Assembly: GCA_030295235.1 (NCBI GenBank)
Contig: AP026128.1
Location: forward strand, 1,240,001 to 1,304,000
Direction of reading: 5' to 3'
DNA: 64,000 nt
Source of the DNA: Fistulifera solaris
Lineage: Eukaryota; Bacillariophyta; Bacillariophyceae; Naviculales; Stauroneidaceae
Made by a program: the position numbers and the translations under genes. Positions within the stretch are counted from its first letter, which is position 1, and every line of letters begins with the position of its first letter. The notes beneath the pieces are model-generated. The model was not told the origin of the DNA. It did no database searches and saw only the letters and a program-made list of their open reading frames with translations. Positions 1 through 64,000 of this stretch are shown in pieces.

Positions 1-3000
1 CACCGACATATCAAAGTAAATACGAACACGCGGACTGGAATGACTGGGTTCAATCTACCAGTAGTCGACGAAACAATGCCTTGTCGGATACTTTTCAGAG
101 GAAAGCATCTTATCAAGTCAAGACGACGTTAGTGATTGAAACAAATACAGAAACACTGAGGATACCAATCAGCGGGACAAGCGTTATACAAAATAAATAT
201 GGCATACCGAGCATGATTATGCTTGGCAGTAGAGACAAAGAGGAGCCACCGCAGCAGGAGCAACTATTCAATCATTCTGAAGATGCCTTTGTCGTGAGTC
301 GAATTCATCCTCAGCGAGGGGGGGATGAGCTACACTGAGCAGGACACTTTTACGAAGAGGTCAGATTGCTTTGATGTTTATATTAGACATCCATACCATT
401 CGAGAAGATGGAGTGATCGCTGGTACAGCGAAGAGCCAGATATCGATCCTCCTGTGGACAGTCTAGAGGTGAAGGAAGTTTCGGTAACTAGGCCCGATCT
501 AGTGGGTCTGAGATGGAATCGCGAGAAAGGCGTTTCAGCCGACAAAAGAGCGGTGTTACGCAAAAGTATAAGTCGATGGAGTGACGGTGGACCTTTGACT
601 GTTCCTCCCAATAACATGCCTCATTATTTTGTTTCGGTGTGTGCGCTGACTGCTGACGGCTTTAGCAGTGATAAATCGGCAACTTTTGAATCCGGTGACG
701 AATTAATCGATTCTTTTCAAATCAGCCTGGGAGTATGGGTTTTTTGCAAATAAGGACGTCGCACGATAATTTACTAGTCTCTTTGGAGAAAGAGCGGATA
801 GTGACAAGTGAGGATGCTTCAATTCAAGAAATTAAGGAAGTCGATGATCATTATCAACCAAGGAGCGGGCAAGAAATCGAATCAAGTCTTTCGAAGGCGA
901 CCGCGGCTAGTCCGATTTTATTGCGTTCACTGCCTGAAAGTCTGCAGCACGTATTTGTCTTGGCACATGATGGACATGTCGGCGCAGCTAATGAGACGTT
1001 TACAATTGGTTTAAAGAATGAAAATCATGACGGCATCAGAATTCTTCGTGCATCTATAGTCACGACGTCCCGCTATGATGGTATAACAATTCGCTTGAAG
1101 GAGTTCAACTCCACCTTGTCTGAAATAATGTCAGGGCAGACTTTCGTTTCTGACGCACTATCATTTGAGTACTCAGTGGACTGGGATATCTTGCTTCGAA
1201 ATTCACCTTTGGCTGATTTTGCTATCGAAGGGTCTATTATTATCCGAGCTGCTGCTATGGAACGATCAAAGCAGGGAATGCAATACAATGCAGACACCTT
1301 TCGCAACTCTATCCTTCTTGAGATACCATGGTGCATTCGTGTCGTAACTGGGAACGTCATCCTTGCAACTGAGAAGAAATCCGCTGGCTTTTTTGAAGTT
1401 GGGGCGTCCAATAAGTAATCGATTCAGTACTGTAAAGGGGTCTTCTTTCCTTTTGATCTTCGGTCGGTTGCTGCATTGAATCAGGCAACTCTCATCGTGG
1501 AAAACTTGGTCGTGTTATCTGACATGGGAAATTTGGTTCGGTTGAACGATGTTCGTATCATGGATCAATTGGAAAATCCACAACAGGGTAGGCCTGATAC
1601 CGTATCGCACTGCTCCCGGCTAGAGGCCAAAATAGCCAACGAAGTATCTTTTAGGGAGGACGGACGACTAGGACAAATCGCTTTAACGTATCGCCTTCTT
1701 AGCGAAGAAAACTGGCAAAGTTCGGATCAGGGGCTTGGAGATTTGCCGACATGGTGTTATCTCAGCTTTACGACTGTGCCTAGCACAGGCCAACATATAA
1801 CACCGATTGTCGTATACCGTGGTTCCATTGACGTCTCTGGAAATCCTTCATTCACGACCGCAACGCATGAAATGAAATCGAACGTAGAACTTCAAGATCA
1901 ACACTGGAATCATGCAGTTGGAATAGAAAGTATTATCGACTTGTTGAATACTGCTCAAGTTGGATCGGCTTTTTCGGCGCTAATCAACGGTTCAAGAAGT
2001 ATAAGGGACGCTCCGAAATGGGAGAAGAATGATTTGAAGCGATATTTCTACAATCTTAATGGAAATATCGGCAGGCGGCCCTATTCCAGACTCGTACCAG
2101 TTTTGTTAAACGTAGGGGCAATTCTGCAGAGTGATGTTGAATCTGTGCCGCTGTACTTGACAAATCACAATCCAATTCCAGTCTCTGTATCCATTGATGT
2201 GAGTGAAGTTGAGGGGTTGGCCGTCGTGTTAGGGCAAGACCAGTCGACTGGAAGTGGTGATGGCAATCATCCCCTAGACTATTTGCTAAACAAATTTTTG
2301 AAAACAGAAACCAGTATCGACGAAAAGAAGATTTTGGATGGGACATACGCTGGGCATCCTATAGACGGATTGCGCCAATTTCTGCTCAGGGATGTCGCAG
2401 TCAACAAATACTTTGGTGGATTCTCATTTCGAGATGCAGCTTCGTTGAGTAAATACGCTGTTTCACGATCGTCTTTCCTAAGCGGCCTTTTCCAAGATAG
2501 TGCCTACGAAACATTTCATCGCAAAGGAGCGGATGCCTATCGCGAAGGAGGAGGTTGTGGAACCCGCGACTTCCCTGAGACGTATGGTCCGTTTTCTCGC
2601 AGCGTAAACGGAGGTGATGTTGTGCTTGGTCCGATCGTTTTATCAGAAGATGGTAAAAAGGTACGGAGAACGAAAGTTTGTCGCGGAGCCGATGAAAGAA
2701 GTGTCAGGATCCCCCCTGGTGGATATGTGAGATTTGATGTCTTCGTCCGATCCCCTCCCGCTGAAGTGCTCGAACAAGACATAACTAGTTTCTTATCCAC
2801 TGGTTTGCTGCTTTCGACCGATCATGGGCAAGTCATACCAATACTGGCAAATTTTGAAGCGTTGCAGGGCAAGTTAGACGTCTCGCATATTCCCTCGCCA
2901 ATCATAAGTTCTGAATCTCGCGATGGAATTATTCAAGTCCCAATTGGATTATTTAGTAAGCCATCATCGGAAACCAGAGAATCAAAGCCAATTTATATTC

Positions 3001-6000
3001 CACCAACTGTCAAAGACGATGGGCTGTCTGTGGCTCATGTTGCTGTATTATCCAGGAATGTCAGCGATGTTAACAGCGTTTCGCTTTTTATGCGATCGTC
3101 TTTCTCTCAGGATATCAAGGTACGACGCATTGCAAGCTGCAATCCTTGGTTTAGAGTTGAGCTGTCAGACACCACGGGTGACATTCTTCCGGCTTTTGAT
3201 CCGTTCTTGGGTGTAAATATTGGAGCAGTTAGCAGTTATGCAATGTGCAACGGTGAAGCAGCATTTCCATCGTTCTTCCGTTGTGTGACGAGTTGGCTAC
3301 TTCAAAGGGCTGAGTTGCAACCGAGAGGCTGTGGCCCGCTTCCGCTTAGTGATGGTCCTCGTAACTTCAAACCCGACGTTCCCGCCGGCATTGCTTTGGA
3401 TAAGGTAGTTCAAGTTTTAGATAAAGCAATTTTAGCGTTCGAGCAGACAGACACAGATACAACAAGCGATCACAACAGTGTCGAAACGGATGGCTTTGAT
3501 TATCCACGCTACCCCTTCAAGAATCGATCCGGTAATGGAATCGTGTCGCCCAGTATATTACGCGCGGCAGCTCAAACGTCGGAAGCCTGGAAAACGATTT
3601 CCGATTTGGGATTGGATGTCATTGCCACGAGTCTTCGAGCAATAATTGAATATAATGGGACATCAGGTGTTTCAGCTTCCAATGCTAGTTTTAAAGTGCA
3701 AGAGGAGAACCCGGTCTTTGGGGTGGTAATTCGAAATGTGACAGTTCTATCAACGCTGGAAGTACCACGACTCGTCGATTTTTCTTCGACACGCAACAGA
3801 TTTCCGTATTTCGCGCGTGGTGACAATTACCTTCCTTCTACTCTGAATTTCCCAGCAACATTAGTAGGCTCAGTGGCAGCAATACACATCCCTCTTCACA
3901 ATCCAACGGCAGTCCCAGTCCGTGTTAGGCTGACTGTTCCTCCATTCGCCAGAGGTTCTACTTCGAAATATCGGGAAGGACCTTTCGCGGATGCTGCCGT
4001 GAAGAAGTTTATCGGTCATTGGCGACCGCCTTACATTCAAAGTAGCTCACCATATAAAATGAGCACAAGAGACGAAGGAAACCGATTTTGGTGGGGACCA
4101 GATACAGCTTACTTTCAAGCTGATTCGAATGGAGATATAACAAGATCACACCAAAATGTCACAATCAAAGCCGGATCGGGAGCCAAATTCACTCTTATTG
4201 ATCCATCAGTCATGTTCAATATTGCCTTTTTAGCGGGCTGCGGAAGGCGGTGCGGGATTCTTGAAGATGGCAGTACACAAAAACGAACTCCTTTTGTTCA
4301 TGGATTAGTTGGTTTGATACCGATGAGCCCGATCGGTGCTTCCGCTGCCGCCGATCATTTTTTGCTTGGTCGAGGGCCGACGCTGTCAAAGGAAAATAAG
4401 AATAGGTTGGGTGACGGATTTGAATCCGGGGGTTCGATGATGCTCAATGGGGAGGGCCCTCTGCATTCGCTATTGCCAAGGAAGGGCTCAATGAAATCAT
4501 AATACCACCGTTTGGAAAAGCGGAGCTGGGTCCGATATTCTTCCGCCCCCCTGGGCGTTCTACCAGGCTTGGTTGTGCTGCCTATTCGGGACGGTCGCCT
4601 CGTGACCACTGTGAACAAGCAACCTTTGAATCATTGGTGTTCCTCGAGAACTCGCTCTCTGGAATAGAAAGAATTGTACTAACCGGGAAATCAATGTGGA
4701 CCAAATTAGAGTTCGTGGACCCTGATCCGATGCCCGACGAAGATGACTCCGGCGATATTATTTTTCGACACGGCAAACCGAGTTTGATGTTCCCCGGAAC
4801 AGCATTAATCACTGAAGGCTACCCGCGTCCCGTTGTGAAGCAGCTTTTTCTTCATAACTTTGGCGACTCAACAGTCAAATTGACTAAGATGTCAATTATT
4901 CACGAGGAATTATTTTCGTCAAACTCTTACTTGTGCAGCGCCGGAGGTTTCGACTTGCTTACTACGTTTCGGAGGGACGCTCCTTATGCGGTACTTTTGC
5001 CTGGTGGCAATTTTTCTTTGTCCATTCAGCACCGACCGGCATGCAACAAACGAACGGATTTTGTGACACTTTCGATTGAGTACTCCCATATAGAGACTGA
5101 AAGCAACAACGCTGTGTACACATCTTCAAAGCTCCCATTTCAGAGATATAGTGTGAACCTTACAATTGGTTATGATATGTTAGACTGGGAGTTTCGATCA
5201 TGCAAGCCTCTCAGGACGATTTGGTCTTCCGAGAGCTCATGTCCGGGCAGTATTGACTCAGCTGCCTCAACAAACTACGTTGCGGACGAAAATCGTGTTG
5301 TTCTATCGACACTATGTTTCGTGTTACTGAAGTTGTTTGTTGTAACTATTGTGATTAAGCAAATGTTTGGGCGTTCCGTGGCTCGACGTACACAGTCTAT
5401 CACGTTTCATCAGTTTTTGCAACGCGGCCAAAAGGGGGAATCGATGCTGAACCTCGCGTTGGGCCATGAGATGGGCAAAGACTGGTTTGCCGCTTTCCGA
5501 TGCTTGGCGCGAGTTGAGCCGTCCTCGCTGGATCTGCAAACGCTTGGACGAGAGCAAACGCGGCAAATTATCCTGCATCGATATCGTATGATGAAAATTC
5601 AACCACCGCAGTTTTTCACAGGAGCTGGGATCTTCAGTAGAGAGATGCATGGTACTAACAAGCAACCGGGATCGATGCGGACTCTTAGTGATGGTTTGTT
5701 TGGGAACTTTGTACCCTCGAAAACTCGAAATTACGCGCGCTTTCCGTGTCAACTTGGATGGCGAACGGCTACAGCGAGAGGTATTATCCAAAGCACCACG
5801 TTGAATTCTACGCTGCATGCGCTAGAAACAATTAGTCTCTACGAGCGTCGAATCGCTCAGCAAGCATCTACTGATGACAGTCAGGGTGATCAGTCCTTTG
5901 ATGCAAACGAAAGCAGCGACATCAGTATTACGTTAAGTAATGGTGCTGAAACGATGGAATCGTCGCCGAAATCCGAAGTTTCTTTAGACCACGAAGATAA

Positions 6001-7168
6001 CGCAGGAATAGTTCCGTCCTCTGCAGAGATAAAAGCTCTTTCAACAAGCGTCGCTTTGGTAGATAAGAAGGTTTTTGAAGATGAGCACGAGGCAACGGCG
6101 CAGTTTGAGAAACTCACTCCGGTGAAATCAGATCTAATCTCCGTAAAGCCACCCGACCAGCAAAATAAAGTTCCAAACACAGCACAGAAGAAAAATGAAA
6201 GGGCATCTAAGGTGTTCGCAGAAAAGAATGCTGTCCAGCTATCGAAAAGACCGACGGCTAAAGATTCACGAGAAACGACGGAAGATGTCAAATCGATCAA
6301 TGTAAAAGATTCGAACCATGGCAAAATTTCAAAACATCAAAGATCTAGCGAGAATCGCAAAAAAAGAGCCACACAAAACGACACGTCAAAACCAGGTTTG
6401 GGAAGCTCAACTAACAAGGGCATAACTTCGGAGACGAAAAAAACTCAAACTGGCGATAAGGGTCAGACCCAAACAAATCCGTGGAAATTATCGACGTCAA
6501 TTGAGGGCGGAGCACGCGACAAAGACACTACCCAAAATATTCGACCTCCACCAGGATTGGCACCTCCACCAGGTTTCAGCGGTCATACTTCGTCAGAAAC
6601 TGCTGTCGTTACAAACCCGGACTCCCACTATCACCAGCTCTTGAGGGATGCAGCTGCAGCGAGTTCGGCTTCCAATCAGCATTTCAATCATACCGAATTG
6701 CCGAGTCCTACTGTATTCACGGCTGAACATCCGCCGCTTCCAAATTCACCGTCCGATCGAAATGACGATCATTTTCTCACCCAAGCTTACGCTCATCGTG
6801 CGACGGAAAGTTTTCATATTCCAGAGAGCACGGAATTTGATGTCATGGCGTTTTTGGACGACATTTTGAATGAAGGTAGTAAGGCGAATAGTGGCGCTGC
6901 GGATATAAGGGAAAGTGGACCAGAAGGGATCCTTCGCGAGGATGAGCCCGCATTCTCACCAAACCCTTGGGCGACATCTGATATTTATCAATCTCGCGCT
7001 GCTGCGTATGGAATTCTAATTGAAGATGAAAGCACGCGTGGAACAGAATCGAGTGATCTCCCTTTGCTCACACCCGAAGCTATTCTGTCTTCTGCCGTTA
7101 GCAACGACGACGATGAAAGCGTATCTAACGCAGCTGCTTTTTTCTCAGACTTTGGAGAACAGGGATAA
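1..7168 (+). CDS. TMEM131-like secretory-pathway membrane protein, 5' end outside window
   Basis: The frame is open from base 3, so the N-terminus lies before the window. The coding path is 3-324, 325-745, 746-1397 or 1415, about 1485-4432, and 4433-7168. Breaks fall in a G7 run (318-324), a T6 run (740-745) and a G5 run (4428-4432). A one-base change at each restores reading, for example VWVFLQIRTSHDNLLVSLE at the T6 break. An in-frame TAA at 1416 would be removed by an 87-nt GT-AG intron (1398-1484) with a pyrimidine tract at 1441-1454. The very long N-terminal part looks lumenal and built of repeated beta domains (HNPTAVPVRVRLTVPPFA; NEIIIPPFGKAELGPIFF), as in TMEM131. One TM segment lies at about 5299-5361 (VLSTLCFVLLKLFVVTIVI). 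A charged, Ser-rich cytoplasmic tail with PPPGLAPPPGF follows. Animal TMEM131 binds TRAPPIII and aids cargo export; the role here is inferred from that. The family call rests on layout and scattered motifs. Confidence 0.68.
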
Positions 7169-7459
7169 TGAGCAAGGTTACTTTCTACGAAATCTGCGTT
7201 AATCCTAAATCATCCTCATGCTAGTAACAACGAATACTCTAGAGGGAACGCTTGGAGTTTCTTGTTTCGTAGAATGTGCGAAAACTCATTGCAGCCGATA
7301 CGATCGCTGATAAAGCACAAAATATAAAATCTGTTTATTTCAGATGTAATTATAACTTTTTTAAAAAATATGACTTATTGGAGAAAACTTGATAGGCGGC
7401 TCCAGGAAAACCAGGCGAAAGAGTGTCCAAACCCACAGCAAAACTGAAAATTATTATAA

Positions 7460-7923
7460 TCACGCACTCGAATGTGCTTGCAAGTTTTTGCCAAGAACAA
7501 GTGCTTCTACAAAGGCGGTTTCGATGACTTTATCGGATGTCGTCTCGTCCACTTTTCCGGCTGCCTCAAAGATCTCATCGAGTTCGACGGTGCTCAAAGA
7601 ATCCGTCGCCCCAATGTTGGCGAGCAGTCGGGACAAGGCAGCCCGACTAATTCTGCCATTGTGTTTGACATCAGCGGCGCGGATCATTTCTTTGAAAAAA
7701 CGAGACGGCAGGCACTGACCGTAGCTGATGATGATAAGTGAGACTCCGATAACGACCGACATTCGTAGAATATCACTTATCGTTCAACTCACTTTTTCTC
7801 GCGGTATTGCGTCAAGACAAGTCGGAGTTTGTCGACGGAAGGCGCTACTTGAAGAGGCTGCACGGCAGTTGAAAACCGAGCTAAAGCATTTGTCACGATA
7901 AGAGAAGAGCGAAAGGCAAACAT
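7460..7923 (-). CDS. small EF-hand-like protein, two exons, possible mitochondrial presequence
   Basis: Exon 1 is 7793-7923 and exon 2 is 7460-7724. They are separated by a 68-nt intron with a GTGAGT donor and CAG acceptor, and the product is 131 aa. The start MFAFRSSLIVTNALARFSTA is basic, hydroxylated and lacks acidic residues, like a mitochondrial presequence. Exon 2 carries one EF-hand-like helix-loop-helix (IRAADVKHNGRISRAALSRL), followed by a second degenerate one (ELDEIFEAAGKVDET). The calcium-loop ligands are only partly present (D-V-K-H-N-G-R-I-S), so calcium binding is uncertain. Read without splicing, exon 2 seems to start MSVVIGVSLII, but those residues are intron sequence. The gene converges on the TMEM131-like gene. 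Confidence 0.62.
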
Positions 7924-8556
7924 GGTGACCTTTCTTGGAAGCTTTCTAAAGAAAAGACTCGATAGACGTCACAGACTTTCGCTAATTGCAGGAGAAACTC
8001 GATACTCCCAAACGCACTTAATTGAAGTGCGAAAAAACAGGCACGGGGAGATTTTTTTCTGTGAAGAGTGTTATAAACATCCGCAATGATAATCATTGCT
8101 CGTTCGATAGACGATAGATAACGATCAACGTGTTGCGTGTTGATCGCGCTTAGTCATCGTCGCGAGATGACGTCGTGGTCACACAAAAGCGCGAAAGAAA
8201 AAGTATGTAGTTGAGGTGCGTTAACCGTGAACGGATTTCCAGTCGTGCGCAATTAGTTCTTTTTCGTGCGACCATGAAGCAACGTGACGTAACACGTAAA
8301 CACTAAACACGAACGCCATAACTTTCTCAACATATCTTACTCGAGACCAAAAGCAAGATTTGACACTGATTGGAACTCCAAAACGTAGAAAAGACCACAG
8401 ATGCACTGGTGCGAATGTCTACGTACGTTCCACGTAGCTCTCGCAGGAAATGTATCGACAGAGGACAGCCCGGATATTGGGTAATTTCGATCACACCCTT
8501 TTCGGCGCCTTTTCGACACCAATGTCAACAAGACTTTGCCCAACATCGAGGGATGT
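7924..8556. other. intergenic, with one perfect inverted repeat
   Basis: No convincing gene is seen. Short frames here have no family features. An 8-bp perfect inverted repeat, CGATCAAC / GTTGATCG with a 9-nt loop, lies at 8122-8146. It sits about 200 bp before the 5' end of the minus-strand EF-hand-like gene and could be a regulator site. Confidence 0.4.
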
Positions 8557-9070
8557 TTTGCGTCGCTCAGAGATTTTTCGTGCATTCCAGAAATTCTGGA
8601 ATTTTCAACTGTGGTCACAGAAAGGTTGTGTTGACGTTCCAGAAAATCTTGAATCGGTGTTTTGCATCCACCAAGCGTCCTGTATGCCCTGCAAATATTC
8701 CGGTATCTCTGTTTTGCGCTACACATAGATTTTGTGCACGGTCCAGAATTTCTGGACTCGATGTTTTTCGGTCACACAGAAATCCTGTCTATGTTCCAGA
8801 ATTTCTGGAATCGGTATTTTTGGTCCTACAGCAACTCTGTGGGCGTTCCAGAAAAGCTGCATCCGGTGTTCGAAATCACACAAATATTTTCCGAACGTTC
8901 CAGAAATCCTGGAATCGGTGTTTTGCGTCGCTCAGAGATTTTCGTGCATTCCAGAAATTCTGGAATTTTCATCTTCGATCACAGGAAGGTTGTGTTGACG
9001 TTCCAGAAAAACTGGAATCGGTGTTTTGCATCCCGCGAACGTCCTGTGTGCCCTGCAGATATTCTGCTAT
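8557..9070. repeat. 52-bp-period array with palindromic core TTCCAGAAnTTCTGGAA
   Basis: Near-perfect 17-bp palindromes, or decayed forms of them, start at 8585, 8637, 8742, 8794, 8846, 8899, 8949 and 9001. The spacings are 52, 105, 52, 52, 53, 50 and 52 bp. The slot near 8690 holds a decayed copy. Between cores the unit often reads ATCGGTGTTTTGCATC. A segment of about 150 bp is duplicated 364 bp (seven units) apart: 8557-8705 and 8921-9070. The periodic sequence lacks stops, so three overlapping plus-strand frames (8370-9186) stay open. They show repeated FQKFWNF-like peptides and no domain, and I do not call them genes. Confidence 0.85.
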
Positions 9071-9366
9071 GGTGGTTCCCGGTCAGCCAATCTGATGTCT
9101 CTTTGTGGACAGCCAGCCTGAATCAGTTTCTAGTGGCTTACCAGCATATCGCGAGAGTAAGAACCTACCACGTGGATAGGACTTAAAATCTTATATCAAA
9201 TTTATTTATTTATAAATAGACTAGTGAGGGACGCCATACATGTTTTACCCGCCGGTGAATGATTTCATGTCGCGTGGGTCGCTTGCATGGCAATACCGAG
9301 TTGTTTATTAATGTATTCTACAGATAAAGGATAGATTATCGTCTCAGGTTTCTCGATTGAGTTCCG

Positions 9367-10587
9367 CTACTTCGTGAATCCATGCCGGAGCAACTGTCTT
9401 CTGCACAACATCATCGTTCGCCCACTTTTTGTTACTGTCAAGGGGCTCAAAATCTCTTCCGGCGTACTTGCATGTGGTGGCGCAGTCAGCCATTGCAAGA
9501 TTCCTGGCATATGACCCGCTCCGACGATAGCAACGACTGTCGATTCACGTCTTGTGTATTGTAAAGCTCGAACTGTTTGTACTAGCTTTGCAGCCAACCA
9601 CGCATCTCGTTCTTCAATGATAGTGGTGTAAAGGGTGGGAAAGTGCCGCCTCAACTCAAGAAAGGACTCTGTCAGAACATCCGTTTCATCCAGCAAAACG
9701 CTCCTGAGCCACTCGCGCAGTTCCTTTGGATTTGGTTTCCGAAACGACGACCAAAGCAAGCCCAACATTACTTTGATTTTGCCAAACAAAGACAGGGACT
9801 CCCAAGCACGGACCAGTGTCAGCGAAAGAGGTCGGTCACCCAGAATCAAATGACAGTTGGGCTTCCCCAGCCAGTACTGGTGCGCGCACCGAAACTCTCC
9901 TCCCAGTTCTACACCCAAATCATTGGCATAGTCTTCCTGTACACTCGTCAGTAAAACGGTGCACATGGCCTGCAATCGAGTCGAGTTGTTCGACTGTTGA
10001 TTCATTTTGACCTTTTCCCAAAACGACACATTGATCTCATTTTGCAGCGACTCCGAGCTTCCTTCCAGGAGTGGTACTCGCGCATCGCATAATTCTACCA
10101 TGATACAGTCTGGATTCACCGCATCGAGAAGAATAGCAGTCTCGGCGCTACTATCGTTAGAGACGTGAGCCGTCCCTAGCAAGTAAATGATCGAATTCCC
10201 CAGCCGCAAACGTTGCAAAGTCTTCGGTCCCTTGTCGCAAAGAGGTTTCGGTAAATTCTGTTTCCACGCAGGAATAGAGGACTGCGAGCTTGTTGTTGTG
10301 GTGTTCGTCGAACTATCTTCAATCGACGTCACTCGTTCGACCAATGCTCCGCCACGTGCGACCCGGAAGGCCGATGCGATCGAGCGGCTTCTCGTGCAGA
10401 AAGTTCTATTTGTAGCAGACTCTAGTATTCGAGCATTTTGGGGTTTCCCCCACAAAGCAGGGATGGGAACGTTGACTTTATGCCATCCTTTCGTGAGAGG
10501 ACGGCGGAATACGCCGCTGGTCGAACACACAGACAATAAAAGGAGAAGAATAACTCGTTTCGACTCTCTTCGCTCTGTTCTCAACAT
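9367..10587 (-). CDS. TraB-domain protein
   Basis: A single exon of 406 aa. The N-terminus has a hydrophobic signal (VILLLLLSVCSTSG) followed by VFRRPL, which could be an endomembrane or plastid entry signal. The TraB/PrgY/TIKI-type core follows at about residues 130-400. Its first motif IIYLLGTAHVSNDSSAETA carries the family G-T-x-H, then DCIMVELCDARVPLLEG with E-x-C-x-x-R. The late motif VVAIVGAGHMPGILQWL supplies the second conserved G-x-x-H. Some family members are metalloproteases (TIKI), and bacterial ones modulate pheromone signalling. The substrate here cannot be inferred. The gene is intact. The 592 nt between this start and the next gene (10588-11179) hold a frame on the plus strand (10961-11172) that I could not link to anything. 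Confidence 0.82.
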   Translation of the reverse strand: MLRTERRESKRVILLLLLSVCSTSGVFRRPLTKGWHKVNVPIPALWGKPQNARILESATNRTFCTRSRSIASAFRVARGGALVERVTSIEDSSTNTTTTSSQSSIPAWKQNLPKPLCDKGPKTLQRLRLGNSIIYLLGTAHVSNDSSAETAILLDAVNPDCIMVELCDARVPLLEGSSESLQNEINVSFWEKVKMNQQSNNSTRLQAMCTVLLTSVQEDYANDLGVELGGEFRCAHQYWLGKPNCHLILGDRPLSLTLVRAWESLSLFGKIKVMLGLLWSSFRKPNPKELREWLRSVLLDETDVLTESFLELRRHFPTLYTTIIEERDAWLAAKLVQTVRALQYTRRESTVVAIVGAGHMPGILQWLTAPPHASTPEEILSPLTVTKSGRTMMLCRRQLLRHGFTK

Positions 10588-11179
10588 TCTGATTTCAAAG
10601 TATAGGAAAAGGGTATGTATGACGGTACCTGGTAATCAAATGAATTAGTTGTTAGTAAAAATGAAGGAAGCGATGGATGCGATGATCGATGATGGATGAT
10701 GGCATAATAAAAAATCTCTCTGCGGCCTGCCTGCCTGCGACCTGGGTCATCGTCCTTATGTCGTCCGAAATCTAAGATACCTTTGTATTTCTCATCCCAT
10801 ACTAAATGAAGTGGTACCCAATTGGAATAAGCTGGTTTAGTGCAAAGTAGAATCAATCAGTCTACGATCCGTGTAAGGCCTTTTGTTCTTCTGAGATTGA
10901 ACTGTTGTGACAAATGCGAACCCGAAAACACCAGCGGTGAAGAAAATGTCCTCCGATCTATGAGATCCACGCAGAACGCCGACAACGAAAACAAGAAAGA
11001 GACCACTTCTTTGATCTCTTTTGCGCCAAGGAACGTCAAAGATAGACGCAGCAGAGACAATCTGCCTCAGCAGCTGGCTGACAAGCTGTCAAAGGCCCAG
11101 TTCTCCTGCTGTCCTCGCATTCAACATCGTTTAACATCGTATTTGATCTCTATATTCTCAACTGAAAGATAGAATAAGA

Positions 11180-11842
11180 ATGAATTCCGATACAGGAGAA
11201 AGCTCGAATAACTACTATTCCTCCAATCTACCGCTTTCAAACGCAATCGAAGGCAGTAATAATGGGCTTGAACAGCTATCGCAGTTTGTTTCTTTGAATG
11301 GGACGTCCTTTACACAGACTATGATCAATCTAAGTCATCTGCAAAACTTGGCCATGCAACAGCAGCAGCAACAACAACAAGAACAACAGTTACAACAACA
11401 GAACCAAGCGAACTTTCTTCACAACGCTCTTGCGGCATCCCTTGCACAAAACCAGACGTCCACACAGGCTTTTCAATACTTTCAACAATCACAATTGCAG
11501 CAACAACCAGATCATCGTTCCATACGGCAAATTTCAAAAAATGACAAAGCGTTGAGCGATCGATCGAAGTTTGTTGTGTTTGTGAAAGTGTTGCTGCGCT
11601 ATATGGACAAACTCAGCGATGAGAGATTGACGCAGCGGACGAAGCATGCGATAGCGGAATGTACGCGGCTGCATCGTAGCGGCGCACTGGGATTTACGTC
11701 TCTCTCGGATGCGTTGGAAATTCGTTTGCGGTCTCTGATTGGAGACGAGCACTGGAATCGGGCCCAAAATTACTGTACCTATTTGATGGAACGAAAGGAG
11801 CGAGGCAATGGAGAGAAAATGGTTTCCGCTGTTCAAATTTAG
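11180..11842 (+). CDS. Q-rich protein with a conserved-looking C-terminal helical domain, unknown function
   Basis: The product is 220 aa. Start context is AGAATGAAT. The first 100 residues are rich in N, S and Q, with Q tracts (AMQQQQQQQQEQQLQQQNQA) encoded by mixed CAG/CAA codons. From residue about 125 the composition changes to a charged helical domain (SKFVVFVKVLLRYMDKLSDE ... DEHWNRAQNYCTYLMERKE) that looks like the folded part. Q-rich tails with a compact domain are common in transcription cofactors, but I see no DNA-binding motif and assign no function. Confidence 0.6.
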   Translation: MNSDTGESSNNYYSSNLPLSNAIEGSNNGLEQLSQFVSLNGTSFTQTMINLSHLQNLAMQQQQQQQQEQQLQQQNQANFLHNALAASLAQNQTSTQAFQYFQQSQLQQQPDHRSIRQISKNDKALSDRSKFVVFVKVLLRYMDKLSDERLTQRTKHAIAECTRLHRSGALGFTSLSDALEIRLRSLIGDEHWNRAQNYCTYLMERKERGNGEKMVSAVQI

Positions 11843-12778
11843 TTTCGTATAGGTTTCTTTGGCTTTATTTCTACTCATTAAACAGGTGAAAGTTCATAAC
11901 TCCGACTATAGACAAAGCATTTCCTTGTCCGCAGCAAGTTCTAACAATATAAAGAAGCGGCAACTGGACGAGAAGTCGACGTCTCGCTCGAAGCAATGGT
12001 TGTATTGATGTCAAATGTGGCTGACTCCCGGGTGCTTGCGTATTCGGAAAGTGCCACTAATGCGTTGAAGTTACGTAAGCAGAAATTGTTTCATAACTAG
12101 CCCACCACTTGCTGCTTTAATAGTATGATTTGATGTTCGTTCTTCATATCGTTGCTTCCTCCAGAGTTCGTACGGAGTAGATACGTCCGAAAGGATAGAT
12201 GATCTGGGTGACAACGCTTGTCGTGTCCCAAGCATCGGGGAAGTTTATGCATTGCACCTTCGTAATCAGCAACACCGGCGCTTCTCCACCTCGCCAAATC
12301 GTAAAACAAGTTGAATTTGATGTTAAACATGTTGCGGCCGTTGTCCTCAATACCGAAGGATTCATGTTCGAAGCAAAATCAGGCCTCAAGACACCAATCA
12401 TTATATCTAAACTTCACTTTATCTTCAGCATCAGAAGCAAATCGGCAATACGACGTGTGCCGCCTTCAATTTCCGACCCTTATCTTTTCAAGCGTCATAA
12501 AGTCCACATGCAATCAAAACGTTGACGCGCATATTGTTCATACTGCCTGCCGCCCTAATCGATCTGTTGTGGCAATTGTTCTGTTACTCTGGATTCAACA
12601 ATGATAACTGAACGTCATCGCTTGTCATTTCATTTCGTGTTTGCACAACTTCGTCATCCTCTATCTCGGATCGATGTCGCGCCACTTGGGCAAAATGGAC
12701 CCAATCACTTTTACACATTGTAAGTCAATGTGGACTAAAAGGCAACGAGGCAAACCGGTCCATGTAAACCATCTTTAC
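11843..12778. other. 936-nt stretch without a supportable gene
   Basis: This lies between convergent genes. Frames exist on both strands (12144-12401 minus, 85 aa; 12199-12525 plus, 108 aa), but they overlap and show no domain or targeting signal. A decayed gene or long 3' UTRs are both possible. No repeats were noticed. Confidence 0.35.
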
Positions 12779-14217
12779 CTACCTTGTGAAACACATGTAG
12801 CCATAGAGCAATGTCAACATGGCATACCCCAGTGTCATACCAGTATACAATCCGACCAAATCCATTCTCCAATATTTGAGACAGAAGAATACTCCGGGCA
12901 CTTGACCGCCCCAACTAGCAAGGAAGCCGTACCAGAATACTTCGCGAGTCCGTCCCATACTGTACGGGATTCGCTCAATTGCAATCGATAAATTCATTAG
13001 TACCAGTGTCGTCATAAGGGCCACTTGGCTCCATCCAGTTCCGCCAAGAATTGTTCATCTGCCGTAAAGAGGCGACCTAGTAGTCGTATATTTCCGACAA
13101 TGAATCCGCCCAACAACGTCAAAATGACTGCACTCATATAAATTCCCACTTCCCCCGCCTGTTTTGCACCTAGCGCATCTTGTTTCCCCAACCGTATTGT
13201 CGTCTGAATCCCCGCGGCGCTACTGAGTGCACTAATTAGAGTTAAGACAATCCACATGACGCGGTAACTTGTGTTGAATACAGCGACGGCTGTTTCCCCC
13301 AGATACTTGGCTACGAATGTCCCAATGACCGCCACCCTCCAGAAATCCGAAGCCGAAGCGAGCGCGGCCGGTACATATAGATCCAAAAACGTTCGAATGC
13401 GTGTAGAAGTGACTTCGGACCATTTCCATCCACCCCAACAGGGTTGATGCAGTTGTTGCTTGTGAATATAAATGATCCATAAAAAGGCCAACTGAAAATA
13501 AACAACACACGTCGTAACCCACGGACAAGCTCGAAATCCGTAGCCCTCCCATTCAGGAATACCAACTCCGAGTACAAAAACGAGTCCAGCGATTAGATTC
13601 AATAGCATAGCAACGGTCGCTGCATTGACTTCCGGATGCATGATTCGCTGTGCTTGAAAGTATTGTGAAAGTTGTGAAAAACCCAACTGCGCGGGTAAGC
13701 TCAACGACAAGACTCGTGCATAATATCCCGCCATGGAGGCGGCCATCGATTCTGTTCCCATTAGTGTCCAAAACCACGCGGTCGTTTGCCAAATGAGCAT
13801 AATCAGAAGTACTACACCCATGAGCACCCATAAACTGACTTGCAAATAAATTCCCGCCAGTTTCGGATTTCCCGCGCCCACGGCATTCCCACAGAGTATA
13901 CTCAAGACACGCGCTTGTATAAATACGCCCGTGCACATGGTAAAGAGATCCGACAAGGACGAAGCCACGAGGGCTTGGGCACTGATATGTCCCAACAAAG
14001 CCGAGTCGGTCGTTTTCATGCCGACCCACGAAAGCATACTTCCGAAAATGGGAATCCCGAGTATTATGGTATCGTACGCATCTTGCCACGCGGATGGTCG
14101 TAGAGTCTCAGACGTTATTGGTTTTGAGTCGTCTTTATTGTCTAATTCGTCATCCTGTGTGGGGAGGGCGTCAAACGCGATCGATTGAATGAGCGAACCT
14201 TTCTCTTCGTCGGGCAT
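12779..14217 (-). CDS. MATE-family multidrug/toxin efflux transporter
   Basis: About 480 aa in total, in two frames. Residues 1-400 are read from 14217 to about 13018 and the rest from about 13017 to 12779. The break lies at a CCC (GGG on plus, 13018-13020); one extra C gives AKWPLMTTLVLMNLSIAIER and joins the frames. A cytoplasmic N-terminus is followed by about 12 hydrophobic segments. MatE signatures are visible: MKTTDSALLGHISAQALVAS near the start of the first half and GNAVGAGNPKLAGIYLQVSL after it. The second half starts at LDLYVPAALASASDFWRVAV. These carriers export organic cations, toxins or flavin-like molecules using a Na+ or H+ gradient. Substrate and membrane are not deducible. Confidence 0.85.
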
Positions 14218-14400
14218 TTTCTTTACAGTAAAAAAATTCTCTGTGGTGGATCCTTTAAGTCTATTTACAAAGAAGGAAAAACAATTGGAGACGAGGAGAC
14301 TACAAGTATTGTTGCGTTATAAACAAGTCGTTGTTCTCGAGAATTTTGTGTGATGGGATGAGGTGTTTTTTCACGCAAAATAAAAATAAGGAGAAGTCAA

Positions 14401-14969
14401 TCCAGATTTTCTGGACAACTGAAAATACCAAACACCCAGATTTCCTGGGAACGTGAATACAACTGGTCCAGATTTTCTGGACCAACGTAAATACCACACT
14501 CCCAGATTTGCTGGGAACGTAAATAGTACTGGTCCAGATTTTCTGGACCAATGTAAATACCACTCACCCAGATTTCCTGGGAAAGTGGAAATAGTGCTGG
14601 TCCAGATTTTCTGGACAACTGTAAATACCAAACACCCAGATTTCCTGGGAACGTGAAAATACAACTGGTCCAGATTTTCTGGACCAACGTAAATACCACA
14701 CTCCCAGATTTCCTGGGAAAGTGGAAATAGTACTGGTCCAGATTTTCTGGACCACTGCAAATGCCACTCCCCAGATTTCCTGGGAACGTGAAAATACAAC
14801 TGGTCCAGATTTTCTGGACCAATGTAAATACCACACTCCCAGACTTCCTGGGAAAGTGGAAATAGTACTGGTCCAGATTTTCTGGACCACTGAAATACTA
14901 CACTCCCAGATTTCCTGGGAACGTGAAAATCGGCGTGCGGTGTTTTCACGCTCCCAGGAAATCTGGGAG
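14401..14969. repeat. 34-bp-spaced array of two alternating palindromes
   Basis: Palindrome A (TCCAGATTTTCTGGA) starts at 14401, 14467, 14533, 14601, 14669, 14737, 14804 and 14872. Palindrome B (CCCAGATTTCCTGGGA) starts at 14435, 14501, 14567, 14635, 14703, 14770, 14838 and 14905. Spacing is 32-34 bp, giving a 66-68 bp dimer, and the order A/B never fails over eight dimers. A further B-like copy in the other orientation lies at 14951-14969, and weaker half sites reach 15045. Linkers are AT-rich and also repeated (GTAAATACCACAC; GTGGAAATAGTACTGG). The frames seen on the minus strand (14300-14949) are by-products of the repeat. It lies between the 5' ends of the MATE and EXECUTER-like genes. 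Confidence 0.93.
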
Positions 14970-15069
14970 AGTGATTGTTACACGAGTGTTTCCAGAAAGT
15001 ATGGTCGTGGTAATTCCACGTTTACACATATCCAGAAAATCTGTCACGCACACTCGCTTCGCTCCAGAC

Positions 15070-15114
15070 CGGGACTGCTTTGATTATTTTAGTCGGAGAA
15101 AAAAGTAATCTACA
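15070..15114 (+). promoter_or_regulatory. composite upstream motif shared with 17554-17592
   Basis: CGGGACTG, a spacer, then AGTCGGAGAAAAAAGTAATCTACA. The same two blocks (CGGGACTG, then AGTCGG-GAAAAGTAATCTACA) recur at 17554-17592, upstream of YEATS4 and of the plastid membrane protein. Here the element is about 215 bp before the EXECUTER-like start. Function is inferred only from repetition and position. Confidence 0.4.
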
Positions 15115-15329
15115 TATTACGCCATACTAAGTGTCATCGTTGACTCACCTACATTCTGTTGTACAGTCGTGCCTGGCACGCACCGCGAAACAAACCACGT
15201 CTCTTTTGCGTTTTTCTTTTCTTTTGCAGAATTCTTATTCGACGCAACAAATCTTTCTCATTGTGCGTTCTTCGACTTTGTGTTACGACAAAAAACGATC
15301 CCAGCTCTTTCTCTTTCATCATTTGCATC

Positions 15330-16583
15330 ATGAAGAAGCTCAATACAGTCGTGCTTGCACTGTCCGTGTCGCCCGCCGTGGCTTGGTTGTCTCCTTCCTC
15401 TACGAATTCTGTGTCATTGACCGTCAACGCGCGTTACTTCACTCCACTTCATGACAATACCTGGTTACTTCACGCCAAGAATAATCAAAAAGACGAAGAA
15501 GAATCCAAGAAACTACCACAGTCTCTCAAAAGCAATAAAAACAGCGGAAAACAATCTTTGGCGAAAGGCATGGAATTGAAACAAATTCGGGACGAGTTAC
15601 GAAATCTGCGAGAATCTCTCATGTGGGCCGAAGCGATGCACGACGAAGAAAGGATGCAGAACCTCATTCAACTGATTGATTGTCACGAACAACGGGATCC
15701 GGAACTCGTGTATGCCCATACGCTGACAGCAATCGCGCAAGCACAAGCCAAGTTTGATTGCGATCCCGTCGAAAAAGGACGAGAGATTCAAACACTCAAA
15801 CAGAGAGCGCAAAGCTTGCGCTCGCAGTTGCCGCGGTTTCAAATGGAAGGACTTTGGGTTGGAGCGTACGTATGACATTCGTTATTGTTCTCTGCGTTCC
15901 TTTGACATTCCCGTTAACACAGAATTGTTTCTCTTTCACATAGATACGGCGAAAATGACCTGCAGCTGGTCAATATCACGTACCGCGGTGATACCTTGGT
16001 AGCAACCAAAACTACCGGAGACACCAATGTACCCCGCGGACAAGTCAGTTTCACGGCCGATCTCAGTCCCTCGCGTCACAACAACGAGACGACCGTGACG
16101 CGCTACCAAGGACAAGGACAAGTGGCGCAACATGGCTTTGTGCAACACAAATTCGTCAATGGGCATCTATTGTTGCAAGAAGACAGTATCTACACAAGTG
16201 ATACGGATTCTTACAAAGGCTTCTCGTTCGTGTGGTACGCGGAACGACAACACAAAGTCGTCTTTCAGCGACCCACGCCACAACAAACACTGAATCTATT
16301 GAGAGATACTCTAAGTCGAGAAGATGAATTGGAGAATATGCGAACGCATTTGACACGGTGTTTAGATTTGGATGCAACCGATGCACTGGCACGACAGCAT
16401 GCGGGGAAACTCGATGACGAACCGTTTCGACGCATTCGGCGACTCGACGAACTCGAACAAGACGATCCCGTACCGAAGAAAGAATGGGGTCTCTGGAGAC
16501 GCTATTTAAGTGAAGGGATTTGGAAGAATATACTATCTCGAAAGAAGGAGAACGGATGGGATGACTTGGAAATGGGATTCTGA
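15330..16583 (+). CDS. EXECUTER-like plastid protein, two exons
   Basis: Exons are 15330-15865 and 15944-16583. The 78-nt intron has a GTACGT donor and ATAG acceptor, and the join is in frame (VGA|YGENDLQL). The start at 15330 gives a signal peptide and cleavage motif (VVLALSVSPAVA|WLSPSS), the A-x-A-W form used for complex plastids. Next comes a charged helical region (LKQIRDELRNLRESLMWAEA). It is followed by a beta-rich domain with NVPRGQVSFTADL, YQGQGQVAQHGFVQHKFVNG and GFSFVWYAE. This order matches the EXECUTER1/2 domain (VPAGQVTF ... KGQGRIA). EXECUTER proteins of plants sit at thylakoids and relay singlet-oxygen stress; related proteins of algae are little studied. The C-terminal helical tail (DELEQDDPVPKKEWGLWRRY) is not placed. 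Confidence 0.62.
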
Positions 16584-16661
16584 TATTTTGAATGAGTCGT
16601 GACTTCCTATTAGAATGATACAAATAAATTTAGTCGATGTAATGTCTTATAGACTGATTTG

Positions 16662-17399
16662 TTACGATAATTTGGGCGGTGTTTCGTACACAATAGGGGC
16701 CATGGGAGCCGCGCGTTCAAAGAATGGAGAATTGATGTAAATTTCCCAACCGATCAAAAGGAAAATCCCCAACCACGCCCCCGCTTCGAGTACTTTATTG
16801 AATTGAATTTCCCCCTTGGCGTTTGTCATTTCGAACGGTAATTGCAATGGCTCTGCTTCGACCGGCTTGGCGGCATCGCGAGCTACTGCCGCTTGACGAC
16901 GTTGTTCTTTCCGCGACACGGTAGGACTAGGACCGGTGCGGCCCAAATCGACCAAATCGGGGATACTCTCATCGATGGGTTCATCGAATTCAAACTTTCG
17001 TTCCAACGAACGATCTCTCAATAACTCATCAAGAGAGCGAACAGTTTGTTGATTGGCAGAGCCCATCATGTTGACGGTGATTTCGTCTGGATTGGTTGAG
17101 ATTTTCCGTTTGGGTTTCTTGGAGGGAGTTGTCGTGGCTTTGTCACTGTCTTGATCGTCTTCTCCCAAATCAAAGTCCGGAAGATCATTCAAGTCATCTC
17201 CTTCACTATCAAAAGAAGAAGATGACTCACTGGGAGATTCGTCAGTTCGCTTCCGACGTCTCTTTTTCGTGACATGTAACGGCGATAAGGACGACCTTTG
17301 TAGAGATGAGATTGAGTTTGTTGGAAAAACAACGAACGCGTGCGTCGACAGCAAAAAGCTGCAGCCTATCACTAACTGTAGACAAATCATCATCTTCAT
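16662..17399 (-). CDS. plastid-targeted protein with one C-terminal membrane span, unknown function
   Basis: I start at 17399, an internal Met, because MKMMICLQLVIGCSFLLSTHAF|VVFPTNS is a perfect signal peptide plus A-F motif. The longer frame to 17498 would put about 33 unrelated residues before it. The product is about 245 aa. After the transit region come low-complexity acidic and Lys-rich stretches (KKRRRKRTDE; DLNDLPDFDLGEDDQDSD). A conserved-looking block follows (FDEPIDESIPDLVDLGRTGP), and then a single membrane span near the C-terminus (AGAWLGIFLLIGWEIYI). That suggests a small plastid or thylakoid membrane protein with a long stromal or lumenal tail. No family was recognised. It is divergent from the YEATS gene. 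Confidence 0.6.
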   Translation of the reverse strand: MKMMICLQLVIGCSFLLSTHAFVVFPTNSISSLQRSSLSPLHVTKKRRRKRTDESPSESSSSFDSEGDDLNDLPDFDLGEDDQDSDKATTTPSKKPKRKISTNPDEITVNMMGSANQQTVRSLDELLRDRSLERKFEFDEPIDESIPDLVDLGRTGPSPTVSRKEQRRQAAVARDAAKPVEAEPLQLPFEMTNAKGEIQFNKVLEAGAWLGIFLLIGWEIYINSPFFERAAPMAPIVYETPPKLS

Positions 17400-17553
17400 C
17401 AGCGGTTTTATCTTTTCTAACAAGATGCGGATAATAACAATGATACAAATAAAATAGAGGGTCGAGGCCTCCGGGTTGATCATTGATGTTGTTGACAAAA
17501 AATCCTTCGTCGGACGTCATTGAGGTCTGTCCGTGAGCGCGATCAACATTGCA

Positions 17554-17592
17554 CGGGACTGGGTTTCATTGAGTCGGGAAAAGTAATCTACA
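17554..17592. promoter_or_regulatory. second copy of the composite upstream motif
   Basis: CGGGACTG-N10-AGTCGGGAAAAGTAATCTACA lies in the 333-bp intergenic region between the plastid membrane protein (minus) and YEATS4 (plus). It is similar in order and sequence to 15070-15114, with a 3-bp length difference. Confidence 0.4.
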
Positions 17593-17732
17593 CTTTGTAA
17601 TATAGTAGTCGTGCCCAATCCTTAACCTTATTCTTCCTCTCATCCCGCCGCTCGAAGCATAAACCTTACAGCACAAAGAGCAATAACACAAAACAATAAT
17701 GAATCTTTCCCTTTTCTCTTCTATGTATTACA

Positions 17733-18607
17733 ATGACGGAAGGAAATAACGCTTCATCTTCCGAAACTCGTCTCGAGAATACGATAGTCTGTCTTCCGGT
17801 CGCCACTGGCAGTGTAGCGTTCTATTTGGGCAACAAAAGTGACACACAAACGCACGAGTGGACTTTGTATGTGCGAGGACCTTCCGGAGAAGATTTGAGT
17901 GTTGTTTTAGAGAAAGTCATTTTCCAATTGCATCCTAGTTTTGCACAGCCAACGAGAGAACTGACAGAACCTCCCTATGAAGTGACAGAACGAGGATGGG
18001 GAGAATTTGAAGCGCAAATTCGATTGATATGGAAAGATCCTTCCGAGCAATCGGTGTTGGTATGTAAAGAAAAGCGCCCTGCACACAGATAGTCGCTTTT
18101 CTACATCTCGTTTACTCACCAACAAACGCATACAGTTGTCTCAACCCATCAAATTGTATCCACCCGGAGCGCCCCTTACTGCACAACAGCAACTGCAACA
18201 ATCGACCGAAACTCCCGTTGTCTCCCGAGACGTACGATGAAATCGTTATCACCAATCCCACCGAATCCTTTTATCAACAATTGCAAAGCATAGGAACTAC
18301 TCCTTCTTGTCAAGAATTATATTCTCAACACGCCCATTTTCCTACCTATTCGGATACCCAAGTTTGTCAAGCCATGTTGCAAGCACAAAAATTAGTCAAC
18401 GAACACTTGGCACAGACCAAACAAAATTTGATTCAACTTGATCACGATTTAGCCAATGTAGAAGAAGCATTACGGGTACAGCAAGATGAAGTGAGGAAAA
18501 AGGCGGCACGGAAAGCGGCACAGCAACCGACCAAGACTCCGGCGCCGACGAGCGCAACCACGGCGGCAACGACATCGACTGGCAATAAGAAACAAAAGAC
18601 AACATAA
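17733..18607 (+). CDS. YEATS4: YEATS-domain chromatin reader (GAS41/YEATS4-like)
   Basis: Exons are 17733-18059 and 18136-18607, with a 76-nt intron (GTATGT...ACAG). One frame break falls in the CCC at 18224-18226. Removing one C yields VVSETYDEIVITNPTESF, which matches the E-x-Y-D-E-I-V-F block of GAS41. The YEATS fold occupies residues about 15-120: HEWTLYVRGPSGEDLSVVLE, KVIFQLHPSFAQPTRELTEP, PYEVTERGWGEFEAQIRL, then SQPIKLYPPG after the splice. A C-terminal coiled coil (QNLIQLDHDLANVEEALRVQ) and a T/A-rich tail end the protein. YEATS4 reads acylated H3 and is a shared subunit of the SWR1/SRCAP and NuA4/TIP60 complexes. The coiled coil is what binds those complexes in other species. Confidence 0.88.
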
Positions 18608-18682
18608 CTAGTAGACTTTTTATGAAACACTGAATGTTTAGTCAATATTACACGCTATTTATTCATCGTTGCATTTCGATCG

Positions 18683-19882
18683 TTACCATTCACCCGGCCG
18701 CAGATCAGTCATCCGCGTACAATGATCGCACGCGGGATCCAGGATAGATTGCCGCAATTCATTCAGCAAGCGACTCCAGTTACTGGCTGTCGTCAAAACA
18801 AAGGCATTCGCTTCCAGGGCTACCAACAAAGAAGCCAACGCCATGAAACCCGGTTTCCCATCGTGTTGCAAGGAGAGATGAGGATTCTGATTGTATTGAT
18901 TGCTATCCGAAGATAATTGTTGTTTGTAGTACTCTTGAAAATAAGCGTCGACATAAATCTTCCATTCCTTGGGACTTTGCGACACAAACTCGTACACGGC
19001 ACTAGGATCCGTCGTCGACAAATAAACGTGTACTTGTTGCAAATCTTTGGCGAGGTCTACCACGGCACGAATATAGACGCTCATCGGCACCAATTTCATT
19101 TCATCCTCTTTGTCACCCCACCGTATATGCACTGTGATGAGATCTGGAGGAACGACTCCATTGGGAAACACGAGATGCAACTGCCGATTCGCTTCTCTTT
19201 GCAATGGCGAAGACAGTCTCGAAAACAAGTACTCCATTGCGGCAACTCTCCAGGCACTCACAGTCACATTGTGTTGCTCTCGGAAATCCCGACAGGCATT
19301 GTCGAGTAAGACACCTCGATCTTTGGTCAAATTCAAGGTTGTTGAGGATAGTGGTGATTGATTCATCGCCGCGGGCAAAGAACAGGCGGGTTCCGCAAGG
19401 GGAAAGTAGCAAGCCATGGGCGACGAGAACGAATCATCTTTGTTGCTGCTATCGCTCGCTCGTATCGCACAGTCTCCGCGACTCTGCCAGATCCAAGGTC
19501 CGATGGTTCGAATACGGACTTGATGCTGCATGGCATTACAGACCGCTTGACTCCATACATGCAAGTCACTCCCCAAGCCAAAGCGATTGCGAAACCAGAA
19601 ATTCGCCGAAGAAAGTGTGCAATTGTGTTGATGAGAATACAGTTGCTGTGCTAGTGGAGAAAGGGATTGATATGGACGAACAGCCGTCCAGTCTCGTCGT
19701 AAACGATTCACACGATGAGTAGGGTCGACGGTCTCAAAAGGATCATTGCTTCGTTGTGATTCCGACAAAGGAATGTGCACCAAACAAAGCCAAATCTGCA
19801 GCAGCGTCAGCAACGATACAGTCAGGGCGATTCGAATATATTTTCTGTTCCTTGGCATGACCCAAATCGAACACTGTTGCAC
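18683..19882 (-). CDS. fucosyltransferase-like (GT23/FUT8-type) type II Golgi protein
   Basis: The open frame is 399 aa; the likely start is codon 9 (MPRNRKYIRIALTVSLL). A short basic N-terminus and one TM span (IALTVSLLTLLQIWLCLVHI) predict a type II Golgi enzyme. The catalytic region keeps the nucleotide-sugar motif of alpha-1,6-fucosyltransferases and NodZ: LITVHIRWGDKEDEMKLVP, with the H-x-R-x-G-D-K pattern, then VHVYLSTTDPSAV and LTTASNWSRLLNELRQS. Cys residues are frequent, which suits a lumenal domain. A core-fucosylation role is inferred from the family; the usual SH3 extension of FUT8 is not seen. Confidence 0.72.
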   Translation of the reverse strand: MQQCSIWVMPRNRKYIRIALTVSLLTLLQIWLCLVHIPLSESQRSNDPFETVDPTHRVNRLRRDWTAVRPYQSLSPLAQQLYSHQHNCTLSSANFWFRNRFGLGSDLHVWSQAVCNAMQHQVRIRTIGPWIWQSRGDCAIRASDSSNKDDSFSSPMACYFPLAEPACSLPAAMNQSPLSSTTLNLTKDRGVLLDNACRDFREQHNVTVSAWRVAAMEYLFSRLSSPLQREANRQLHLVFPNGVVPPDLITVHIRWGDKEDEMKLVPMSVYIRAVVDLAKDLQQVHVYLSTTDPSAVYEFVSQSPKEWKIYVDAYFQEYYKQQLSSDSNQYNQNPHLSLQHDGKPGFMALASLLVALEANAFVLTTASNWSRLLNELRQSILDPACDHCTRMTDLRPGEW

Positions 19883-19977
19883 CGACTTTCACTGTGTAAT
19901 GGCACAGCATTGCTTTTGTTGATAAAAAATGAAAACAAAGTAATAAGCTCATGTCTGAAACTTGTAGTCATCCGTAT

Positions 19978-20710
19978 CATCCGTGTCGTCGACTGCCATT
20001 TTCACTATAATGGTAAAGTGTAGGTTCTACGCGATCGCGACCAAATTTCAGTCAGCATTCAGGATCGACATAATGAAACGACCTTGAAACGCCACAAAAG
20101 TGGTCCTCAAGCAAAAGCGTGAAGTGTATAATCAAATGCCATGGAAATATGAATGTATGAACTAACTATTATCTTCATTCGAGATGCAGCTATTTGCGGC
20201 GAAAAGCATCCGTATCGTCGACAGCCATTTTCACTATGATGGTAAAGTGTAGGTTCTACGCGATCGCGACTAACTCTTAGTCACTTGAAACGCCACCGAA
20301 GCAATGAGAGCACCAAAGTTGTCCACAAACAGAAGCGCAAAGTGTATAATCAAATGTCATAGAAATACCAATATATGAACTACGGAGTAACTATCATCTT
20401 CATTCGAACGCAACTAGTTGCGTCGAAAAGCATCCGTATCGTCGACAGCCATTTTCACTATGATGGTAAAGTGTAGGTTCTACGCGATCGCGACTAAATC
20501 TCAGTCACTTGAAACGCCACCGAAGCAATGAGAGCACCAAAGTTGTCCACAAACAGAAGCGCAAAGTGTATAATCAAATGTCATAGAAATACCAATATAT
20601 GAACTTACTATCACCTTTACTTGAAACGCAACTATTTGCGTCGAAAAGCATCCGTATCGTCGACTGCCATTTGTCACTATGGTGGTAAAGTGTATGTTGT
20701 ACGCTATCGC
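19978..20710. repeat. tandem repeat, about 218-229 bp unit, 3.3 copies
   Basis: Units begin CATCCGTRTCGTCGACWGCC at 19978, 20207, 20431 and 20649 (spacings 229, 224, 218). The fourth copy stops near 20710. Each full copy contains GGTTCTACGCGATCGCGAC, whose core CGCGATCGCG is a perfect 10-bp palindrome, and an imperfect inverted repeat around CACTATGATGGTAAAGTG. Copies 2 and 3 are nearly identical; copy 1 is more diverged. No ORF is shared by the units. Confidence 0.9.
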
Positions 20711-20947
20711 AAAAGAATTCATGGTTCGTGACTGAAGTCCTGTCGTGATGAAGTACCGCTTGCGTTGCGAAACTATTTTTTTGAAATATTAGTCAATGTC
20801 GAAATGATATTAATATAAAAGAATGCTTTTAACTCGTATAAACAATTAAATCGAGCAACAGTAGTTAGCATGAAGGCAAGTCATCGTAAAGCTATTTATA
20901 ATTCGACATATATCAGCAAACTCACGGTGCTCCGACGAGTGACCTCT

Positions 20948-21562
20948 TTAGTACTCTCGCACTAACCCACTCGCAACAATTCTGACTGGAGATTTCGGTG
21001 CATTCTTGGGTGGTTGAACGGGAACCTTTTCAATTTCTTTAACGACGTTGAAGGTAGCATCTGTTACCTTCCCAAAGGCTGCATATCGATCATCGGCCCA
21101 TCCGGCGTCGTCGGTGCATTGCACAAAGAACCGAGAATCTGCAGAGTTGGGAAGTCCCGTCGAGACCAATCCTCTTTGCGTGTGTTTTATACTGTAATTG
21201 TCAACTGTAGTGGTGGGGGAGTTCTCGATGGCGCCTCCTTGAATGGAAAAATCAGAAAGCACTCGATAGAAAGATGACCCGGCGTAGGCGTTATTTCGGC
21301 AGAGTTCGAGAAAATTGCCAACAACATTGGGCATTTCCTTGCCAAATAAATCAATTTCCAGTCGTTGAATCGGCTTTTCCGATATTTGAATGTCCATGTA
21401 TACCGTGTGCGTCACGGCAGGAGTGATCGTTTCGTCCGCCGACACGACAGATGCCGTGCTGAGAACCCATGCACTGCTCCCTATCAGTGCTTGCCGCCTA
21501 CTGCACGAGCTCCATGCATGAATGGGAGAGAATAAAAGTGAAAGAAGAAGAATAACTCGCAT
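20948..21562 (-). CDS. thylakoid-lumen cyclophilin-type peptidyl-prolyl isomerase
   Basis: I start at 21562 (MRVILLLSLLFSPIHAWSSC), 28 codons inside the longest frame, because a signal peptide with an A-x-A-W-like plastid motif begins there. A second targeting signal follows: SRRQALIGSSAWVLSTASVV SADE, with twin Arg, a hydrophobic core and an A-x-A-type site, as in Tat-dependent lumenal proteins. The mature part is a short cyclophilin: RLEIDLFGKEMPNVVGNFLE, then GSSFYRVLSDFSIQGG, RGLVSTGLPNSADSRFFVQC and YAAFGKVTDA. The canonical catalytic F-H-R is F-Y-R here, so isomerase activity may be weak, as in several lumenal cyclophilins. The product is about 204 aa. Confidence 0.83.
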   Translation of the reverse strand: MRVILLLSLLFSPIHAWSSCSRRQALIGSSAWVLSTASVVSADETITPAVTHTVYMDIQISEKPIQRLEIDLFGKEMPNVVGNFLELCRNNAYAGSSFYRVLSDFSIQGGAIENSPTTTVDNYSIKHTQRGLVSTGLPNSADSRFFVQCTDDAGWADDRYAAFGKVTDATFNVVKEIEKVPVQPPKNAPKSPVRIVASGLVREY

Positions 21563-21912
21563 TCTCTCCTGGTTGTGAGTCGTTGCCGATGGTTTTGTTT
21601 TGTTATGATCGCCGATCGCCTTCTTGGCGGCTCGATGCGACTTCAACGTAAATCCGTGTTAGTGTCGCACTGTGGGCTCGAGGAGTCTCGTCCTTTCCTT
21701 GGTCTCATAGGAGTAATGTTGGTCTCGTCATGTTTGCGACGACGAGCGAGGAAATTATTTTGAATGCGAAATTTTTGGCGAAAAGATACGCGCTTCTTTC
21801 CAAAATGTTTATAATCAAGTGATACCCAGAAATCATTCTTTGTAAGTTGTGTTTTATTACAGTTGCTGTCATTGCTAAAGTATCGAGCGCTTCTATAGAT
21901 CTGAACTGAAAT

Positions 21913-23001
21913 TCAACAGATTGGTACGTCTTTCGACACGTCTATGCATGTGAGCGAGATCGTGACTTTTTGCCTTTGAACACCTCGTCGTTTCTCCTCG
22001 GTGCTCACGCCGCTGCGCGAACAAGTCTTGGGTATTGTTGTAGGTGAGCGATCTTTCTTTTCGCACTCCTTATTCTTTCTCTGCAGGCTCGATCCACTTG
22101 GTACATGATGGGGACTTTTTGGTGAAGTAATTGCTTTTGGCTGGGTAGCACGATGCTCATGGTGATTATCTCTGTGTTTGCGGTGCTTCGTGTCACAATT
22201 GTGGCTCTTTGTCCTTCTGACACCTCTCTCCGTCGGCGCTGTTCGACGACCAGCTTTAGGCAAAGGATCTTTGGTGGTGGCACCAAGATCAACACGGTTT
22301 CCTATTTTTTTATGATCAGCTTCTCCTCGTACGTCGTGGTCATCTAATTTCGATCGCGCAGGTCGTTTCGACCTTCCCGCGTGGCAGCCACTGCCAGCTG
22401 TCTTGGCTCTGTAGGTGGGTCGTTTGTGCTCTGTTGAATGTTGATTACTTGACACTTGAAGCTCTTTGTCTGGCATATCTTCTGGTGATACGTCGTCGAT
22501 CGGGTCATGCAAACTATCCAAGGATGACGTTGACGAATCATCATCTCTGCAATGATCGTGTGGTTTCATAGAGTTGCTACTTATTTCTTTGCCGATCAAC
22601 TCCCCCATGCTGGAGTCATCAGTGGACTGCTCTGTTTGAGCTCTATGTGTCACCGTCTTGATCATGGTTGTCCCTTTTAACAAAGTTGTTGTGATATTGC
22701 TTGCCGTCTTGGAAAGAGCTGATATAAGCGATTTTCCATCGTCTGCTTCGTCATCGGAGTTAGCACTGCGATCCAAATCAGGAGTACGGTCTTTTTGACG
22801 AAGAGGAAATCGTAGCTTTGACGCTGCATTTGATAGTGTTGCACGAAAATGGCCCGCGACGGATTCATTCTCCGACTCTTCTGATTTGCTTTCGTCGATA
22901 TCGTCGTGAGCGCCCCATTTCTCAGCAACATAACGTCTCAATGAAGTACGATAAGCTTGTTGACGTGCCGAGCTCAAAGGTTCTGTTTGAATACCTGTCA
23001 T
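21913..23001 (-). CDS. basic, low-complexity protein of unknown function
   Basis: One exon, 362 aa. The N-terminus (SARQQAYRTSLRRYVAEKWG) looks helical. Residues 35-130 alternate acidic and Ser-rich segments with amphipathic stretches (SVAGHFRATLSNAASKLRFP; LISALSKTASNITTTLLKGT). The C-terminal half is rich in K, R, H, S and P, suggesting disorder and nucleic-acid or membrane contact. There is no TM, signal or family motif. Coding is supported only by length and clean frame. Confidence 0.5.
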   Translation of the reverse strand: MTGIQTEPLSSARQQAYRTSLRRYVAEKWGAHDDIDESKSEESENESVAGHFRATLSNAASKLRFPLRQKDRTPDLDRSANSDDEADDGKSLISALSKTASNITTTLLKGTTMIKTVTHRAQTEQSTDDSSMGELIGKEISSNSMKPHDHCRDDDSSTSSLDSLHDPIDDVSPEDMPDKELQVSSNQHSTEHKRPTYRAKTAGSGCHAGRSKRPARSKLDDHDVRGEADHKKIGNRVDLGATTKDPLPKAGRRTAPTERGVRRTKSHNCDTKHRKHRDNHHEHRATQPKAITSPKSPHHVPSGSSLQRKNKECEKKDRSPTTIPKTCSRSGVSTEEKRRGVQRQKVTISLTCIDVSKDVPIC

Positions 23002-23939
23002 TGTTTTAATTCGGTTCCTGCCCCGAGTATTTGATCAATTTTAATGCTCGAAAATCAAAAGCAATGAACGATTCGTTCGACGGAACGGTTTCGCGGATGG
23101 GGGCACACATCACACATGCAACGCGAAGATCTTGGCAATGCAAAAGAAGGCATCGAGAGTGTCATTCTCTTAGGCTTTTTGATTGATAACAATTCAGTAC
23201 TAATTATTCGTGGTAATGGAGAAGGAACAAAGAACAGAGGAAGAAGGAAGAAAAAACAAAAGTGTCAAAAATGCATCCGCATTTTAGGAAAATTAGGAAT
23301 TAAATATTTAGTCTGTTAAAATTGTTAAATTAAGAAAAAACAAATCAGAACTTTAGAAAGTGTGTCCGATCTCCTAAATCCTTTGAATTCACTGTAAAGT
23401 ATTTTGTAGCCCACTTTCGCATCGGCCAGTCATTAGTCATTAGGTCATCGGTCCTGGCTTTTTATTGAAAAAGGAAACCTTATCTGGCGTCTTTATGCTC
23501 TGGTCTAGGGTCTAGATTCTAGATCTAGAACTAGAGAAGGCCCGGTCCAGCGTCTAGCGGCACGAGCCACGATTACGATTACTGTATAGCCAATCTCTAC
23601 CCCTGGTAGAAACTAGAGGGACTCCAGCTCCGAAAAACCATTCCGTTACCAATCAATAGCCCACACCGCACACGATCAAAAATTCTACGTATTTAAGATC
23701 TTTATCACGTTGACCCCCAGATCCCTGTTCCATGTTCTCTCGTAAAGGCTAAAGGCTTTTCTAATCGCCAGTAAGCGACAAAGTGACCTTTCTTCGTATT
23801 CATTCTTCGTCAAAGCATGATTCTTATCGAAATTGTGAAGCCTTGAGAAACTAGCTACCAGTATCACCGAAACTCCAATTCGATGTTGCAGAATGCAGAC
23901 TCGATCCAGGAGACTTGAATTGCCTATATTGAAGTTGGA
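23002..23939. other. intergenic, AT-rich, with a CTAGA-rich cluster
   Basis: No gene is seen. At about 23505-23540 the motif TCTAGA/CTAGA recurs (GGTCTAGGGTCTAGATTCTAGATCTAGAACTAGAG), giving overlapping short palindromes. A comparable CTAGAC cluster lies at 43246-43276. Confidence 0.4.
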
Positions 23940-24966
23940 CTACTCGTCGTCACTGTCAGCTTCATTATCGTTTTGTTGCTCACGGCTATTTTCGCCTTCA
24001 TTATCTTGCGTAACTGAATCATCCGTCTCTCTCGTTTCCTCCCATGCGTATTCTTGACGCTGAACAACAAAGGGCGCCTTCCAAACCCCAAGTCGTTGTA
24101 TTGATCCATCGACACTCGTAAAAAGAGGTGCAGAAAGTTCTTTTGTCGTTTCGCTATCGAACCACGTAGCATTGAGACGACTGGTCATCATGTATTGGAT
24201 ACCCGACTCCTGAATATGGTAAAGAAACGCGCTTCGAGTCTGAGCAGAAGTGAACGACAAATCGCCAAGCCATATGAGATCTGCTGGAGGTGGAACGGTA
24301 CACGTCAAATCAAATTTTTGAAAGTGAATGTGTTCATTGCCGAAGCATGTTTGCAGCTTTCCCATCTCATCGGAAGCCCCAACGGTAAAGTATTGTACCC
24401 AGAATGGAAACTTATTCCAATCATCAGAGATAGCATCATGATTGTCTGTATATCGAATAATACTTTTAATGTTCAAGTCATTCAAAGCCTTTGGCAGAAT
24501 TTCTCGTAGTGCACTAGTCAAAGATGGATTCGCCCGATCCGTGATTGTACAGTTTGAACGAATAGCTGACGGAACGTTGACATCCGTGGTGTTTGTGGAT
24601 TGACAGGCATATTTGGGAGATTGACGTGTACAAGAGAAAAAGATGGCAGGGTTGGTCGATAGATCCGAACACCGGATCGCAGGTTCGTCGTTGGAATTAG
24701 AAAATTCTGCAGAATTTTCATCATCATTGACGGCATTTCGGAGTCATGAGATTCATGACGCTCGATCTCCTGCCCGGTTTGAACCTGATGTTCCTCGACT
24801 TGATTACTCGAAATGATAAAGTCGTTCATATCCTTCAAAAGGAGTATTCTGTCCCTATGGTACGAAGCACTATCACACCGATGATCACGTAAACAACACA
24901 TTGTCGCCTTCTTCGCGCTGAAGCGGTAGCAGCTGGTGATTGCGGAACTCGTCGAAGGCGAGGCAT
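23940..24966 (-). CDS. type II membrane protein, possible methyltransferase-like lumenal domain
   Basis: The start at 24966 (MPRLRRVPQSPAATASARRR) leads into one TM (CVVYVIIGVIVLRTIG). The frame then needs one extra T at a T4 run (24837-24840 on plus as AAAA) and one extra A at 24737-24739. With these the protein reads without a stop to 23940, about 340 aa. The linker is acidic and Ser/Asn-rich. The C-terminal part has SLTSALREILPKALNDLNIK, WNKFPFWVQYFTVG, PPADLIWLGDLSFTSAQTRS, MMTSRLNATW and LGVWKAPFVVQ. This order (D-x-I-x-x-x-D, then T-S, then G-x-W-x-x-P-F) resembles small glycan-type SAM methyltransferases, but the first glycine motif is poor. The tail is very acidic (NDNEADSDDE). Confidence 0.5.
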
Positions 24967-25336
24967 GCTCAAAAGTATTCAGATTAGATTACGAATGCAC
25001 AAACTAATGGTAAAACTCGTCTCAGACTTAATGCTTGATGGTTGTTTGTTGACATGAAACTCGAAAGAAAGTCATCTTGTCATTTTATACACATAAATCT
25101 GAAAAGTCATTGCGTCGCATCACGATTGATGATGGAAGGGCTTTGGTTCGCGACTGAAATCCAGTCATGGTATTGACAAACACATCACATTACATGGTAA
25201 CCCCGTAAAAATGTGCAGAACTCCGAAAAACCATAGCATGAATTGTAGGTCTAGCTATTTAGTTAATAAGTTGTAGAAAACTAAGGTGAAATAGTGATTT
25301 TAGCTACTTAAATGGCAGATCGTCTCATTGACAAGC
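24967..25336. other. intergenic with a GACTG-N5-CAGTC palindrome
   Basis: 370 nt between a divergent start and a convergent stop on the minus strand. GACTGAAATCCAGTC lies at 25152-25166 in the context GGTTCGCGACTGAAATCCAGTCATGG. This matches 20730-20744 and other copies in the window. Confidence 0.5.
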
Positions 25337-26380
25337 TTACACTTCTACATTGATGCATTCGGCCGTCTTGCTGAATCGTTTCAAGATTCCGGCAGTAACT
25401 TTGCCCGGTCCCAGTTCGTAAGCTTTCTCGAATCCCTTGCTCAACATCAAATCCATAGTGTTCTCCCACAAAACAGGCGAGGTGACTTGTGTCGCCAATA
25501 GCTTCTTGATAGTGTCGGGGTCCGAGTGGGGCTTGGCATCGACGTTGGAGATGACTGGAATGCGTGGCTTATTGACGGTGACTTCCCCAAGGATATCCTC
25601 GAGTGATTTAACGGCAGGCTGCATGAAGGATGTGTGGAAGGCCCCAGCCACGGCAAGTTTGACGGTCATGCGAGCACCAAAGTCCGGCTTGGCAATTTCG
25701 GCGACCGTGTCGCATGCTTTGGAAGTACCCGACACAGCGTAGTTTCCATTGCACAAGTAGTTGGCAATCTGAATGGATTCGCCACCACTCTTCTCAACAG
25801 CGGCAGCACAAAGCTCCTTGACCTTGTCGGACGCCAACCCGATGACCGAAACCATACCCGTGTCCACGGCATCCGAAGCGGCTTGCATGGCTTCACCACG
25901 AGCCTTGGTAATTTTGACTCCATCTTCAAAGGAAATGGCTCCAGCAAAGCACAGAGCACTGTACTCTCCTAGACTGAGACCCATGGCGCAAGTCGCCGAC
26001 GCGGCGGCTTCTGGATCTTCCTGCTTGAGTTTTTCGACCGCCGCCATGGAAGCGACAAAGATAGCGGGCTGACTGACGACAGTTGAATCTAATTTTTCCT
26101 TGGGTCCTGCCGTGCAGACTTCTAGTAAATCGTAACCCAAGATTTCACTGGCTGTTTCGAATAATTTGGCGGCGGCGGGGACTTCTTTGACCGTCTCCGC
26201 GCACATGCCGACGAATTGTGCTCCTTGACCCGGGAACATGAAAGCAGTCTTGCTGGTAAAGTCGTCAAAGTCATTATCGGAGGCAGCCAGACTGCTAAAC
26301 GAGCGAGTGGAATGACGCAAAGCAGACGGCACAAAGGCGCGTGCAGTGGTTGCTAGAAACAATAGCATGGAAATTCTCAT
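25337..26380 (-). CDS. FABD: malonyl-CoA:ACP transacylase, plastid
   Basis: I start at 26380 (MRISMLLFLATTARAF|VPSALRHSTRS), which gives a signal peptide, A-R-A-F cleavage and a Ser/Arg-rich transit peptide; the longer frame adds 38 unlikely residues. The product is 347 aa. The fold is complete: the opening AFMFPGQGAQFVGM, the nucleophile elbow MGLSLGEYSALCFAG with the active Ser, the Q and R contacts (SQPAIFVASMAA; ITKARGEAMQ), the catalytic His in VAGAFHTSFMQPA, and the late ELGPGKVTAGILKR. The enzyme loads malonyl onto acyl carrier protein for fatty-acid synthesis in the plastid stroma. His replaces nothing essential; only the usual G-H-S is G-L-S here, as in some other FabDs. Confidence 0.95.
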   Translation of the reverse strand: MRISMLLFLATTARAFVPSALRHSTRSFSSLAASDNDFDDFTSKTAFMFPGQGAQFVGMCAETVKEVPAAAKLFETASEILGYDLLEVCTAGPKEKLDSTVVSQPAIFVASMAAVEKLKQEDPEAAASATCAMGLSLGEYSALCFAGAISFEDGVKITKARGEAMQAASDAVDTGMVSVIGLASDKVKELCAAAVEKSGGESIQIANYLCNGNYAVSGTSKACDTVAEIAKPDFGARMTVKLAVAGAFHTSFMQPAVKSLEDILGEVTVNKPRIPVISNVDAKPHSDPDTIKKLLATQVTSPVLWENTMDLMLSKGFEKAYELGPGKVTAGILKRFSKTAECINVEV

Positions 26381-26775
26381 TTTGTTTTTGTGATGAAAGA
26401 TACTATGTATGCAACAACCAAGGTGAGTGAATGTCGGTGTATAACAATGCGAATGAAGAATTTTGTGTGTAAATTCATTCTTACCTACAACCAAACCAAT
26501 TCAAATGAACGACGACAACAAAACGACGACGTCTCGGATTTTCGAATGAAGAAAATGATCCGTTTTGCTCACAATCAAGAAAGCGGACTGACCGTCGCAC
26601 ACGTCGTCATACGTCACTCATTTCACTTCGTCGATGTCACCCGCGTGATTGACGTTTTCCGTTCACGTCTGTCCTATTCATGAGGGATGCTAGACTCAAA
26701 CTAGACGAGCTCTACCTTTACTTGCAATTCTTTCAATCTAATTATATATAATAAAACTATTTATATTATTCAAGT

Positions 26776-28465
26776 CTACTCTTTCTTCTCTTTCTGAGCG
26801 TCCAAGAGCACTCCTACCGCTTGTTGAATGCGCTGAAACATAGCTTTCAGCTGTTGAAACTTGGTGGCCCCGACAATCAAAAGAAAGCATGTGACCACGG
26901 TCCATGTATGGTGCAAGGCTTCGGAAGTCGCACGGCAAACGGTGTGGCTACAGGTAGCGTCGGTGAACCAGCGGAGTACATAGGCGAATGCTGCGACAAG
27001 ACCAGGAATGACATATCTGTTGTCAACAAGCAGCAAATGTGAGTTGAAGATATCCATGCAACGTCATTCATTCAAACACCCAAGGCACTTACACTTCGAG
27101 ACCGAGCAATGGGTTTCTGCCATTGTTTAACGATTCGTACACAGTGAATTGCTCCGACAATTCTTCTTCCAAACGATTTTTCGCCTCCAAAATCTTTTGT
27201 TTATTACCAAAGTTTGCTTTCTCTTGAAACGCCTTGATAGACTGCTTTCGAAGCAGCTCGTGCTGTTCTTGCAATTCCTGTGGAGGCACGTAGTTCGTGC
27301 AATGGGGACCGGCGGTGCGGTCCATTCCCTGTGTGTACACCTGCATCGCGGTTAACTTGGCATTGGTGGTATTGGCCGTTGCCGTGGCATCGAGAAGAGT
27401 CGCTGCTTGTGGGAATTTCGCTCCTTGAGCAAAGAGTCCGGCGTACGCTTTGCAATAGTTTCCAAACTCCGTGACGGTGATAGTCTGTCCATGAATTTGC
27501 TTGCACGGCACGGCATCAAACACGCGAGTGCAGTAGCGATCCAACAATCGTAGAAACAGCGGTTCCATATCGGATGCTTGGCCAGCAAACTTCTTCTTGG
27601 TCACAGCAAAGCCAGGATGGCACAATCCATAACACTGAATGTTTTGAAATGTGTTGAGAATCTGCTCACGTGTTTCCTGCAAATCTTTCACATCGCGTTC
27701 TCGAATGACTTGATCCAAATACTCTTTCATGCTTTCTTCCATTCGATCCACATTATCTTCTTCCTCCTCGTCGTAATGTTGCCAATCACGGACCAAGAAC
27801 TCGAGCATTTGAAACGGCGCCGTTTCACTTTGATCCTCCATAGCGGTAACGGCATATTCCGAAAAGAGCGCGAGTTGCTGCAAGTTATCTTCTTGGATGC
27901 GTTTGTCAACATTGTAGACTTGATAACTGGAAAGCAAGGTCGAGAATCCAAAAATACAAGCCGTCAAATTCATACTGGTTTCGTGATCGAACATGCCTTG
28001 CGTGTCGACGAGAAAGAGAACCGATTCGTCCTTCTCATCCACTACTGGAGTATTCCACATCCAGATACCCGTCGTATCACGTTCTTTCCCAGCTTGCCAA
28101 TGAAAGACGCCCTCCTGTAACTCGTCGACTTGTTCGTACCATTTCTTATTGTCAGAAGACGAAGTGCGATTGATGTAACGGAGGAACCACGACAACAAGA
28201 AACTTTTGCCCGTTCGAAAGGCGCCGACTACAGACACAACTTTGACTTTGTAATGCGAAGGCACTTTCGCCAGAATGGCTTGCAATCGCTCTGGATGAAA
28301 TCGAAACGCATAACCCGTTGTTTCCGTTCCGATGGAAACAATATTCACCGCGTGAGGCGCATCTTCGTCGGACTTGGGTAATTCCTTTTCGAGAGTCGTA
28401 GCTGTTCCGTCTTCATGTTCGACGAGAACAACGCTCTCTTCCGACGATGATGGTGATAACGTCAT
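26776..28465 (-). CDS. ATL: atlastin-type dynamin-like GTPase (ER membrane fusion), two exons
   Basis: Exon 1 is 27093-28465 and exon 2 is 26776-27016. The 76-nt intron has a GTAAGT donor and ACAG acceptor, and the product is 537 aa. GTPase motifs: P-loop VVGAFRTGKSFLL (about 80-92), switch ERDTTGIWMWNTP, G3 LFLVDTQGMFDHET, the atlastin block FGFSTLLSSYQVYNVDKRIQ, and the R-D guanine motif EFLVRDWQHYDE. A three-helix middle domain follows, then a membrane hairpin in exon 2 (YVIPGLVAAFAYVLRW and WTVVTCFLLIVGATKF). It ends with an amphipathic tail (MFQRIQQAVGVLLDAQKEKK), the part that aids fusion in animal atlastins. The intron falls just before the hairpin. Role: homotypic fusion of ER tubules. 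The start lies among several acidic codons; the first Met is used. Confidence 0.93.
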
Positions 28466-28713
28466 ATTTGTGTTGCGCTACGATTGTTTCGATTGTAATA
28501 TTAGTGATAATGATGAAGGTATTCGAATATGAAAGCGGAACAATGGCGATGACACACTCTGCCTGCTGTGACCGCAGTGATGATGTTTGTCATTGTCGCT
28601 GCGTTTTCTTCGTGTTTATGAATGGTCTGAAAATCGGTGTGATTGTTGTCAATTACAGTAGACTACTGTACTTTACCAGGTGCAGTAACCAGAAAATCTC
28701 GGGTGTGCTAAAT

Positions 28714-29180
28714 CATGACTGAAAATGCAGTCGTGGTCTCCGAAACCATCACTTTGGGTCCATAGTAAATCCGAAAGACAACCTTTCGCAAATCCCTTCG
28801 ACGTGCGTCAAATGACGTGCAATACAAACGCTGATAAAGCCTACTGCATTGCAACAACGACAAAATAAGCTTAACATGTATGCTGAACGAGCGCGTTTGT
28901 AGGCCGTATTGTCGTTCAAAAGAATATTGATTGTGAAATACGGACAACACTTCGGTCCATAGTAAAAACGAAAGGCAACATTTCGCAAGCCTCTTCGACG
29001 TCAAGTAAAATGACGCGTAAAGCGAACTTTGCTAACGCGTATCTAATCGCAACTTCGACAAGTAAGGCAAGGATAATCTGCTGAAGAAGGAGCATTGTCG
29101 CTCGAAAGAGTATTTACTCATGTACTGAAGTGCAGTCATCGTGGAGAAATACGGACAACACTTTCGGCCATAGTAGATAC
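28714..29180. repeat. diverged tandem repeat, about 200-bp unit
   Basis: The block TCCATAGTAAA with flanking CGGACAACACTTCGG, CGAAAGRCAAC and TTTCGCAA starts at 28759, 28956 and, shortened, 29167 (spacing 197 and 211). Each copy is followed by a TTCGACGT...AAATGACG block. Two units begin with a GACTG/CAGTC-type palindrome (28717-28732 and 29119-29140). It fills the region between the divergent atlastin and ICMT genes. Confidence 0.72.
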
Positions 29181-29381
29181 AGATGTGCTCATTTTGAAGC
29201 AGACGGAAACCCTGGACTGCTGCGTGAGGTACTTGTACGGTGTGAAACTGAAACTGTTTCTCCACTTTTCGCAACAACAACAACAACAACGCCGAATGTA
29301 TGCTTGTAGAATAACAAGCTCAATAAACCATTCATATAGTCTCGCTCTTCATCGAAGGCGCGACTTTACTCTCAGAAAAGA

Positions 29382-30341
29382 ATGAACAGCTATCCATTTC
29401 GAAACGTGATACAACCCCTTCAACGGCGCCTTGATTTTCAGAATTGGCAAGATTATCCGCAATTTGCATCGGTTCAGGTCGGTCAAGTCCTTTTACTGGT
29501 CAATCTGACACTCGTTTATTATGTAATCTGACACCGAATCGATTCTGTTACTATGTAGTCCCTCGGCCGAGTGGCGCTGATTGCTACCATTCTCGGCATA
29601 CTTTGGGGTATCCATGCCGTCATGTGTGTGCAACGCATATGGGGCTATGTCATGTACGGCTCCAGTTCTCTCATGCTATGGCAGTGGTCATCTTATATGC
29701 TATGTTTAACAACGTTTCATTTACTCGAATTCTTTGTCACGGCACTCTACAATCATCCCTCCGCTCTCTCGGCCGATTCCTTTCTCGTCAACCACTCGGC
29801 GGCCTATACTGCCGCTGCATTGACTTCTTGGACCGAATTCGCTCTACATCCTATCTTACCTTGGTCAAATCGCTTTTCGGTGAGCTGTGTTGGGTTACTG
29901 GTTCTTGGCATTGGGCAAATACTACGTTCCCTGGCGATGAAAACCGCGGCCAGTTCCTTTCATCATATGATTCAAATTCAACCACATCACACACTAGTGA
30001 CAACGGGAATTTACAAATATTTTCGACACGGATCATATGCCGGATTCTATTACTGGTGTTGTGGGACACAACTTCTACTGGGGAATTACTTGCATACGAT
30101 AGCGTTTGCGATTGTCTGTTGGTCATTCTTTTCGAAGCGAATACCTTACGAAGAAGAATTACTGTGTCGCGAATATCCACATGAGTATCCCAACTACTGC
30201 GCGAAAACATGGATAGGGATTCCTTTCATTCGTAGCTTTGGCTTGGAAGAGTATCACAGGAAGAGCGTGAGTCGTCGCCGGGGAAAGGCAATCCGGCAGC
30301 CTCCTCCAAAGCAAATGTCACTCCCAAGAGTAATTAATTAA
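29382..30341 (+). CDS. ICMT: protein-S-isoprenylcysteine O-methyltransferase
   Basis: Start ATG at 29382 (MNSYPFRNVIQPLQRRL). In-frame TGA (29529) and TAG (29556) show that an intron ends at 29558. The donor is either 29478 (81 nt, weak GTCGGT) or 29523 (36 nt, GTAATC). The longer intron fits the sizes seen elsewhere; the shorter one would retain a hydrophobic segment (VGQVLLLVNLTLVYY). Exon 2 (29559-30341) holds all ICMT marks: TFHLLEFFVTALYNHP, SFLVNHSAAYTAAALTSW, LGIGQILRSLAMKTAASSF, TLVTTGIYKYFRHGSYAGF with the catalytic R-H-x-S-Y, and EEELLCREYPHEYPNY. It methylates the C-terminal prenylcysteine of CaaX proteins in the ER membrane using SAM. The C-terminus is basic (SVSRRRGKAIR). Confidence 0.9.
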
Positions 30342-30780
30342 ACACTTTATTTTCCATATGCTCTATTCACAACTATGGTGACAAAAAGCCGATGAATAAA
30401 GAGAATCACCTCAGTGTCACCGAATAATTTGATTCAACTAAGATAGGAATGACGAACCTTTTTCGGTCCCGCCTGGTGAGACCCGAAACGATGTCAAGAT
30501 GTACTTATTGCTGCTATACTTGACGTCAGCCAAGACATACAGTACTGTACTTGGAGGGGGGAATTGAGAATTTTTTCGCCACAAAACTCGCGCGTCTGCA
30601 GAACACGCATCTTTTCCGACTTCTATTTCAAGCCATGACAAATAACATCACAGAAGAACCGAAGAAAAGCAAACCAAATCAGTTCATGGCGCTTAATTTA
30701 GATTTAATCTAATAAGCAGACCTCTTGCGGAAGAAGGCAGTCGACGAAGAAGAGAGAAAGAAGAGCGACAGCATCGTGCA
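30342..30780. other. intergenic between ICMT and LRR gene
   Basis: 439 nt without a gene. It holds the ICMT 3' end and the promoter of the LRR gene, with a CRE-type site at 30521-30528. Confidence 0.4.
30521..30528. promoter_or_regulatory. CRE-type palindrome TGACGTCA
   Basis: A perfect TGACGTCA in the context ACTTGACGTCAGCC, 253 bp before the LRR start. The same ACTTGACGTCA occurs 248 bp before the adenylyl cyclase start (37264-37271). bZIP factors bind this site; in Phaeodactylum, CO2/cAMP-responsive elements of this type control carbonic anhydrase genes. Binding here is inferred. Confidence 0.45.
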
Positions 30781-33085
30781 ATGATGGGAAGCGGGTGCTC
30801 GAGTCATTCCGAAACGAATCACCATCATTCTATGAATCGAAGTGCGCGGGGTCGCGCTGCGGTAAGTCGTATCACATCGTTTTCTTTCGCTTCGTATCCT
30901 ATCGCAGAAGTGATCTCATAATGTTGTTTCACCAGCAGTTGGCAAATGGAGCTGATGACGATGAAACAATGCAGTGGCACAGTTCAAAACGACATGCTGT
31001 AGTTCATGAGGTAAGATGTGATATGCTAAGCGGCGTGTCATAACACTAAAGTTCTTCTTATACGACCACTTCTGCTTCTAAGGTCCCGAACGAATGGATT
31101 GCGTCTCTCTTCCCCGCTACGCACAACTTTATCGATCACGGAGACGGTACGGCTTCACCAAAATCACTTGCTACATTAGCGGCAGAAGCCGTGTGTCGTA
31201 ATCTAGCCACGAACACTGCTCCTCTGCCAGGCCCGCTTCCGCCGGATGTGGTAGAGGAACTCACGAACACACTGCGAATGGCACTCGCGTACAACTCAAC
31301 TACATTAGAAGCGTTGCAAGACAGTGAATGGATGCAGTTAGACCTGTCACAGGTGCGGAACTCGGTGACCGATGAATGGATTCATCGTTTCTTGGGAGGG
31401 CGGATCAAGCGCTCTAGCCAAGATACGTCACCGACGACTGCTTATCTGAAACATTTGGATTTGAGCGGCTCGCAGATCACGGACGAAGGCCTTCTCGCAA
31501 TGGGGAGGATGGTATTTCTAGAAACTGTCGTGCTAGATCAGTGCCATTATCTCATGGGGAGCGAGGACAGCAAAGCTTTTCATGTGTTCGCCAGTCCGCG
31601 TTTGCAGTCTGTGTCACTCCAAGATTGTCGTCGTCTGGAGGATGCTGCTGTGCTAGCTTTGTCACTGTATGGTCGCGACAGCTTGCGAGATTTAAATCTC
31701 TCTGGATGCCGATGCTTGACCGATCAGTCCTTAGTTGCGTGTGGTACTATGTGGCAGCTGGAATCGCTGCAATTAGAAGCATGTGATATGATCACAGACG
31801 CCGGATTGGAACATTTACAGCATTTGGAACTGGTCGAACTGAATTTGGGTTGGTGTACAAAGATATCGGATCGCGGCATGGAACTTTTGCTCCAACAGCA
31901 CATGCCGCTACAGCGTTTGCGACTAGCCCGCTGTCGTATGCTGAAACAGCCCGAATGGCTTTACTTGATTTGTAATACTTTAAGTGACTTGGACTTGACA
32001 GGGTGTTTACAGCTTTCGAGCACATCGTTGGGGAAAGCATTGCAAGGGTTGCCTCATTTGCTTCACCTAGATGTCTCTCATATTCCGGGAATCATGTAAG
32101 TCTTTATAGCTAGTGAATTGCGAGGTTCTTTTCTCACATCTCATCTTGTTGCAGCCGTTCTGGTTGGCAAGGAAGGGTTCCGAAGCTACAAACTTTGGTG
32201 TTAAGCTATTCGGCGGTTCGTGACTCTCATTTAACAGAATGGTCAGACTTCCGTGAGCTAGTCGAATTAAATCTGGAGTCCTGCTCCAACGTAAGCGACA
32301 GTTCCTTACGACATTTGATATCAGCGGCTCCGAACTTGCAACGACTTGTTGTGGCAGATTGCGCTATTAGTGACGCTGGAATGGTCCATATTGCTAAATT
32401 CAAGCAAATGACGCATCTTGATTTGTTTTATTGCCAGATTTCGAATCGCGGCTTAAGATGCTTGTCGGAATTGGCTGATTTGCAAGTGCTGAGTATCGAC
32501 AGCAGGGACGTAACAGATTCCGGACTGGTATATCTTCAAAATTTTAAGCAATTGGTCCAGTTGGACTTGTTCTCCGGTCACGTCACAGATCGAGGTTGCC
32601 AATATTTGTCTCATCTGACAAGCCTAGAGTCACTCGCACTCTGCGGCGGAGGCATAGGCGACGCGGGCTGCGAATACCTTTCCCGACTCACTCGGTTACA
32701 ACATTTGAATTTATCGGAAAATGAGGATATAACTGAGCAAGGCATTGCTCATTTCAAAAGCCTGTCGCAGCTACGATCTTTGAATATAAGTCAGACTTCC
32801 GTCACCTCGGTCATGCCATTGTCTTCTTTGAAGCAATTGCAGTCTTTGTGTGTATATGGCTGTCGTGGTATGGCAGATCTTCACTCTCTCGAAACGAAAC
32901 TCCCCCAATTGCGTTGCTTGCGGTATTCAAACACTACCCCGGAAGAGGGCATGATGTTAGTCGATCCGGACGATTGCAAAGAAGATTATTCGGATGACGA
33001 TGACGATATACTGCTCGATGATGGGGAAGATGATGAGTATTCCGATCATGATGCCCCGGTGGGATTCCAAAGAAGAGACCTTTGA
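30781..33085 (+). CDS. leucine-rich-repeat protein (AMN1/F-box LRR type), N-myristoylation signal, four exons
   Basis: Exons are 30781-30861, 30936 or 30939-31010, 31083-32095 and 32155-33085; introns are about 75, 72 and 59 nt. All joins keep frame (for example GIM/RSGWQGRVPKLQTL). The product is about 698 aa. Two Mets open the gene. From the second (30784) the protein begins MGSGCSSH, a textbook N-myristoylation plus palmitoylation signal. More than a dozen cysteine-containing LRRs follow (LKHLDLSGSQITDEGLLAMG; LRDLNLSGCRCLTDQSLVAC; LVELNLESCSNVSDSSLRHL; LSRLTRLQHLNLSENEDITE). No F-box was found at the N-terminus. The tail is acidic (DDCKEDYSDDDDDILLDDGE). Such proteins act as binding scaffolds; lipid anchoring suggests a plasma-membrane or ciliary-type site. 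Confidence 0.85.
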
Positions 33086-33192
33086 TTAAATCATCATAAT
33101 TTATGGTAATAATGTTTATATGACAGGTGCCAGGTACATGATTAGTACGGTGCGTAAGAGAACTTTACAATAATCGGTAATCATCTTTTGCA

Positions 33193-33951
33193 TTACACTT
33201 GAAAATGAGAACTCCCCGAGTTTGTCAAGCCACCTCGCGATCGTTTCTGACGGCGCAAGCTAACTGCTCCATGACCTGCTAATCCGCTTGCCGCGACTTC
33301 GAGCAAAGCGTCCGCACTCGTCATTGACGTAGAAAGTTCGTATTGTTTCCAGTACTGCTTATCGTGCTCTTTGACGTTCTCAGTATAATTCGCTTGTTGC
33401 GCCAGCGCTTCTTGCGCCTTGCCAGTCATTGTTCTCCAGTAACGCACTTGTTCAAGCAATGATTTTACATCCGGAACATCTCTACTCAATCGACATTCAG
33501 TCCAGTACAACGCTTGAGTCTTCTGACAGAGTTGACCGCCAATGGCTCCCACATACAGCAGTGATATCAAAATAGGCTCAACATCTTCCATCTCGAGAGC
33601 CTCTCGCACAGTCGAATAAGGCAATGAGACCTTACTGTGCGGTAAAAGTGATAGCACCGTCAATTGTTTCAGTTTATAGGCTTGCGAATCGTTTAATGGC
33701 AGCAATTGAGCCTGATTTTGAACGTAATCTTTCCACACCCCATATGAAAACAACCGCAATGTATTACGGATATCATTCGACGGATTCGCGATTACTTGTA
33801 ACAGTTCATTGTAGCCAGCGAATAAATCAGAATGACTCAGGACCTTTGTCACAATCGCACGCACCGACGCTTCGGGAGCGCCCTTGGCTGCCTCCAAGAA
33901 GGGCTGTATCAATGTCGACGGGTTCGTTTCGCGTTCAATCGGTGACACCAT
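33193..33951 (-). CDS. CSN7: COP9 signalosome subunit 7 (PCI domain)
   Basis: One exon, 252 aa. The helical repeats (SVRAIVTKVLSHSDLFAGYN; ELLQVIANPSNDIRNTLRLF) lead into the winged-helix PCI core at residues about 90-165: LKQLTVLSLLPHSKVSLPYS, then EALEMEDVEPILISLLYVGA and LCQKTQALYWTECRLSRDVP. This matches the CSN7 pattern K-L-K-Q-L-T-x-x-S-L ... R-D-x. The tail is long, helical and then basic. CSN removes Nedd8 from cullins. The gene converges on the LRR gene with about 107 bp between stop codons. Confidence 0.88.
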   Translation of the reverse strand: MVSPIERETNPSTLIQPFLEAAKGAPEASVRAIVTKVLSHSDLFAGYNELLQVIANPSNDIRNTLRLFSYGVWKDYVQNQAQLLPLNDSQAYKLKQLTVLSLLPHSKVSLPYSTVREALEMEDVEPILISLLYVGAIGGQLCQKTQALYWTECRLSRDVPDVKSLLEQVRYWRTMTGKAQEALAQQANYTENVKEHDKQYWKQYELSTSMTSADALLEVAASGLAGHGAVSLRRQKRSRGGLTNSGSSHFQV

Positions 33952-34606
33952 CTTATTTCTATTTTTTTAGTCAAAATGACGGGAGATTATATAGTTGTGA
34001 AAGCAAAGAGAATGAAAATCCGCAAATAAAACAAATAAGGTTACCTGGTAAAAACAATAACGGTAACAAGTTTACGAATAAAGTGCGAAAGGTGTCGTTG
34101 TTGAAAATGTTCCACATCCGGGTGCACCTGCAGAGATAAATTTCCTACGGTGGCTACGTGAAACGCGTGTAGACTTTCGACGCATCGCAACCTTGCACAT
34201 GATGGCGTTTCGGTAAAAGAGGACATCACTCATGGCTTGTTGGGATTGGTATTTCGTATGATGGCAATAGGAAACTCGATGAGAAAGGTCAATGATAATA
34301 ATTTTTTTCTTTCTTTTCATAGACCTAGCTAAAGTCGGCAGCCACCCATCGATCTTTGTGTCGCACAGGTCATACTATTTAAGAAGTTCAGAAACTCTTA
34401 CTTAAGTGAAGTCTTTCCGTTGAGAAGTTTCTGGCGAACTTCAGATTTTCTATGGCTACTTGCTTCGAAATAGTTATTTTCTACTTAAAGGACGAAAGAA
34501 GCACCCGCACCCAGCATCTTTGCCTTCCGCCGCACCGTAATATATAACCACCCGCCCTGTCTTTTCTCGTTCCTTTCATTCCTATTGCTATGGCAGCCAT
34601 TTCAAC
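33952..34606. other. intergenic with TATA-like box before the 684-aa gene
   Basis: No gene is seen. The segment TAATATATAACC at about 34540-34551 resembles a TATA box and lies about 60 bp before the start at 34607. Pyrimidine-rich sequence (CTTTTCTCGTTCCTTTCATTCC) follows it. Confidence 0.35.
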
Positions 34607-34610
34607 ATGA
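34590..34610 (+). promoter_or_regulatory. seven-codon upstream ORF whose stop overlaps the main start
   Basis: ATG GCA GCC ATT TCA ACA TGA encodes MAAIST. Its TGA shares ATGA with the ATG of the next gene (34607). The uORF start has G at +4, and the main ATG follows AAC. In this layout the main protein would be made by leaky scanning or by restart after the uORF stop. Confidence 0.45.
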
Positions 34611-36661
34611 TCCGCGCTGGAACAATCCAGGAACCATTCGAAAGCTCGCGTGAGCTTTCAAGACGGTATCGCAACAGGAGAAGCGCTTATGCGCGCCAGC
34701 GAGCGAAGTGGGAACATGGTCATAATCAACACTTTATCTTCTCGGATACTTTCAACAGCAAGGATGATTCTTTTCATTCAAGTCACTCTGCTATTCCAAG
34801 AAAACTTCCCTTTTCCTCACCATGGAAATATAGAAAACTGAGTGGCGATGATACGGTCTCTTTAATCAATTCTTCGATGGAAAGTGACGACATGGCTTGG
34901 TCGGGAATGTCGACAAATCATCATCGTATCTTGCCGGAGGCACTTGATTTTCATGACAGTGCGAACAAGCAAGGCAAGATGGCAAAGATATGGAGCCTTG
35001 CTTGTCTATTGAATTGTCCTCGACAAAAACGAGTTCCCGCGACTCCATCTTCGCCGAATTTCTACCAGCAGGATCGTAGCTTACCTGTCTACGATGATTC
35101 CGCAATTCTCTCCTTTGATGAAGAACCGTCCCGGATAGAATCGTTTGCGCACTTTGATTTTGAAGCTTTGGAGTTACAACCGCAGATTGCTATGTTCGAT
35201 AGTAATATCTCGCTTTTTGAGAGCGATGTGTTTGAAACGAGCATGTACTCGGAGGATTTGTTCCCAGAATCAAATGAACATCTTCCGAACAGCAGCAACA
35301 GTTCCCAATGCTCAGTCAGCGAGATTGTAAAAGAACAGCACGAGTTTGCACAGATGCTTGAGTTCTGGCGGAAACAAGCGCAAGAAACTGTCGCGACAGA
35401 CGGTAGGGACGAGAGGAAGTCTGAGGAAGTGATGGAGGACAAGGAACATTTATGGAACCAAAATGCTGGCGGCGAGATCTTCATCGGAAACACGCATCAT
35501 CAGCGCGTCGTGGTGAAAGAATTTACAAGTAGTACGCTTCCAGCAGACAATACTACGTGCTGCGAACATGTCAGACGACATTCTTCTCTCGACCACACCC
35601 AACCACCTAGCTCAATGAATGGTGATCACATGAATGTGTCTACAAAGCGAAGCGCTTGTAAAGAGATGGCTGAAGAACAGCTCGCTCATGATGCCACTTC
35701 CGGTAGAACTGCGATTTTGTCGGAATGCGACAACGATACGCTCGAGGACTCTGTGGGTAACGAGATTGCTTGCGAGCAGCACGTGCTGACATCCAATGCG
35801 ATGTCAGCAGATAAAACGCACCAAGCGGCTGAAAATACGGTTGCGTGCAACAATCCTGAAGATGACAACGGGCAAAGCAAAGAAAATAGTACAGAGCTGG
35901 ATAGAAATGGTATTTGTAAACTCTCAAGGAGTCACATCGAAAATCTGATCATGTTCTGGAACAAGTCAGAGCCAAAACGCTTGGGAAAGGCGCGAGGCTC
36001 TGTATCAAACGACGGAGCGAAAGATGATAAGAAACCATTTTCTTCTACAAATAAATTGCAAGCGGAGTTGTTGTTTAGTTTGACCGCTGGTCGCATGCGA
36101 TCAGGCCATCGCCCTGGCCATACTAGTGCCTCAGCACTTCACGAGGAAGATTGGATTTCAAGACTGACAGTTTCTCGAACGCGACAAAGTGGGCATATGC
36201 CAGAAGCCGGTTGCTTGGAAACAGCGTCCACCGCACGCCAGGTTCCTGCTTTGACCCCATCTTCTGAAAGAGACACGCAACAAAAGGAACAACTGCAAAA
36301 AGAACTTCATGAAGAAGAAGCCATAATGTTTTGGAGTCCACGCCTTTTTGACCTTACGAACGCATCTGAGAGTTCAAGCGTCTCTACTGTTCAACGGGAA
36401 GCTTACTCGTTGTCATCAGGGAAAAGCGACTCTACAGTTTCTTGGTTCGGCATGGTCGGCATGGACGCCATAACCGATGACAGTTCGATTCGCAGACGAC
36501 TCAAGAACTACAAAGCCGAAAAGGATCCAGAAGATGCGGATTTCGAAGAAAGTCGACAGCGCATTTCGCCACCATTGATGTTGGAGGAGATTGACAATCT
36601 CGTGACCCAACTTTCGAAGGACTATGTGGAGGCGATTTCTGGTCTTGAGGTTACACGGTAG
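34607..36661 (+). CDS. 684-aa Ser-rich protein of unknown function with repeated F-W motifs
   Basis: One uninterrupted exon. It is basic at the N-terminus (SRELSRRYRNRRSAYARQRA), otherwise acidic and Ser/Thr-rich with little predicted fold. Three short hydrophobic motifs stand out in this polar background: FAQMLEFWRKQ (about 246), IENLIMFWNKSEPKRLGKAR (about 445) and EEAIMFWSPRLFD (about 568). A fourth, SWFGMVGMDA, lies near 620. All fit a short helix with a terminal F-W, as in docking motifs. The C-terminus ends in a helical segment (LMLEEIDNLVTQLSKDYVEA). No TM, signal or enzyme motif. Its expression may be limited by the overlapping uORF. Confidence 0.6.
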   Translation: MIRAGTIQEPFESSRELSRRYRNRRSAYARQRAKWEHGHNQHFIFSDTFNSKDDSFHSSHSAIPRKLPFSSPWKYRKLSGDDTVSLINSSMESDDMAWSGMSTNHHRILPEALDFHDSANKQGKMAKIWSLACLLNCPRQKRVPATPSSPNFYQQDRSLPVYDDSAILSFDEEPSRIESFAHFDFEALELQPQIAMFDSNISLFESDVFETSMYSEDLFPESNEHLPNSSNSSQCSVSEIVKEQHEFAQMLEFWRKQAQETVATDGRDERKSEEVMEDKEHLWNQNAGGEIFIGNTHHQRVVVKEFTSSTLPADNTTCCEHVRRHSSLDHTQPPSSMNGDHMNVSTKRSACKEMAEEQLAHDATSGRTAILSECDNDTLEDSVGNEIACEQHVLTSNAMSADKTHQAAENTVACNNPEDDNGQSKENSTELDRNGICKLSRSHIENLIMFWNKSEPKRLGKARGSVSNDGAKDDKKPFSSTNKLQAELLFSLTAGRMRSGHRPGHTSASALHEEDWISRLTVSRTRQSGHMPEAGCLETASTARQVPALTPSSERDTQQKEQLQKELHEEEAIMFWSPRLFDLTNASESSSVSTVQREAYSLSSGKSDSTVSWFGMVGMDAITDDSSIRRRLKNYKAEKDPEDADFEESRQRISPPLMLEEIDNLVTQLSKDYVEAISGLEVTR

Positions 36662-37518
36662 ACATTTCCTGATACATTAGGCATTTATGTTGTACAATTA
36701 TGTTTCGTTACTTAAAGACTACCAAACTGAAAGCGCTGCAAGCTCGAGCACTTGCGTTGCGAATTCAAGTGCGTAGATGAACCCGACGCTAATAGTCGGT
36801 GTTCAAAGTGTTGCAATTCCGTTTGCTTTTGGAACCGATGTGTGAGGAGAGATGAACAATTCGTGACGCGGCGTATCCTTTCTCTCTATGTTTGCGGCTG
36901 GAGCGCGGTACACATGAACATGAAAAGATGATCGACCATGGTTAACAAAGCAAAAAAAATAATGAGGTGACCCGCTTTTGCTATGGTTCAAAGTTCAAAA
37001 GTTCAAAGATCAAAAGGTACAGTCCGTGATCTGTAAACTGTAAAGTGTAAAGTTTATAGTAGTTCGAGTTACGACTTCGTACTGACCTACTGACTTGCTG
37101 ACTTGTGGTTTGTGGTTACTTACAAGTACTGAGGAACAAAGAACAAGCTGTAACACAGAAACCTAAATTTGTCCAGTTCTGAAGAATTTTCACTGTGGAA
37201 AAGTCACAGTAAGTACGATATTGTTTTCGTATAGCCCCAAGGGCCCAAGAAGAACGCATGACTTGACGTCATATCTCACTACAACATTGTCTATAGTCCG
37301 ATACAAAGAGGTCACGAAAAATACGAAAGACGAAAGACCCGACATAATAAAACGTCAAGGACGCATGGCACGCAGAGGTCGAAAGACGACACCAAAATGA
37401 GAAAGTTGAAACACTTGTAGTTCTCGACAAAGGAGGATCTTGCCTTTCATTTCAAGTCTCAAGTAATTACTTTGAGCAAAAGCCGTTTGTCAACAACAAA
37501 AACAAGGCGAAACGCCAC
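36662..37518. other. 857-nt intergenic region with stuttering short repeats and a CRE
   Basis: No gene. At 36980-37120 short words recur imperfectly in tandem: GTTCAAA-GTTCAAAA-GTTCAAAG-ATCAAAAG; CTGTAAA-CTGTAAAGTGTAAAG; GACCTACTGACTTGCTGACTTG. A perfect TGACGTCA lies at 37264-37271. Confidence 0.45.
37264..37271. promoter_or_regulatory. CRE-type palindrome TGACGTCA before the adenylyl cyclase
   Basis: The context ACTTGACGTCATAT lies 248 bp before the ATG of a soluble-type adenylyl cyclase. cAMP-linked bZIP regulation through this site type is established in diatom carbon-concentrating genes. Feedback on the cyclase itself is my inference. Confidence 0.5.
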
Positions 37519-40500
37519 ATGCCAAAAATACCGTTATCGTCTGCTCTTAGTCAAACCGAGAGCACTCAGAGGCCTAAGCTTGCAACGTCCGATCAGACAG
37601 CGAGCACCATGTATGTGAGCGACGGCTCCGAATCGAACGGTGACAATGACGTCTCGGCGTCAAGCGACGAGGACTCTGAGTGTTATCTACTCGAACATGA
37701 AAGAGATGATGAGAGAATGCGAGCATCCACAACAGCAGCTTACACCGTCGGTTTGCAGGCCGATAGTGTCAATGTTGCGCGACGTGACGATAAGACGCAC
37801 CGCTCATCGGGTGCTTCCTACGCCACAAGTTCATCCGAAGGCGACTCCAGTGACTTTTGTGATGATTCAGAATACGACGAGTTGCTGGATAATCTTCCGA
37901 TTTCACTGGCTCGGCGTAATACCAATCAACTCCACAGCGGCACTTTGTTCGGGATGAACCTTTTATCAGGCAACACAAACGTCGGGGCGGAAAACACAAA
38001 GAAAGACGCTGTTCACCTACAACCTAAAACAAAGGATGAGTTTACTACCAACTTGTCGGATCACTTGGAAAAGACAAACGAGCAAAAAGCGCATGATGCT
38101 GAAATTGGGTCGTCCATTATGATCTCGCAAGAGGACTTGGACGAGAGCGTTTCATCATCCTATAGTGACGCGAGCGATAGCGAGGACGACAGTGAAGACA
38201 GCATGTCGGAATACGACGCATTGATGGAAACTATACCTACCAATACAGCGGCAACTGCTATGTCGTCGTTGCAGCTGCAACGAACTACGCAAGCACCGAA
38301 GCAGTCGGCCATGCCAATGCCTCTTTCTGAAGGGTTGGATTTAACAATGCTGATGAATCTTCGCTCAGAACTCGAAAAGGTCGGCCATATGATTGTTGAG
38401 AAAAAGGAAGGAGAAAAGTTTTTGAGACGTGCGCATATATTGGCATCGATCAATATGCTTGCAGCATACATTCCCGCTTGTGTCGTGGACCATCTCAGTC
38501 AAGAGATCCGTGAAGCCATTGCAAAAGAAGCCAATCGAGTCGAGAGCTACAACATGTCCATCGGATCCTGTACGGATTCATCGCTTCTACCATCCGAGCA
38601 AATAGAGACTTCGCGTCGTTTTCGCACGGTGAGAGATATCGGCCCACTACGACAAGACAGCAAGAAGGACGAAGATGATGATGAGGATGATAATACCCAA
38701 GGTCGTAGCAGCGGACTGAAACTGAATCTTCGTTCTCATCTCGTTAACAAGTCTGGAAGCTCTGGTGGCTCGAGCTCTAGATCTTTGGACAGGTTCTTGG
38801 AGAAGGCAGGCGAGAGAAGAATGTCATTATCTTACCACGAAAGTCGACCTGTCGCTGTTGCTGATGAGAAAATAGACGTCTTGCCTGCTGCAGCACAGTT
38901 TGAGGGTGCCGTCATGTTTGTTGATGTCTCAGGCTTCACTAAGCTCGCAACCGTGCTCGATCCGGAAAGCTTGTCAAAGGTAATCAATTCGTACTTTCAG
39001 ATGATTGTGAACAAAGTCCATGAATATGACGGGGATGTTCAGAAATTTGCCGGCGATGCGCTATTCGCAGAATGGAGAGTAACTGAGAAACGAGGATTGC
39101 ATCAGTGTGTTGGGGAGTCAGCGGCTTGCGCTGCTAGTATGGTTAAAAGTTGTGCAAACTTTCCGGTCTTGGGGCTCATAAGTGCGGTTGAGGCGGTGAA
39201 TGCAGCAGTCACCAGCCTCAATATTCACGTCGGCTTAGGTGTTGGACGAATGACAGGAGTACATGTCGGCAATAATATCTATCGTCGCGAATACTTGTAC
39301 ATTGGGCAATCAATTTTTCAAGCGACAGAAGCATGCAATAAAGCGAGCTTGGGTCAGGCTATGGCTTCACAACCGTTTATCGATATTCTTCAATGCATAT
39401 CACCACAAGCCATGGCCATGGACGAACGTATTTGTCTAGTTGCAACTCCAGAGGGGTCATTGTACGATCTTTCGGAATATAGTAGAACGGTTCTTGTTCG
39501 GAATGCGAGGTCGCGAGGTATTACCGATAAAGTAGAAGGCCTTCAGGAGGAGGCTTTGATGGAGTACCGAAGATTAATGTCGCTTTACGTGCATCCTGTG
39601 GTAGTGGCCAACGACATCGCTGTTTCGGATGGGAGTATTGCTGCGAAAGCCACTGTCGATACAAAAGAGAGACACATGGAAGAGGCTGAAATGCGAAGTG
39701 TCTACGTTATGTTCATCAACTTGATAATTCCATCGCATCTGGCCTCCCTTTCCGGTGATCTGAACAATGACGCTGAGCTAATTCATTTGCTAAACGACAC
39801 AATGAATTTAGTTTCCAGCAAGCTAGAGCAATACAGCGGCCACTTGCGACAATTCATTGTAGATGACAAAGGATTTGTCATGATCGCTTCCTTTGGTCTC
39901 CGTGGATCAACGTTTCCGAATATGGTGTCGGAAAGAGCCCTACCTGCAACTTTTCTTGTCTACCAGTCTCTGAAGATGGAACTTGGTCTTGAAGTGCGCA
40001 TCGGCGCGACGTTTGGAGATGTGTATTGTGGTGCTATTGGAGGAGATAAACGTCATGAGTACGCAATGCTTGGGCCTTCGGTAAATTTAGCGGCTCGATT
40101 GTCGCATTCCACCGACAATTCAGGCATACTAGTCGATAACTCCGTGCGTCAGCTTGCTTCTCAGGCGTTTGGCTTCAACGCGCTGCCCTCCATCAACGCC
40201 AAGGGATACTCTGAACCAGTGCCCATATTTGAACCATATAGACGAACCGAGAGGAGATGGGGCGCACCTGAACCGCAATTTGTTGGTCACATCGCTTCCA
40301 TCGAAAGACTTTGCCATACGTGCAATGACATGGCTGCTTCTCTTCCAATAGCGTCCAAGATCGGTTTGGTTACGGGTGAAAGCGGTATGGGGAAATCGAC
40401 ATTTCTTGTTCATTGTATTGATCAAATCAGAAATAATATGGATTCATATGGTGCTGACGTAATCATTGCCCAGCACGTCGCCCTTGACAGCGAGATCTTG

Positions 40501-42879
40501 ATTCCTTTGTCAGGTTTTTGTCCCATCTTTCTCCGTATCCTTGCGACGTACTCTGACCAAAAAGACGAACAGATTATCGGTTCGGTCTCAGCAATTACAT
40601 CCTCTCGTGTCAAGAGTGCCATCAATAAAATCGGACTGGAACTGGGAGCGCCTTCGCATGTGATTACTGCTTCTACGAGGCTTTTACTGAACCCTGCTGG
40701 CGGCTTGGAGTACAACGGTCCGAGTAAGAAAGCACTCGCTTCATTCATGACTCATGCATTTTTGCGTTGCACAGAGAGCTACAAGCTAGTCGTAATAGCG
40801 ATTGATGACATCCATTTTGTTGATGAATTGTCGTGGAACATTTTGAAACGGATATTTGAACATAGTCGCAATACCATTTTACTCGGAAGCTCGCCTCAGG
40901 ATAAAAGTGCCTTAAAAATTTCACCGGCTTTCAGGGAAGCAATCGACAGTGTTTACACCGGCGAGGGAAGATTCATTGAGATTTCGTTATCACCACTTGA
41001 TGAAAATGATATCCGTATAATGATAATGAATAAGCTTGAGCTACAAGAGAGTGAGCTCACCCCGGAGCTGCTTACGGAAGTTGTTTCGCAGTCTGGTGGT
41101 ATCCCGTACTTTGCGAATAAAATCATCAGTAGCATCAAGGAGCGCAAAGCGAGTGGTCACAACTGTCTTCAAGAAGAAAAGTCCCTCTCAGAGATAATCA
41201 TTCATCGAATTGATACATTTGACTTGAATGTCCGCAGTATTCTAAATATTGGCGCTGTCCTTGGAGAGTCGTTTACACTTGGTGAAGTGGTAGCCGTGCA
41301 AATGGAAGCCAAGGACGCAAAAGAAGAAGATGTCCGTAAACAAGCTACCGAGTCATTGAAAACGGCGGTCAGGGAAGGCATTCTCTATCATGGAAAAGGC
41401 GGAACAAAGACCGCAGCCTACATTCCTGAAGTCGATCCGCAGGATGACAGCGCTACCTTTTCGTTCTTTCAAAGCGTTTGGCGCACCGTTCTCTTGGGGT
41501 TAATGCTGACATCCAGAAAGAAGGACGTTCATCGGAAAACAGCAAGTGCTCTAGAAGATCGCGTTTCCGAAGGAAGCTTCTCGAAAGATTGGCTGAAACT
41601 GTTTGAGCACTGGAAGGCATCCGGATCAACAGCAATGTCAACTAAAACAGCGCTTTCTATTGGAAAGATGCTTGTTGATTCTCCAATGCTGGAAGATAGC
41701 GTGCGCATCTATAAAGAAACGCTTGAGATGTTCGGATGGGAACATGACGGACGGGCTGGACTTTCACCAGAAATTCTCGAGCTGTTGCCAGAACCAGATA
41801 TTAGCCAGATTGTCCGACTATCGGTAGCCCTTGGCGAGGCTCTCGACCAGTCTTCGAAGCACAGGGAGAGCACTTCCACGTTCGAGAAAGCAGTCCAAAT
41901 AATGCAGGATGCGAAGTCGGCATCCAAGATAAAAGACCGCTCCATTATATTCCCTGCCTACGTGAGACTCACGGACGCAATCAACAAGGGCCATATCCAA
42001 CAAGACGTTTACTGTCGATACGAACAATCGCTCCTGACTGGTTTTATCAACGAAACCCGAGTCCATGGACGGTTAATTCATCATATTCAGGCCCTATACT
42101 TACAGATGATCCTTTATAGTCGGCAAGGTCGAAATGACAAAGCCATTGCCGTACAGAGTGTGATCAAGAACATTTACAAGCCTGTGATTCACACCAAAGG
42201 TCTCCGTACCTGCTATGGGATGGATTCTGGCGCTGTGAGTTTCTCTCTTTGTTCTTATCTTCAGATGGAGCAAGGAAATAGGCGAGAAGCCCTTCGTTTA
42301 TGTCGTCATGTTTTAAAGACTTTGATCCCAAAAATTGAAAGTGATCGTGAGCAATCGTTCGCCTTAGTGTACCCTCTTCTCTTTGTTTTGAAGGACTCCG
42401 GCTTTGGATCACAGGCAAAACAAGTGTTTGAAAAAGTTATACTCTTTCCTTTTCATGGATGGGAGGCTTCCGGGTTGTTTGGCATTATTGAGCCAATTTT
42501 TGAGCCTCTTCTAATGCTGCTGACCTTGTCGACAAAAGAGGACATCCGCCAAGAAACTATCCAAGAAATATTGGAATTTGTTGGCAAGCGCTCCAACATC
42601 TTAAACAGCGAACAGATGAACTTGCACCTTGGAAGATTGGGGCGTTGCGGAGACTCCATTTGTGCAGAATTGTGTCTCCAGCTAGCTTTGCGTTTGCCCA
42701 TAACCAGCGAGGCGAGAAAAAGCGCGCTCACATATGCTAGGCTGGTTGTGTCTACAGCTATTACTTTTAACCGGAAACACCGCCTCAAGTTCGCCCTGGC
42801 TAATGTCCAGGCCATTCGAGAGCAGATAAAAGCTGTGTCAGGGGGGAATGATCAAGAGCACGCAAGACTGGCGTTCTAG
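37519..42879 (+). CDS. soluble-type adenylyl cyclase (ADCY10-like): two cyclase domains plus NTPase
   Basis: One intact exon of 1786 aa (human ADCY10 has 1610). An acidic, Ser-rich N-terminus of about 450 residues precedes cyclase domain C1. C1 has GAVMFVDVSGFTKLA with the first metal Asp (about 469) and VQKFAGDALFAEW with the second (about 512). C2 starts near 727 (YVMFINLIIPSHL). It has lost the first Asp but keeps LRQFIVDDKGFVMIASFGL, IGATFGDVYCGAIGG and GPSVNLAARLS (about 852). An AAA-like NTPase follows: Walker A GLVTGESGMGKST (about 953), Walker B LVVIAIDDIHFVDELSWNI (about 1090), then helical repeats to the end. sAC enzymes make cAMP in response to bicarbonate or pH. That fits an alga sensing inorganic carbon, but regulation is not shown by sequence. 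Confidence 0.9.
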   Translation: MPKIPLSSALSQTESTQRPKLATSDQTASTMYVSDGSESNGDNDVSASSDEDSECYLLEHERDDERMRASTTAAYTVGLQADSVNVARRDDKTHRSSGASYATSSSEGDSSDFCDDSEYDELLDNLPISLARRNTNQLHSGTLFGMNLLSGNTNVGAENTKKDAVHLQPKTKDEFTTNLSDHLEKTNEQKAHDAEIGSSIMISQEDLDESVSSSYSDASDSEDDSEDSMSEYDALMETIPTNTAATAMSSLQLQRTTQAPKQSAMPMPLSEGLDLTMLMNLRSELEKVGHMIVEKKEGEKFLRRAHILASINMLAAYIPACVVDHLSQEIREAIAKEANRVESYNMSIGSCTDSSLLPSEQIETSRRFRTVRDIGPLRQDSKKDEDDDEDDNTQGRSSGLKLNLRSHLVNKSGSSGGSSSRSLDRFLEKAGERRMSLSYHESRPVAVADEKIDVLPAAAQFEGAVMFVDVSGFTKLATVLDPESLSKVINSYFQMIVNKVHEYDGDVQKFAGDALFAEWRVTEKRGLHQCVGESAACAASMVKSCANFPVLGLISAVEAVNAAVTSLNIHVGLGVGRMTGVHVGNNIYRREYLYIGQSIFQATEACNKASLGQAMASQPFIDILQCISPQAMAMDERICLVATPEGSLYDLSEYSRTVLVRNARSRGITDKVEGLQEEALMEYRRLMSLYVHPVVVANDIAVSDGSIAAKATVDTKERHMEEAEMRSVYVMFINLIIPSHLASLSGDLNNDAELIHLLNDTMNLVSSKLEQYSGHLRQFIVDDKGFVMIASFGLRGSTFPNMVSERALPATFLVYQSLKMELGLEVRIGATFGDVYCGAIGGDKRHEYAMLGPSVNLAARLSHSTDNSGILVDNSVRQLASQAFGFNALPSINAKGYSEPVPIFEPYRRTERRWGAPEPQFVGHIASIERLCHTCNDMAASLPIASKIGLVTGESGMGKSTFLVHCIDQIRNNMDSYGADVIIAQHVALDSEILIPLSGFCPIFLRILATYSDQKDEQIIGSVSAITSSRVKSAINKIGLELGAPSHVITASTRLLLNPAGGLEYNGPSKKALASFMTHAFLRCTESYKLVVIAIDDIHFVDELSWNILKRIFEHSRNTILLGSSPQDKSALKISPAFREAIDSVYTGEGRFIEISLSPLDENDIRIMIMNKLELQESELTPELLTEVVSQSGGIPYFANKIISSIKERKASGHNCLQEEKSLSEIIIHRIDTFDLNVRSILNIGAVLGESFTLGEVVAVQMEAKDAKEEDVRKQATESLKTAVREGILYHGKGGTKTAAYIPEVDPQDDSATFSFFQSVWRTVLLGLMLTSRKKDVHRKTASALEDRVSEGSFSKDWLKLFEHWKASGSTAMSTKTALSIGKMLVDSPMLEDSVRIYKETLEMFGWEHDGRAGLSPEILELLPEPDISQIVRLSVALGEALDQSSKHRESTSTFEKAVQIMQDAKSASKIKDRSIIFPAYVRLTDAINKGHIQQDVYCRYEQSLLTGFINETRVHGRLIHHIQALYLQMILYSRQGRNDKAIAVQSVIKNIYKPVIHTKGLRTCYGMDSGAVSFSLCSYLQMEQGNRREALRLCRHVLKTLIPKIESDREQSFALVYPLLFVLKDSGFGSQAKQVFEKVILFPFHGWEASGLFGIIEPIFEPLLMLLTLSTKEDIRQETIQEILEFVGKRSNILNSEQMNLHLGRLGRCGDSICAELCLQLALRLPITSEARKSALTYARLVVSTAITFNRKHRLKFALANVQAIREQIKAVSGGNDQEHARLAF

Positions 42880-43636
42880 ACTCGTTGCATCGTCAATGTA
42901 TAAGTCGAAACAGCGAGTTTGTGCGCTAATTGTTGACCGTCGCGCTGCTGCCGTTGCCCTTTTGACAAAATTAGACATTTCGGGGTTTAAGCGTAGAAGG
43001 CTTTCATTTGCATTGTCCTTTCACTTGCATTGTCATAAATATAGTTTTATAATACGAAGTCCTTCTGTTACTTCCCGCTGCATCTATGTCATTGGACTTA
43101 CAGATATTTCCGTCGAATAAAAATGCTGCTTAGCTAAATTGTTTGGAGCAAGGAGTATTTTTTTTATGTTTAGAAACAAATGTGGAAATGAAATCCCAGT
43201 CCCCTCAGCGCAAAGTAAAATAATATTGTTATATATTTATTTATCTAGACTAGACCTAGACTAGACTAGTCTATTCATTTGAAGCGCAGCGCCAAGAAAA
43301 GCGTCGTTAATTGCAACATAAAACACAAGCAATCAGACTTTCCGTCTGTTTTGATATAAGGACAACCCTATTTACTATAGTCCAAAGTGTTACTCACCTT
43401 TTCCATGACTGCACGCACTCAAGTCTTGAATATTTTCATCGTTGTCTTTTTGTCGTGTTGAAACACCACATTTCCAGATTTTCTGGAAATTGAAAATACC
43501 ACACGGTTTGCCGACCGTTCTCTTTTTTACTTTTGAAAAGAGACTTCGGACAGGATCATAACTACCAACAAGGGGAGACTTTTTATAACTTTGTCGAAGC
43601 AAGCATAACAATCGTTCTTCTAAAAAGCGGCGCACG
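42880..43636. other. intergenic with CTAGAC tandem and a solitary palindrome
   Basis: 757 nt without a gene. CTAGACTAGACCTAGACTAG at 43246-43276 is a short decayed tandem. TTTCCAGATTTTCTGGAAA at about 43473-43491, followed by TTGAAAATACCACAC, matches palindrome A and the linker of the 14.4-kb array. It lies about 150 bp before PPIL4. Confidence 0.6.
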
Positions 43637-45430
43637 ATGGCTCTGTTACTAGAGACAGCGCTAGGGGATATTGTGATCGATTTGGATTACAAAGGCTCTC
43701 CGGCGTTGACTCGCAATGTCCTGCAATTGGCCAAAGCCAACGCGTATAAAAGCAATCTTATTTACAAAGTTTTACCGCAGCGATTTTGTATGACGGGATG
43801 TCCCGTTGGAGATGGTAGCGGAGGAACAAGCATTCAAGGTTTGTTAAAAGGCACAAAGACTGCGGTGTCCACGGATACGAGTCGCCTCTTATCCCCCTCT
43901 GGAAATGCAAGAGAAGGGTCGCGTGGCAGTGCAAGGTCAGAGCATGGGCTCTCAATTTCTCATCACTATAGATCAAGGAAAAGATCATGCATTAGATGGA
44001 ATAGAGGGAGACTTCTATTCAATAGGAATCGTGACCGAAGACGACAATCATGTACTTGACAAGATCAACGCTGCTTATTTAGATCCGAACAATCGTCCCT
44101 TCGCCGATATACGCATATTAAGCGCGCTGGTTGTTTACGATCCGTTTGAAAATGAGCACTCCGCAGAACTGATTGAATATATCAAAAATGCCCATCTGCT
44201 TCTCCCGAACGTCCTCCACAAGAAACGGTAGAAAAAAGGATATCCGTAGATGAGATTGATATGGAGGACAATGAAGACGATAATAGTAGTGTGGATGAAC
44301 GAAAACAGAGAAGGCTTCAAGAAGAAGAACAACAACGCGAAGCGCAAAGTCGTGCTGTCGTTTTGGAAATGTTGGGCGATTTGCCATCTGCCGACATGAA
44401 AGCACCCGAAAATGTCCTGTTCATTTGTAAACTGAATCCGGTGACAACGGATGAAGATTTGGAATTGATCTTTAGTCGTTTTGATCAAGCAGTCAAAGTT
44501 GAGATTATACGTGACCATGATACCGGGGATTCGCTACAATATGCTTTTGCGGAGTTTACAACGCCAGAGCAAGCTCAGGAAGCGTACTTCAAAATGAATC
44601 ATGCGTTGGTGGATGACCGGCGGATTCTAGTCGATTTTAGTCAATCTGTCGCAAAACTGTGGGATAAGTACCACCAAAAGATGAAGTTCAGTCGCAGAGC
44701 AGATACGTATCAATCGCACAGCAGGCAGTCGAGGGGACCGGACGAACGGCAACAATCAAGCAGGCATAGGCGAGGAGAGTATCGACACGGTCAAGGCCGA
44801 GGTTTTTCACAAGAACACGAGAAGAATGCACGTAATTTACAACGGCGAAGGAATGATCACAACCACTCGTATGATCAGCGACATGATCGTCACTTCAGCA
44901 AAGGTGCAAGTGAAGTTCGCAACAGAGATCGCGACAACGACGATGATAGCTTCGGAAGAGCACGACATTTTCGTGAAAAGATTGGATACACAAGAGCCGA
45001 GACGATCAATATGAGAACAGCAAAGACTCTAGTCACAAACGATATAGAGGTGATGATTCAAGAAGACATGACAAAGAGCTTTTAAGTAGTGAAGAGGATA
45101 GTGGACATAGAGGTCGAGATTACGGCCGTCGTCACAAACACGATCGAAAAGAGAGTGAAAGGAGAAGTCGCAAAAGAAGTCGAAAAGACGAGGAACGGCG
45201 GCATCGAAGTGAAAGCGAAAAACGAAGGCACAAAAGCGGTCGACATGATGAGGAACGAAGACGTTCAGAGCGAGAAGACGATAGATCAAAAGGTAAAAAA
45301 AAGAGAAAGGGATGGTAGAAAAGACCGAGAAGATAGGGATCGAAGGCTTGATGGAGATTTCAGACGAGACTCCTATGGGGAGGAGGAAAGACATCGTTCT
45401 TGTGATCGAAATGAGATACATCACAAATAA
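43637..45430 (+). CDS. PPIL4: PPIL4: cyclophilin-RRM nuclear isomerase with RS/RE tail
   Basis: Cyclophilin domain ([36 protein letters not shown]), an acidic linker, then one [43 protein letters not shown] and [20 protein letters not shown]. This is the exact order and near-exact wording of PPIL4. The tail is K/R/D/E/S-rich and typical of splicing factors. Four frame breaks occur, each in a homopolymer: C5 43893-43897 (one C too many; removal gives [17 protein letters not shown]), A5 44184-44188 (one A missing; gives [18 protein letters not shown]), A4 44976-44979 (one A missing; opens [20 protein letters not shown]), and A8 45295-45302 (one A too many). The tail may extend to 45557 if more breaks exist. 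The catalytic cleft is divergent, as in other PPIL4s. Role: spliceosome-associated. Confidence 0.9.
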
Positions 45431-45557
45431 GAATATAATCGGGACGAGTGGAGTAATAGAGACAAAAATATTGAGAGGAGCGCTTCATAGCAGAGATCGA
45501 GAGAACCTGATATTGAATTGGGGTAAGCAGTCACGAATTCAATCAGCCGGCATTTGA

Positions 45558-46581
45558 TTGTCAACATCATCTTCTGGTAACCCCAACAAAGAATAATGAA
45601 TACTGTTCGACGCCGTTGACGACAAGCTGGCTTTCTCTAGTGCAAAAAGCTTGGCGGACATCGATGCGATGGATGAAGTGTTGTTACACCCTTCTCTTCG
45701 ACTTCCGAGCTTGTCGATTTGCGGGCTTTGCAGTCAACGAACGGCTTTGGCTGCCTCAGCAGATTAGCTAGGGTGCGATTGCTAAATCACATGGTGGTTG
45801 ACAACTTCAAGCGCGAAAGTTCAAGTCCTGTAGCTGCTTGGTGATTAGAGATTCTTTGCTATCGCTAATTCGCTATCACTGGAACGATCGACGTCGTTGA
45901 ATGATGGTGGAGAACGGAGAACAGGAGCATGCTTATTCGTTAGAGACACCCGCATGTTACCGTCATGGAATTTGAATTATAACAAACAAAGGATGCAACT
46001 GGCTCGATACATGATCGAGTCCGTCTTACCTCGTAACAAAAGTGACATCCGATTCCGGCGCCTATTCAAGATTTGCAACGGATCAATCTCTTTTGGAAGA
46101 AACAGGCTGTCACTTGAACCCTTTCTTGCGATACTAACGACGTCTTCTATATCGAAAGTGTATTTGTCGTGAATCTGGGCACTTAGAACTTTCTTACTCC
46201 ATAGACTACTTTTGCACTTCGGTGCCGAAAAGAGATAAGTTAGCAGGTACTGTACGAGTATGAGGTAGCTCAAACCCACTGCGACTCGGTAGTGTAGTAT
46301 AGATTGTCAAGAAGATATTTTTGTATCCCTTCTTCACGTACACAGAAGATCTGGGTGAGTGGTATTTTGACGCTCCCAGAAAATCTGGGCGCAACATAAA
46401 AGGCTTCAAAGCGCTGCTACGCCGCTCGCATTCCCCATTTACTTGTACATCGAACAATAACTATTAGACAGCAAACCTTCGATCTGGGTTGCCCTTTCCA
46501 GCAATACTTGCCATCATAATAAGTTAAAAGCAAGACAAATACCCGCACGACAATATCAGGTAGCGAGGGTTCACAAGTATT
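45558..46581. other. intergenic; relic of the 34-bp palindrome unit and a possible short ORF
   Basis: A reverse-oriented single copy of the 14.4-kb array unit lies at 46347-46392 (CAGATCTGGGTGAGTGGTATTTT then CCCAGAAAATCTGGG). At about 45595-45770, ATGAATACTGTTCGAC followed by a clean 52-codon frame (VDDKLAFSSAKSLADIDAMD; LCSQRTALAASAD) could be a small gene with one indel after the ATG, but nothing else supports it. 45758-45838 loosely resembles tRNA-Ser (see rejected). Confidence 0.4.
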
Positions 46582-49276
46582 ATGACGAGCGCAGTAATTC
46601 TCCAGCTCTCCCTACGGATCAAGCTGTGCTCGAGTATCTGCAACGGAAGGGGCTGGGGACAGCCGCTTTAGAGTTATCAAATCTGTTGAAGAAGGAAAAA
46701 CCTAAAGATACACGCGCGGAACTGGAGGAAGAAGATTATATATTTCGAAATCAGCGAACGCTGTTGGCAAAAGTGAGTGTTACCGTAAGAGCTCGGACTT
46801 ATTTTGTGATTCTTTTCAATACTACAAGTGCATTGGCTAATGTTTTCAAAACGATGTAGTCCACAGGAGGAAGTTATGGAAGCGATCGTGATTCCGCGTG
46901 GCCGCTTGTACAGTGGGGACTTCCAGAAAAGGATGTCGACGGCGGCATAGGCGCAGAGGAAGCCCGGACGTATCTGCGAAGCTTTACGGAACTACAATTG
47001 TGGGTACTGAGCCTGCCGGATCATGATGCAGCCGGGGTTATCACTCAAGCGAATCCGCTGGAACGAGCACGCGCATTGCTGCAAGGAGGTGATAAAGAGC
47101 AGTCACCACCTTCGGTAGCTTCTCTCATGGAAGGATTGGTCAAAAGAAAGAGCCCAAAGGTGGAGTTGCCGATTCGTCTTCTCATATGACGACTTACAAT
47201 TTACCCCCATCAGCGAAAGCAGAGTTACTTTCTGTTACTTTTGCTCTGTTGGTTCACACGTATTGCGAATTACTGGAAGTTGGCATGGAACAAACAGCTC
47301 ATGGTTTGCGCGACGCCTTTCAGCCCATCTATTTGCCCCATTATGAGGCCGAGTTCCGTGATTTAAACAATTGTACTACGACAGAAGACGCAATGCGACT
47401 CAATGCGCACAATAGCCAGCATATGGAAGCTGTTAACACTTTGAAAGCGATATCGGTGCAGGTATCTTCGTATCAGTTGCAACGAGAACAAGCGCAGATG
47501 GCGCTGCAACAGCAGTCATCGAATGATCCGAATACTGCAGCCAAGTTACAGCTTCTGATCCAAGAAATCGACAAGAAAATTTCTATTTTACGTACTAAGT
47601 ACCAGGAGCTGAGTCAACGTGCGACGATGGCATTCGCGAAAATGCACGACTTGCCTTTTCTGCGTCGAGCACGTGCTGTGCGCTGGAGATTAGCGCTTAG
47701 TGCGCAGACATATGGACTTTTGGTTTCCTTTTTGAAACCCTTTCTTCCGATGAGCACTTTACTGCAGACGAAATGTGAAATTCATGTGGAACGACGAGAT
47801 CCGTTACCGTTCACCCCTGGTATAGTGTTTGCAGGCTTCGAAAAGGAGAGCGATGATACCGATAAACCATCTTTCTTGCATAGCCTGGATATCGCTTGGG
47901 CCGCCCCATCTCGAGCGACCGGCGCTTCAAACGAAAAGCTACCTTTCCCGAAATACGACTTGGACAAGCAATATCCAAACGAGGAAGAAGCTGCTCGCCA
48001 AAAGCAGCTGGTCGAATACAATCGTTCTTTGCTCAGTAACGGCTTTCGTAGATTAGAAGCTTTAGAACGCAAGCGCAACTACGAGAAAATGGAGGGGGAT
48101 GCTGTCGAAGCTGTGTCGCACATGCATAAGCCTATCTGTGATCCGCTCAAACCCTCTGTATTAATGACAACCCTTTCCAGTTCCGTTGGCGCGAAAGTCG
48201 TAAGTTTCTCTGCGTCATCAGCAACACGAGATATTGCGTCGATTTGGGACGAACCAGGACTTGGGGTGTGTTGCATGAAGCAAGGGAACAACTGGCTTGC
48301 TGCTGGCTGCGATGATTCCGCCGTTCGTATCTTCGATCTCTCTAAAAGAAATCTGACGACGGAACCGGTTTCCGTACTGCTGGGACACAAGAACGGGTTC
48401 CCTGTCTTTGATGTTGATTGGAATGGGAACGCGTTGCTAAGTGCGGGTGGTGATGGTTCTATTCGCTTATGGGATCCCTCCTTGACGGGTCCTTATGGAG
48501 CTACAGACACTTCTACTTCTTCTAAAGCAGCAAAGTTGGTCCCTGGTGTACGCACTGAAACCGCTTCATTCCCTAATGGCGCCGCTTTGGCAGTTTACCG
48601 CGGCCATCTTTCCCCTGTATGGAGTGTTGCGTGGAGCCCTGCCGGATACTACTTCGCTTCGGCTGGTGCTGACGCTACGGCTCGAATTTGGGTGACCGAT
48701 CGGCCGACTCCTGTGCGCTTGCTGGTGGGGCACACCTCGTCAAACGTCAACTGCGTAACATGGCATCCAAATGGAAATTACGTTCTTACCGCGGGAGATG
48801 ACGGCACATGCCGATTATGGGATGTACATTCAGGTCGGACGGTCCGATTGTTGACGGGCGCGAAGACGAGTGTGAAGCAGTGCTTGATAAGTCCAAATGG
48901 GAGATATGCTTTCGCAGCCGACTATTCCGGAGCTTTGACGCAGTGGGACCTCGCGCAAGGGCAGGTGATTCGATCATGGACTCAAGGTAGCACTAGCAGT
49001 GGTTCCAATAATAGCACTAGTAGAGCCGTCCAAGCCATGGCGATTGATGCATCCTGCCGGTCCTTGGCCGTCGCAGGTGATGACTTTACGGTGCGATTGT
49101 GGGATTTGTCGAATGAAAAGTCGTCGGAGCCAGCTTTGTCGATACCATGCCAGCGATCGATGATAATGGATCTTCAATACACGAGCAGAAATCTGTTGCT
49201 TGCCGCTGGCAAAGTTGTAACGCCAGTTCCTGTATCCAGCAGCTTCTACAAAAAGAAAAAGGAAATGCTTCAGTGA
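46582..49276 (+). CDS. TAF5: TFIID subunit TAF5 (LisH/NTD2 and WD40)
   Basis: Exon 1 is 46582-46772 and exon 2 is 46860-49276, with an 87-nt intron (GTGAGT...GTAG). The start ATG at 46582 is out of frame with the body; one missing A near 46598 gives MTSAVNSPALPTDQAVLEYL. A second break near 47170 (missing base after TTGCC) joins ELP to DSSSHMTTYNLPPSAK. Domains: LisH-like (VLEYLQRKGLGTAALELSNL), NTD2 (YLRSFTELQLWVLSLPD; VTFALLVHTYCELLEVGMEQ), a long helix, then six or more WD repeats (LVGHTSSNVNCVTWHPNGNY; DDGTCRLWDVHSGRTVRLLT). The phrase GHxxxVNCVxxHPNxNY is diagnostic for TAF5. It is a core scaffold of TFIID and, in some species, SAGA. Confidence 0.9.
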
Positions 49277-49375
49277 AGCAGCTTTTGTCTTAATGTTACA
49301 GTTCTATTCGCCTCCCAATTATCCGTCTACTGTATGAAATTGTATGATCTATTGCGCCTGTTTTGAAATTATAAT

Positions 49376-50503
49376 CTAAGGAAATTCCACGGAGGTTTCA
49401 GTTCCAACGTGCTCCTGAATTGCAATTTGTAGAAGCTTTTGGACTGTTTCTCTACCGGGCGGAACTGCAATCTTGGCAATTGTTTTGGCGTTTTGACAGA
49501 ATGTAGCGACGCCGACAACTTGGTGACCGCGTCTCACAATGAACTGAATAGGGGTATCCGCGGCTGCCTTTTCGACGGAATACAAAGCTTCAAGAGCTTG
49601 AGTTTGTTCTCGAATATACGGTTCCATTTCTTCCTCATTCAATATGACGGCCACTGTTGTTTCTGCAACGTCGGGGATCAAGTAAGACCAACCATCTTTG
49701 AGTGTTCCGCCACTCCATAGTTTGGCGTCTGGAATATGTGGCACAACATTTTGTTGCAGCACCAAGAACCTCCCGTACCCAAAGTATTCTAAATGTGTCA
49801 TGGCCGTATTGGAATGAACAAAAGAGCTGCGATGCGTTGTACCAGTTCTTTCTGTGGCGTGCCCGTAACTGGCTACAATCCGCTTCAACACCAGACTCAT
49901 AAAGTCCCCATGACCGACGCAAGCAATCAGCGCATTCGCCGTCTTTTCCTTGTCATGATCCATCAGAGCCAATTGCTCATCTAAATAATTACAAAACCAC
50001 ATGTAAAATCGAGTCGCGCGTCCTTCTGAGCTTTCCCTTGTTTCTGGACCCTTCTCATTGCAATACCATCCTCGATTCATATCAGGAAATCCTGTAAAAT
50101 CAACGTTATCATGCTGCAAATATTCCTTTATCTCCGACGGTTTCATTCCTTCCATCGGTTGATCCTTGAGATGACATCCTTCCGATTCAAAATACAATCC
50201 GTGTACTAAGACAGGACACGTCGGATGATTTTTCAAAATGGGTCGAATTGTCGTCAAAGTTCGCTTCATCGGACTCGTCAGTATTTGCGTCGGCCGCAAA
50301 TATTCTCCTAGCAACTCCGCTTGTTGATGACCCAGATCACTGAGTCCGGGATCAGCGAGTCGATTAGAATCGACGTACGCTTGACGATTCGCCGATGCCG
50401 GCAATTGACGTGCTTCGCGATAAACTTGATTGTTGTACGATTCCGCATGTCGAATTAAGCGAATACTAAGACTCGGCCGATAAAATTCGTTTGTTAGTGT
50501 CAT
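49376..50503 (-). CDS. histidine-phosphatase (PGM-like) protein with a GNAT-like C-terminal segment
   Basis: One exon, 375 aa. It begins with the phosphatase motif LSIRLIRHAESYNNQVY, whose R-H-A is the phosphohistidine site. DPGLSDLGHQQAELLGEYL, ILTSPMKRTLTTIRPIL and the second His in ACVGHGDFMSLVLKRIV follow. This arrangement is typical of phosphoglycerate-mutase-like phosphatases acting on small or protein phosphates. The last 60 residues (FIVRRGHQVVGVATFCQNAK; IAKIAVPPGRETVQKLLQIA) read like the beta4-alpha3 acetyl-CoA segment of GNAT enzymes, not like phosphatase sequence. The segment is too short to be a whole acetyltransferase. Substrate unknown. Confidence 0.8.
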   Translation of the reverse strand: MTLTNEFYRPSLSIRLIRHAESYNNQVYREARQLPASANRQAYVDSNRLADPGLSDLGHQQAELLGEYLRPTQILTSPMKRTLTTIRPILKNHPTCPVLVHGLYFESEGCHLKDQPMEGMKPSEIKEYLQHDNVDFTGFPDMNRGWYCNEKGPETRESSEGRATRFYMWFCNYLDEQLALMDHDKEKTANALIACVGHGDFMSLVLKRIVASYGHATERTGTTHRSSFVHSNTAMTHLEYFGYGRFLVLQQNVVPHIPDAKLWSGGTLKDGWSYLIPDVAETTVAVILNEEEMEPYIREQTQALEALYSVEKAAADTPIQFIVRRGHQVVGVATFCQNAKTIAKIAVPPGRETVQKLLQIAIQEHVGTETSVEFP

Positions 50504-51007
50504 GATTTAGTCTGTTTCCTTTTTTTCTTTGCTGTGATTTCTCGAATATTTCGCTTTACTTATTCTCTTTTCGATGCCTCGTTGCTCGTTGTTCTTTTGT
50601 GAGGTGCAACGAAAGGCATGGATGCGATGGACGCTTGCAGCGTCTCGCGTCATTCGCTCGAATGTGACGTGTTGCTCTTTTCGTTGCGTTGTCTCATCAA
50701 GAATGTACAATACGGTACTCACAACGTTCCAAAACGTTACTGAATTGTTATTCACCCAAAGGGTACTGGAAGGTTCGGGAAAAAGTGTACACTCACGTAG
50801 ACTCCCGTAGAAAAATGTACCAAGCAGAGGTGCGTTCCCGTGTCTCCCTGTGGCACAAACTGTTGAGTTGAGTCACTGGTTTTAGTCGTGTCAAGTACGG
50901 AGTATAGACTAAAACGACCATGAAAACGAAAGAGACAAGAAAGATTCGGCACGGATTTATAAGGTTGAAACATAAGATTGTTGACAAAACATGTAAATTG
51001 CCCGTCG
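50504..51007. other. intergenic, nothing recognised
   Basis: 504 nt between the start of the phosphatase-like gene and the end of VPS26, both on the minus strand. It must hold the phosphatase promoter. Overlapping frames on both strands have no coding features. Confidence 0.3.
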
Positions 51008-52497
51008 TTAACCCAAGTCTTTTCGCCATAGAATAATCTCTTGTTGCTTGAAATAGCGTCGGTCATCTTCATCCACCAACACCAAATTCAAAAAGTAGCG
51101 TACCGAAAAACGATTGTTGACCGCCGTGTAGGTTGGAGTAAGATCGGCTGGGATACCTTTCAAGCACAACTTGACCGGAATTACTTCTCCCTTGACCGGT
51201 GCACCATCCATGATTTCATACTTCACGACAGTCTGCGTTTCGGTGTATATATTTGCACCCGCATCCGTATTGTTGGTTTCTTGCGCCGCCATGGCTACTC
51301 CTTCTCCACTCGTTTCTCGTCGTAACACTGCTAGTTCCATGTGTTTGATTTTTGATCCGCACTAACAAAAGTGAATTTTCCCGGTAATGGTATCGGCCGT
51401 GTGATAGTGTCTCCGGTCGTATTCAAATTCAATGTGCAAGCACTCTTCTATGCCCACTTCCATTTTAATGGGTTCATCCTGAGGAGGCGCTTGACCCAGC
51501 AATTGGACCCACACGTCGTGTTCGGCCGTCAGAGGCGGCAAAAATTTGCGTTCGATAGCCACTCGAACAATGTACCGCACGGCCACATTTCGACCGCGGT
51601 AACTTTCGAGTTCCTTGTCCATATTACGAAAGGCAAAGGGTACTACTGTTTCAGGTTGATACAAGACACCAGGAGGGGCTAGTTCTTTGGAGAGACTCGT
51701 GAAATCGTAATGGGGACGTCCTTCATGAATCCCCATCGTCATGTCAATACGACCAATGAATTGCACTTTGATTCCCAAATGCTCAAACTTCTTTTGTGAC
51801 GAAGGCAGCCGTAGCACAATTTGACCGGTGATATCGTCGGTCGCATTGTATGCATAGACAATGTCTTTGTTGTACGGAGGCAAGGAGGAGACGGCGTTGC
51901 CTCCGTATGTCGTTTGACCATACATAGAACTGCTGGCTCCGTACTGCGCACTCATAGTTTGCGAGGAGGACATACCTCCATACTGTTGCGAAAGGGGCGG
52001 ATTCATTCCTCCATACGGCGAGGTTGTTGGTGGATAGGCTGGATTCGCGTACGGTGATGACTGCGGCGGATTCATTACAGGCTGTTCTGTTTGCTGTTGA
52101 GGCATCACCGGGGGAGCGTTGGCGTAGTTTCTACCATTGTTGTTTATTGTACTATTGTTGATCGTATTTTCCGGAGGAGGAAGATTGTTATTCACTTGCA
52201 ATTGATCCCCTACCGGATGTTTCACTCTCCAAAACGGATTTCGATGCAAACGCCAGGAGGGAGTATGATCTAATATGACTTGTTTCGGATCTAATCGAAT
52301 CTCTATTTTGACCGCTCCGCTGCCCGTCAAAGCTCCCAGTAACGAACCCTGTATAATATCAGTTGAAAGTATTAGGGGGACGGGGGAGAACAGAAAACAA
52401 TCGTAGAACGAGGAGGAGATGAGACAGTGCTGTTAGCGACTAAACTAGACATAAGCTACCGAACGCGATACCATTTTCTTTTACGTACCACATCCAT
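51008..52497 (-). CDS. VPS26: retromer subunit VPS26 with a Pro/Asn/Gln/Tyr-rich insertion
   Basis: A 9-nt exon 1 (ATGGATGTG, 52489-52497) is followed by a 140-nt intron (52349-52488; GTACGT...ATACAG). Exon 2 is 52348-51008 and opens GSLLGALTGSGAVKIEIRLD. Two homopolymer breaks occur: T4 (AAAA on plus, 51367-51370; one T missing) and A5 (51349-51353; one A too many). Correcting both gives GKIHFLLVRIKIKHMEL, the invariant VPS26 core. The arrestin-like fold is clear: FEHLGIKVQFIGRIDM, YRGRNVAVRYIVRVAIERKF, VKYEIMDGAPVKGEVIPVKL, FSVRYFLNLVLVDEDDRRYF and KQQEIILWRKDLG. Between the first strands and ITGQIVLRL lies an extra stretch of about 110 residues rich in N, P, Q, Y and G, unusual for the family. 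Retromer recycles cargo from endosomes. Confidence 0.92.
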
Positions 52498-52950
52498 TTT
52501 TACCTATTTATGTAATTTAATTATCAACAGAAGGACAAGTTGATAGAAAACACTAAAACACAAGCAATAAAGGGTCAATTGCAAAACACAATGGTGGCAA
52601 CAGCGAAAGATTTGCCTTCCTGGCGTCGCTACGGGACGGAACTATTGAGCAAAAATAACGTAGACGTCGCATCGCGCGTCAAGGATTATTCATGTCATGT
52701 CTCGTGTCTCATTCCAGTCGAGAGTTAAGATTTTCGAACTACGGAGTAATAGAGAACTCAGCCGTTTCAATCAAAGTTCAGTTAACGTCAGTCCTTTTTC
52801 TTGTATAACCCAGCTCAAATCGCTTAACTCGATTTGTCTAACAATCGTTTTGATTATTAAAAGGGAGATCTATATTCCTTAGCATAAAGCTATTTTCATT
52901 ACGGAGTACTATTATCCATCACTAAGCCAAAGCAGATCACTGTAGTCCTC
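52498..52950. other. intergenic, AT-rich
   Basis: 453 nt containing the VPS26 promoter and the 3' end of the next minus-strand gene. No gene, repeat or clear signal is seen. Confidence 0.3.
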
Positions 52951-53975
52951 TTATTTCTCACCCATTGCATTCGGCTTCTCCAAGGGATCGCCTTGCAAAA
53001 GTCGCTTCAAGTTACAGTTCGCATTGGGAACAGTATTCATTGCCGCCGTGGCTGGCTTGCACAGCACGATCGACTCCGGGCAATTCCCAGTCCACCACCC
53101 GGTCCGAAGGCATGGAGGGCTGCACGGAAGCAAAGAGCTGCGGTGTGGCATCCGGTCGCGGTCGTTTGCGATTCGACCGTGCCGCGTGCAATTCGGCCGC
53201 CGCCTTGGCCAAGTGCTCCATCATGGCACTATCTAATTCAATGTTTTGCGGTAACATGGAAGCCAGTTGTCGTGCGGCGGCTGTTTTCGGTGTCGCATTG
53301 ATCACGTCTTGCTGATTCTTTGGACGGGTATCGATTGAGCTGGAAGGAGAGAACATGAAGGAGTTGGGGGCGGAATCAAGCATTTGACTCATATCCGAAG
53401 TCGTGTCTTGATGTTCGAGCTCCTGTGTTACAGTTATGAGTTTTGCTGGTGCATCGGATTTAAGCTTTGACGAATCATCTTTGTGCAGTGCGGGCTTTTT
53501 CGGTACAGACTCTTGAATAGGACCAAAATCGAGTTGCTTCGGTAATGTCGTCGTTAATTCCTTCGCGGGTTTGGCGGACACAGACGCCGTACGAGCATCC
53601 GTAGTTTCCTTGGCTGTCAACGACGAAGTGTTCTGATAAGCTTTATCGAAACGCTTTCCTAGACCGACTAATCGAGCGTGCAGAAGTAACAAATACGTAG
53701 AAGCCATTTGCAAACGCCCCAGTTGTTGTGCTTCCGCAGCTGCTTGACACAAATTATCCGCTTCATCCAAAATGCTGTTGAAAGCATTTTGTTGAGTTAG
53801 CTTCGGTCGTTTGTGTTATAGTAGATTTGTCATTGTAGTTCTTGGGGCGTTTTATGCGAATGTAAGGACGTTTCGTGGGAGACGCTGTGGACGGCGACGA
53901 TGTAGTCGTCGTTGTGGTTGATTTCGGTGTTGTAACTTTGGCGGGTTGAAAGAATGGATTGTTCGCGGACGGCAT
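52951..53975 (-). CDS. protein of unknown function with a helical N-terminal domain
   Basis: The start MPSANNPFFQPAKVTTPKS (53975) leads through a T/S-rich basic linker. One A too many at 53787-53790 (TTTT on plus) splits the frame; corrected it reads STNAFNSILDEADNLCQAAAEAQQ. That helical block (AEAQQLGRLQMASTYLLLLH ARLVGLGKRF) looks like an MIT/TPR-type bundle. A long disordered part follows, with RSNRKRPRPDATPQLF. A second shift near 53012 (removing one T) continues QCELNLKRLLQGDPLEKPNA to the stop at 52951; without it the protein ends at 53012. About 340 aa. Function unknown. Confidence 0.5.
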
Positions 53976-54391
53976 CTTTTATTAGCAACGCAAAGAGTTA
54001 TTAGAATAAGATAAAATAAGAAGTACCTGGGTAGCGCTTTTCTTTGAAAGCTTTTGCTGATCATGACGAAAAATGCGCGTCAATGTAAATACACGCAACG
54101 TCGCACCGCAAAAAATAATGTGTTCAGCGCTGTCGGATCCAAAGTCTTCGTCTCGTATACTAAGGTTAGAGATAAAAGGGGTCTATTGGACAAAGTGTAG
54201 ACGACTTTTTTCTAGACTGGACTTCAGTCATGAATCATGAATAATCATCGTAAAGCACGTTTGTCTATAGGTCTCTAGGTCTATGTTCGCTAGTGTTCTA
54301 CCGTTCTACCATTTTATGAAGCTTATTTTTACTTTACTATAGCTAGACTAACAGAACAAAAGGTCAATATCCATGAAGCATCACGCTTTCA
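53976..54391. other. intergenic with a GACTG-N5-CAGTC palindrome
   Basis: 416 nt without a gene. GACTGGACTTCAGTC at 54215-54229 is the reverse-oriented relative of 25152-25166. Confidence 0.45.
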
Positions 54392-55261
54392 TCAAATGAC
54401 ATACGTGCAAGCATAACAGGACACACCTCCGGAACCATCCGCGCTGGCTGGAGTCCCGACACCAACTTTTGATGATACACCTGGTGATGTATTGGTTGGA
54501 CAAAGGGGCGCTACGGTAGATTGGGATTGAGTATTATCAAAGTAGATCTCGCAATAGCCCCATGTTGTGCTCGCCCAACCCACCGCTTTGCTTGTTGTGG
54601 CAGCTGCTTCACACTCGATTGCCGAAAGATTGCCGAAACAGTAATCATATTTGGCCCCGCTTGCACTGAGACAATATCCAGGTTCCTCGATTTGTGTATT
54701 GCATTTCTTTGGTACCTTCTGACAAGTGTAACAGTAGACACCGAGATTTCCATCACCTTCTCTAGGGAATCCAGTTCCAGTATTCAATCCATCGTTCGGA
54801 GCAAATTTAGGAGGACATAAGGAAGCTGGTTGGTTTTTGGAATCTTTCTCGTCAAAATATATTTCACAATATCCCTCCGCATTTCTAGACCATCCGACTG
54901 CGGCTTTACTTGCTTCCGCTAGTTCTCGACATTGGCGTTCTGTTGCAGTACCATAACAATAATCAAACTCTTTGCTAGATCCGTCTCGGCAGTATCCTTG
55001 CACATTGGACAACCTTATTTTACAATCTTTCGCTTCATTGTCTTTATTGACGGGTGGGTCTCCATTGGATCGGGAGGGAACTGAACATGTTACTTGCAGA
55101 TGGCGCTCAAACAATCCAGTGGATATTACCGCTGGCGTCCATAAGACTGTCGAATATAAACAAAGTGAGAAGTGGGGGTAAGTTAAGTGTACATCTGCAA
55201 TGAAAGCATTAAAATCAACTCACGGAAGCTAGACAAGCAACAAATGCCATTCGTTCTCATG
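54392..55261 (-). CDS. secreted cysteine-rich protein with two tandem domains
   Basis: Exon 1 is 55225-55261 and exon 2 is 54392-55146, with a 78-nt intron (GTGAGT...GACAG). The splice creates a signal peptide (MRTNGICCLSSFLLWTPAVI). The product is 264 aa with two repeats of about 100 residues. Repeat 1: GYCRDGSSKEFDYCYGTATE ... GWSRNAEGYCEIYFDEKDSK ... CPPKFAPNDG ... GVYCYTCQKV. Repeat 2: GYCLSASGAKYDYCFGNLSA ... GWASTTWGYCEIYFDNTQSQ ... CPTNTSPGV ... GVSCYACTYV. Each has seven Cys in matching positions and a shared Y-C-E-I-Y-F-D block, so they arose by internal duplication. No named family was recognised. Likely extracellular or wall-associated. Confidence 0.7.
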
Positions 55262-55985
55262 ATAGTATGCTGGGTTGCGTAGAAGCGGGGCAATGAAAGG
55301 ATCAAATAAATGGGGGTACAAGTAGCTGTTACTGGTTGACAAAATCGCGAGGCCAGGCCGCAATTCAGACGAAATAATGGTTGTTCACTTTTTCAGGTGT
55401 CAAGTGTCAAGTCCGTCTGTGTCCATCTCCCAAGAGCCACGAGCCACGAGCCACGAGAGCAGAAATTGAAAGTTGAGACGTTGAAATCTTGGAATGGAAA
55501 ATTCATCGGCGAAGTAATGACATAGGGCATAAGGATCTTAGTTGAATCGTCTAAGTACAAGTAGTATACGGGCATAATAGGGCATAGGCCCAATAAACTT
55601 TTCACGACCAAAAATGAGACGAAGGACAAATGACAAAGGGTAAAGTACAAAGTGTGTGTGGATTGTGGTCTGCGGTACAGTAGTCTGTAGTTTCAATAAT
55701 TATTACGGAGCCTTCGAAGGTTTTCGTTTGCTAGGGCGAGTAGCGAGCCTCGACTAAACTCTTGTTAGACTGAAGAGACAATAAATGTGTCTTTTAAAGC
55801 TTTGCTTCCCGCCAATTACCAAGGGGACGAGTGCACGCCTAAGCGAAAATAAGTCCTCGCGATGTTCGCGTTAGCAAACTCCCACGCTGTGCACAAAGCT
55901 TAGTCTCAATTATTAGCTACAGTAGTATTCACAAGAAATATGCCGGTTTCCAAACAACACTTAATGAATTAGCTCGCAAACCCAT
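55262..55985. other. intergenic with 9-bp tandem and stuttering repeats
   Basis: 724 nt without a gene. GAGCCACGA is repeated three times at about 55436-55462. Nearby, AGGTGTCAAGTGTCAAGTCC and GACAAATGACAAAGGGTAAAGTACAAAGTG show the same stuttering style as 36.98-37.12 kb. Confidence 0.45.
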
Positions 55986-57137
55986 TCAAACCCAGTTTCG
56001 GGGGTTCTTGCATGCATCGAGAAAGTCGGCTTCCGGTGATCCTGGTTCCGGATGATGATCATACTCCCATCGAGCAGTCTCCGGAAGGCTCATTAAAATA
56101 CTTTCCGTGCGACCACCAGTCTTGAGTCCAAAAATAGTCCCACGATCGTAAACGAGATTGAACTCAGCGTATCGTCCTCGACGTAGTAATTGCCATCGTT
56201 TCTGCTCATCTGTAAACTCGTCATTCTTGTGCTTTTCAATGATAGGTCCGTAGGCAGCGACAACATTGTTGACAGCGTCCTTGCAAAACTCAAAGATTTC
56301 TTCCGGGTCGCGGTCATTCAGATCATCAAAGAAGATACCACCAAGGCCGCGGCGTTCCCCTCGATGCGGAATGAGAAAATATTCGTCCGCCCACTTTTTG
56401 AACTTAGGATAGTATTCAGGGTCATGTCGATCGCAGACTTCCTTCAAGGTGCCATGGAAGTGTTTCATATCGTCAACATCAATGTAGCTCGGCGTGATAT
56501 CGGTCCCACCACCAAACCACCAATTGTCGCTGGTTTGAAAGATACGATAATTGAAATGCATCGTCGGGCAGTGAGGGTTGCGTGGGTGCATGACGCAGCT
56601 CAAGCCACAGGCCGCAAACGGCACCTTATCCCCTTTACCCGCCGGATTGCCTCGTTCCGTCGCCGCTTGCAGTGCCGCCTGCGGCATCGTACCATGTACG
56701 ACACTAAGATTCACACCCGCCTTCTCCCAGACCTTCCCGTCTTTCAAAACCATACTCTTGCCGCCGCCCCCTGTTTCTCGTTCCCACGTGTCTTCCTGAA
56801 AGGTGGCGCCGCCATCAATTTCGGCAATGGCCTTGGTAATGTCGAGTTGCGCTTGGCGCAACATGACTTCCATCTTTTGATCATGTCGCGGTTGCCACTT
56901 TCAAAGTCTTCAATCAACCAACGAGGTTGCTGATCCTATCGGAAGTAAAAGAAAACTGTGAGAAGGGAATGGAAAGTAAAAATTGGTTAACGAGATTGTG
57001 CTTACCGTCAGTGTATTCGCAACCGTGTCTTCGGATGTGACTCTGACCGCAGGAAGGATGAGCCGACTTTGATGCTGCTTGGGAGCAAAAGCTTGAGCCG
57101 TCACCACAAGGCTTGCAAACGCTGTGATCAATTTCAT
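55986..57137 (-). CDS. CPOX: coproporphyrinogen III oxidase, oxygen-dependent, plastid
   Basis: Exon 1 is 57006-57137 and exon 2 is 55986-56935, with a 70-nt intron (GTAAGC...ATAG). Exon 1 encodes [25 protein letters not shown], an exemplary plastid signal. Exon 2 opens [20 protein letters not shown]; one missing A in the A4 run (TTTT on plus, 56875-56878) connects it to [17 protein letters not shown]. The enzyme body is complete: [44 protein letters not shown] with the conserved His/Asp environment, [39 protein letters not shown] and [12 protein letters not shown]. It converts coproporphyrinogen III to protoporphyrinogen IX for heme and chlorophyll. The product is about 360 aa. Confidence 0.95.
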
Positions 57138-57780
57138 AGTAACAATAGAAGTTGTCAATATTCCTGGGTTACAATCGTAGCTTTACTCAGCACTCCGCTC
57201 GACGAAAGCGGGAGAATAAAAAATGAGACTTTGGAAGGGTTCATTTGCATGAAAAGAAAATGCCGATGCAAGCTTTTGAATCCGAATTGTTGAAGGGGTA
57301 TCTTCTTGGAAACAAGGAGAAGCAACAAAGCTTCAAATGCGAACTCATTTTTGTGGATGCAATGAATAAAGTGTCGGCGGCCTAAAATGCGAACGCAATA
57401 CGCATGCTGCAAAATACGTGATAATGAAGTTTTGCGAAAAAGCAGTTCACCGCGTTCACCCCGCGCTGCGTGAAAGTCCTGTAGCCATTTCGAGAAAATT
57501 CCAGGTTCCGGATGCCCTGGAACGAACTCGATTTATTTTCATTCGCGGTCGTGGTCATTGTACTTCAGTCGCTATACAAAGTTAAATGACTCAAACATAC
57601 ACTCCGAGGAAAGACTTCTCGGAAAGATTTCGGTTGGGCTTCGAAATTTGACCCAATCAAATATCACAAGCTGGCAAGACTGACGAATGGGACTGGGGAC
57701 TGAAAAAGCAGCTGTGCCCCGACACGCGACTGTGAATCAAAGAGTAGACGTATGTTCTTTGAACGAAAATAAGCGGCCTT
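57138..57780. other. intergenic between divergent CPOX and GH81 genes, with one palindrome
   Basis: 643 nt that must hold both promoters. TTCCAGG...CCTGGAA (57499-57522, 10-nt loop) resembles the CCAGA palindromes only in part. No gene is seen. Confidence 0.35.
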
Positions 57781-60700
57781 ATGCGAAACGCCGATGCTCG
57801 ATGCTTGCCCTCGGTGGACGAAAAACCGGCACATAACGAAAAACTTCGGCATATTCTCTCTTTTACACGATCTGAAAAGCCAACAAGAAGGCAAATGTCT
57901 AAGTTTCTCCATTCCCAATCATCCGATGAGAAGCAAATAGCTGAAACAGAACTGACTTTCTTGACGTTATCGGCTGCTCACAATATGGAAGACAGATCAA
58001 ACGATACTTCTTTTCCCAGCGAACCAACGCTCACTTTATCTTCCACAATGTCTCCATTAAAAGTCAACCAACGAAGTTCTTGTCGAAAGAGACCGAGAAC
58101 GTTATTACTCGTAGGCGGCGGAGGTCTGTGTCTGTCGATATTGGTTGCTGGCTTACTTGTCTTGACATTGACACGAGCGAGTGACCCGCATACACAGGCA
58201 TTACCCAGCACGCTCGATTCTCGAACATTCCCTCTTGCTTCTTCGTCGTCGTCCGTCTATCACTTCAATCCGACGGATCACATTTCTCTTCTATCACACA
58301 CCACGAATCGACCACCTAATGTTCTAACATCATCGGGTGACGCGCCTTATCCGACGAGTGCTTGGTATCAAAATGTATTGCTGTTGCCGGACGACGCCGT
58401 CGCCCCGACCAGTTTGGAGCACGCGTACGCGATTCCTTACGTCGTTGATGCCGCTGGACCGATTCCCGGAATTCGAGCTTCATTCCGTCGCTCTGCAAGG
58501 CGACGAAAAGAATATTTATGCCAATTATGCGACAGCACATAGTGTCACAATGGGCAGTACATCGACGAGTGACATGAATGCACGATACCAGATCAAACAA
58601 ACCACGTCGCTGGGCGTGACACTGGAATGGACCTCCAACACAAACACTGACAATAGCATGCAAAGTCCGATTGTGCGCGGCATGCCCTACGCAACCATGA
58701 TTTATGCTGGTAACACGATACCTATGATTGCTACGGAGATTGCCATTACGTCGATTCGAGTTGACCAAAGTGATGCGTCTGTTGCGTTGGAATGTGGCAC
58801 GGCTGCTCCCTCTTTTCAGTACAAAATGAATTGGAAATATACCTAGAGGCCAGTGACGCGGCGTGGCTTATTTTTCCTTCCGATGCGGTGACAGTGAAAT
58901 GCGCAGCCGACATGCGTCTCGAATTCACCACCAATTCTCCGTCATCCCCATTCATTCTGAGGTTGGCATTATCACAAGAAGATCCATCCTCTTCTTTCAA
59001 TGATCACCTCCGTCGTCATTCGAACTGGTATCCTGGATCGCAAACTGCTGTTTCGACACGACGTTCATCGGACAGTACCGTGGAAATACAGTTTGAGTGG
59101 GATGCGCAAAGTATGCGTTCGACGAATGCCTATGGCGAAACAACAACCGCGGATGATTTGATTGTCATGGCACTTCCACATCACCAACAATACACTTCAC
59201 TACAGCAACAAGGTAGTTCTAGTTCTCTTTGCTCACCCTCCTTGTTGGGTAAGACGTGTTTTCAATCAGGTTCCAGTTGGACACTGACCGAAACAATACC
59301 ACACGTCGGTTGGCGTGCGCCACGAAGTCCATCGGCAGACGCACTGGCCGCATTGGGCCGGGCACTGCAAACGGATCTGGAATATCAAGTTTTCGAACTG
59401 TTCCGAAAGGGCGGTGGAGATACTTACTTTTCTGGGAAGCAGCTGGCAAAACTGGGACGTATTTGCCTTGTAGCGGAAGAATGGTTGGAGCTGTGCGATG
59501 ACGGTGTCATTGATTGCGAAGAAGGCCCAACAAATGCAGAACTCGACAATTCAGTTCAAGAACTGAAACAATCGGTCGAAATTTGGTTTAATGGGACTGG
59601 TCTGACACCGTTTGTGTATGATGGAGCATGGGGAGGTGTGGTCAGTTGTGGATGTCTGTTTGATGGAGGAGCTGGTTGTACCAACACATATCCCAATTGC
59701 CCCGCGCTCACTGATCCTTTATTGAATTTTGGCAACGGAATGTACAATGACCAACACTTTCACTACGGATATTTCATTTATGCAGCCTCAATCGTCGCAC
59801 ATTTCGATCCGTCATGGGGCCGCCAATATTACGACAAAACATTGTTGCTGATAAAATCGATTGCAAATGATGATCCGACAGATCCTTATTTTACCACTTT
59901 TCGACACAAGGATTGGTATTTTGGAAGCTCCTGGGCTAGTGGAATGAACCAGCCCCGTTTCTTCGCGGTCGTAACCAAGAATCGTCGAGCGAGGCGATTG
60001 CGGCATATGAAGCAGTCGCGTTGTATGGACGCACTCTTGCCGCAGCATGGTTGGAGGTCAACGATCAAGAAAAAGCACAATTTGCAGAAAGCGTAGAAAC
60101 AACTGGATTGTCTATGCTTACGACGGAAATTCGGTCAACCCAACGGTATTGGCACATTCATTCCGGTCAAAACGTTCGAATATATCCAGACTCTTACAAG
60201 CAGAATGTGGTTGGAATTGTTTGGCAACTGATGCTTGTCTTTAGTACGTGGTTTGGATCCAACACGGAATATATTTATGGTATACAGCTGTTGCCATTGA
60301 CCCCTATTGCAGAAACGAGGGATCAAAGGGGATGGCTGGAAACCATTTATCCAATTTATGCGAAAGCGTGCGCAAATGTCGTTTGTTCGACATCAGGTTG
60401 GAAGGTTTTGCAAATCGCGACACTCGCCTCGATCGGCTATCAGCAAAAAGCCATTCAAGAAGCTTCAAGACTTCCGCCAACTGCGTTCACGGATGCTGCC
60501 GGAGGCGGGCATTCTCTTTCGAATACAATCTGGTACATTGCGACGAGGCCAAAAATAGACGACCCTGTTGTCTTTGACGATATTCCCAGCTCCGATGCGA
60601 CTTTAAACTACTGCGACGCACCCTCCACGTGCACAGATTCTGTGCTCGATAACCTGGCAGACGGAATTACTTGTCGTTCACGAATCATATGGTTGATCGG

Positions 60701-61574
60701 TCAAGGGTCTTCCGTTACGCAAGCATGCGCCCAAGTGGCTGGTTCCGAATTTCCCAACGAGTGCGGCCCATGCCATCCGTCCACCGCGCCAACTCCAGCT
60801 GTTTCGATTACAAACTCTACGGGCTGCCCGCAATGCAACACCGACATATGCGATGGGGATATGAATTCGTGTCCAGTCGACCAGAGCGCACCTTTTCTTT
60901 GTACAATGGGACCCAATCTTCGTGGATGCAATGCTAGCCCCTGGCCTATCGACCAGCATTGTCTCGCATGCTGCGACCTTAGTCTTTGCGGAGGCTCATT
61001 TTCTCAACCAAGCGCTTCTTTACCAGTACCCGTACCAGCTCCGACACCGGTACTAACGCCTTCTTCACCTGCGGCGCCAAGTGCAGCTGCATCTTGTCCG
61101 AGATGTAGTACCGAGGTATGCAACGGCGAAATGAATATGTGTCCGGCAGACCAAAGTGCACCCTTTCTATGCACGCTAGGACCGAATCTCCGTGGCTGCA
61201 ACGCCAAACCATGGCCTATTGATCAGCACTGTCTTCAATGTTGCGACCTTAGTCTATGTGGGGAACCAGCTCCTGCCGAACAACCAACGAACCCCGCTCC
61301 GACGCCTTTACCACCGTCTCCGACCAACGCATCCTTCAACCCACCGGACAACGCAAGTGAAAAAGGATGCTGTTCTCGAGACTTCAAAAGGTGCACGTCG
61401 ACATGCGGAGACACGAAGGCTACGTGCGAAGCTTGCAATCTGGTGTGGCTCCCCGAAGGTGCTCGCAACAACTGTCAGGGAAGAGCTCAACGCTGTAACG
61501 CGTGGGGCACTCAATGTTGCCCGGGACTTCAATGCGTCGGGTCTCGTTTGTTTCGACGATGTAGGGCAGTCTGA
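57781..61574 (+). CDS. GH81 endo-beta-1,3-glucanase with C-terminal Cys-rich modules
   Basis: The start is 57781 or the internal Met at 57895 (MSKFLHSQ). A TM anchor at about 58090-58170 (VGGGGLCLSILVAGLLVLTL) predicts a secreted or type II form. GH81 landmarks: PYPTSAWYQNVLLLP, AYAIPYVVDAAGP, the catalytic-Asp block YNDQHFHYGYFIYAASIVAH, DWYFGSSWASGM, and the catalytic-Glu block GRNQESSSEAIAAYEAVALY. Three breaks interrupt the frame: TT 58479-58480 (one T too many), T4 58813-58816, and C4 59953-59956 (one C missing). After the catalytic domain come two modules of about 57 aa that are nearly the same (CPVDQSAPFLCTMGPNLRGC; CPADQSAPFLCTLGPNLRGC), then a third, different Cys-rich domain (CSRDFKRCTSTCGDTKATC). 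The modules may bind glucan. Probable substrates are chrysolaminarin or callose. Confidence 0.85.
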
Positions 61575-61977
61575 ATGTTTCAATCCGTGAGGTTGCAAAA
61601 ATGAATAACGATCTCTTTAGAGAGAGAGAGAGAAACTAGATTACCCGTGTTCCATGTTTTACCATAGCGCAGTCAAAATGAATTGCGACTTTTTCACGAC
61701 TCAGCCAGTACTAGAAAAATCACTATAGCTATGCTAGTAGGCCGTTTCGCATAATGTACAGTAAGCTTACGTATCAAGAATTTTATTTATGGACACGGAG
61801 ACATAATAATTGGCACAGACAAGCGAATACATAATAATGAAGTGGACGAAGATATAGCCGCGAAGACCGCGAAAACGATGAGCGCAAAATTCAGCGCAAA
61901 TATCATTCGAAACCAAACTCGTCACACCTTTTGGTTTCATCGAGCATTACGAGGCTTCACCGTCGACAAAGGAAGAC
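61575..61977. other. intergenic with AG dinucleotide run
   Basis: 403 nt. A short AG microsatellite lies at 61619-61634. The frame at 61842-62126 overlaps the real start at 61978 in another phase and is not counted. Confidence 0.35.
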
Positions 61978-64000
61978 ATGAAGCTAGGGCCGTACCTGAT
62001 CATATCCTTATTATTAATGTTGTCATGCAGTGCGACCGAACATCTGCGATCGAAGAAAAGAACGTCGGAAAAGGCTGTAAGGAGAAAACTCTCATCTCAT
62101 CCATCGTCGGTCGAAGAGGCAAATAATGGTTTCATAGATCGAAAAATCACTTTAATCAAAAACTGGATTGCGAATCGTGAGCGGGCTGCTGTGAGGTCAC
62201 AAACTGACAGCTCACTTCACGATATCAATGCCGGCTTGTTTGTATTCGCAAATCCTGAATTCTTCGACACGGCGGATTTTGCTGGATTGGGTGGATTACC
62301 CATTGAATCTTCTTTCGAAGCACAAAAGAACGCTTTTCTTACAAATAGCTCCGAATTTATGAGCTCTATTGAGATCTTCGAAACCATAGGTACTGACTTT
62401 GGTAACTATAATACACCTGGACTAGGAAAGTACGGACCCGATGGCGTAACCAAAACGTTTGGAGGAGACTGGGATTTTGTCCTTACCTTTCTGTCTCCAA
62501 TACTTTACCACTTCATTGACAGGACGGATGTTCTGACCACTGATATGCGTTGGGCTTTACTTCGACAGGGCACCGTCGATGGTGATGTTCCGTATTCAGG
62601 AAACTCGCTTGCTTACCTCGAAGCCAATTTGTTCTTCTTCCGATTCAAACCTCTTCTCAATGTTCGCGCCAGAATGATAGAAACCGAAAATCATATTTTG
62701 CAAATCTACACATGGAAGTATTTGATCAACAATTACGTCCGTTACATCGCCCTACTCGATCCTTCGGATGAGCGCTACGATCCACGGGTCGCTCAATTGT
62801 ACGCCAATAATCCGGATCAATACAACAACAGTCCCGAGCTGGTGGATTTGATGCTACAGATGACTGGTATCATATTATACAGAGACTTGTTTGAGACGAA
62901 CTCTAAGCCCTATGAAGCCTACTCGGTTTTACCTTTGCTGATATTGTACTCATACGTCGACAAGTTGTTCCCCGAAGACGAAAACAACCAGAAGATAAAA
63001 ACAGCCACTCAAAACGCGCTCGATTATCTGGCAGCGAAGTTCACCTTTCAAACGTTTGAAGGTAAACGAGTTGCCCCGATGCGACGGAACTGGAGTGCTC
63101 GAAAGATATTGGGTTTCTATGAAAACGATCACATACCGACAATGTTCGCAGTCCTTTCGGGTGTCAATTTCTTCCCAATGCCATCAGAGATTTTTTATCA
63201 TCGTCGAGAAGGTGTGACGATGCAGACAGCTCTGCTGGACTATAGACTGCCTGCAGAGATCCTCGATTACATGGTCGACCGCCACGACGGATTCTGGGCA
63301 AGAATGCAGTCAAGTTATTATTCGGACCACTTTCATATATCATATGATGTCAGCCTTTTCGCGAACAAACCACCTCCAGTTCCGGATCCTAGTCCAGCGA
63401 CTTTTTTCCAAAACGATGGCAGTATCTATAGGTCTGGCATCTTCCGACCACTCCCACAGGTCTATTTTGGGACCGACGACTTTCTGAACTCCGCGGGCGG
63501 TTGTGGCCAAGATTTCTTCGAATTCGAAGCCCCGCTTCGATTTCTTCCGATTGAAATACAAAAAATATCTGACTTGCGTACCATTGCCAAGCCCAACGTG
63601 CTGCTGAACAGAGGTGATTACCGATTCTACGACGATAATGTGACCCAACTGGAAGAGGATTATCTTGTCATGCGTGGCGAAGTGGATCCTTCGATGAGCA
63701 AGAACCTAAACACGTACAAAAGCTTCACCTTTGGGTATTTGAGAGGGAGCCGCGGATCCGATAAGTATAAAGAGTGGCCCATGACCGTACCTCGCGACTG
63801 GGAAAGTTCCTTGGCTCATTCCTTTTCCATCAACCGCGCAAACTTCCGCATCTATGACTTTACAAATTCAACCGAAACCCATCCCATGTCTGGCTATTAT
63901 TTGATTACCGCAAAGGTCAGTAAACTGCCGATCGGACGCGACCTTCGCACCGTGGCACGGGGCTTTTGGGAAATTGTTCCTGCGCGCATGTATGTTTCAG
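61978..64000 (+). CDS. large secreted protein of unknown function, 3' end outside window
   Basis: ATG at 61978 opens a frame that has no stop to base 64000 (674 codons), so the gene runs past the window. The signal peptide is MKLGPYLIISLLLMLSCSAT. The mature part is rich in aromatic residues and short helices: FVFANPEFFDTADFAGLGGL, RWALLRQGTVDGDVPYSGNS, RMIETENHILQIYTWKYLIN, NWSARKILGFYENDHIPTMF and SAGGCGQDFFEFEAPLRFLP. The phrase E-T-E-N-H and the repeated helical-aromatic pattern recall alpha/alpha-toroid polysaccharide-acting proteins, but I recognise no catalytic motif. It is a neighbour of the GH81 gene on the same strand, so a shared role in extracellular glycan use is possible and unproven. 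Confidence 0.75.
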   Translation, partial: MKLGPYLIISLLLMLSCSATEHLRSKKRTSEKAVRRKLSSHPSSVEEANNGFIDRKITLIKNWIANRERAAVRSQTDSSLHDINAGLFVFANPEFFDTADFAGLGGLPIESSFEAQKNAFLTNSSEFMSSIEIFETIGTDFGNYNTPGLGKYGPDGVTKTFGGDWDFVLTFLSPILYHFIDRTDVLTTDMRWALLRQGTVDGDVPYSGNSLAYLEANLFFFRFKPLLNVRARMIETENHILQIYTWKYLINNYVRYIALLDPSDERYDPRVAQLYANNPDQYNNSPELVDLMLQMTGIILYRDLFETNSKPYEAYSVLPLLILYSYVDKLFPEDENNQKIKTATQNALDYLAAKFTFQTFEGKRVAPMRRNWSARKILGFYENDHIPTMFAVLSGVNFFPMPSEIFYHRREGVTMQTALLDYRLPAEILDYMVDRHDGFWARMQSSYYSDHFHISYDVSLFANKPPPVPDPSPATFFQNDGSIYRSGIFRPLPQVYFGTDDFLNSAGGCGQDFFEFEAPLRFLPIEIQKISDLRTIAKPNVLLNRGDYRFYDDNVTQLEEDYLVMRGEVDPSMSKNLNTYKSFTFGYLRGSRGSDKYKEWPMTVPRDWESSLAHSFSINRANFRIYDFTNSTETHPMSGYYLITAKVSKLPIGRDLRTVARGFWEIVPARMYVS

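Follow-up and report, generated by a model that had tools for sequence, protein, structure and literature searches.

The palindrome array described here is, judged by comparison with the rest of the assembly, one of at least about 40 copies of a minisatellite named A/B after its two palindrome types, and these copies form a branch of a larger superfamily that is dispersed through the nuclear genome of the diatom Fistulifera solaris. The array lies in a stretch of 64,000 nucleotides (hereafter, the window; contig AP026128.1, positions 1,240,001 to 1,304,000), which was analysed at its full length. The units lie head to tail (34/68 bp in the A/B arrays and ~50–57 bp in others) and recur at many unrelated loci, which makes these arrays minisatellites. 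Both the superfamily and its pattern of conservation, in which the palindromes change less than the sequences between them, are well supported. The explanation that is tentatively preferred is that a homodimeric protein binds the palindromes, so that the dispersed minisatellite superfamily would multiply its putative docking sites.

The array and its neighbouring genes

Each of the 16 palindromes of the window array has the form CCAG-N5-CTGG, and types A and B alternate strictly. The palindromes start at positions 14402, 14436, 14468, 14502, 14534, 14568, 14602, 14636, 14670, 14704, 14738, 14771, 14805, 14839, 14873 and 14906, and the 15 steps between them measure 34 bp (eleven steps), 33 bp (two) or 32 bp (two). 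An initial annotation of this DNA had described 16 palindromes alternating without a miss at steps of 32–34 bp, and the starts, types and steps were all recovered. A and B are consensus types: N5 is ATTTT in all eight A palindromes of the window array, while in the eight B palindromes it is ATTTC (six), ATTTG (one) or ACTTC (one), B being the less perfect palindrome, with A.C at an inner position. When the 530-bp array was shuffled 2000 times (mononucleotide shuffling), a mean of 0.0045 such palindromes was obtained, with a maximum of one, against the 16 observed. Tandem Repeats Finder gave periods of 34, 68 and 135 bp over the array. Beyond it lie decayed units in inverted orientation (Table 1), which were recognized by reading the reverse complement by eye and from a minus-strand match at contig coordinates 1254943–1255022; the inverted B at 14954 is the 17th palindrome of the array. 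Since these inverted units continue to ~15060, the boundary at 14969 that had been annotated falls inside the inverted tail.

The array was also said to lie upstream of both a MATE gene and an EXECUTER-like gene, and this holds: the two genes, on opposite strands, both point outward from the array between them. The start codon of the MATE gene is ~184 bp from the array and the ATG of the EXECUTER-like gene, at 15330, is ~400 bp from it. Among the matches listed for the MATE protein, the closest named sequences are those of the pennate diatoms Seminavis robusta (56% identity) and Nitzschia inconspicua (55%), and the highest identity of all is 93%. The second ORF of the EXECUTER-like gene matches PF12014 (E 1.1e-12), which we take to be the EXECUTER domain, and the first has no Pfam family above the cut-off.

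Table 1. Features of the window, in window positions.
Feature	Positions	Strand	Description
Second superfamily array	8585..9015	-	Unit of ~52 bp; palindromes of the TTCCAGAAATTCTGGAA type and decayed ACAGAA..TCTGT-like ones in alternation
MATE transporter gene (coding ORF)	13012..14217	-	PF01554, E 1.8e-27
A/B array	14401..14930	+	16 alternating palindromes; 68-bp higher-order unit made of two ~34-bp subunits
Decayed inverted A/B units	14931..15060	-	Inverted B at 14954, inverted A-like palindrome at ~15030
EXECUTER-like gene	15330..16583	+	Two exon-like ORFs, 15330-15875 and 15918-16583 (ORF bounds)
Solitary palindrome TTCCAGATTTTCTGGAA	43472..43488	not assigned	
Two A/B-like palindromes	46343..46388	-	33 bp apart, reverse orientation

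Abundance and dispersal in the genome

The whole genome (51.7 Mb in 61 contigs) was scanned for exact CCAGA-N3-TCTGG, a palindrome that the initial annotation had proposed to look for in pairs at ~34-bp spacing. This pattern occurs 4309 times, compared with 30 occurrences of the reversed pattern, a control that is also a palindrome and has the same base composition, and with 40.8 expected from the base composition of the window; type B palindromes (CCAGATTTCCTGG) are mostly outside this count. The partner palindrome ACAGA-N3-TCTGT occurs 1329 times (control 31). The 3-bp spacing is strongly preferred, and other spacings of the CCAGA/TCTGG arms are present but rare: 112 sites have spacers of 0–2 bases (control 22) and 171 have spacers of 4–8 bases (control 81), in a comparison that covers the CCAGA/TCTGG patterns. 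With the window array as query, at least 94 matches were obtained, on 16 contigs among the matches listed; grouped by hand, they give the ~40 A/B places, a lower bound because only 40 of the 239 candidates were scored. The large contigs C4, C5 and C6 have no A/B array among the matches listed, and superfamily palindromes of other kinds do occur on C5 and C6 (L020). This unevenness is either the real distribution of A/B arrays or an effect of the number of candidates scored.

In a blind sample of 200 kb (20 pieces, picked without looking), TCCAGAA-N1 (7) and TTCCAGA-N3 (6) were more frequent than any other inverted repeats of 7 bases. A CCAG-N5-CTGG site was present in 8 of the 20 pieces, some of these being chance matches outside the family, and the sample and the window together hold 45 palindromes in clusters and 7 that stand alone. 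A viral origin was considered and rejected: exact GGTCCAGATTTTCTGGACC was found in one IMG/VR stretch and TTCCAGAWWTTCTGGAA in 64, at one site each, and these were taken as chance.

Twenty of the 39 other A/B places were fetched, so that with the window 21 loci were compared. Their flanks are unrelated, except that two loci form a duplicated pair, two have a short repeat in common and small matches occur, mostly as spill-over from the arrays; the arrays start and stop at varying phases. The same comparison speaks against a transposon common to the surroundings of the arrays, as unrelated flanks and variable ends fit the dispersal of array pieces that have no fixed ends better than they fit a transposon with defined termini. 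In a six-frame search of the unspliced sequence PF01797 (Y1/RAYT transposase) had no match in the genome, and it had matches in 5 of 14 control genomes. The duplicated pair (L030 and L033, at C13:791800 and C14:755800) has its A/B arrays within a segment whose flanks are 91–92% identical, so that changes in the arrays could be measured there against the divergence of the flanks. The short repeat is common to the 5' flanks of L045 and L048; it measures 68–78 bp, is 82–84% identical and occurs twice in L048.

The arrays of the superfamily that are not of the A/B kind have units of ~50–57 bp that combine two palindromes in alternation, one of TTCCAGAATTTCTGGAA or GTCCAGAATTTCTGGAC type and one of ACAGAATTTCTGT type, with steps of ~19–23 and 30–34 bp; some have higher-order periods of ~213 or 360 bp. 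The eight that were analysed together are all on C1 and were chosen from the matches listed for both palindromes. At L135 the partner mostly has the unpaired form ACAGA-N3-TCTGG. Given that the alternation of two palindromes recurs in these arrays, it is not peculiar to the window array. In the arrays examined, the two half-sites of a palindrome are inverted copies of (K)TCCAGA or ACAGA with three bases, mostly A/T, between them; in type B, CCAG and CTGG are separated by five bases. A common palindrome core is thus found in arrays that differ in linkers and periods, and the T.A pair beside CCAGA-N3-TCTGG is retained at 118 of 121 sites (non-A/B loci and window). A solitary long palindrome with a P2-like core and extended arms, GTCCACAGATTTTCTGTGGAC, lies at L010:6594-6614, and three TCAGA-N3-TCTGA palindromes lie at steps of exactly 148 bp at C13:955968-956276, a rare form that was apparently multiplied in its own right.

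Conservation of the palindromes

That the palindromes themselves are kept, beyond the repeat unit as such, had been proposed from the window array, and the divergence among loci bears this out. The comparison used 149 A/B units, obtained at 21 loci from 174 matches, of which those of at least 60 nt were kept. Between-locus divergence is 0.048 in the A core and 0.112 in the B core (a value that includes the variable inner base of B), and reaches 0.210 in one linker and 0.330 in the other; the A/B palindromes thus diverge ~2–7 times less than the linkers. Within loci the corresponding values are 0.051, 0.089, 0.169 and 0.256. Because a unit search could favour intact cores, each array was also aligned over its whole length with a circular consensus, and the identities in this wraparound alignment are 0.943 for the A core, 0.936 for the B core (excluding the inner base, whose identity is 0.61) and 0.837 and 0.767 for the linkers. 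Among 167 full units there are 27 reciprocal nearest pairs, which differ at 26 of 721 core sites as against 72 of 1036 linker sites (Fisher p 0.003, with sites treated as independent). The core-to-linker ratio is ~0.5 for these recent differences, compared with ~0.15–0.53 in the long term, and since the recent advantage of the core is just ~2-fold, part of its long-term conservation may be a filter that acts when units multiply. The linker words GAAAATAC and TAAATAC are also fairly conserved at some positions.

Symmetric and one-sided changes

The palindrome types differ from each other symmetrically, and within a type each half mostly changes alone. At ten paired positions of the A/B core (six of A and four of B, with the inner B pair 56/60 excluded), 80 one-sided changes, two complementary double changes and one non-complementary double change were counted. 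Outside the core the variable A/B positions have more double changes, for example at columns 13/35 (8 complementary, 6 not), and in the non-A/B arrays 66 one-sided changes stand against 9 double changes at paired positions, 3 of them complementary. An apparent covariation of the flanks was discarded, as it had pooled different palindrome types; after a split by type, pairing at flank positions 1–8 is not above that of shuffles except at A position 6, where 49 of 109 are paired against 37.6 expected (z 3.0; unique palindromes, by type).

Between types the picture is different. At the position just outside CAGA, matched pairs are C.G at 4309 sites and A.T at 1329 sites genome-wide; T.A (59, control 23) and G.C (73, control 44) reach only about twice the control, and are rarer than the unpaired A.G and C.T, which number 704 (389+315; controls 17 and 52) against 2471 expected from the margins. 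Two positions out, in the context of TCCAGA, G.C (1274) and T.A (1466) give 2740 matched sites, against 246 mismatched (118+128) where 1487 were expected. These are counts of sites and not of independent events, and T.A and G.C are two steps from the common types while A.G and C.T are one step away.

The one-sided changes within types argue against selection for base pairing, as in a hairpin, and in favour of homodimer half-sites or of few founders. Similarly, a stem under selection should make use of every kind of pair, so that two half-site specificities or few founders explain the pair counts better; descent from few founders could produce the symmetric pattern between types. The claim of the initial annotation that A and B keep distinct compensating bases therefore stands for the differences between types and fails within them, and the lack of a compensatory excess, which was to count as refutation, is found in the core within types and not between types. 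It had also read the symmetry as implying either a dimeric protein or hairpins: the spacing and conservation fit a dimer, and compensation as evidence for hairpins is not supported.

Position of the arrays relative to genes

Gene context was examined for the window and 10 extended loci of ~5 kb each, chosen mostly as the higher-scoring and simpler ones; genes were assigned from ORFs and Pfam, so start codons are ORF-based and promoters putative. Of these 11 arrays, nine precede a gene with Pfam support and two (L038 and L042) an ORF that has no name or a weak match. Seven loci look divergent, four are tandem and none is convergent; depending on the orientation shares assumed, the chance of finding no convergent locus among 11 is 0.04–0.17, and that of at least seven divergent ones is 0.008–0.10. 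Five divergent loci have Pfam support on both sides, namely the window (MATE and PF12014), L029 (Cwc15 and SRP54), L031 (mitochondrial carrier and GH72), L032 (formate-nitrite transporter and TFIIF beta) and L035 (rhomboid and myosin). The other two have WD40 (L037) or GCK (L045) on one side and a long ORF without a name on the other. The tandem loci comprise an ORF without a name followed by anoctamin (L046), RNase PH followed by RING (L047), MRP-L27 followed by a 162-codon ORF without a name (L038), and aldo-keto reductase, with matches below the Pfam cut-off (L042). At all 11 loci the arrays are outside gene-assigned ORFs, and some stop-to-stop frames without assignment cross them. Of the remaining 10 loci, for which ~400 bp of flank was available, eight have outward-starting ORFs as read by eye, without a family search (L030, L033, L036, L039, L040, L041, L043 and L044), and L034 and L048 gave no clear ORF reading within that flank.

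What maintains the palindromes

The mechanism that is most likely, if still tentative, is one in which each palindrome would be a duplex binding site for a putative homodimeric protein, and an array upstream of a gene would offer clustered docking sites, with effects on the promoter or its chromatin. The arrays would spread through tandem amplification and the dispersal of pieces without fixed ends, and copies that retain their palindromes would persist in promoters. The fixed N3 spacing and the conservation of the core fit a dimeric DNA-binding protein; against docking, the symmetric differences between types (G.C/T.A at position 2, and A versus B) exceed what one fixed site would need, and the possible filter on amplification, the chance levels of the gene orientations and the uneven spread of the A/B places over the contigs weigh against it as well. 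Close behind comes the possibility of a selfish minisatellite, whose palindromes drive their own duplication and spread (through stalled-fork hairpins, template switching or the reinsertion of extrachromosomal circles) with no host function, promoters being simply tolerant or open. Such an element would account for the many A/B places with mostly unrelated flanks and variable ends; the palindromes do fold when single-stranded (A: -7 kcal/mol, z -4.35), one-event palindrome correction would explain symmetric changes between types at several positions, and the fall of the core advantage to ~2-fold for recent differences points the same way. However, the core still differs less than the linkers between nearest-neighbour units, palindrome correction is rare within types in the core, and the preference for exactly three bases is probably stricter than fork hairpins require.

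Other explanations are less likely. The TTCCAGAA type contains the TTCnnGAA element, which would make the palindromes targets of a heat-shock factor. By inspection, two such dyads lie within TTCCAGAATTTCTGGAA, and there is a precedent in an oomycete, also a stramenopile, whose heat-shock factors bind gapped and ungapped TTC/GAA arrays (PMC11267843). Like heat-shock elements and other clusters of transcription-factor sites, the arrays consist of clustered dyad half-sites upstream of genes. Unlike them, the diatom sites number thousands and lie in satellite arrays. The proposal is improbable, since by inspection the A/B consensus has no TTCnnGAA, yet both window types have the common CCAG/CTGG core (A also CCAGA-N3-TCTGG), and the inner GAA and TTC of TTCCAGAATTTCTGGAA are 1 base apart instead of 2. 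Even less can be said for arrays that are transcribed into stem-loops or small RNAs acting as RNA: types A, P1 and P2 do form short perfect stems with triloops (under DNA folding parameters) and the arrays adjoin genes, but compensatory changes within types are rare, two of the four pair types reach only about twice the control, arrays in either orientation relative to the gene occur among the four tandem loci, seven of the 11 loci are divergent, and an Rfam scan of the window gave no match at the gathering threshold. Ordinary minisatellite drift with an unconstrained palindrome is the most improbable of all; it agrees with arrays that are tandem, variable, dispersed and show little compensation within types, but not with the unequal divergence of core and linker or with the recurrence of one core in arrays of different linkers and periods.

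Comparison with known systems

The TCAST-like elements of Tribolium are dispersed euchromatic satellite arrays near genes (PMC3411249), and they resemble the diatom arrays in being short tandem arrays near genes on many chromosomes or contigs. The diatom arrays differ in that they alternate two palindromes, which are kept while the linkers drift, and in forming families with a common core. A different likeness is to the bacterial REP/BIME elements, which are clustered, alternating, extragenic palindromes of high copy number, and among which modified REPs with their palindromic features preserved are also reported (PMC2817692). In contrast to these, the diatom arrays are nuclear and eukaryotic, with no match to a Y1 (RAYT-type) transposase in the assembly; the A, B, P1 and P2 consensus sequences have no GTAG/CTAC foot (by eye), and the palindromes are ~13–19 bp long with a short A/T-rich centre. 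No description of such arrays in a diatom was found among the open-access papers listed.

It is conceivable, although doubtful, that the superfamily is a eukaryotic counterpart of BIMEs that planted thousands of paired homodimer sites (KTCCAGA-N3-TCTGGAM and ACAGA-N3-TCTGT) and co-evolved with a putative dedicated protein. This protein might, on the same speculative footing, be derived from a transposase or be a transcription factor. Under such a reading the sites would lie in promoters at least for the A/B branch, and their spread would perhaps rewire promoters or chromatin.

Tandem repeats are usually regarded as drifting filler. Here, the palindromic word of a repeat is conserved amid changing surroundings in thousands of copies, beside ordinary cellular genes where this was checked. 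If a protein does bind it, the superfamily would show clearly how satellite DNA can carry a site with a regulatory or architectural role across a compact eukaryotic genome, and promoter rewiring by satellite spread would become a testable question. If no protein binds it, the superfamily would be a good natural system for the study of palindrome-driven minisatellite amplification.

Other features of the window

The two arrays of the window were not taken as coding repeats, since neither of their periods, 68 and 52, is divisible by 3; an ORF across 8415-9095 has no NCBIfam match. Two long overlapping ORFs at 1419-7168 (+), of 1027 and 914 aa from stop to stop, have no Pfam match at E 0.01. A separate tandem repeat, with a period of 224 bp and 2.8 copies, lies at 20093-20710.
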